From NCBI GenBank assembly GCA_004525545.1, contig SPCU01000006.1, positions 1-35,301 of the forward strand: a DNA stretch of 35,301 nucleotides. Direction: 5' to 3'. Of the stretch, positions 1 to 35,301 are shown one piece after another (the stretch's first letter is position 1; each line of letters begins with the position of its first letter). Made by a program: the position numbers and the translations under genes. Source of the stretch: Methanomassiliicoccus sp. GTDB lineage: Archaea; Thermoplasmatota; Thermoplasmata; Methanomassiliicoccales; UBA472. Below the pieces are notes generated by a model. It was not told the origin of the DNA, did no database searches, and was given only the letters and a program-made list of their open reading frames with translations.

Positions 1-821
1 CCCTGGTCCATGACCTCGGCGGTCGGTCCCATGCATCCCCGGCAGGGCTGATTGCCCTCCAGGCACTTGGCGCCACAACCCGCCCTGGTGGACGGTCCGA
101 GGCATATGACTCCCTGGTCCAACATGCACTTCTCGGGATCGATGTCGATCTCGTAAGGCATGTTGATCTTGTCTATCTTCTTCAAGGTCCTCTTCCTGGG
201 GCACTCATCGCAGAGGGCCTTCTGGGAGGCGATCACGGAGCCCTTGGGGGGCAACGGGGCGCCTTCCTTGACATGCTTCTCCACTATGTCCAGGAATTCT
301 TTGATCAAGTTGGTGGTCGGCGGGCAGCCTGGCATATAGTAATCGACGTCGATCACCTGATCTAAGGTCATGACAGTGTCATAGAGCATGGGCAGGGTCA
401 CTTCCCCCTCGGGGGCCTGGTAGCTTACCTGAGGGTAGACCTTCTCCACGTTGTCCGATGTGGGTGTCTTTGTGTACACATACTCCAAGAGATCCTTTCT
501 GTTGGTCACGTTTGCCAGCCCGGGGATTCCTCCGAAGCAGGCGCAGGAACCGAATGAGACCACTATCTGAGACTTTTTTCTCAGTAGTTTGGCCATATGC
601 TCGTTCTCACTGCTTCTCACTGCCCCGTTATATAACGTCGCGGTGATCCAACCGTCGGGCATCGCCTCGACATCCTTGATCTTGGCGTCCACGGCGATCG
701 GCCAGAAAACGATATCGGCTATCTCGGCCACGCCTAGGATCTTCTCGTCGATGTCCAGCAAGGCCACATCGCAACCTCCGCAACCGGCACCCCAATATTG
801 TGCGATCCTTATCTTTGCCAT
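1..821 (-). CDS. mvhG: F420-non-reducing (methyl viologen-type) [NiFe] hydrogenase small subunit, truncated at window start
   Basis: Minus-strand translation from ATG at 821: MAKIRIAQYWGAGCGGCDVALLDIDEKILGVAEIADIVFWPIAVDAKIKDVEAMPDGWITATLYNGAVRSSENEHMAKLL..., with small-subunit cysteine motifs and no stop before position 1. It lies directly downstream of mvhD. Absent from the ORF track because it is truncated. Confidence 0.9.
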   Translation of the reverse strand, partial: MAKIRIAQYWGAGCGGCDVALLDIDEKILGVAEIADIVFWPIAVDAKIKDVEAMPDGWITATLYNGAVRSSENEHMAKLLRKKSQIVVSFGSCACFGGIPGLANVTNRKDLLEYVYTKTPTSDNVEKVYPQVSYQAPEGEVTLPMLYDTVMTLDQVIDVDYYMPGCPPTTNLIKEFLDIVEKHVKEGAPLPPKGSVIASQKALCDECPRKRTLKKIDKINMPYEIDIDPEKCMLDQGVICLGPSTRAGCGAKCLEGNQPCRGCMGPTAEVMDQ

Positions 822-845
822 TTCTTTTCCTCCTTAGAGTAAGAT

Positions 846-1301
846 TCACTCCTCGTTGATGGGGTTCGGTCCGAGCTCCGATACGAGCTGGTTGAACTCC
901 TTGATCGTCTGCTGGAACTTGATCCCCTCAGATGCGGAGACCCATTCTAGCTTCAGGCGGTCTGGGTTAAAGCCGTACTGCTCCAACAGCACGCGGAGCA
1001 GGGCGATCCTCCTCCTGGTGCGGTAGTTGCCGCCGATGTAGTGACAATCGGCTGGGTGACAGCCTAGGACCAGCACACCGTCGGCCCCCTTGGCGAAGGC
1101 ACGCAGGACGAACTCGGGGTCCACCCTGGCGGAGCACATGGTCCTGATGACCCGGAAGTTGGTGGGCATTTGCAGCCTGGAAACTCCGGCCAGGTCGGCC
1201 CCGGCATAGGAGCACCAATTGCAACAGAACACCAACAGGTTGGGTTCCCAGGCCCCGGCCTCTACGGCAGGGGCGCTCTCGGCTTGAGCTTGGTTAGACA
1301 T
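846..1301 (-). CDS. mvhD: Hydrogenase iron-sulfur subunit D
   Basis: 151 aa; NLLVFCCNWCSYAGADLAG...IRTMCSARVDPEFVLRAFAKGADGVLVLGCHPADCHYIGGNYR is the MvhD/FlpD signature. Start overlaps the hdrA stop (TAATG). Confidence 0.93.
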   Translation of the reverse strand: MSNQAQAESAPAVEAGAWEPNLLVFCCNWCSYAGADLAGVSRLQMPTNFRVIRTMCSARVDPEFVLRAFAKGADGVLVLGCHPADCHYIGGNYRTRRRIALLRVLLEQYGFNPDRLKLEWVSASEGIKFQQTIKEFNQLVSELGPNPINEE

Positions 1302-4300
1302 TACTTACCACCTCCGACCAGAGCGGCGTCGATCTGCGCCAGGATCTGGTTGTTCTTGAAGCCCTTCTGTTCCAGTGCCCCGGACGGGCAGGCGGCCACA
1401 CAGGTTCCGCATCCCATGCACAGACCCTCGTTGATAACGGCCTTGCGCTTCTCTTCCTTCGCTGGGTCACCGACTATGGTGATAGCTTTGTATTCACAGA
1501 CCGGCTCGCAGATCCCGCAGCCGTTGCAGACCATTTCATTCACCGCGGCGATGATGCCCTGGGTCTCCAGATACTCCTTGGAGATGATGGTCATGGCCCT
1601 GGAAGCCGCACCGGACGCCTGACCGATGGTCTCATCGATGAACTTAGGCCAGTGGGCCAGTCCAGCCAAGTAGATACCGCTGGTGGCGAAATCTACCGGC
1701 CTCAGCTTCATATGTGCCTCGAGGAAGTACTTGTCCTTGCTCAGTGGGACCTTGCACATCTTGGCCAGCTCTTCGTTGTCATCGTTTGGTCGGATACCAA
1801 CGCTGAGAACCAACATGTCAGGGGTCAGCTGGACCGGGGCGCCTAGCACCACATCGTCCACCAGGACCTTCATGGCGCTTCCGTCCATGGTCATTTCGGG
1901 CATCTTGTTCTCCGGGAAACGGATGAACTTGACCCCCAACTCGCCAGCCTTCTTGTACAAGATTTCCCTGAAGCCATAGGTCCTTATGTCCTTGTGCAGA
2001 ACGTATACCTGGGCCTTGGGGTCCCTCTTCTTGATCTCGATGGCGTTCTTGACCGCCTTGGAGCAGCAGACACGGCTGCAATAGGGGGCCTCGTCGTTCC
2101 TAGAACCGACGCACTGGATCATGACCACGGTCTTGGCGTCGAACTTGCCATCGACCATTACCTTCTCCAGCTCGTTCTGGGTGACCACTCCCTTGGCCTT
2201 GCCGTACATGTACTCCTTGGGCTCGTAGGCCTTGGCACCGGTAGCGACAATGACCGCGCCGGTTTCCAGCTCTTTGCCGCCGGTTACCTTCACCTTGAAA
2301 TTACCGACGAAGCCGGTAAGGTCCTCCACCATGGTGTTCATGTGAACGGTGATATTGTCGTTGGCGCGCACCTTGGACTCCAGGTCCTTGATGTACTGCC
2401 GGGGTGAGATACCCTCCTCAGCGGTGTACAGATTGTTCATCTGTCCGCCCATGACATCAGTGGCCTCCAGTATGTCGACCTTGAATCCTTGGGCAGCCAT
2501 GTCCATAGCGGAAGTCATACCGGCCAATCCACCGCCGACCACGACAGCGGAATGGGTGACTCCCAGCCTGGACTTGCTCAAGGGCTCGAGGAACCGAGAC
2601 TTGGCGATGGCCATCCTGGTAAGGTCATTGGCCTTCTGGGTGGCCTTCTCCGGTTCATGCATGTGGATCCAGGAGCACTGGTCACGGATGTTGGCCATCT
2701 CAAAGAGGAACGGGTTCAATCCCGCCTCCTTGATGGTGTTCTGGAAAAGCAGCTCGTGCGTCCTTGGGGTGCACGATGAGACCACTACGCGGTTCAGCTT
2801 ATGTTCCTTGATCATCTGTTTTATGGTCTCTTGGGTATCGGCGGAGCAGGTGTACTTGTTCTCCACGGCATAGACCACGTTGGGCAGGGTCTTGACATAG
2901 TCGACCACCGAGGGGACGTCCACAGTTCCACGGATGTTGATCCCGCAGTCGCAGACGAACACACCGATACGGGGTTCCTGGCCGATCACGTCGGTCTCAG
3001 GGGTCTCCGTGACCACGGTATCGATGCTCACCCTATTGGCGAACACATGGGCCCCGGCCTTGGCCGCGGCACCGCTGGCCTCAGCAACAGTGGTGGGAAT
3101 GTCCTTGGGGGCGCTGAAGGCGCCAGTGACATAGATACCCTTCCTGGAGGTCTCCAGGGGGCTGTAAACGCCGGTTTGGCAGAAGCCGAAATCGTTCAGC
3201 TTGAAGCCCAAACTGTCGGCCAAGGCCTTGGCCTGTGCCGGAGGCTGGAAACCAGCGGATAGAACGACCAGGTCGAACTCCTCGGCCAAGATGTTGGCGC
3301 CGTCACTGTACCGAAGCAGCAGATTGTTGCCCTCGGTCTCATCTACGGAGGCCACGCGGGTCCCGCGGTGCATCTTGATGCCGTATTCGCCCTCGGCCCT
3401 CTTGGCGTAGTCTTCGAACTCCTTGCCGAAGGCCCTAACGTCCATGAAGAATATGGTGGACTTCAGACCAGTGGAATGCTCCCCGGCGATTATGGCCTGC
3501 TTGAGCGCGTACATGCAGCAGACGGACGAGCAGAAGGGATTACCGACCTTCTCGTCCCTGGAACCGACGCACTGGATGAATGCCACCTTCTTGGGGGTCT
3601 GGTGATCGGAAGGCCTGACCACGTGTCCCTGGTAGGGACCGGTGGCGCTTAGGACCCTCTCGAACTCCAGGCTGTTGAGCACGTTCTTGAACTCCTTGTA
3701 CCCGTACTCCTTCTTCAGGCGGGCGTCGAACAGCTCGTAACCAGGTGCAAGAACTACGGCACCCACGTTGATCTTCTCGATCTCTTCCTTCATCTCATAA
3801 TCGATAGCGTCAGCGGGGCAGACCTTCTTGCAGTTGCCGCACTTCCCCTTGATGAGGAAAAGGCACTTGTCAGCGTCAATGGCGTATTTCATCGGGACTG
3901 CCTGAGCATAGGCAACATAGATGGCTTTCCTGTTCATCAATCCCAACTCATACTCGCTGGAGACCTTGGACGGACACTTTTCCGCACAAAGTCCGCAACC
4001 GACGCATCTGTCCTCCCGGACGTACCGGGGCTTCTTCTTCAATGTCACGGTGAAATTACCGGCCTCTCCTTCAACGCCCATGACCTCTGTCAAGGTCATC
4101 ATGCTGATCATGGGATGTCTGGATGCTTCCACAAGTTTAGGAGATAGGATACACATCGAACAGTCGTTGGTCGGGAAGGTCTTATCCAACTGAGACATGA
4201 CCCCGCCGATGCTGGCCTTGTTCTCAACCATATAGACCTTGAATCCCGACTCAGCTAGGTCCAGTGAGGTCTGGACACCGCCAATGCCTCCCCCTACCAC

Positions 4301-4327
4301 CAAAACAGAACCGCTTTTAGAATTCAT
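1301..4327 (-). CDS. hdrA: Heterodisulfide reductase subunit A, long form with two flavin domains and several Fe-S motifs
   Basis: SVLVVGGGIGGVQTSLDLAESGFKVYMVE and CSMCILSPKLVEASRHP, CxxCxxC ferredoxin motifs, and a second VVVGGGLAGMTSAMDMAAQGFKVDILE domain. An ATG at 4327 is preceded by AAAGGAGGAGCAACA (strong Shine-Dalgarno). The track extends the ORF to a GTG at 4438. Confidence 0.93.
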   Translation of the reverse strand: MNSKSGSVLVVGGGIGGVQTSLDLAESGFKVYMVENKASIGGVMSQLDKTFPTNDCSMCILSPKLVEASRHPMISMMTLTEVMGVEGEAGNFTVTLKKKPRYVREDRCVGCGLCAEKCPSKVSSEYELGLMNRKAIYVAYAQAVPMKYAIDADKCLFLIKGKCGNCKKVCPADAIDYEMKEEIEKINVGAVVLAPGYELFDARLKKEYGYKEFKNVLNSLEFERVLSATGPYQGHVVRPSDHQTPKKVAFIQCVGSRDEKVGNPFCSSVCCMYALKQAIIAGEHSTGLKSTIFFMDVRAFGKEFEDYAKRAEGEYGIKMHRGTRVASVDETEGNNLLLRYSDGANILAEEFDLVVLSAGFQPPAQAKALADSLGFKLNDFGFCQTGVYSPLETSRKGIYVTGAFSAPKDIPTTVAEASGAAAKAGAHVFANRVSIDTVVTETPETDVIGQEPRIGVFVCDCGINIRGTVDVPSVVDYVKTLPNVVYAVENKYTCSADTQETIKQMIKEHKLNRVVVSSCTPRTHELLFQNTIKEAGLNPFLFEMANIRDQCSWIHMHEPEKATQKANDLTRMAIAKSRFLEPLSKSRLGVTHSAVVVGGGLAGMTSAMDMAAQGFKVDILEATDVMGGQMNNLYTAEEGISPRQYIKDLESKVRANDNITVHMNTMVEDLTGFVGNFKVKVTGGKELETGAVIVATGAKAYEPKEYMYGKAKGVVTQNELEKVMVDGKFDAKTVVMIQCVGSRNDEAPYCSRVCCSKAVKNAIEIKKRDPKAQVYVLHKDIRTYGFREILYKKAGELGVKFIRFPENKMPEMTMDGSAMKVLVDDVVLGAPVQLTPDMLVLSVGIRPNDDNEELAKMCKVPLSKDKYFLEAHMKLRPVDFATSGIYLAGLAHWPKFIDETIGQASGAASRAMTIISKEYLETQGIIAAVNEMVCNGCGICEPVCEYKAITIVGDPAKEEKRKAVINEGLCMGCGTCVAACPSGALEQKGFKNNQILAQIDAALVGGGK

Positions 4328-4524
4328 TGTTGCTCCTCCTTTAATATCTTCTTTCAATCCGTTGGACGATTGTTCGTCTTTTGAGTCCTTTTTGAACAAT
4401 CCACCAAATATTGACTTTAAACCGCTCAGTTTCCTCACCCTCCAAATTGTTAAATCCCATTCCTAATCAGAATACAAGCTTTCATTTCCCTACAACCTAT
4501 GTTCCAACCCCCTAGAGGTGAATG

Positions 4525-4561
4525 GGACCCTCCGGAAACCATTATTGCCGGCGGCTGGTCC
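4525..4561 (-). promoter_or_regulatory. Potential stem-loop in the hdrA upstream leader
   Basis: Minus strand GGACC-agccg-CCGG-caataatggttt-CCGG-ag-GGTCC gives two nested complementary arms. It lies downstream of an AT-rich TATA-like stretch (minus strand catattaatta, about 4600-4609). Confidence 0.4.
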
Positions 4562-4745
4562 AGCGGGGAATCGAGCCCTGCATTCGGAGCAGTTCCGCCA
4601 TAATTAATATGTCCATATTTCAACATTTTGAATAAAGTAGTGGGGAAGGACATGGTAATCTCGTCAATGCATATTATTTAAGAGCTTTTCGCTTTTATAG
4701 TTTCTTTTTTCGGAAGAATTAGTTTGATTGTAGAGGAAATGGCGA

Positions 4746-5528
4746 ATGATTCAGGATATCGATGCCTCTTCGTCCATGTTCGATTTTAATAATCGGATGA
4801 TAAATCATATAAATGCAAAAGCGGTGGGTTTCAAGATGCTCTGGACCTTGTTCTTGGGGTCGATCGGTGTCTCCGCCATCGTACCCCTTTATTACATAAT
4901 AACTAGAAGGGACAAGGCCGGGATCAAAGGATGGACCTTTCACGAAGATCAAATCAAACCCTTGAGCAGGACGGAGGTCAGAGTGCGTATCCGACCTGTA
5001 CGTGGGGAGGGTGTGATATGCCAGATATGTATGGGGAGATTAAAGCCAGGTCTCCCTCATTTCAAATGTGGATGTGGAAAGGTGTTCCATATAACCTGCC
5101 TGAAACGCACTGCGTTCTGCCCTTATTGTCAACGTAACTACCTACCTGGGGAGGTGGAGGAGGGCGCCACATACCCTGACATGGAGAGCATGGAATGCCC
5201 CGTGTGTAAACGATCGGTCTACAAGGACTCTGGCAGATGCGAGTGCGGGGCGATCATCGCCGATGAGGAGGGACGATTCTACTGTCCGGGGTGCGGAACG
5301 CAGATCGATGAAGGAGAGAACGAGTGTCCGCACTGCGCTGAACATTTCGAGGATATTAATTTGATACAATGCCCCTTCTGCGGCCGTGTCTTCGATGAGG
5401 GGAGGGGAATATGCGAATGCGGAACGTTCTTGAGCGAGGTCTGCCCCGATTGCGGAGTGTGCCTTTCGTCGGAGGACCGGTCCTGCCCTTCCTGCGGCAT
5501 CAGTTTCGAGCTCGTGGAAGTGTGTTGA
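4746..5528 (+). CDS. Membrane-anchored protein with a RING-like Cys/His domain and multiple zinc ribbons
   Basis: 260 aa; hydrophobic segment LWTLFLGSIGVSAIVPLYYII, then CQICMGRLKPGLPHFKCGCGKVFHITCLKRTAFCPYC, then repeated CPxC/CxCG/CPxCG knuckles to the C-terminus. Confidence 0.75.
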   Translation: MIQDIDASSSMFDFNNRMINHINAKAVGFKMLWTLFLGSIGVSAIVPLYYIITRRDKAGIKGWTFHEDQIKPLSRTEVRVRIRPVRGEGVICQICMGRLKPGLPHFKCGCGKVFHITCLKRTAFCPYCQRNYLPGEVEEGATYPDMESMECPVCKRSVYKDSGRCECGAIIADEEGRFYCPGCGTQIDEGENECPHCAEHFEDINLIQCPFCGRVFDEGRGICECGTFLSEVCPDCGVCLSSEDRSCPSCGISFELVEVC

Positions 5529-5552
5529 GCACGGGCGCTGGTATTCCTTGAC

Positions 5553-5566
5553 TTTTTATACTTTAT
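5553..5566 (+). promoter_or_regulatory. TATA box (BoxA) for ftsZ
   Basis: tttttatactttat about 25-32 nt upstream of the GTG at 5585, compatible with a leaderless transcript. Confidence 0.5.
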
Positions 5567-5584
5567 AGAATATTCATAAAACGG

Positions 5585-6652
5585 GTGGGTGCCATTTGCC
5601 CTTTATTTGATAATCTGTTCCAGAAGGAAGGGGAGCAAGCTCCGTCGGCATCATGTGCCGATGACGAAGAACTGATGCGTCTAGTCGAGTCGCTGAAGAT
5701 CAAGATCTCCATCATCGGCTGCGGAGGGGGCGGTTCCAATACTGTCCGCCGAATGCACCAGGGAAATGTTGAGGGAGTGAACCTGGTGGCCTTAAATACA
5801 GATGCCAGGCATCTGCTATCCATACAAGCGCCGCACAAGATCCTCATTGGCAGAAGCATGACCAAGGGGTTGGGCTCTGGTTCAATTCCTGAAATAGGTC
5901 AGAGAGCCGCAGAGGAGTCCGAGAACGAGATCTGGAAGCACGTTGACGGACAGAACATAGTCTTCATCGTGGCGGGAATGGGCGGAGGGACCGGCACAGG
6001 CTCTGCCCCAGTGGTGGCGGAGATGGCCAAAAAGGCCGGCGCGCTTACAATTGGAGTGGTGACCCTGCCGTTCAGGGCCGAAGGCACCGTCCGTATGACC
6101 AATGCCATCAAGGGATTGGAGCGGTTGAAGGAAAGGTGCGACACGACCATCGTTCTGCAGAACGACCGTCTACTGGAACTTGTGCCAAAACTGCCTTTGG
6201 AAGCGGCCTTCCGTGTCACCGACGAGGTGCTCATGCAGAGCATCAGGGGGATCACTGACGCCCTTACCAAGCCCGGTCTGGTCAACATCGATTTCAATGA
6301 TCTATTGACGATCATGCGCAACGGTGGCATGGCCCTCATAGGGCTGGGCGAATCGAGCGAGTATGGACAACGTGCCGAAGCCTGCATCGAGGACGCCTTG
6401 TCGTCACCAATGCTAGGTTCGGTCGACATCAAGCAGGCCAAAGGAGCTTTGGTCAGAGTGGTGGGAGGGGATGACCTGACCGTCACCGAGGCCGAAAAGT
6501 CCGCCCTGCTGGTGAGCGAAGCGGTTGACCCGCGGGCCCACATCATCTGGGGCTGCGCGGTCGATCCCGACCTCAAGGGGAGCATGAGGGTGCTGGTGGT
6601 CTTGACCGGGGTCAAGTTCAACAGTATCGTTGATTCGGTCAAGGGAAGATGA
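5585..6652 (+). CDS. ftsZ: Cell division protein FtsZ
   Basis: 355 aa; IIGCGGGGSNTVRRM, NTDARHL, and the tubulin signature GMGGGTGTGSAPVVAEMAKK. GTG start; an alternative ATG near 5674 is possible. Confidence 0.95.
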   Translation: MGAICPLFDNLFQKEGEQAPSASCADDEELMRLVESLKIKISIIGCGGGGSNTVRRMHQGNVEGVNLVALNTDARHLLSIQAPHKILIGRSMTKGLGSGSIPEIGQRAAEESENEIWKHVDGQNIVFIVAGMGGGTGTGSAPVVAEMAKKAGALTIGVVTLPFRAEGTVRMTNAIKGLERLKERCDTTIVLQNDRLLELVPKLPLEAAFRVTDEVLMQSIRGITDALTKPGLVNIDFNDLLTIMRNGGMALIGLGESSEYGQRAEACIEDALSSPMLGSVDIKQAKGALVRVVGGDDLTVTEAEKSALLVSEAVDPRAHIIWGCAVDPDLKGSMRVLVVLTGVKFNSIVDSVKGR

Positions 6653-6662
6653 GGCTAGACCG

Positions 6663-6968
6663 ATGGTGGTGAAGGAAAAGCGCGGCAGGCGTCGCTACGT
6701 GGCCTTCAAGACCGATCAGAAGGCTTCGGACGAGGAATTGCTAGCGACCCTGACCTCGACCTTCTCCCCTATGGGGATCAAGGTCCCTAAAATAATTCAG
6801 TTCGACGGATCAAAGGGAATATTTCGTTGCTCGCCTAAGGACAAGGACCGGGTCTTGAACGCCTTGGCCGCGCGGTCAGGTTTTGGCCTTTCGATAATCA
6901 CTCTGAGCACCTCCGGGACTCTCATAACCCTTCGGGAAAAATATTTCATCGTGGATGAACGCCGGTGA
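6663..6968 (+). CDS. RNase P protein component 2 (Pop5/Rpp14 family)
   Basis: MVVKEKRGRRRYVAFKTD...KVPKIIQFDGSKGIFRCSPKDKDRVLNALA resembles Pop5. Position directly upstream of psmA matches conserved archaeal gene order. Start trimmed from the track's 6630. Confidence 0.8.
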   Translation: MVVKEKRGRRRYVAFKTDQKASDEELLATLTSTFSPMGIKVPKIIQFDGSKGIFRCSPKDKDRVLNALAARSGFGLSIITLSTSGTLITLREKYFIVDERR

Positions 6969-7005
6969 TGACTGGACCGGGATGCATTCCCTCCAAATAA
7001 TCCCC

Positions 7006-7017
7006 AATAAATATATA
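7006..7017 (+). promoter_or_regulatory. TATA box upstream of psmA
   Basis: aataaatatata in the 98-nt gap, about 50 nt upstream of the psmA ATG. Confidence 0.5.
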
Positions 7018-7066
7018 GGTCTTGATAACTTAGGTGGCGTGAGTCGAAGATAATTGGAGTGATTTC

Positions 7067-7789
7067 ATGCAACCAGGACAGATGGCATATGACCGAGCCA
7101 TAACGGTTTTTTCTCCTGACGGGCGACTTTTTCAAGTGGAATATGCTCGAGAGGCTGTAAAGCGCGGCACCACCACCGTCGGCCTGAAGTTTAAGGATGG
7201 AGTGGTCCTCATCGTTGATAAGAGGATCGCCAGCCGCCTGATGGAGCCCAAATCCATAGAAAAGATTTTCCAGATCGATCACCACATTGGCTGCGCCACC
7301 TCCGGACTGGTGGCGGACGCCAGGATACTTGTGGATCAGGCCAGGGTATTGGCCCAGATCAATAAGATCACCTACGACGAAAGGGCGGGAGTGGAGGATC
7401 TGGTCAAGAGGATCTGTGACTACAAGCAGAACTATACCCAATATGGGGGAGTTCGCCCCTTCGGCACCGCACTGCTGGTGGCAGGGGTTGACGACGCAGG
7501 TGAACATCTTTTCGAAACCGACCCCAGCGGGGCTTTGATATCGTATAAGGCAGGCAGCATCGGCGCCGGTCGCAACGTTGTCATGGAGGTCTTCGAGGAG
7601 GACTATCAAGAAGGGATGTCCATGGAGGACGCCGTCGGACTCGGGCTCAAGGCTTTAAAGAAGGCCACCGAGGAGGAGAAGCTCAATCCCAAGGCCGTGG
7701 AGATCGGTGTTGTCCGTCACGGAGAGAACTTCCGCCGCCTGGACGATGCCGAGGTGGAAACCTTCATCGCGAAGGTCAACTCGGAGTGA
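7067..7789 (+). CDS. psmA: Proteasome alpha subunit
   Basis: 240 aa; [43 protein letters not shown]. Confidence 0.97.
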
Positions 7790-7801
7790 GCTGGAGAGTA
7801 G

Positions 7802-8497
7802 ATGGTAGACCTGGAAGAGGCGATTGTGGCTCGCCTGGAGTCCCACGGCGAGTCATTTGAGGTTCTCATAGACCCTAAGGTGGTCAACCACATCCGTGAT
7901 GGGAAGGAGGTCGAGTTGATCGACTATATGGTCATCGACGAGATCTTCAAGAACGCCCATAAGGGCACCCGCGCTTCCGAAGATAAGCTCAAAGAGGTCT
8001 TCAAGACCCTCGACCCAGCCGAGATCGCCAAGATCATCATTCTGAAGGGAGAGGTGCAGCTCACCGCCCAACAGCGCAAGGAGATGCTGGAGAGCAAGCG
8101 GCTCCGCATCATCTCCACCATAGCTCGCAATGCTATCAACCCCCAGACCGGGGGACCGCACACCGCGCAACGCATAGAGATGGCCATGGAAGAGGCCAAG
8201 GTCCATATCGACGCCTTTAAACCGGTGGACCTGCAGGTCCAGTATGTTTTGGACAAACTACGACCTCTGATCCCCATACGTTTCGACAAGATACGAATCG
8301 CCGTCAGGCTAAAGGCCGACGAGTACGCGCGGTGCTTCGAGGACATGACCGAGATGGGGAAGGTCATGAAGCAAGAATGGCAGAAGAACGGGGATTGGAT
8401 AGGTGTCGTGGAGATCCCCGCAGGTCTGAGGGACGACCTGTTCCACCGGCTTAACGCCAAGACGCATGGCACGGTGGAGACCAAGCAATTGAAATGA
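7802..8497 (+). CDS. Ribosome maturation protein SDO1/SBDS homolog
   Basis: 231 aa SBDS-like sequence; EVELIDYMVIDEIFKNAHKGTRASEDKLKEVFKTLD; position between psmA and rrp4. Confidence 0.93.
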   Translation: MVDLEEAIVARLESHGESFEVLIDPKVVNHIRDGKEVELIDYMVIDEIFKNAHKGTRASEDKLKEVFKTLDPAEIAKIIILKGEVQLTAQQRKEMLESKRLRIISTIARNAINPQTGGPHTAQRIEMAMEEAKVHIDAFKPVDLQVQYVLDKLRPLIPIRFDKIRIAVRLKADEYARCFEDMTEMGKVMKQEWQKNGDWIGVVEIPAGLRDDLFHRLNAKTHGTVETKQLK

Positions 8498-8528
8498 CAT
8501 CATATATGAGATTCCAAGAGTTGATTAA

Positions 8529-9212
8529 ATGAACAACGAGAGCTTTACCAGAGAACTGGTGCTACCCGGTGATGTATTGGACGCCGGGACCATGAAACCC
8601 GGCGAGGGAACCTACGTCGACGACGGAAAGATCTTCGCCGCCATGTTGGGCATCAAGAGCGTAAAATCCAATTTTGTGAACGTCATCCCCCTGGGAGGTC
8701 GGTACATTCCCGCTCCTGGAGATATGATCATCGGCAAGGTGATGGACATCGGTCCCTCCAACTGGTTGATCGACATATTCTCACCATACCCCGCCCCACT
8801 GCATGTCAACGAGGTGCCGTGGAGGGTGGAGTTCGGGGACACCGCCCGGTACCTGGGGGTAGGCGATACTTTGCTTGCCAAGGTGCTAATGGTTGACGAG
8901 ACAAAACGTGTGCAGGTGACCATGAAGGAGCAGGGGCTGCGCAAGCTCCAGGGCGGACAGATCGTGGAGATCGCCCACAGCAAGGTGCCCCGGGTCATCG
9001 GCAAGAACGGGTCCATGATCCAGATGATCAAGACCTACACCAACTGCCGTATATTCATCGGACAGAACGGTAGGATCTGGATGGACGGGAACATGGAAGA
9101 TATGGCTCACGCCGTGCAGGCAATAAAGATGATAGATGAGGGAGCGCAGACCCTGAAACTGACCGAGCGGGTGAAGGAATTCCTGGAATCGGTATATCGC
9201 AAGGAAGAATGA
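8529..9212 (+). CDS. rrp4: Exosome complex RNA-binding protein Rrp4 (S1 and KH domains)
   Basis: 227 aa; LVLPGDVLDAGTMKPGEGTYVDDGKIFAAMLG; KH motif KVPRVIGKNGSMIQMIK. Confidence 0.95.
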   Translation: MNNESFTRELVLPGDVLDAGTMKPGEGTYVDDGKIFAAMLGIKSVKSNFVNVIPLGGRYIPAPGDMIIGKVMDIGPSNWLIDIFSPYPAPLHVNEVPWRVEFGDTARYLGVGDTLLAKVLMVDETKRVQVTMKEQGLRKLQGGQIVEIAHSKVPRVIGKNGSMIQMIKTYTNCRIFIGQNGRIWMDGNMEDMAHAVQAIKMIDEGAQTLKLTERVKEFLESVYRKEE

Positions 9213-9221
9213 GGTGTTTTA

Positions 9222-10046
9222 ATGGGTGGAAATTCTGATATGAAGCTCATCGATGAAAACGGTATTAGGACAGACGGTCGGAAGGTGGATGAGCTCCGGC
9301 CAATCAAGATCGAGGCCGGAGTGCTCAAGAACGCCGATGGCTCAGCGTACGTGGAGGTAGGAAAGAACAAGGTATTGGCAGCGGTGTACGGTCCGAGGGA
9401 ATGTCACCCCCGCCACATGCAGAACCCCGCCAAGGCCATCATACAGTGCAGATACAATATGATCTCCTTCTCGGTGTCCGACCGCAAGAGGCCGGGCCCG
9501 GACCGAAGGTCGGTGGAGATATCCAAATTGATATCTGAGGCCTTGGATTACGTGGTGTTCACTGAGAACTACCCCCGTACCTCCATTGATGTATACATAG
9601 AGGTTTTACAGGCCAACGCTGGCACAAGATGCGCTGGACTGACCGCAGCCGCCGTGGCTTTGGCCGATGCAGGCATCCCTATGAGGGACATCGTGCCCTC
9701 CGTTGCCGTCGGGAAGGTCAACGACACCGTGGTCCTGGACCTGAACAAGGAGGAGGACAATTACGGTCAGGCGGACCTGCCAATCGCCATGATCCCCAGG
9801 ACCGGAGAGGTCCTGTTGATGCAGATGGACGGGCACCTGACCAAGGCCGAGTTCGACCTAGCCATGGAGATGGGCGTCAAAGCCTGCAAGGAGATATACG
9901 AGGTACAGAAGGACGCCCTTCGCCGCCGCTACGCCATAGTGAACGGCGAGAGCGAGGAAGAGCCTATGGAAGAGCCAAAGGACGAACCTATGGAAGAGCC
10001 TATGGAAGAGCCAAAGGACGAACCCGAAATGACCGAGGAGGATTGA
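9222..10046 (+). CDS. rrp41: Exosome complex exonuclease Rrp41, with Pro/acidic repeat tail
   Basis: 274 aa; [46 protein letters not shown]; RNase PH fold. Confidence 0.96.
9963..10022 (+). repeat. Tandem 12-nt repeat encoding PMEE/PKDE tetrapeptides in the Rrp41 C-terminus
   Basis: Five consecutive 12-mers: cctatggaagag, ccaaaggacgaa, cctatggaagag, cctatggaagag, ccaaaggacgaa. Confidence 0.9.
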
Positions 10047-10048
10047 AA

Positions 10049-10822
10049 ATGGCAAGATCAGTCGTTTCTGAGATCAAGAGGGATCACATCCACAAACTTA
10101 TCGCAGACGGCCACCGCGTGGATGGACGTGCATGGGATGAGTTCCGAAATATATCTATCCAGACCAATGTAGTGGAGACCGCCGAGGGATCTTCCCGGGT
10201 AAAGATCGGCAACACCGAGGTCATCGTCGGAGTGAAGATGACCGTGGGCGAGCCCTTCTCTGACACCCCTAATAGGGGAGTCCTCACAACCAACGCTGAG
10301 CTCATTCCAATGGCCTCGCCAAACTTCGAGTCCGGTCCCCCGGACGAGAACTCCATCGAGCTGGCCAGGGTTGTCGATCGCGGTATCAGGGAAAGCCAGA
10401 TGATAGACCTGGAGAAGCTGTGCGTGGAACCCGGCAAGAAAGTGTGGATCAACTTCGTGGACATCTACGTGCTGGACTTCGACGGCAACCTGTTCGACGC
10501 CTGCTCCCTGGGAGCGGTAGCGGCCATAAAGAGCGCCATAGTGCCAGCATCAGCCCATGGATTGGGTGAGGACTACCCCATGCCCATCACCTGCACCCCG
10601 ATCTCCGTGACCGCGGTGCAAATCGAAAACTCTATATTGGTTGACCCGAGTCTCGACGAAGAAATGGTCGCGGCAGCTAGGCTGACCGTTACCACTGATG
10701 ACAACGGAGACCTGCGGGCCATGCAGAAGGGCCTACGCGGGGCGCTCACGGTGGAACAGATCAAGACCATCATCGATACATCTCGAAGATTGGGCAGTGA
10801 GATTAGAAAACTAGTCGGGTGA
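10049..10822 (+). CDS. rrp42: Exosome complex protein Rrp42
   Basis: 257 aa from ATG 10049: MARSVVSEIKRDHIHKLIADGHRVDGRAWDEFRNISIQTNVVETAEGSSRVKIGNTEVIVGVK. Confidence 0.95.
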   Translation: MARSVVSEIKRDHIHKLIADGHRVDGRAWDEFRNISIQTNVVETAEGSSRVKIGNTEVIVGVKMTVGEPFSDTPNRGVLTTNAELIPMASPNFESGPPDENSIELARVVDRGIRESQMIDLEKLCVEPGKKVWINFVDIYVLDFDGNLFDACSLGAVAAIKSAIVPASAHGLGEDYPMPITCTPISVTAVQIENSILVDPSLDEEMVAAARLTVTTDDNGDLRAMQKGLRGALTVEQIKTIIDTSRRLGSEIRKLVG

Positions 10823-10827
10823 AAGCA

Positions 10828-11097
10828 ATGGCAAAAAGAACTGATAAGGCCGGGACCTCCGGCAGGTACGGAGCCAGATACGGCGTGGCGGTCAGGAAGC
10901 TGACCAGGGACATCGAGAAGGTCCAAAGATCCAAGTCCGAGTGCCCCAGCTGCCACCACATGAGCGTGAAGAGAGTATCCTCGGGGATATGGGCTTGCAG
11001 GCACTGCGACACTAAGTTCGCGGCCGGTTGTTACACCCCTAGGATGAGAGAGGCGGTCTCGAAAGAGATCCTGGCCGCCGCAGCTAAGGAGATCTAA
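10828..11097 (+). CDS. rpl37ae: Ribosomal protein eL43 (L37Ae)
   Basis: MAKRTDKAGTSGRYGARYGVAVRK; CPSCHHMSVKRVSSGIWACRHC zinc finger. Confidence 0.93.
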   Translation: MAKRTDKAGTSGRYGARYGVAVRKLTRDIEKVQRSKSECPSCHHMSVKRVSSGIWACRHCDTKFAAGCYTPRMREAVSKEILAAAAKEI

Positions 11098-11099
11098 GC

Positions 11100-11237
11100 T
11101 TGACATACAAGTGCGGCCAATGTGAGAAGCCTATCCGCTCCAACGTCAACGCCGTGGGGATGCAGTGCGAGAACTGCGGATCCAAGATGTTCTACAAGGA
11201 GCGGCCTAACGTCAAGAAGGTTATCAAAGGCCGATGA
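11100..11237 (+). CDS. rpoP: DNA-directed RNA polymerase subunit P (Rpo12/Rpc10-like), TTG start
   Basis: 45-aa read by hand: (M)TYKCGQCEKPIRSNVNAVGMQCENCGSKMFYKERPNVKKVIKGR*. Below the track length cutoff. Conserved position after L37Ae. Confidence 0.88.
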   Translation: MTYKCGQCEKPIRSNVNAVGMQCENCGSKMFYKERPNVKKVIKGR

Positions 11238-11238
11238 T

Positions 11239-11481
11239 ATGTTCCGAGCCACCCTAGGGGTGAGCTCCCCCTACGCCTCCACCGTGGCCAAGGCCATAGG
11301 ACCGGAGGCCGGAAGGGAAATACCCCGTACAAGAGCGGAAGTGCGTCATTCAGAAGGGTCGATGACCCTGATTTTGGATGCGGATGACCTCTCGGCCTTA
11401 CGGGCAGCTTTAAATTCCTACATCCGATGGATGAGCATCGCAGAAAAGATGAGTGAAACGGTCGGTGATATTGATGGATGA
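11239..11481 (+). CDS. pcc1: KEOPS complex subunit Pcc1
   Basis: 80 aa from ATG 11239: MFRATLGVSSPYASTVAKAI...LILDADDLSALRAALNSYIRWMSIAEKM. Position between rpoP and prefoldin beta. Confidence 0.75.
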   Translation: MFRATLGVSSPYASTVAKAIGPEAGREIPRTRAEVRHSEGSMTLILDADDLSALRAALNSYIRWMSIAEKMSETVGDIDG

Positions 11482-11845
11482 GATCAGCCCGAAACTTCAG
11501 AACCAGATCGCCCAATTCCAGCAGATTCAGCAGCAATTGCAGGCGGTCATGAGCCAGAAGATCAGAATGGACGCCATGTTGAAAGAGATGGAGATGACCA
11601 TCGAAGAATTGAAGAAGGTGTCCGAGGACGCCGTGGTGTTCAAGAGCGTCGGCTCCTTGATGATAAAGATCGGCGACACACCAGCCCTCCTGAAGGATAT
11701 CGAGGAGGACAAGGAGACCACCGAGGTCAGGGTTAAGAGCCTGGACCGTCAGGAGAAGATGCTCAAGGAGAAGTTCCAGAGCGTTCAGGAACAGCTGAAC
11801 CGTGCCTTGGGCGCCCCTCCGAAGCAGGATGATGAGGACAACTGA
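11474..11845 (+). CDS. pfdB: Prefoldin subunit beta
   Basis: MDEISPKLQNQIAQFQQIQQQLQAVMSQKIRMDAMLKEMEMTIEELKKV; overlaps pcc1 by 8 nt. Confidence 0.93.
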   Translation: MDEISPKLQNQIAQFQQIQQQLQAVMSQKIRMDAMLKEMEMTIEELKKVSEDAVVFKSVGSLMIKIGDTPALLKDIEEDKETTEVRVKSLDRQEKMLKEKFQSVQEQLNRALGAPPKQDDEDN

Positions 11846-11878
11846 GCCTCCGTCCCCCTTTCTTTATTTCACTATAAA

Positions 11879-12856
11879 ATGGAAATAAAATCGACCCCTT
11901 CACTGTTGCAGATGCTTGACGACATCATCGGCAGGTTGGTCTCCTCTGACAAACTTATATTGGTCCACGGCAACGCGGACCCTGACGCATTAGGCAGCGC
12001 CTATGCTCTGAGCAAAGCCTTCCCTCCAGCCTCAATACTTGCGGTGGAGGGGTTGGACCGTACCTCCAAGAACGTCTCCGCCCGTTTGGGCATCGACCTT
12101 CTGACCTGTCCGGATCATGAATATCCCCTCATCGTTGTGGTGGACACTTCTTCTCCTGAACAATTGGGCAGTTATAGCCAGATAGCGGGGGAGCTGATCA
12201 TTATCGACCACCACTGCCCCTCAGAAAAGTGGGTGGGGAGGGGAACTTACCTCTGCGATGACAGTAAAAAGAGTTGCGCCGAAGTAGTACTGGACATTAT
12301 AGAGAAGGCCGAAATAGAGATCACTCGGGACATGGCCTTGGCCCTTTGCGCCGGGATCCTTACCGACACCGGGCATTTCCGTTTCTCCAACCCCGCTTCG
12401 CTTCGAGCGTTCGCCCGCTTGATAGAGGGGTCCAACCTCAACATCGAGGAGGTGCTCTCGCTCACCGAATCGCCCACCGATATCTCAGAGAGGGTAGCCC
12501 AGATGAAAGGCGGGCAGCGTCTGCGCTTCGAGAGAGTGGGCCAACATATCGTGGCCGTATCCCAAGGCAGTTCCTTCGAATCATCGGTATGCAAGTCGCT
12601 CCTGTCACTGGGGGCGGACATCGCGTTCGTCGCTTCACAGCGTAGCGGGGAGTTCCGTTTGAGCGCTCGAGCCCGGCAGGAAATGGTACGGAAGGGATTG
12701 CACCTGGGACAATTGTTGGGCGACGTGGGTCAAGAGACCGATAATGACGGCGGCGGGCACGGCGGGGCGGCTGGTCTCGTCGGCGTAGGGGATGCTGAGG
12801 CCATACTCAACATTTGCATGCACAAGTCCATGGCCTTTTTGAGGACGCTGAAATAA
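11879..12856 (+). CDS. DHH/DHHA1 family phosphoesterase
   Basis: 325 aa; LVHGNADPDALGSAYALSKAF, IIIDHH, C-terminal GGGHGGAAGLVG. Confidence 0.9.
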   Translation: MEIKSTPSLLQMLDDIIGRLVSSDKLILVHGNADPDALGSAYALSKAFPPASILAVEGLDRTSKNVSARLGIDLLTCPDHEYPLIVVVDTSSPEQLGSYSQIAGELIIIDHHCPSEKWVGRGTYLCDDSKKSCAEVVLDIIEKAEIEITRDMALALCAGILTDTGHFRFSNPASLRAFARLIEGSNLNIEEVLSLTESPTDISERVAQMKGGQRLRFERVGQHIVAVSQGSSFESSVCKSLLSLGADIAFVASQRSGEFRLSARARQEMVRKGLHLGQLLGDVGQETDNDGGGHGGAAGLVGVGDAEAILNICMHKSMAFLRTLK

Positions 12857-12858
12857 GG

Positions 12859-13917
12859 TCAGCGAAGCTTCTTGACATCATCTAGGACCTTCAGTATACG
12901 CTCCAGGTTCTCCGGTTTTCGTTGGAAGTATTCGCGTGTTGGCGCTAGCACTTCCGCCAAAGCGGCGGCCGTCCCGTTCTTCAGGTCCATAGGATGCAGC
13001 TTCCCGGATAGGTAGGTGCGCTCCAGCTCCTCGTAGTTCTGGAACTCCAGATTGCCGCCGAACTTCTCCGGTCTCTCAAAGCGCAGGACGTCCATCCGTT
13101 CGAATAGCACGTAGCGACATATGGCCATGACCGGGTTGCCCTCCGCCTCCGGAGGGCAGAAGGCCTTGCCAAGCTTGCGCTTGATGTCTTCCGGTGAATC
13201 GTGTATGAGCAGGCTTCCGTCGGGATCGCTCTTGGACATCTTACTGCCCAACGGGTCCATGCGGTTCCCGCCTTTCAATCCTGGTAACAGGGGAGTGTGC
13301 ACCGCGACGGCCTTCTTGACGCCCATCTTCTCCGCCGCTTCACGAGCTAGCATGTGCGCTCTTCTCTGGTCCAACCCAGCGTATGCCACGTCAACGTCCA
13401 TGAAGATAAGGTCGGCAGCCTGCATGAGCGGGTACATCATCTTACTGGAGTCGACATCAGCCTCGTCCTCGCTGCGGCCCATTATGGTCATGGCCCTTTT
13501 CACCCGTTGCAACGAGGAGGCCTTACCGACCTTGATCACCGTCTCCCAGTAATCGATGTCGTCCATGATCTGAGATGCCAGTTTATATTGCACTTTCTCC
13601 CTGGGCACGCCCAAGGCCTCGAAGCAGTCCTTCATGTACTCGGCGCAGACCCTTATGTTCTCGATGTCTCCGCCCAACTTGTCGTTTATGTAGGCGTGCC
13701 AATCGGCCAAGAATATGATGAAATCGAAATCGGCGTCCACGAAGTTCCGGACCTTCTGAACAGTGACCATCCAACCGATGTGCACCAGTCCGGAGGGTTC
13801 GAAGCCGATATAGCCGGTGGGAGAGCTCTTGTTCTGAAGTACCTGCTTTAGATCTTCAGAGGTGATGATCTCCTCTGTGTTCCGGGCCACGAGTGCGTAC
13901 CGCTCTTCGATGTCCAT
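12859..13917 (-). CDS. tyrS: Tyrosine--tRNA ligase
   Basis: 352 aa; GYIGFEPSGLVHIGWMVTVQKVRNF and KMSKSDPDGSLLIHDSPEDIKRK. Confidence 0.95.
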   Translation of the reverse strand: MDIEERYALVARNTEEIITSEDLKQVLQNKSSPTGYIGFEPSGLVHIGWMVTVQKVRNFVDADFDFIIFLADWHAYINDKLGGDIENIRVCAEYMKDCFEALGVPREKVQYKLASQIMDDIDYWETVIKVGKASSLQRVKRAMTIMGRSEDEADVDSSKMMYPLMQAADLIFMDVDVAYAGLDQRRAHMLAREAAEKMGVKKAVAVHTPLLPGLKGGNRMDPLGSKMSKSDPDGSLLIHDSPEDIKRKLGKAFCPPEAEGNPVMAICRYVLFERMDVLRFERPEKFGGNLEFQNYEELERTYLSGKLHPMDLKNGTAAALAEVLAPTREYFQRKPENLERILKVLDDVKKLR

Positions 13918-13964
13918 TATCCTCAGGGTCGAATGCGGAACGGACTATTAAATTGATTTGATAT

Positions 13965-15317
13965 TCAATCACGGAACAATCTGGCCAGCTTCTCCGCCGC
14001 CGCATTGACCGTGTCTACTACCATGGAGGTCGGGGGGCAGTAAGCGTTCTCCATGCGTTGCACGAACTCTTGGACGGTGACACCCTCCAACAGCGCGGCG
14101 GTGATCCAGTTCACCCGGCCAGTGACATCCTCGCCGCCTATGATCTGTCCGCCGACCAATCGTCCGCTATCGGCATCGGCCAGTAGTTTGACGGTGGTCG
14201 TCTTTCCCCCTGGATAATATCTGGCCCGCGAAGATCCTTCGACCAACGCCTCCTTGACCTTGAGGCCGTAATAATCCGCCAGGGAACGGGAGATCCCGGT
14301 CCCGCCCACCTGAAGTCCGCCGATGACGCTGATGAAAGGGCTGGCCGTCCCTGGGAAAGTGGCCTTTCCGCCAGTGGCGCGGATCCCGGCCACACGGCCC
14401 TGACGAACCGCGGTGGAACCCAGTTGACTCATCGTTGGCCCGGCGGTGACCGCGCTTTGGCACATGACCACGTCGCCTGCCAAATAGACATCCGGGACCA
14501 AACGGCCTTTGCGGTAGGGCTGAAGACTTGGGCTGACCCTGACCGCACCCAAGGGACCTATGTCCAGTCCCATCTGCTCGGGCAGCTTGAGGTTGGCCCG
14601 CACTCCCGTGGCCATGATGACCATCTGACAAGGGATGTGGACGTTTCCCACGGTGACCCCGGTGACGTCTTCCTTCCCCTCTATCCGGGAGAGCGGGGTT
14701 CCCATGACGAACTTGATGCCCAATGATTCGCAGTGGGACCGTACCAGATCGGCCATGTCCTTATCCAACACACGGGGGAAGACCTGGTCGAACATCTCCA
14801 CCACGGTCACCTGCTTTCCCCGTTCATGTAAAGCCACGGCCATCTCCAGACCGACGACCCCGGCTCCGGCCACGACCGCCTGTTGCACCTTGGGCAGATG
14901 GTCCATGATGGCCTGCCCATCGGATATCCATCTGACCGGGAACACTCCCTTTAGGTCCCGACCGTCAACTGGAGGAACGAAGACCGTTCCGCCAGTGGCC
15001 AATATTAATATGTCGAACCCGAGGTTCTGACCGTCCTTGGTGGTCAGATGCCTCTTGTCCAGGTCCACCTTGTCGACGGTGGTTCTTACCAGGACCTTGA
15101 TGTTCCTCTCGCTCTGGTAGAACTCAGGGGTATGCATCACTATGCTGCGGAAGTCCTTGATCTTCCCTTCCAGCACGAACGGTATGGCGCAGGGTGAGTA
15201 GGCCACGTGCTCGTCCTCGGTGATGAGGGTGATGTCGTCCTCCCCTTGTTCCCTGGCGGTAGAGGCGGCGGTCATGCCGGCCGCACCTCCTCCGATAACC
15301 ACGATCTTCCTGGCCAT
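13965..15317 (-). CDS. FAD/NAD(P)-dependent pyridine nucleotide-disulfide oxidoreductase (CoA-disulfide reductase/NADH oxidase-like)
   Basis: 450 aa; IVVIGGGAAGMTAAS, EHVAYSPCAIPFVLEG, VVAGAGVVGLEMAVALHERGKQVTVVE, VYLAGDVV. Confidence 0.88.
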   Translation of the reverse strand: MARKIVVIGGGAAGMTAASTAREQGEDDITLITEDEHVAYSPCAIPFVLEGKIKDFRSIVMHTPEFYQSERNIKVLVRTTVDKVDLDKRHLTTKDGQNLGFDILILATGGTVFVPPVDGRDLKGVFPVRWISDGQAIMDHLPKVQQAVVAGAGVVGLEMAVALHERGKQVTVVEMFDQVFPRVLDKDMADLVRSHCESLGIKFVMGTPLSRIEGKEDVTGVTVGNVHIPCQMVIMATGVRANLKLPEQMGLDIGPLGAVRVSPSLQPYRKGRLVPDVYLAGDVVMCQSAVTAGPTMSQLGSTAVRQGRVAGIRATGGKATFPGTASPFISVIGGLQVGGTGISRSLADYYGLKVKEALVEGSSRARYYPGGKTTTVKLLADADSGRLVGGQIIGGEDVTGRVNWITAALLEGVTVQEFVQRMENAYCPPTSMVVDTVNAAAEKLARLFRD

Positions 15318-15350
15318 GATGCTCTCCTATGCGGCAAATCCGGAAGAAAG

Positions 15351-15360
15351 GATATAAAAT
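15351..15360 (-). promoter_or_regulatory. TATA box for the oxidoreductase gene
   Basis: Minus strand attttatatc, about 35-45 nt upstream of the ATG at 15317. A Shine-Dalgarno-like ggagag lies near the start. Confidence 0.45.
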
Positions 15361-15431
15361 GTTGGTAATGAGGCGAAGCGCATTCCTAAAATAGTAAGGG
15401 ACGTTTGCTATTGAACGGATATGGAGCACCC

Positions 15432-16418
15432 ATGAAAAGCCTGGACCTTAACAGACCGGTGACGATCTGGAAGGAGGACGACGTGGTCGATGGTAAGAAG
15501 GAGAAGGCCCTGGTGGCCATCTTCCGCACCCGAGGCTGCCATTGGTCCCGAAAGGGCGGATGTTCCATGTGCGGTTATAACGTGGAGAGCCTGGAAGGCA
15601 TAGGCGCTCCTGAGCTTACAGCCCAGCTCGAGGCCATTCTATCCCGATACGAAGGGGAGGGCATGGTCAAGCTATACACCTCAGGAAGTTTCCTCGATCC
15701 ACTGGAGATCCCGGAAGAGGTGCGGGACCGCATCCTTAGTTCATTTGATAATGCGAAACAGGTGCTCTTTGAAAGCCGTCCGGAGTTCGTTACGCCCGAG
15801 GCGCTGCAGCATCTGCCGGACCACTCCGCGGTGGCGTTAGGGTTGGAGAGCGCCTCGGACAAGGTGCTCCGTTGTAGCGTGAGAAAGGGTTTCGGTACCA
15901 AGGACTACCTGAGAGCTGCTGAGGCCGTCAATTCCCGTGGACTGCCTGTCCGCACATACCTGTTGCTTAAACCTCCTTACCTCACCGAAAGTGCGGCCAT
16001 CAATGACACCCTTAGATCGGTGAGGTTCGCCGCCCCCTATTCGGATAGCATATCCATCAATCCGTTAAACGTACAGAAGGAGACCTTGGTGGAAGGGCTA
16101 TGGCGCCGCGGTGATTACCGGCCTCCGTGGATCTGGTCATTGTTCGAGGTGCTCAAGAGCAAGGCGGAACTGCCGGGCGTGAGACTGTTCTCCTCACCCA
16201 GTGGTGCTGGTACCCAAAGGGGGGTACACAACTGTCCTGACTGCGACCGCAGACTGCTGGACGTCTTAGAAAAGTTCAACTTCGAGCAGGACGTTGAACT
16301 ACTTGGTGGTCACCATTGCCACTGCCGAAAGGAATGGGATTCACTGGTCGGCCTGGAGGAGCTCATGCGCACCTCTGTTGACGTGAGCCGGCATCTAGGA
16401 GACGAACTGGTGCTTTAG
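15432..16418 (+). CDS. Radical SAM protein, likely archaeosine synthase partner RaSEA (TIGR01210-like)
   Basis: MKSLDLNRPVTIWKEDDVVDGKKEKALVAIFRTRGCHWSRKGGCSMCGYNVES has an extended Elp3-like radical SAM cysteine motif. C-terminal NCPDCDRR and HHCHC. Start trimmed from the track's 15405. Confidence 0.75.
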   Translation: MKSLDLNRPVTIWKEDDVVDGKKEKALVAIFRTRGCHWSRKGGCSMCGYNVESLEGIGAPELTAQLEAILSRYEGEGMVKLYTSGSFLDPLEIPEEVRDRILSSFDNAKQVLFESRPEFVTPEALQHLPDHSAVALGLESASDKVLRCSVRKGFGTKDYLRAAEAVNSRGLPVRTYLLLKPPYLTESAAINDTLRSVRFAAPYSDSISINPLNVQKETLVEGLWRRGDYRPPWIWSLFEVLKSKAELPGVRLFSSPSGAGTQRGVHNCPDCDRRLLDVLEKFNFEQDVELLGGHHCHCRKEWDSLVGLEELMRTSVDVSRHLGDELVL

Positions 16419-16422
16419 AGGG

Positions 16423-16749
16423 ATGTACATGGAGTACGAGATAAAACGAGGAAACTACGGCAATCTTGAGGGCGACGGCCTACTCAACATGATGGAAACG
16501 ACGTTCGGACCGGCCAAGAAGGAAGGTGACAAGTGCGTCTCCTCCTTCGGCGCCATGACCCGCATAGAGGTGCGTTTGAAAAGCAAGACGCTCCTGGACA
16601 TCGCTACAGACACCGACAAGGAAGCCAGCGTGGAATTGGCCCAGGAGACGATCAGGCGGTGGAACGCATTCTTGGAGCAGGTGACCGGGTTCAACTCCAA
16701 GGAGCGGCGCACACGTCTTCAGAAGAAGGCCAAGGAAGGCAAGCTCTAG
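16423..16749 (+). CDS. Small conserved-looking protein of unknown function co-transcribed with the radical SAM gene
   Basis: 108 aa; starts 4 nt after the radical SAM stop; basic C-terminus SKERRTRLQKKAKEGKL. Confidence 0.65.
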   Translation: MYMEYEIKRGNYGNLEGDGLLNMMETTFGPAKKEGDKCVSSFGAMTRIEVRLKSKTLLDIATDTDKEASVELAQETIRRWNAFLEQVTGFNSKERRTRLQKKAKEGKL

Positions 16750-16780
16750 AAACGTCCAGAGGGACCTTTTCCTTTCCTTA

Positions 16781-16789
16781 TTATATATA
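16781..16789 (+). promoter_or_regulatory. TATA box 1 of the ribosomal superoperon
   Basis: ttatatata in the 274-nt gap upstream of uL3. Confidence 0.5.
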
Positions 16790-16803
16790 GTGGGCAACGA
16801 TTG

Positions 16804-16813
16804 TTTTATATAC
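16804..16813 (+). promoter_or_regulatory. TATA box 2 of the ribosomal superoperon
   Basis: ttttatatac, a close match to archaeal BoxA, 23 nt downstream of TATA box 1. Confidence 0.6.
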
Positions 16814-16869
16814 AGATATCAGTATGCGAGTTCTGCTCAACGCACTGAGGACGTTCGACCAGACCCCTT

Positions 16870-17016
16870 GGGCAATGCTTCAAGCATCCCTAAATCGCCC
16901 CCATCCGCGCATTCTGGAGGGTGATGACGGTGTCACGGTCGAAGGTGCTGACCTCAACACTCTTGAGAACAGGCGTTAGCGTAAGAGAGTGTGCTCTCTC
17001 ATGAGATAGGGAGAGG
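16870..17016 (+). promoter_or_regulatory. Structured 5' leader of the uL3 operon (four short hairpins and a possible SD switch)
   Basis: GGGcaATGCTtcaAGCATCCC (16870-16890), TGACggtGTCA (16925-16935), CTCAAcactcTTGAG (16953-16967), AGAGAGtgtgCTCTCT (16984-16999), followed by the SD region GGGAGAGGGAG. Confidence 0.45.
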
Positions 17017-17023
17017 GAGATCC

Positions 17024-18025
17024 ATGCCGAACATTAGACGTCCGAGAAGAGGCTCAAAGGGCTTTGGCCCTAGGAAAAGGGCCGTTAAACAGACACCGAG
17101 GCTGGACGCTTGGCCAGAGATTAGCGAAGGCCCTAAGGTCCAAGGTTTTGCCGGTTATAAAGCAGGAATGACTCACGCATTCATCGTGGATCACCGCAAC
17201 AAGAGCACCACTTCTGGTCAGGAGATCAGGGTGCCTGTCACCGTTCTAGAAGTACCCCCGATGGTGGTGGCCGCGGTACGTATCTACGAGAATACCCGCT
17301 ATGGGCTAAAGACCGCTGGAGAAGTATGGGCATCTCAGCTGGACGAAAACTTGTCTAGGCTGTTGCCCGTTCCCAAGAAGGTCGACGCCGAGCAGGCCTG
17401 GGAGAAGATGAAGGGAGTGGACACCGAGGACGTTAGGGTCCTGGCGTTCACCCAACCCAAGCTGGTCCAAGGAGTGCCGAAGAAGCGCCCTGAGCTCATG
17501 GAGCTACGCATAGGCGGCGGCACCATGGATGCGAGGATAGAGTTCGCCAAGGCGCTGCTGGGTAAGTTCATCAGCATCAACGACTTCGCCAAGGTGGGCG
17601 GGATGATCGATGTCGTCGCCATCACCAAGGGGAAGGGGTTCCAAGGCGCTACCAAGCGCTGGGGCCTGAAGTTGCTGTCCCACAAGAACTCCAAGCACCG
17701 CCGCATGGTCGGTAACCTGGGACCTAAGAGGCCTGGTTACGTCCGAGGCACCGTTCCTCAGTCCGGTCAGATGGGATACCATCAGAGGACCGAGGTCAAC
17801 AAGCTCATATTGAAAATAGGGGAAAGTGGGCAGGAGGTCAGCCCTAAGGGCGGCTTCCTACACTATGGTGTGGTAATAAACCCCTTCGTGCTGATCCACG
17901 GATCCGTGCCTGGCCCGACAAAGAGGCTGGTGCGGATGAGGGACCCGGTAAGGAGGCAGCAGGCGGACCTGAAGGAAGCGCCTGATATGGTGTACATATC
18001 CACCGAATCCAAGCAGGGGGCGTAA
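17024..18025 (+). CDS. rpl3: Ribosomal protein uL3
   Basis: MPNIRRPRRGSKGFGPRKRAVKQTPRLDAWPE...GYKAGMTHAFIVD...KGKGFQGATKRWG. Start trimmed from the track's 16991. Confidence 0.96.
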   Translation: MPNIRRPRRGSKGFGPRKRAVKQTPRLDAWPEISEGPKVQGFAGYKAGMTHAFIVDHRNKSTTSGQEIRVPVTVLEVPPMVVAAVRIYENTRYGLKTAGEVWASQLDENLSRLLPVPKKVDAEQAWEKMKGVDTEDVRVLAFTQPKLVQGVPKKRPELMELRIGGGTMDARIEFAKALLGKFISINDFAKVGGMIDVVAITKGKGFQGATKRWGLKLLSHKNSKHRRMVGNLGPKRPGYVRGTVPQSGQMGYHQRTEVNKLILKIGESGQEVSPKGGFLHYGVVINPFVLIHGSVPGPTKRLVRMRDPVRRQQADLKEAPDMVYISTESKQGA

Positions 18026-18028
18026 GCA

Positions 18029-18802
18029 ATGGTCGATAACGTACAGGTCAACATATATTCGTTAACGGGCGAGGTCCTAAGGACCCAATCCCTACCCGGG
18101 GTGTTCGCCACCCAGTTCCGACCCGATGTCATCCAGAGGGCTGTAGTGGCCGAGCAGGCCAACAAGAGGCAGCCCTATGGGTCCAAGCCGGGTGCCGGAA
18201 TCAGGCATTCGGTGTCAACCTGGGGCAAAGGCCGAGGCGTGGCCAGGGTCCAGAGATTGGCCCAGGGCGCCAAGGGTGCCGAGTCCCCTAACAACGTGGG
18301 AGGCCGCCGGGCCTTCCCGCCCAGAGTGGACAAGGACTGGAGCAAGAAGGTCAACCAGAAGGAGCGCGTATTGGCTCGCTTTTCGGCACTGGCCGCCACC
18401 GCTGATGCGGAGAAGGTCAAGGCCCGCGGTCACCGCTTCAATGAAGAGCTGACTCTGCCAGTGGTCATAGAGGACCGCCTGGAGGACGTTCGCAGCACCT
18501 CTGAGGTGCTAGATGTCCTGATGAGCCTCGGTCTGCAGGACGATGTCATCCGCAGCAAGGATGGGATCCGTGTTCGAGCCGGCCGCGGCAAGATGAGGGG
18601 ACGGCGCTACCGCATGCCCCGAAGCCTGCTCATAGTGGTCTCGAACCACGACGTCGCTCTGGTCAAGGGCGCCAGGAACCTTCCAGGTGTCGAGGTGATG
18701 AACGCCGAGGGATTGAACTCAGGACTGCTGGCCCCCGGTGGATTGCCCGGAAGACTGACGGTGTTCACTGAGTCCGCGCTCAAGAAAGTAGGGGAGTGGT
18801 GA
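18029..18802 (+). CDS. rpl4: Ribosomal protein uL4
   Basis: 257 aa; RRAFPPRVDKDWSKKVNQKERVLARFSALAATA; order after uL3. Confidence 0.95.
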   Translation: MVDNVQVNIYSLTGEVLRTQSLPGVFATQFRPDVIQRAVVAEQANKRQPYGSKPGAGIRHSVSTWGKGRGVARVQRLAQGAKGAESPNNVGGRRAFPPRVDKDWSKKVNQKERVLARFSALAATADAEKVKARGHRFNEELTLPVVIEDRLEDVRSTSEVLDVLMSLGLQDDVIRSKDGIRVRAGRGKMRGRRYRMPRSLLIVVSNHDVALVKGARNLPGVEVMNAEGLNSGLLAPGGLPGRLTVFTESALKKVGEW

Positions 18803-18804
18803 TC

Positions 18805-19083
18805 ATGGCCAGAAAGGTACTGCTTTATCCATATGTGACGGAAAAGACCATGAACTACATGACCGGCACGCCTACCCAGGATTTCACGGACGGGAACAAG
18901 ATAGTTTTCATCGTGGACCGCTTCGCCAACAAGGCGCAGATCAAGGCAGCCTTCGAAGAATACTTCGAGGTCAGGGTAGACAAGGTCTGGACCAAGATAG
19001 CCAAGGATGGCAAGCACGCCACAATAAAGCTAGCTGAAGGATACTCTGCCGAGGACATCGGTATGAGGATAGGAGTCTTCTGA
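18805..19083 (+). CDS. rpl23: Ribosomal protein uL23
   Basis: MARKVLLYPYVTEKTMNYM...NKIVFIVDRFANKAQIKAAFEEYFEVRVDKV. Confidence 0.95.
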   Translation: MARKVLLYPYVTEKTMNYMTGTPTQDFTDGNKIVFIVDRFANKAQIKAAFEEYFEVRVDKVWTKIAKDGKHATIKLAEGYSAEDIGMRIGVF

Positions 19084-19094
19084 GGAGGGGGAAC

Positions 19095-19793
19095 ATGGGT
19101 AGACGACTAAGACAACAGAGAAGGGGCCACGGAAGCTCCACCTATCGGTCCCCGAGCCACAGGCACGTGGGAGAGATAAAACACCCCCATTCTGAACTGA
19201 AGAATGGTGTAGTGACGGATATTATCCACGCCCCGGGCCGCAACAGCCCGGTGGCTGAGATCAAGTTCGAGAGCGGGAAGAAGGACAAGATCATCGCGGT
19301 CGAAGGCCTGATGGTCGGACAGGATATCAGCGTGGACGGTACAAAGAACCTGAAGCCTGGCAGCATCCTGCCCCTGTCCAACATCCCTGAAGGTACTCTT
19401 ATCCATAATCTGGAGGCCAGACCTGGTGATGGCGGAAAGTTCGTACGCACTGCGGGAACCTACGCCACCGTGGTGACGAAGGGTGACACTGTAGTGGTGG
19501 AGTTGCCCTCCGGCGCCTTCAAGAACCTGGACCCCAGGTGTCGCGCCGGCATTGGTATAATCGCGGGCGGAGGTGCTTCGGAGAAGCCGTTCGCCAAGGC
19601 AGGAAAGAAGTTCCATGCCTTACGCAGCAAGGCAAAAGCAAACTTCAAGGTGAAGGGAGTGGCCATGAACGCGGTCGATCACCCCCACGGTGGTGGCGGT
19701 CACCCGCACGTCGGCAAGCCCAGCACCGTATCGAGGAACGCCCCGCCGGGAAGGAAGGTCGGTAGGCTTTCCCCCCAGAAGAAGAGGAAGTGA
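19095..19793 (+). CDS. rpl2: Ribosomal protein uL2
   Basis: MGRRLRQQRRGHGSSTYRSPSHRH...GVAMNAVDHPHGGGGHPHVGKPSTV. Confidence 0.97.
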   Translation: MGRRLRQQRRGHGSSTYRSPSHRHVGEIKHPHSELKNGVVTDIIHAPGRNSPVAEIKFESGKKDKIIAVEGLMVGQDISVDGTKNLKPGSILPLSNIPEGTLIHNLEARPGDGGKFVRTAGTYATVVTKGDTVVVELPSGAFKNLDPRCRAGIGIIAGGGASEKPFAKAGKKFHALRSKAKANFKVKGVAMNAVDHPHGGGGHPHVGKPSTVSRNAPPGRKVGRLSPQKKRK

Positions 19794-19799
19794 TTCTAG

Positions 19800-20261
19800 A
19801 TGGCCGATGAAAAGCTAACTGGTACCAAATCCTCGAGGAGGAAGCAAAGGAAGAAGAAGGGCATGATGACCGCCCGTAGGAAGAAGGAATTCACCTACCG
19901 CGGTTTCAACCTGGAGCAGCTCCAGGAGATGCCCTTCGATGAGATGGTGGACCTTCTGCCATCCAGGACCAGAAGGTCCTTCCGTCGCGGCCTCAACGAG
20001 GAACAGAAGACCACCTTCGACAAGATATGGTCCGGAAAACACGAAGTGGTGCGCACGCACCGCAGGGACATACCGGTCGTGCCGGCCTTCGTAGGTCGCC
20101 GCGTGGCCGTGTACAATGGAAAGGAATTCAAGGAAGTCGAGATAAAACCGGAGATGATCGGGCACTTCCTGGGCGAGTTCGCCGCGACAAGGGGCTCCGT
20201 GAAGCACTCTGGTCCTGGCGTCGGTGCGACCAGGGGATCCAAGTTCATGCCGCTGAAGTGA
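19800..20261 (+). CDS. rps19: Ribosomal protein uS19
   Basis: VVRTHRRDIPVVPAFVGRRVAVYNGKEFKEVEIKPEMIGHFLGEFAATR. Confidence 0.96.
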   Translation: MADEKLTGTKSSRRKQRKKKGMMTARRKKEFTYRGFNLEQLQEMPFDEMVDLLPSRTRRSFRRGLNEEQKTTFDKIWSGKHEVVRTHRRDIPVVPAFVGRRVAVYNGKEFKEVEIKPEMIGHFLGEFAATRGSVKHSGPGVGATRGSKFMPLK

Positions 20262-20271
20262 GGTGACAAAC

Positions 20272-20718
20272 ATGGTTGGATACACTGCTCAAGCCGATCC
20301 GGACACTACGTCCAAGGCCATCGCCAAAGAGTTGCCCATCTCCCCCAAGTTCTCACGTGAGATATGCCGGATGATAAGGGGAAAGAAGGTAGATTACGCC
20401 ATCCGCATGTTGGAAGAGGTAGTGGAACTGCGCCGCCCGGTGCCGATCCGCCGCCACAACATGGGTGTGGCCCACAAGGCCGGGGTCGGACCCGGTCGGT
20501 TCCCCAAGAAGGCCGCCTCGGCCATCATCAAGGTGCTGCAAAGTGCCAAGAGCAACGCTGAGTACAAAGGGCTGGACGCCGACAATATGAAGGTGAGGAT
20601 AGTATCCGCGCACCTGGGAAGGACCATACGCGGTTACATGCCTAGGGCACACGGTCGCAGCACCCAATGGGACCAGCAGACCGTGAATATCGAAGTCATA
20701 CTGGAGGAGGTTCAGTAA
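20272..20718 (+). CDS. rpl22: Ribosomal protein uL22
   Basis: MVGYTAQADPDTTSKAIAKELPISPKFSREICRMIRGKKVDYAIRMLEEV. Confidence 0.95.
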   Translation: MVGYTAQADPDTTSKAIAKELPISPKFSREICRMIRGKKVDYAIRMLEEVVELRRPVPIRRHNMGVAHKAGVGPGRFPKKAASAIIKVLQSAKSNAEYKGLDADNMKVRIVSAHLGRTIRGYMPRAHGRSTQWDQQTVNIEVILEEVQ

Positions 20719-21441
20719 ATGGCCAGCGAAAGAAAGTTCGTGGCGGAGAACATCAGAAGGGTTCTCCTCAAGGAATATTTGATGAAGACAGTCGATCGCG
20801 CCGGATTCGGCGGGGTGGACGTACAGAGGACCCCGATGGGGACCAGGGTCACCCTGGTAACCGAGAGGCCTGGCATCGTCATTGGTCGCCGAGGGGCGGC
20901 CATCAAATCGTTGACCAAGGCCATCGAGGACAACTTCCATTACGACAACCCTCAGATCGAGGTCCAGGAGGTCGAGAACCCCAACCTCAACGCCCAGATC
21001 ATGGCCGAGAAGCTGGCCTTCGCTCTGGAGCGGGGCTGGCACTTCCGCCGGGCAGGGCATTCCACGGTGCGCCGCATCATGGAATCCGGGGCCCGTGGCT
21101 GCCTGATCATCATCTCCGGCAAGCTGACCGGGGAGAGACACCGCACTGAGAAGTTCAAGGACGGGTACATAAAGTACTGCGGAGAGACCCGGTTGCTGTT
21201 CGTGGACACCGGATTCGCCGTGGCCAAACTGAAACCGGGCGTCATAGGCGTCCAGGTAGAGATCATGGACCCCGACGCACGCCTCCCTGCGGAGATCGAT
21301 GTCATGCCTATGGATGAAGCCATCAAGGCAAACCCTGACCTGGAGGAGATCCTGCGCAAGGAGGACGAGGTATCGGTCATCGCCGAGCACCCCGCGGAGG
21401 AACCCCCACCGGAAGATGACAAGGAGGAGGTGGCTGAATAA
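20719..21441 (+). CDS. rps3: Ribosomal protein uS3
   Basis: KFVAENIRRVLLKEYL...PGIVIGRRGAAIKSLTKAIE; acidic C-terminal tail. Confidence 0.96.
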   Translation: MASERKFVAENIRRVLLKEYLMKTVDRAGFGGVDVQRTPMGTRVTLVTERPGIVIGRRGAAIKSLTKAIEDNFHYDNPQIEVQEVENPNLNAQIMAEKLAFALERGWHFRRAGHSTVRRIMESGARGCLIIISGKLTGERHRTEKFKDGYIKYCGETRLLFVDTGFAVAKLKPGVIGVQVEIMDPDARLPAEIDVMPMDEAIKANPDLEEILRKEDEVSVIAEHPAEEPPPEDDKEEVAE

Positions 21442-21642
21442 ATGGCTTCGATAAATACCTCTGAAATTAGGAAGATGAACGTGGATGAGCGAGCCGGCAA
21501 GCTCCGCGAGCTGCAGGATGAGCTCATGCACGAGAAGGGAGCGGCCGCCATGGGCGGCGCCCCTAACAACCCGGGGAAGATCAGGGCCCTAAGGACCAAC
21601 ATCGCCAGGATCCTAACCGTCCAGAAGGAGGAAGAGAAATAA
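21442..21642 (+). CDS. rpl29: Ribosomal protein uL29
   Basis: 66 aa; IRKMNVDERAGKLRELQDELMHEKG...IRALRTNIARILTVQKEEE. Confidence 0.93.
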   Translation: MASINTSEIRKMNVDERAGKLRELQDELMHEKGAAAMGGAPNNPGKIRALRTNIARILTVQKEEEK

Positions 21643-21941
21643 TGGCCGATATTTGCTCGGTATGTGGGCTCCCTAAAGAGCTGTGTATGTGCGAGGAGAT
21701 CGCCAGAGAACAGCAGTCCGTAAGGATCTACACCGACAGCCGACGGTACGGCAAGAAAGTCACCGTTGTCGATGGCATCGATGCCACCGATATAGACATG
21801 GATGACCTGGCGCGCACCTTGAAGAACAAGTGCGCCGCCGGCGGTACCGCCAAAGAAGGCAAGATCGAGCTCCAGGGTGACCACAAGAAGAAGGTCCAAC
21901 AAGCCCTGGAAGAAATGGGCTTCAAGACCGAGGTTCGGTAG
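21642..21941 (+). CDS. Translation initiation factor aIF1 (SUI1)
   Basis: ICSVCGLPKELCMCEEIAREQQSVRIYTDSRRYGKKVTVVDGID; 99 aa. Confidence 0.95.
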   Translation: MADICSVCGLPKELCMCEEIAREQQSVRIYTDSRRYGKKVTVVDGIDATDIDMDDLARTLKNKCAAGGTAKEGKIELQGDHKKKVQQALEEMGFKTEVR

Positions 21942-21946
21942 GAGCC

Positions 21947-22207
21947 ATGGACAAGAGGGATTTCATGAGACAAGAACTCATCGGACTGGACATCGAGGTG
22001 GTGGAATCCAACTGTCCCGAGCACCTGTTGCGCGGGAAGGTGGTGGACGAGACCAAGAACATGCTGGCCATCTCCTGCCAGGGCAGTGAGCGGTGGATAC
22101 CCAAGTCCGGCCATGGGTTCGAGTTCACATATCAGGGCGAGAGGATCAGGGTCCTAGGATCCGAGATCCAGTATCGACCAGAGGATAGGATCAAGAAAAT
22201 TAGGTGA
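21947..22207 (+). CDS. rnp1: RNase P protein component 1 (Rpp29)
   Basis: FMRQELIGLDIEVVESNCPEHLLRGKVVDETKNMLAISCQGSERWIPK; conserved position before uS17. Confidence 0.92.
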   Translation: MDKRDFMRQELIGLDIEVVESNCPEHLLRGKVVDETKNMLAISCQGSERWIPKSGHGFEFTYQGERIRVLGSEIQYRPEDRIKKIR

Positions 22208-22211
22208 TCTA

Positions 22212-22538
22212 ATGAGCGAAGTTAGAGACATTGGCATTGATGTCAAGGCCCCCTCGGCCACCTGCGAGGACCAGTACTGTCCATTCCACGGGAAGCTCCC
22301 GGTAAGGGGACAGATCATTGACGGCGAAGTAGTGTCCGTTAAGATGAACGGCAGCGCCGTGGTCGAGAGGAATTACTTGAAGTATGACAAGAAGTACGAA
22401 CGTTTCGAAAAGAGGACGAAGAGATACACCGTCCACAACCCTCCATGCCTGGAGATAGGCTCGGGGGACAAGGTGCGCATCATGGAGTGCCGCCCCTTGA
22501 GCAAGACGGTGTCATTCGTCATAGTGGAGAAAAGGTGA
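22212..22538 (+). CDS. rps17: Ribosomal protein uS17
   Basis: [59 protein letters not shown]. Confidence 0.95.
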
Positions 22539-22542
22539 GGAC

Positions 22543-22941
22543 ATGAAGGGATTGGCAGGGAACCAGACCAGGGGCATCATTACCGGCTCCGTCCTGGACG
22601 TGGTGGACAACACCGGCGCCAAGACCATCAGTGTCATCGCCGTGCCTAACTATCACGGGACGCACGGACGCTGCCCCGCCGCGGCCGTGGGTGACATCGT
22701 CGTCGCCTCGGTGAAGAAGGGCACTCCCGAGATGAGACGACAGGTGGTATACGCCATCATCGTCCGTCAGAGGAGACCGTTCCGCCGGGCGGACGGGACC
22801 ATGGTGCATTTCGAGGATAACGCAGCGGTCATCACCACCGATGAGGGTGAGACCAAGGGAAGCGACATAAAGGGTCCAGTGGCCAGAGAGGCCGCTGAGC
22901 GCTGGCCGCGTGTAGCCGCCACCGCTTCGACCATCGTTTGA
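22543..22941 (+). CDS. rpl14: Ribosomal protein uL14
   Basis: [26 protein letters not shown]...[24 protein letters not shown]. Confidence 0.96.
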
Positions 22942-22951
22942 GGTGTTGGAA

Positions 22952-23323
22952 ATGACGAGCAAGTTGGCAAGAAAACAGAGGAAGGCGCTGTACAACGCGC
23001 CGAACCACGTGCGCAACAAGAGCGTCGGCTCCCACCTCAGCGAAGAGCTGGTCGAGAAGATGGGACGCCGCACCGTCAGGGTCGTCAAGGGCGACACTGT
23101 CAGGGTGGTTCGAGGGGATGAGGACATACTCAACCTCGAGGGCAAGGTCACCAGCGTGGACACAGAGAAAGGACGTCTTATCATCGAAGGAGTGACCATC
23201 GCCAAGGCGGACGGCACCATGACCGAGAGGCCAGTGCATGCCTCCAACGTGGTCATCATCAGGCTTGAACTAAAGGACAATTACCGCAAGCAGAAATTGC
23301 AATACGAGGAGGGTTCCTCATGA
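22952..23323 (+). CDS. rpl24: Ribosomal protein uL24
   Basis: MTSKLARKQRKALYNAPNHVRNKSVGSHLSEELVEKMGRRTVRVVKGDTVRVVRGD. Confidence 0.95.
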   Translation: MTSKLARKQRKALYNAPNHVRNKSVGSHLSEELVEKMGRRTVRVVKGDTVRVVRGDEDILNLEGKVTSVDTEKGRLIIEGVTIAKADGTMTERPVHASNVVIIRLELKDNYRKQKLQYEEGSS

Positions 23324-24030
23324 CCCAAGATTTAAAAAGATTGAACGCACCGAAGAGCTGGCCGGTGCCTAGGAAGAGCAGCGTATGGGTGACCAGCCCC
23401 AACCCCGGCGCACATCCGCTGGACCAATGCATGCCCCTGACCCTAGTGTTGCGGGACCTGCTCAAGGTCTGCGATACCGCCGCCGAGGCCAGGAAGATCC
23501 TCTCCGCCAAGCATGTATTGGTGGACGGAAGGGTGGTCACCGAGGCTAAGCTCCCCGTGGGCCTGATGGACGTATTGAGCCTGCCCGCTTCGGGCAAGTA
23601 CTACCGCATGCTGATAGACAGCCGCGGAAAGTTCACACTGGTCGAGACGACCGAGGACCGCGCCAAGTGGAAGCTGTGCCGCATAGAGAACAAGACCGTG
23701 ATCAGCGGCGGCCGCCTGCAGCTAAACATGCACGACGGACGCAACATCCTGGTCGACGAGGACAGCTACAAGACCGGCGATGTACTGAAGATAGAGCTGC
23801 CGACGCAGAAGATCATCGAGCCATTCAAAATGGTACAGGGCAACGTGGCCATGATCACCAGCGGAAGCAGTGCCGGTCAGATAATGGTGATAGAGGAACA
23901 GGTCGAAGCGCGTTCCTCCTCACCAGACCTGGTTCGGTTCAAGAACGGAAAGCTGACCGTGAAGAACAACGTGTTCGTGATCGGAAACAAGACCCCCGAG
24001 GTCGTACTGCCTGAGGTGAACGCAGTATGA
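23320..24030 (+). CDS. rps4e: Ribosomal protein eS4
   Basis: LKRLNAPKSWPVPRKSSVWVTSPNPGAHPLDQCMPLTLVLRDLLKVCDTAAEARKIL. Confidence 0.96.
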   Translation: MTQDLKRLNAPKSWPVPRKSSVWVTSPNPGAHPLDQCMPLTLVLRDLLKVCDTAAEARKILSAKHVLVDGRVVTEAKLPVGLMDVLSLPASGKYYRMLIDSRGKFTLVETTEDRAKWKLCRIENKTVISGGRLQLNMHDGRNILVDEDSYKTGDVLKIELPTQKIIEPFKMVQGNVAMITSGSSAGQIMVIEEQVEARSSSPDLVRFKNGKLTVKNNVFVIGNKTPEVVLPEVNAV

Positions 24031-24542
24031 GCGAGAACGTAATGCGCAAACCGCGCATCGAGAAGGTAGCCGTCAACATCGGGGTCGGCGAATCCGGAGA
24101 AAGACTAGTAAAAGCACAGAAGGTGTTGGAGATGGTCACCACACAGAAATCCAAGCAGACCTTCTCCAAGGTCACCAACCGTGATTTCGGCATCCGCGAA
24201 GGTCAACCGATCGGATGCATCGTCACTCTCAGGGGAGAGAAGGCCATGGACTTCCTGAAAAGGGCGTTCACCATTCGCGAGAACCGCATCGCCTCATACT
24301 CCTTTGATCAGGAGGGTAACCTGTCCTTCGGGATACCCGACTACACCGACTTTTCAGGGTTGAAGTACGACCCGGAGATCGGTATCTTTGGTATGGACGT
24401 AAGCGTGTCCATCCAGAGGCCTGGAAAGAGAATAGCCAGGCGCCGCGTCATGCGCCGCAAAGTGCCCAAGAACCACCGTATGACCAGGGCAGAGGCCATG
24501 AACTTCATGAAGGAGATATTCAACATAGAGGTGATCGATTGA
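24027..24542 (+). CDS. rpl5: Ribosomal protein uL5
   Basis: [58 protein letters not shown]. Confidence 0.96.
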
Positions 24543-24685
24543 AGCCTAAAAAGAAATTCGGACGGAGCGTTGGCTGCACCAGATGTGGTCGTAAGAGAGG
24601 GCTCGTCCGCCGTTACGGAATGCACCTTTGCAGACAATGCTTCAGGGAGATCGCGCCGCAGATAGGGTTCAAGAAGTACTCGTGA
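24539..24685 (+). CDS. rps14: Ribosomal protein uS14 (zinc type), TTG start
   Basis: 48 aa read by hand: (M)[47 protein letters not shown]. Below the track cutoff; fills the conserved slot between uL5 and uS8. Confidence 0.92.
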
Positions 24686-24695
24686 GGTGAAAAAA

Positions 24696-25085
24696 ATGCA
24701 GAGCGATCCATTGAATGATGCGATGTCCACCATCAAGAACGCAGCGGCCGTGGGCAAGAGCGAGTGCCTCATTAGGCCCTCTTCCAAGCTCATCGGGCGG
24801 GTGCTCAAGGTGATGCAGGACAACGGTTACATCAACCAGTTCGAGTTCATAGAGGACGGCAAGGCCGGCGTGTTCAAGGTCAGGTTGCAGGGAAAGATCA
24901 ACAACTGCGGTGTGATCAAGCCACGTTACTCGGTGAAGAAAGTTGACATGGAGCAGTTCGAGGCCCGCTATCTGCCGGCCCAGGACTTCGGCGTGCTCAT
25001 ACTTACCACCACCGACGGCGTGATCACTCACATGCAGGCCAAGGAGAATGGCGTGGGCGGCAAGCTGCTAGCCTTCGTATACTGA
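24696..25085 (+). CDS. rps8: Ribosomal protein uS8
   Basis: [46 protein letters not shown]. Confidence 0.95.
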
Positions 25086-25093
25086 GGGATGAC

Positions 25094-25642
25094 ATGACAG
25101 TAACAGGACATTTGGACGACACGGTGCACGTGCCCACAGAGGTCAAGGTTACCATGAAGGGCAGCGAGCTGACCGCCAAAGGACCGAAAGGTCAGGTCAT
25201 TCGCGACTTCGGTCACCCCAAGGTCAAGGTCTCCCTGAAGGAGGACTCCGTACACGTAGAGTGCGAGTACCCTCGCGTCAAGGAGAAGGCCTTGGTCGGT
25301 ACATACGCTGCACATATCAGGAACATGATCGAAGGGGCCAATCACGGGTTCGAATACGCCATGAAAGTGGTCTATTCCCACTTCCCTATGAAGATCGTGG
25401 TGAAGGGCGAAAAGTTCGTCATCGAGAACTTCTTGGGAGAGAAGGCTCCACGCTCGGCGGTCATATTGGAAGGCGCCAAGGTCGTGGTAAAGGGTAACGA
25501 GGTATTCGTCACCGGGTCCGATCTGGAGAAGGTCTCCCAGACCGCTGCCAACATCGAACGTGCCACTAAGATCCGCGGATTCGACCCTAGGGTGTTCCAG
25601 GATGGTATCTACATCGTAGAGAAGGCAAGGAGGCCGAAGTAA
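25094..25642 (+). CDS. rpl6: Ribosomal protein uL6
   Basis: 182 aa; VKVTMKGSELTAKGPKGQVIRDF...YAAHIRNMIEGANHGFEYAMKVVYSHFP. Confidence 0.95.
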   Translation: MTVTGHLDDTVHVPTEVKVTMKGSELTAKGPKGQVIRDFGHPKVKVSLKEDSVHVECEYPRVKEKALVGTYAAHIRNMIEGANHGFEYAMKVVYSHFPMKIVVKGEKFVIENFLGEKAPRSAVILEGAKVVVKGNEVFVTGSDLEKVSQTAANIERATKIRGFDPRVFQDGIYIVEKARRPK

Positions 25643-26292
25643 TGTCGGCGAAGAAGGAGATCAAGAGCATACAGGACCTTCCCTACTTCAGGGATGAGTA
25701 CACCGCACAACTGGCCGAAATGGACATAGGGGAGCTTGACGAGCTTTTGGAGGCGTTGCAGGACGAGCAGCGCAAGAAGGAGATCGTCGACGCCCTGGAC
25801 GGTGTAGGCAACAAGATCGCCGACCACTGGATAGAGATGTTGGAAGAGGTGGAGACGGAGATAGTCGAGACCGCGGACGAGATCAAACCGGTCGTGAAGG
25901 TCAAGCCCGTGCTCACCGAAGAGATAAAAGCTGCTCTGGAAATGAGGAACGGCAAGAACCGTAAACGCCCCGCGTTCCTCAGACAGGAATGGTTCCGGTA
26001 CTCGAAGCTCGGCGAAAAATGGAGAAAGCCCAGGGGCATACACTCCAAGATGCGTCGGCATCTATCGTACCGCCCACCGGTGGTCTCGATAGGTTTCCGC
26101 GGACCTAAGATGGTACGCGACTACCATCCCTCTGGTTTCCAGGAGGTCATGGTGTATAACCCCGACCAAGTGGAGAACGTGGACCCCAAGGTGCAGGCGA
26201 TACGCATCGGCGGCACCGTGGGTGGAAGGAAGAGAATGGCAATAACCAGTAAGGCGGATGAATTGGGAATCCGCATACTCAACAGGACGTGA
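25642..26292 (+). CDS. rpl32e: Ribosomal protein eL32 with long acidic N-terminal extension
   Basis: Core KRPAFLRQEWFRYSKLGEKWRKPRGIHSKMRRHLSYRPPVVSIGFRGPKMVRDYHPSGF, preceded by about 110 aa rich in Glu/Asp. Confidence 0.93.
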   Translation: MSAKKEIKSIQDLPYFRDEYTAQLAEMDIGELDELLEALQDEQRKKEIVDALDGVGNKIADHWIEMLEEVETEIVETADEIKPVVKVKPVLTEEIKAALEMRNGKNRKRPAFLRQEWFRYSKLGEKWRKPRGIHSKMRRHLSYRPPVVSIGFRGPKMVRDYHPSGFQEVMVYNPDQVENVDPKVQAIRIGGTVGGRKRMAITSKADELGIRILNRT

Positions 26293-26297
26293 GAACG

Positions 26298-26753
26298 ATG
26301 GATCTAAAGAACCAGAAGCGCATGGCGGCCGAAGTCATGAAGTGCGGTGAGAACCGGGTCTGGATAGACCCTAACCGCATAGAGGACATCGCAGACGCTA
26401 TAACCCGGGCGGACATTAGGACCGCCATCCAATCCGGGTCCATCCGCGCCTTGCCCAAAAAGGGCATATCCCGAGGCAGGACCCGCCACCGGCTGGCCCA
26501 GAAAGCTAAGGGACGCAGGCGTGGACAGGGCAGCAGGAAGGGTACCTCCAATGCCAGAAGGCCAAAGAAGGAGGCATGGATCCAGACGATCAGGCCACTG
26601 CGTGCCACGCTGCGCGAGCTGCGGGACGGGGGCAAGATCACAAGATCCGTATACCGGGAATTCTACATGAAGGCCAAGGGAGGCATGTTCAGGAGCAGGA
26701 ACAACCTGCTAATGCACTTGAAGACCGAAGGCTACCTTAAGGGGGAGAACTGA
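26298..26753 (+). CDS. rpl19e: Ribosomal protein eL19
   Basis: MDLKNQKRMAAEVMKCGENRVWIDPNRIEDIADAITRADIRTAIQSGSIRA. Confidence 0.95.
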   Translation: MDLKNQKRMAAEVMKCGENRVWIDPNRIEDIADAITRADIRTAIQSGSIRALPKKGISRGRTRHRLAQKAKGRRRGQGSRKGTSNARRPKKEAWIQTIRPLRATLRELRDGGKITRSVYREFYMKAKGGMFRSRNNLLMHLKTEGYLKGEN

Positions 26754-27253
26754 TGGCGCGAGGACCGAGATACAAGTTGGCCTTCCGCCGCCGGCGTGAG
26801 GGCAGGACCGATTACCGACAGAGGGCTCGTCTGCTACGGGCGAGGATACCGCGGGCCGTGGTCCGCACCTCCCTGAGGCACACCAGCATTCAGATAGTGG
26901 ACTTCGACCCCAAGGGCGACCAGGTGCTGGTCACCGCCCACTCCCGCGAAGTGGTGGAGATGGGATGGACCAAGGCCGCCGGCAATGTGCCGGCCGCATA
27001 CCTGACCGGCTACCTGGCCGGGAAGAAGGCCGTGGCCAAGGGACTGACAGAGGCGGTGCTCGACATCGGCCTCAAGGTGCCAGCAAAGGGCGCCACCGTG
27101 TTCGCTGCCCTGAAGGGCATGCTGGACGCGGGCATGAAGATCCCCCACGGAGAGGAAGTGCTGCCTAGCAAGGAACGCCTGGCAGGCAAGCACATCAGTG
27201 AGGACGTGGAGAAGATGGTACAGGACATCAAGAGCCGCATGGAGGCTGATTAA
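26753..27253 (+). CDS. rpl18: Ribosomal protein uL18
   Basis: [50 protein letters not shown]. Confidence 0.95.
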
Positions 27254-27254
27254 T

Positions 27255-27935
27255 ATGGAATGGGTACCCATGACCAGATTGGGAAATATGGTGCTCAACG
27301 GTGAAATAACCACCATGAGCCAGGCCCTGGCCACCAAGCTCCCACTGCGCGAGGCGCAGATCGTGGACATACTGCTCCCCGACCTGAAGGACGAGGTCAT
27401 CGACGTCAACATCGTGCAGAGGATGACCGACTCCGGTAGGAGGGTCAAGTTCAGGATCACCTGTGTGGTCGGAAACGGCGACGGTTATATCGGCATTGGC
27501 AGAGCCAAGGGAAAGGAGGTTGGACCCTCCATCCGCAAGGCCATCGACAACGCCAAGTTGAACATCATCGAGATCAAGCGCGGTTGCGGATCGTGGGAAT
27601 GTGGGTGCGGAACGCCCCACTCCCTGCCATTCACCGTGGTCGGCAAGTCCGGCTCGGTAGTAGTGGTGCTCAAGCCCGCCCCCCGGGGTATATCCCTGGC
27701 GGTCGGCGACGTGGCCAAGAGCATCCTTACATTGGCCGGGGTCAAGGACTCTTGGGGATATGCCAAGGGTCACACCAAGACCACCGTTAACTACGCCTAC
27801 GCCACTTACTACGCCCTAAGGAACACCATCGAGATGAGGGTGTCCGAGGAGCAGGAGAAGCGGCAGCACATCGTCAGCGGTCCGATGCAAATGCACATGG
27901 CCGAGGACGATCAGGCACAGCAGCAGGGAGAGTGA
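27255..27935 (+). CDS. rps5: Ribosomal protein uS5
   Basis: [25 protein letters not shown]...[44 protein letters not shown]. Start trimmed from the track's 27198. Confidence 0.95.
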
Positions 27936-27940
27936 GCTTC

Positions 27941-28405
27941 ATGGCATATGCAGCAATTAGAATTCGTGGCCACTCCGGAGTGAAAGGCGATATCGAGGAT
28001 ACCATGCTCATGCTCCGCCTGACCCGAGCCAACCACTGCGTTGTGCTACAGGAGACCCCAGAGATAAAGGGCATGCTGATGAAGGCTAAGGACTACATTA
28101 CCTGGGGCGAGGTTTCCGAAGAGACCCTGGCCAGAATGATAAAGTTCCGTGGCCGGCTCATAGGCGACAAGCCCATTGACGATGAGGTGGTCAAGGAGAG
28201 CACCCCCTTCGGTTCCATAATGGCCTTCGCCAAGGGCGTGTCCAAGGGCGAGACCAAGTATTCGGAAATGAAGGACGTAAAGCCACTATTCCGCCTGAGC
28301 CCGCCTAGGAAAGGTTACGAAGGTGTCAAACGCGGCTTCGGGGCCGGAGGCGCCCTGGGCTACCGGGGAGAGGAGATCAACGATCTCATCTCCAGGATGA
28401 TCTGA
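27941..28405 (+). CDS. rpl30: Ribosomal protein uL30
   Basis: MAYAAIRIRGHSGVKGDIEDTMLMLRLTRANHCVVL; ends SPPRKGYEGVKRGFGAGGALGYRG. Confidence 0.94.
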   Translation: MAYAAIRIRGHSGVKGDIEDTMLMLRLTRANHCVVLQETPEIKGMLMKAKDYITWGEVSEETLARMIKFRGRLIGDKPIDDEVVKESTPFGSIMAFAKGVSKGETKYSEMKDVKPLFRLSPPRKGYEGVKRGFGAGGALGYRGEEINDLISRMI

Positions 28406-28417
28406 AGGTGAACTAAG

Positions 28418-28846
28418 ATGGTAAGCAGGACTGAGAAGTTCAGAGGCTCCAGGACCCACGGTCGCGGAAAGAAGGCTGGACGTGGTGCCGGTAAGCGCGG
28501 CGGAACGGGCAACGCCGGGTTGCACAAACACAAGGCCCAGTACATGTTGAAATATATGCCCGATCACTTCGGCCGGCACGGTTTCAAGCGGCCTCAGAAG
28601 ATGGTCTGCGCTAAGATCACCATTAACGTGGGCGATCTGGAGCAGATCATGGACGCTATGAAGGTCCAAGGTACCGCGGTGGAGAGGGACGGAACGATAG
28701 CCGTTGACCTCACCGCCATGGGCGTGGACAAGCTGCTGGGTAATGGCCAAGTGAGCAAATCTCTGGAGATCACCGTTTCCGAGATCACAGCTTTGGCCAA
28801 GGCTAAGATTGAAGAGGCAGGCGGTCATATCGTGATGCCAGAGTAA
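28418..28846 (+). CDS. rpl15: Ribosomal protein uL15
   Basis: KFRGSRTHGRGKKAGRGAGKRGGTGNAGLHKHK. Confidence 0.94.
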   Translation: MVSRTEKFRGSRTHGRGKKAGRGAGKRGGTGNAGLHKHKAQYMLKYMPDHFGRHGFKRPQKMVCAKITINVGDLEQIMDAMKVQGTAVERDGTIAVDLTAMGVDKLLGNGQVSKSLEITVSEITALAKAKIEEAGGHIVMPE

Positions 28847-28863
28847 AGTATCGCGTGGTATTC

Positions 28864-30444
28864 ATGGCCGAAGACCAGAAGAGCAGGCTGTATAAGCTCA
28901 AGCCTATAACCGACCGCCTACCGGCGGTCACCAAACCCGAGGGGCATGTCCATTTCAGGACCAAGATGTTGTGGGTCGTAGTCATACTAGTGTTCTACTT
29001 CGTTATGACCAACATCTTCCTGTATGGGCTGGATAGCTCAAGCACTATCGATCTTTTCGCCCAGTACCGCGCCATCCTGGCCGGTGCGCAGGGATCCCTG
29101 ATGCACTTGGGCATAGGTCCGATAGTCACTGCATCCATCATCATGCAGTTGTTCGTGGGAGCCAAGATCATCAAGCTCGATCTCACGGACCGTGAAGATA
29201 AGGCAGTCTATCAAAGCAGCCAGAAGTTCCTGGTCATAGTCATGATACTAGTGGAGTCCGTGCCTCAGGTGTTCGGATACCTAGTACCATCGGACAATTT
29301 CATCGGAGGGTTGAGCGGAACCTTCGGAGACTCGGGGATAATCAATGGCGAGAACGTCGCCAGAACCATCATCGTCCTGCAGCTCTGTGTCGGTTCCTAT
29401 CTGGTCTTCCTATTGGACGAGGTAGTATCCAAATGGGGTATAGGCAGCGGTATCTCGCTGTTCATCGCCGCCGGCGTGGCCGAAGCGCTTTTCACCGGAA
29501 CGTTGAACACTGAGGGATACGACCCCGATATGGCCCTAAGCACCAACAATCCGCCGGTCGGGGCCATACCGAAAACGATCTTTATATTGACAAACACGTC
29601 CGCGCAGGGTTTGGTAGGCGGAGGCTATGAACAAATTTTAATACAAAATCCCAATCCATTGATAGCTTTGGTAGGGACGGTAATCATCTTCCTGTTCGTC
29701 GCTTATGCCGAATCATCCCGCATCGAGCTTCCGCTGGCACACGGCACTGCCCGTGGGGCGCGTGGACGATATCCTATCAAACTGATCTACGCCTCCAATA
29801 TCCCGGTCATCTTGATGGCCGCGCTATTGGCCAACATCAGCATGTTCACAATGCTGCTTTACACCAATGGTGCGCTCAGTGGCATCCCGCTGCTGGGAGG
29901 GCAGGATTGGTTAGGCTCATACGCTGCTGGACAGACCAATCCGACCGGAGGTCTGGCCTGGTACGTTTCAACGCCACGCGGGGTAGGTGATTGGCTGTTG
30001 CCCATGTTGGACCCAGGCGCTTATGGCAGCATGACCTTTGGTCATGGATCGCTGCAGATAATGGCCCACGTGCTGGTCTACGTCGGACTGATGGTCGGAG
30101 GGTCCATTCTCTTCGCCAAGTTCTGGATCATGACCACCAATATGGGTCCAGAAGCGGTCGCCAGACAGATCGAGTCCAGCGGACTGCAGATCCCCGGTTT
30201 CCGTCGCGATCCACGGGTGCTCAAGAGAGTGCTGGAGAGATACATCCCCATCGTCACCGTCATCAGCGGAGCGGTGGTGGGCGGCCTAGCGGCCGGTGCC
30301 GACCTGATCGGTACGGTCGGCAATGCCAGCGGTACAGGTGTGCTGCTGGCGGTGGGCATAATGATACAGTTCTATGAGGCCATTGGTAGGGAGCAGATGA
30401 TGGAGATGCACCCAGTGCTGAGAGGCTTCTTCGGAGGAGATTGA
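28864..30444 (+). CDS. secY: Preprotein translocase subunit SecY
   Basis: Multiple hydrophobic segments; GPIVTASIIMQLFVGAKII; YAESSRIELPLAHGTARGARGRYPIKLIYASNIPVIL. About 526 aa from ATG 28864; the track uses GTG 28855. Confidence 0.96.
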   Translation: MAEDQKSRLYKLKPITDRLPAVTKPEGHVHFRTKMLWVVVILVFYFVMTNIFLYGLDSSSTIDLFAQYRAILAGAQGSLMHLGIGPIVTASIIMQLFVGAKIIKLDLTDREDKAVYQSSQKFLVIVMILVESVPQVFGYLVPSDNFIGGLSGTFGDSGIINGENVARTIIVLQLCVGSYLVFLLDEVVSKWGIGSGISLFIAAGVAEALFTGTLNTEGYDPDMALSTNNPPVGAIPKTIFILTNTSAQGLVGGGYEQILIQNPNPLIALVGTVIIFLFVAYAESSRIELPLAHGTARGARGRYPIKLIYASNIPVILMAALLANISMFTMLLYTNGALSGIPLLGGQDWLGSYAAGQTNPTGGLAWYVSTPRGVGDWLLPMLDPGAYGSMTFGHGSLQIMAHVLVYVGLMVGGSILFAKFWIMTTNMGPEAVARQIESSGLQIPGFRRDPRVLKRVLERYIPIVTVISGAVVGGLAAGADLIGTVGNASGTGVLLAVGIMIQFYEAIGREQMMEMHPVLRGFFGGD

Positions 30445-30448
30445 AAAA

Positions 30449-31102
30449 ATGGCTGACGCACCAGTTCCGGACGCCAAGGCGACGACCAACAGGATGGTGA
30501 TGATATTCATCTTCATCCTGGCCTTGTTCGTCATGTTCGACCCCTCGCTGCGTTCCGCCCTAGGCGGCGTGGTGGGACTAGCTCTGAACCCGTTATGGGG
30601 ATTCGGCGGTGATTTCCCGGTGGCAACACTGTTCATCACTGGCATGTTCATGACCGGTATGACGATCACTGTGAGGCACTTCTTCACCGATTACGTGAAG
30701 CAGGCTGAAAGCCAGAAGATGATCGGAGCTTTCAACAAAGAGTTGAGGCAGGCCCGCCTGGACAACAACACCTACAAGCTGAAGAAGATGACGGAGCAGC
30801 AGCCCCAGATCATGAAGGCTTCCATGGCCCAGACGACCACTCAGTTGAAGCTGATGCCGGTGACCATGCTCATCGTCATCCCGATCTTCGCCTGGCTGGC
30901 TGTGTTCACAGGGGACCTGGATAGCACCAGGATGTCCGTCCCATGGTCGAACCTGGCCGATCTGAACGCCTCATACCTGTTCCCGGCCTGGATCCTGCTG
31001 TACTCCCTGATCAGCATCCCCTTCGGTCAGCTACTGTCCCGGGGGCTTAGGTACTTCTCCTTCAAGAAGCGCCTGAACGCACTGACAGCAGCCGGGAAAT
31101 GA
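30449..31102 (+). CDS. DUF106/EMC3-TMCO1 (Oxa1-superfamily) membrane protein
   Basis: 217 aa; TM segments; coiled KQAESQKMIGAFNKELRQARLDNNTYKLKKM; location between secY and cmk. Confidence 0.85.
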   Translation: MADAPVPDAKATTNRMVMIFIFILALFVMFDPSLRSALGGVVGLALNPLWGFGGDFPVATLFITGMFMTGMTITVRHFFTDYVKQAESQKMIGAFNKELRQARLDNNTYKLKKMTEQQPQIMKASMAQTTTQLKLMPVTMLIVIPIFAWLAVFTGDLDSTRMSVPWSNLADLNASYLFPAWILLYSLISIPFGQLLSRGLRYFSFKKRLNALTAAGK

Positions 31103-31629
31103 TCGTCACCATCAGCGGTCTGATCGGAAGCGGCAAGACCACTGTTTGCCGAACGCTCGGCGAACGGTTGGGGTACCGCACGATCATATCCGGGCTGGTC
31201 TTCCGAGAGATGGCTAGTGAAATGGACCTATCTTTGGAGGAGTTCGGCCATCGGGCCGAGGCCGACCCCAAGTACGACCGTCTGATAGACGAACGCATGG
31301 TGGACATCGCCCGAAAGGAGGACAATGTCATCCTGGAAGGGCGCCTGGCCGGACAGATGTTGCGCCGCAACTCCATTCCGGCCTTCTGCATTTTTTTGGA
31401 CGCTCCCCTAGAGATACGCACCCAACGCGTCTCCGGACGGGAAGGTGTAGCCTTACGCGAGGCCATGGACGAGATGAGCGCCCGCGAGGCTAGCGAAGTG
31501 CTAAGGTATCGCAAATACTACGATATTGACGTGACCGACCGTTCCATATACGATATGGTGATCGACACTGGTGCGCTGACCCCGGAGCAAGTGGTCGACA
31601 GCATCATCTACCGGATAAGGGGAGATTGA
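31099..31629 (+). CDS. cmk: Cytidylate kinase (archaeal type)
   Basis: 176 aa; MIVTISGLIGSGKTTVCRTLGERLGYR P-loop; conserved slot before cbf5. Confidence 0.92.
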   Translation: MIVTISGLIGSGKTTVCRTLGERLGYRTIISGLVFREMASEMDLSLEEFGHRAEADPKYDRLIDERMVDIARKEDNVILEGRLAGQMLRRNSIPAFCIFLDAPLEIRTQRVSGREGVALREAMDEMSAREASEVLRYRKYYDIDVTDRSIYDMVIDTGALTPEQVVDSIIYRIRGD

Positions 31630-31630
31630 T

Positions 31631-32587
31631 ATGCTGGTGCGGGACAAGGCCCCTCGGACGCTACCGAACGGGAAGCGACCTGAGGACCGCAGCATAGAGG
31701 AGCTCCTGTCCGCCGGTGTCATCGTTCTTGACAAGGTTCAGGGGCCGACCTCCCATCAGGTCACCGCCTGGGTGCAGGACATGCTGGGGGTGGAGAAGAT
31801 AGGGCACGGCGGTACTCTGGACCCCAACGTGAGCGGCGTTCTGCCGATAGCTTTGGGAAAAGCGATACGCATGACCGACCTGGTGCTGCGTTCCGACAAA
31901 CAGTACGTCTGTCACCTCTACCTTCACCGTCAGGTTCCCGAAGAAAAGGTGCTCAACGTCATCGGCACCTTCGTAGGCGCCATCTATCAGACGCCGCCGG
32001 TCCGTTCCGCGGTCAAGATCCAGATGCGCGTGCGCAAGGTCCATTCCATCGACATCCTGGAGATGTCCGGACGGGATGTGCTCTTCAAGATCGATTGCGA
32101 CGCTGGGACGTACATACGCACGCTCTGCACCGATATCGGAGATGCGCTTGGCGTCGGTGCCAACATGAAAGCTCTGCGCCGCACCCGCTCGGGCAGGATG
32201 ACCGAAGATGAGGCGGTCACTTTGCAGGACCTGAAGGACGCCACGGTGCAATGGAAGCAGGGGGACGATTCCTGGTTGAGAAGCATGGTGCGCCCCATGG
32301 AGATATTGCTGGAGCCGTTGCCCAAGGTCATCGTAAAGGACGCTACGGTCGACGCCATAGCGCACGGGGCCGATCTGAACGCCCCGGGCATCGTCAGCTT
32401 GGACGAAGGAATAGAGAAGGGCGGTCCGGTGGCCATGCTCACCATGAAAGGAGAGGCGTTAGGTCTAGGGACCGCAGCCATGTCCTCCCGCGATATGTTC
32501 AAAGCTTACAAAGGCCGAGCGGTCAAGACCGTCCGGGTGTTCTTGCCAGAAGGTACGTACCCACGCATGTGGGGAGATCAGAAGTAG
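31631..32587 (+). CDS. cbf5: tRNA/rRNA pseudouridine synthase Cbf5 (TruB family, PUA domain)
   Basis: 318 aa; VQGPTSHQVTAWVQDMLGVEKIGHGGTLDPNVSGVLPIALGKA...YQTPPVRSAVK. Confidence 0.95.
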   Translation: MLVRDKAPRTLPNGKRPEDRSIEELLSAGVIVLDKVQGPTSHQVTAWVQDMLGVEKIGHGGTLDPNVSGVLPIALGKAIRMTDLVLRSDKQYVCHLYLHRQVPEEKVLNVIGTFVGAIYQTPPVRSAVKIQMRVRKVHSIDILEMSGRDVLFKIDCDAGTYIRTLCTDIGDALGVGANMKALRRTRSGRMTEDEAVTLQDLKDATVQWKQGDDSWLRSMVRPMEILLEPLPKVIVKDATVDAIAHGADLNAPGIVSLDEGIEKGGPVAMLTMKGEALGLGTAAMSSRDMFKAYKGRAVKTVRVFLPEGTYPRMWGDQK

Positions 32588-33648
32588 CTGCCTAGATTGC
32601 TCTGCCCCTTTTTTAACGGCACGGCAGTGATCCCCAGCCGTTCCCTGATCTCCTTGGCCAATATCTCCTCTGAACCGTGGTGCATGTACACCTGGTCCGG
32701 AGAGCATCTCTTGACGAAGTCGATGATCTCGTAGAAATCGGCATGGTCGGAGTAGGCGAACCCCTCGTCCATGCCCCAGCTGCGCCCGCTCAGGCACCAG
32801 CCGGAGACGGTGGCGGTGCGCTTCTTTCCTAATGCGGAAAGACCGTTCTCCCCCTTGGTATTGTGACTGATGACCAGCTGCGGCGTATCGTCCGCAGGAT
32901 CGAACGGCAGATAATCGAACTTCAGGTCGTCCGCCTCCATCATGCGGGTGGTGTCCAGCACCGAACCGTGCAGCCGGGGCTGGAACTCCTTGAGCATGGT
33001 GGTCAGCTCTTGTGATTTGCCTAAAGGATAGGAATACAGCACCGCCGAGCATCCCTGGTTCAAGGTATCCTCCACCCAGTCGCGGATGACGCCCATCATG
33101 GCGTTGCGGTTCGGGAAGCGGTAGCGTGGATTTCCGTAAGTGGCCTCGATGATCAGCGCGTCGCACTTCTGCGGACGCGCTCCTTCCATGCCCAGACGGT
33201 CCTGGGGGCAGAAATCGCCAGTGTACAGCACCTTCTTTCCCTCGTCGATCATGAACATGTTGGAACCGAGTATGTGACCGGCACCGCTGGCATTGACCGA
33301 CGGAAGATCGCCACGCTCCACGTTCTCCAGGTAGTTCTTGGACTTCTTGCTCTTCACCCGCCCGCGCAGGCAGCGCAGGGTGATGTCCGAGCAGAACAGC
33401 GGACCGCCGTCGAAGCTCGAGGGCATGTGGTCGGAATGGGCGTGGGAGACGCAGCAAATACCGGCGGCAGAGACCTTGCGGGGGTCGAGAAAGTATTTCA
33501 TCTGGCCGGAAGTAACTTCTATGCCATTGCCTGAGACAACGGAAAGCCCATCTCCTTCCATCGTCTGGACAATGCACCCTCGGATATTTACCAGTAGCGA
33601 GGACGTCTCCATCATCATCGTGGATGGTGTGCGGGGCGGCGTACTCAC
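32578..33648 (-). CDS. Metallo-beta-lactamase-fold RNA/DNA exonuclease
   Basis: 356 aa; ICCVSHAHSDHMPSSF, GDFCPQDRLGMEGA, IIEATYGNPRYRFP, and C-terminal SDHADFYEIIDFVKR...YMHHGSEE. Exact start uncertain. Confidence 0.85.
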   Translation of the reverse strand: MSTPPRTPSTMMMETSSLLVNIRGCIVQTMEGDGLSVVSGNGIEVTSGQMKYFLDPRKVSAAGICCVSHAHSDHMPSSFDGGPLFCSDITLRCLRGRVKSKKSKNYLENVERGDLPSVNASGAGHILGSNMFMIDEGKKVLYTGDFCPQDRLGMEGARPQKCDALIIEATYGNPRYRFPNRNAMMGVIRDWVEDTLNQGCSAVLYSYPLGKSQELTTMLKEFQPRLHGSVLDTTRMMEADDLKFDYLPFDPADDTPQLVISHNTKGENGLSALGKKRTATVSGWCLSGRSWGMDEGFAYSDHADFYEIIDFVKRCSPDQVYMHHGSEEILAKEIRERLGITAVPLKKGQSNLGSYF

Positions 33649-33659
33649 GTTCGCCCGTA

Positions 33660-33770
33660 TCAGGAGAGCATGACCATCACTAGGACGGTAAGCACGATCA
33701 ACGCTATTCCTAACGCGTATCCGAAGACCTTCTTGCGGCGCAGTTCCATCTCACGTGCGGTGGATCTCAT
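33660..33770 (-). CDS. 36-aa single-pass membrane protein, unknown function
   Basis: Hand-read from ATG 33770: MRSTAREMELRRKKVFGYALGIALIVLTVLVMVMLS*. Upstream gaggtgatccta is a Shine-Dalgarno match. Ends 11 nt before the MBL gene start. Confidence 0.6.
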   Translation of the reverse strand: MRSTAREMELRRKKVFGYALGIALIVLTVLVMVMLS

Positions 33771-33816
33771 TAGGATCACCTCGATATATCATTCGAAGGT
33801 GGGACGATAAATCTTA

Positions 33817-33990
33817 TCAAGGTTCCTTGATCGCGATGACGCGAGCAGAAGCGGAGGTGCTGACGTCATCGGTGCTGTAGAACGAGGCTCCGTACAAGGA
33901 ATCGCCGCTGGATATCGATGCTAGGTTGTATGGCGTATCGTTCAGCTGGCACTGCAGGGCGATGGCGCGCGGGAGGATTATGGTGTTCAT
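33817..33990 (-). CDS. 57-aa ORF of unknown function
   Basis: Hand-read: MNTIILPRAIALQCQLNDTPYNLASISSGDSLYGASFYSTDDVSTSASARVIAIKEP*. An AT-rich TATA-like stretch (attttttaaatatt) lies upstream on the minus strand. Confidence 0.45.
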   Translation of the reverse strand: MNTIILPRAIALQCQLNDTPYNLASISSGDSLYGASFYSTDDVSTSASARVIAIKEP

Positions 33991-34190
33991 GCCTTGCTGG
34001 AAATATTTTTATGAACAATATTTAAAAAATAGCCTTTGAGTTGCTTATTAGAAAATTGTTTGTTTCCTTGAACATCGATAGTAGAAACGGGGGCATCAGC
34101 CATCCGACGTATCCATTCCAGATCGATATCGTATTTCGTTGATCTCGATAATCGCGCCGTTCATTTTCACCGACCTCTCCCCTTCAGCCC

Positions 34191-34198
34191 TTTATACC
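34191..34198 (+). promoter_or_regulatory. TATA box for the RecA-like cassette
   Basis: tttatacc about 31-38 nt upstream of ATG 34229. Confidence 0.45.
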
Positions 34199-34228
34199 CT
34201 CAAAGCGAAGCGAGCGTAGAGAGAGAAA

Positions 34229-34966
34229 ATGTACCGCTCGATGCCGGAGACAGTGACCGAACCGCTGGTCCACGACTTCAATTCCGAATCGGATGGAGTG
34301 TTGGCCACCACCGCCATACCTCCGGTGGACGAACTGCTGGGGGGATTGAAAGCGGGCACCGTCACCACCATCGACAGCTCCGACCGGCTGCTGTTCACCC
34401 TGATCAACATGCTAAGCGTGAACTTCGTGCGGGAGTGGCATCGCGACGTGGTCTGGGTGGACGGCGGGAATTCCGTGAACCCTTACGATCTGACCTACGT
34501 GTGCAAGCGCTTCCGTATGAGGCCGGAGGAGACTCTATCCAGCATCAACGTGTCCAGGGCCTTCACCGCCTACCAGATGTCCACCCTGGTGGAGGAATCG
34601 TTGGAAGACGAACTGATGCGCAGCAAAGGCGGTATGATAGTCGTCTCCTGCTACCCCGACCTCTTCCAGGATGCCGATATGAATTGGGAGGAGTCGCTCA
34701 AGCTCATGGACAGGGGGATGAGCAAGCTGCGCTCCCTCACCTCCAAGCACCACACCGTGACGGTCGTCACCAACTACGGACTGGCGAAGCTGATGTACCG
34801 CAAGGGATTGCGGCCGCTGTTCTACGAGAAGGTCGACAGAGTGGTGAGCGTGGAGCACCGTTCCGGCTACGCGCGCATTTCCTTGCCCAGGGAGGAGAAG
34901 GAGATAATGTATCGTCCGGTCCCCCCGAACCAGACCACTCTGGATGAGTACCGGAGGCGCTGCTGA
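34229..34966 (+). CDS. RecA/RadA-superfamily protein lacking a Walker A motif
   Basis: 245 aa; PPVDELLGGLKAGTVTTIDSSDRLLFTLINMLSVNFV aligns by eye with the RadA/RadB entry sequence, but no GxxxxGK[ST] is present. VVWVDGGNSVNPYDLTYVCKRF, SINVSRAFTAYQM and GMIVVSCYPDLF follow. Confidence 0.7.
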   Translation: MYRSMPETVTEPLVHDFNSESDGVLATTAIPPVDELLGGLKAGTVTTIDSSDRLLFTLINMLSVNFVREWHRDVVWVDGGNSVNPYDLTYVCKRFRMRPEETLSSINVSRAFTAYQMSTLVEESLEDELMRSKGGMIVVSCYPDLFQDADMNWEESLKLMDRGMSKLRSLTSKHHTVTVVTNYGLAKLMYRKGLRPLFYEKVDRVVSVEHRSGYARISLPREEKEIMYRPVPPNQTTLDEYRRRC

Positions 34967-35205
34967 TGGGGCGTACGGTGCCGACATACCGCCAGGCAGC
35001 GGAATCAACGTTCCGCAACTGGAGCGATTTCCGGAGGGCGCTGTCTCAGGATGATCGGGAGGCTTTCGACCGTCTCTCGGACAAGGTGCGCCTGCACGCC
35101 TCGGCCTCCTCCGTGGCCGCCTTCCTGGACCCGTTGGAGGGGGCGTTGCTCTCCATACTTCTGGAGCAGGAGAAAGAGCTGGAACGTTTGCGTAAGAAGG
35201 CCTGA
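34966..35205 (+). CDS. Small helical protein of unknown function, coupled to the RecA-like gene
   Basis: 79 aa; WSDFRRALSQDDREAFDRLSDKVRLHASASSVAAFLDPLEGALLSILLEQEKELERLRKKA. Start overlaps the upstream stop (TGATG). Confidence 0.7.
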   Translation: MGRTVPTYRQAAESTFRNWSDFRRALSQDDREAFDRLSDKVRLHASASSVAAFLDPLEGALLSILLEQEKELERLRKKA

Positions 35206-35209
35206 TAGG

Positions 35210-35301
35210 ATGCGCGGATGGATCCTGGACTGTTATGCCGACGAGGTCAACAACGAGATGGTCACCTGGGTGAAGACCTCCGACGGCGTTGAGAGGATCA
35301 C
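35210..35301 (+). CDS. N-terminus of a protein cut by the window end, possibly a family B DNA polymerase
   Basis: ATG 35210, 4 nt after the previous stop: MRGWILDCYADEVNNEMVTWVKTSDGVERI... resembles the N-terminal strand region of archaeal PolB proteins. Only 30 codons are visible. Confidence 0.45.
   Translation, partial: MRGWILDCYADEVNNEMVTWVKTSDGVERI

Follow-up and report, generated by a model that had tools for sequence, protein, structure and literature searches.

A PolB2 mutasome operon of Methanomassiliicoccus has a bipartite promoter box in common with radA

The DNA analysed here (the window; 35,301 nt) is one whole contig, G000:C157, of a Methanomassiliicoccus genome. Positions 34229-35301 are the 5' part of an iRadA-PPB2-PolB2 operon, which almost certainly encodes a PolB2 mutasome, a known system. 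The operon is preceded by a bipartite box that also occurs upstream of the recombinase gene radA. The overall explanation that we favour, with good confidence, is a mutasome operon under a damage-type promoter common to radA.

The operon comprises three plus-strand ORFs. The iRadA ORF (34229-34966) has an ATG start and encodes 245 amino acids. The ATG of the PPB2 ORF (34966-35205; 79 amino acids) has one base in common with the iRadA TGA. A gap of 4 nt follows, and the third ORF begins with the ATG at 35210 in a frame that is open to the window end. The 1 nt overlap and the 4 nt gap are as given in the initial annotation. The window thus holds the first 30 codons of polB2 (35210-35301, plus strand). 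The remainder is on contig G000:C56, of which the first 141 nt are identical to the last 141 nt of the window; the completed product is 718 amino acids long. All three genes are unbroken and in the same order in G009, where iRadA is 98% identical. The order iRadA-PPB2-PolB2 is kept in 20 examined loci of the order Methanomassiliicoccales, some with DNA inserted before PPB2, and in most named archaeal loci, so the predicted gene neighbourhood holds up. Such conservation of gene order and sequence throughout Methanomassiliicoccales means that the arrangement is not due to chance. The DNA 5' of the cassette diverges strongly between species of the window's genus. It includes, on the minus strand (33817-33990), a 57-amino acid remnant that resembles the start of a 435-amino acid ORF in G009.

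A TATA-like box, TTTATA (34191-34196, plus strand), was read directly 33 nt 5' of the iRadA start codon at 34229. Alignment of upstream regions revealed a conserved element just 5' of this TATA; it is absent from the initial annotation and is the less familiar part of the locus. In the window the element is CATTTTCACCGACCTCTCCCC (34162-34182, plus strand; consensus YANTTTCRNNNAYCYCYCC), a candidate damage-response element recognised by its conservation across loci. The position of the TATA relative to the element is kept in relatives. The box is found before the cassette across the order, and before radA in the same genomes. The radA gene of the window's genome is preceded by CACTTTCGACCATCTCCC and then TTTTTAATA.

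We next turn to how often the box occurs. With zero mismatches, ANTTTCRNNNACCYCYCC gave 81 matches in 61 genomes, compared with 1 for a reversed-pattern control; these and the following counts are not independent events because the genomes are related. In ten genomes of the genus, CAYTTTCRNNNAMCYCY matched 18 times (control, 2): nine matches belong to the PolB2 cassette, six to radA and three to other sites. A looser pattern was present before 18 of 20 cassettes (shuffle expectation 0.17) and before 17 of 26 radA genes (shuffle expectation 0.37). By eye, the remaining radA promoters have shifted or degenerate copies. Conversely, the looser pattern was found at none of 30 orc1 promoters and at one of 20 second-orc promoters, or none of the 20 when a TATA was required. 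A few box matches fall inside coding sequence. Because pattern refinement and counting used the same genomes, the counts carry a bias, which is lessened but not removed by the reversed control, by the comparison with orc promoters and by the interrupted operons described below. The information content of our 28-promoter base table is similarly inflated, because sites were picked for carrying the box. A composite pattern with fixed TATA spacing was discarded as too rigid; it had no match even at the window site. Taken together, we regard the box common to cassette and radA as very probably a real sequence feature.

Other DNA lies between iRadA and PPB2 in five genomes of the order. All five of these interrupted operons carry a second box with a TATA, 64-68 nt 5' of PPB2. 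None of eight compact operons has a second box before PPB2. Each new transcription unit thus has its own copy of the box, as expected of a functional control element. The intervening DNA differs between loci. It amounts to 320-380 nt in L041 and L042, and is an inserted Cys-rich gene in L043 and L048, which represent two genera. We take the Cys-rich insert to resemble DUF2284, and a further inserted ORF in L048 to be cupin-like.

Elsewhere in the order, boxes precede genes for an Hjc-like nuclease, a C5-methyltransferase and TnpB-type proteins, and two small conserved protein families. The first small family (about 50-65 amino acids, WEE.Y.LYGV) lies 3' of the box in genera of several families (L166, L176, L178, L190, L213 and L253) and gave no Pfam match. 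The second (69-75 amino acids) follows box-like sites in three genera (L162, on contig G000:C98 of the window's genome, L195 and L211). At G000:C48:3244 and G009:C13:34555, the box and TATA are followed by a short stretch ending in a strong G+C hairpin and T-rich sequence; with no clear protein, this stretch is possibly a small RNA. Contig C1 of genome G036, which belongs to family f2 and has no cassette, carries 16 boxes (L214-L229), a total that overstates independent targets because most of these sites are copies of TnpB-type mobile elements. One box lies before radA and one before an Hjc-like gene. Most of the others sit in front of TnpB/IS605-type genes, where tandem ACTTTCGG copies are frequent.

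Outside the order, the strict form of the box gave 21 matches in 16 genomes, and the control none. These sites include radA, an SSB-like OB-fold gene, a phage-type integrase and solo PPB2 genes. The box is present at radA of Methanohalarchaeum, a haloalkaliphilic Thermoplasmata MAG, an ETNP Thermoplasmatota MAG and several Bathyarchaeota; overall, it lies before radA or the cassette in Bathyarchaeota and other archaea. The ANME-1 radA and cassette loci are without it. At L383, in the ETNP2 MAG, the gene 3' of the box is the phage-type integrase, an arrangement that would parallel SOS control of bacterial integrases.

The core of the box is not new. It includes ANTTTC, to which Orc1-2 binds as a damage element in Sulfolobales (PMC9738581), and the CACTTTC of TTTCACTTTCA, the UV-response motif that Boubriak et al., 2008 place 5' of TATA at the UV-induced Halobacterium radA1 (PMC2556686). 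They also list TTTCACTTTCA at top6B, vng17, vng280 and the radA genes of other haloarchaea and Methanospirillum. In the window, the ANTTTC hexamer is ATTTTC (34163-34168), 5' of the TATA at 34191, and ANTTTC falls in the invariant half of the box. The window copy, TTCATTTTCAC, is not an exact TTTCACTTTCA 11-mer and has only the CAYTTTC core in common with it. A TTTCACTTTCA-like motif does lie 5' of the TATA at radA in this genome and, by a strict pattern, in 17 of 26 radA promoters.

The Sulfolobales Dpo2 operon matches our cassette in polymerase group and in the ANTTTC core 5' of the promoter, and dpo2 is damage-induced in Saccharolobus (PMC9738581; PMC10470591). The element described here differs in that it is longer and bipartite (with a second half, AYCYCYCC), is also at radA, and does not occur at the second orc1/cdc6 promoter. 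Similarly, the haloarchaeal motif has the CACTTTC core and the site 5' of the radA TATA in common with our box; the C-rich second half is no part of the motif, and the PolB2 operon, Methanomassiliicoccales and Bathyarchaeota go unmentioned with it, in the portion of the haloarchaeal paper available (PMC2556686). Our literature search, outside which most subscription journals lay, found neither PolB2 operons nor Methanomassiliicoccales described as having the box. What appears new is therefore that the box occurs at PolB2 operons and in Methanomassiliicoccales and Bathyarchaeota, that it has two parts, and that interrupted operons carry a second copy.

Most of 41 genomes (G000-G040) encode two Orc1/Cdc6 proteins, one strongly initiator-like and one more divergent. 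We considered Orc1/Cdc6 autoregulation by an Orc1-2-type loop, as at Sulfolobus orc1-2, and found it unsupported; none of the 20 second Orc1/Cdc6 promoters has both box and TATA. For the same reason, we do not file the box under an Orc1-2 regulon.

The box could instead be a strong general promoter, an extended BRE with an upstream pyrimidine tract, at highly expressed or housekeeping genes. It does sit directly 5' of TATA, its second half is rich in C, a feature that BRE regions can show, and it also marks TnpB-type elements, a tRNA endonuclease and small zinc-ribbon genes. However, the strict pattern occurs only about once or twice per genome and, in the window's genus, mainly at two DNA-repair loci; the orc1 and orc2 promoters lack it. 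Furthermore, the invariant TTTC half is outside the BRE, and the core matches two published damage motifs. We thus consider a general promoter unlikely. Conversely, a damage-response function for the box common to cassette and radA is, on comparison with the published motifs, a likely one. The operon would be transcribed from a promoter with this bipartite box directly 5' of its TATA. Because the same kind of box precedes radA, mutasome and recombinase would probably be co-induced after DNA damage, although damage induction in this organism is something that we only infer.

The first protein of the operon was initially annotated as a RecA-family fold with no GK[ST] at the P-loop position. Both assignments were borne out. 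The 245-amino acid protein matches the PF08423 (Rad51) profile with 27.6 bits (cut-off 22). Its AlphaFold model (pLDDT 87.7) finds Rad51/RadA-family structures in Foldseek searches with E values of about 3e-14, and Rad51/RadA is nearer to it than RecA is. In alignment with RadA of the same genome, Walker A GEFGSGKTQ is replaced by IDSSDRLLF (residues 48-56; 34370-34396, plus strand). The Walker B aspartate is gone too (IVVSC, compared with LMIVDS in RadA), as is the N-terminal helical domain. The C-terminus reads Q-x-T-L-[DEG]-E-[FY] in 20 of 20 aligned orthologues of the order, and QTTLDEY in the window (34931-34951, plus strand). The resemblance of this motif to a PCNA-binding (PIP) motif is suggestive only. 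Of 61 genomes searched, from the order and close to it, 36 have a clear iRadA; in family f2, only one of 16 genomes does.

The 79-amino acid protein had been put forward as an undescribed adaptor. It is already described, as arCOG07300 and then PPB2 (PMC4104785; PMC11791011). Its N-terminus is MGRTVPTYR, carrying the MGRT sequence and Arg9. M1 and G2 never vary among 36 relatives, drawn from archaea and a bacterium, and Y8, R9 and W19 are each kept in at least 90% of them. The AlphaFold model is helical (pLDDT 88.9). A fold search returned no PDB relatives (best E 3.7) and a sequence search nothing convincing. Identity with DUF6809 was dropped, the match being weak (19.5 bits) and under the cut-off of 27. 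A one-frame PPB2-PolB2 fusion in L087 was also dropped, as the frame crosses undetermined bases. Of 293 genomes from the phylum, 113 have PPB2. Named relatives are mostly from Methanomassiliicoccales, with others in further Thermoplasmatota, Bathyarchaeota and a few bacteria.

The completed third ORF is a B-family polymerase, as its N-terminus had suggested; it matches PF00136 (E 2e-31), and the NCBIfam models nearest to it describe type-B polymerases. The protein has an intact motif A (DFTSLYPSIM). In 20 of 20 aligned sequences, motif C is HGIVDS; hence the first aspartate of DxD is missing while the second is kept. The exonuclease residues have been lost in the same 20 sequences (Exo I, VDLR; Exo II, GGDSFHL/FYL; Exo III, absent), whereas the other PolB of this genome retains DIE and YSDTDS. 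These losses are what a catalytically dead, regulatory homologue would show, in a cassette controlling replication or fork processing rather than lesion bypass, and PolB2 was read as inactive in 2014 (PMC4104785). Sulfolobus Dpo2, however, is an active polymerase despite a similar active-site substitution: it extends mismatched ends and ends opposite lesions (PMC8764526; PMC11791011). With motif A and the second aspartate of motif C intact here, we think a dead polymerase improbable. Rather, PolB2, with its altered active site and no proofreading, would extend primer ends past lesions, by homology to Dpo2. Before the palm domain, the D(K/R) motif has an invariant aspartate and reads LDKGSS in the window's genus and DR, DA or DS in other genera. 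PolB2 of the window's genus ends in QERLRDFY or a close variant, a near-canonical clamp motif that is absent from other genera. Clamp motifs would thus be present on both iRadA and PolB2 in this genus, which is suggestive only; such a pairing is rare (PMC11791011). In the Thermoplasmatota MAG Zod_Metabat.1462 (L131:4992-7691), PolB2 has a 167-amino acid insertion at LVT|CFGYTGY. The insertion starts with Cys and has HN at its end before Cys, and is intein-like.

The earliest mention of the operon is in Makarova et al., 2014 (PMC4104785). The PolB2 mutasome was defined by Timinskas et al., 2025 as PolB2, an inactive RadA (iRadA), and the protein previously called arCOG07300, PPB2, which bears an MGRT arm (PMC11791011). 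Our cassette has the same three genes, in one of the published orders. It also has the same protein features: iRadA without ATPase residues and with a clamp-binding-like C-terminus, PPB2 with MGRT and Arg9, and PolB2 without the first DxD aspartate and the exonuclease residues. Because these features define the published system, which is itself read as a translesion or repair cassette, the initial proposal of such a cassette was right. The differences are the additional C-terminal clamp motif of PolB2 in the window's genus, the D(K/R) motif, which is DK in that genus and DA, DS or DR elsewhere in the order, and the DNA between iRadA and PPB2 in some genera.

Our analysis shows the protein identities, the motifs, the gene order, and the box with its distribution; complex formation and lesion extension we infer from homology or the literature. 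According to the published models, iRadA, which retains the RadA fold but not the usual ATP binding and hydrolysis, would be a scaffold on which PolB2 docks and may contact PCNA through its C-terminus. PPB2 would be a helical bundle with its MGRT arm inserted between polymerase and iRadA near the DNA, and the complex would unite PolB2 and iRadA with a PPB2 trimer. The cassette works like E. coli Pol V (UmuC-UmuD'2-RecA) and ImuA-ImuB-DnaE2 in combining a translesion polymerase, a RecA-family protein and a small partner, but their polymerase families and small partners are unrelated. The earlier parallel with ImuA therefore stands as an analogy and fails as membership. Despite the RecA-fold partner, polymerase and small protein in one operon, kinship with the ImuA-ImuB-DnaE2 mutasome can be set aside, since it is contradicted by the family assignments: the polymerase is B-family (PF00136) and not C-family DnaE2, iRadA is nearer Rad51/RadA than RecA, and no ImuB-like Y-family protein or DnaE2 is among the ORFs listed beside the cassette.

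The PolB2 mutasome operon thus comes with a concrete, mutable DNA element that ties an error-prone polymerase complex to the recombinase gene radA. Our literature search found no description of a damage regulon in the archaeal groups that carry the box. We give roughly even chances to a broader proposal, that the box is an old archaeal damage element of Thermoplasmatota, Bathyarchaeota, haloarchaea and Sulfolobales that links the control of RadA to that of the error-prone PolB2 mutasome and, at some loci, has also brought SSB-like, Hjc-like and mobile-element genes under its control. Two testable questions follow: do archaea other than Sulfolobales mount a coordinated response of SOS-like transcription, and do the Sulfolobales and haloarchaeal motifs represent one ancestral element? 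If the proposal is true, the box would play the part in archaea that the SOS box plays in bacteria, uniting the separately published Sulfolobales and Halobacterium motifs.
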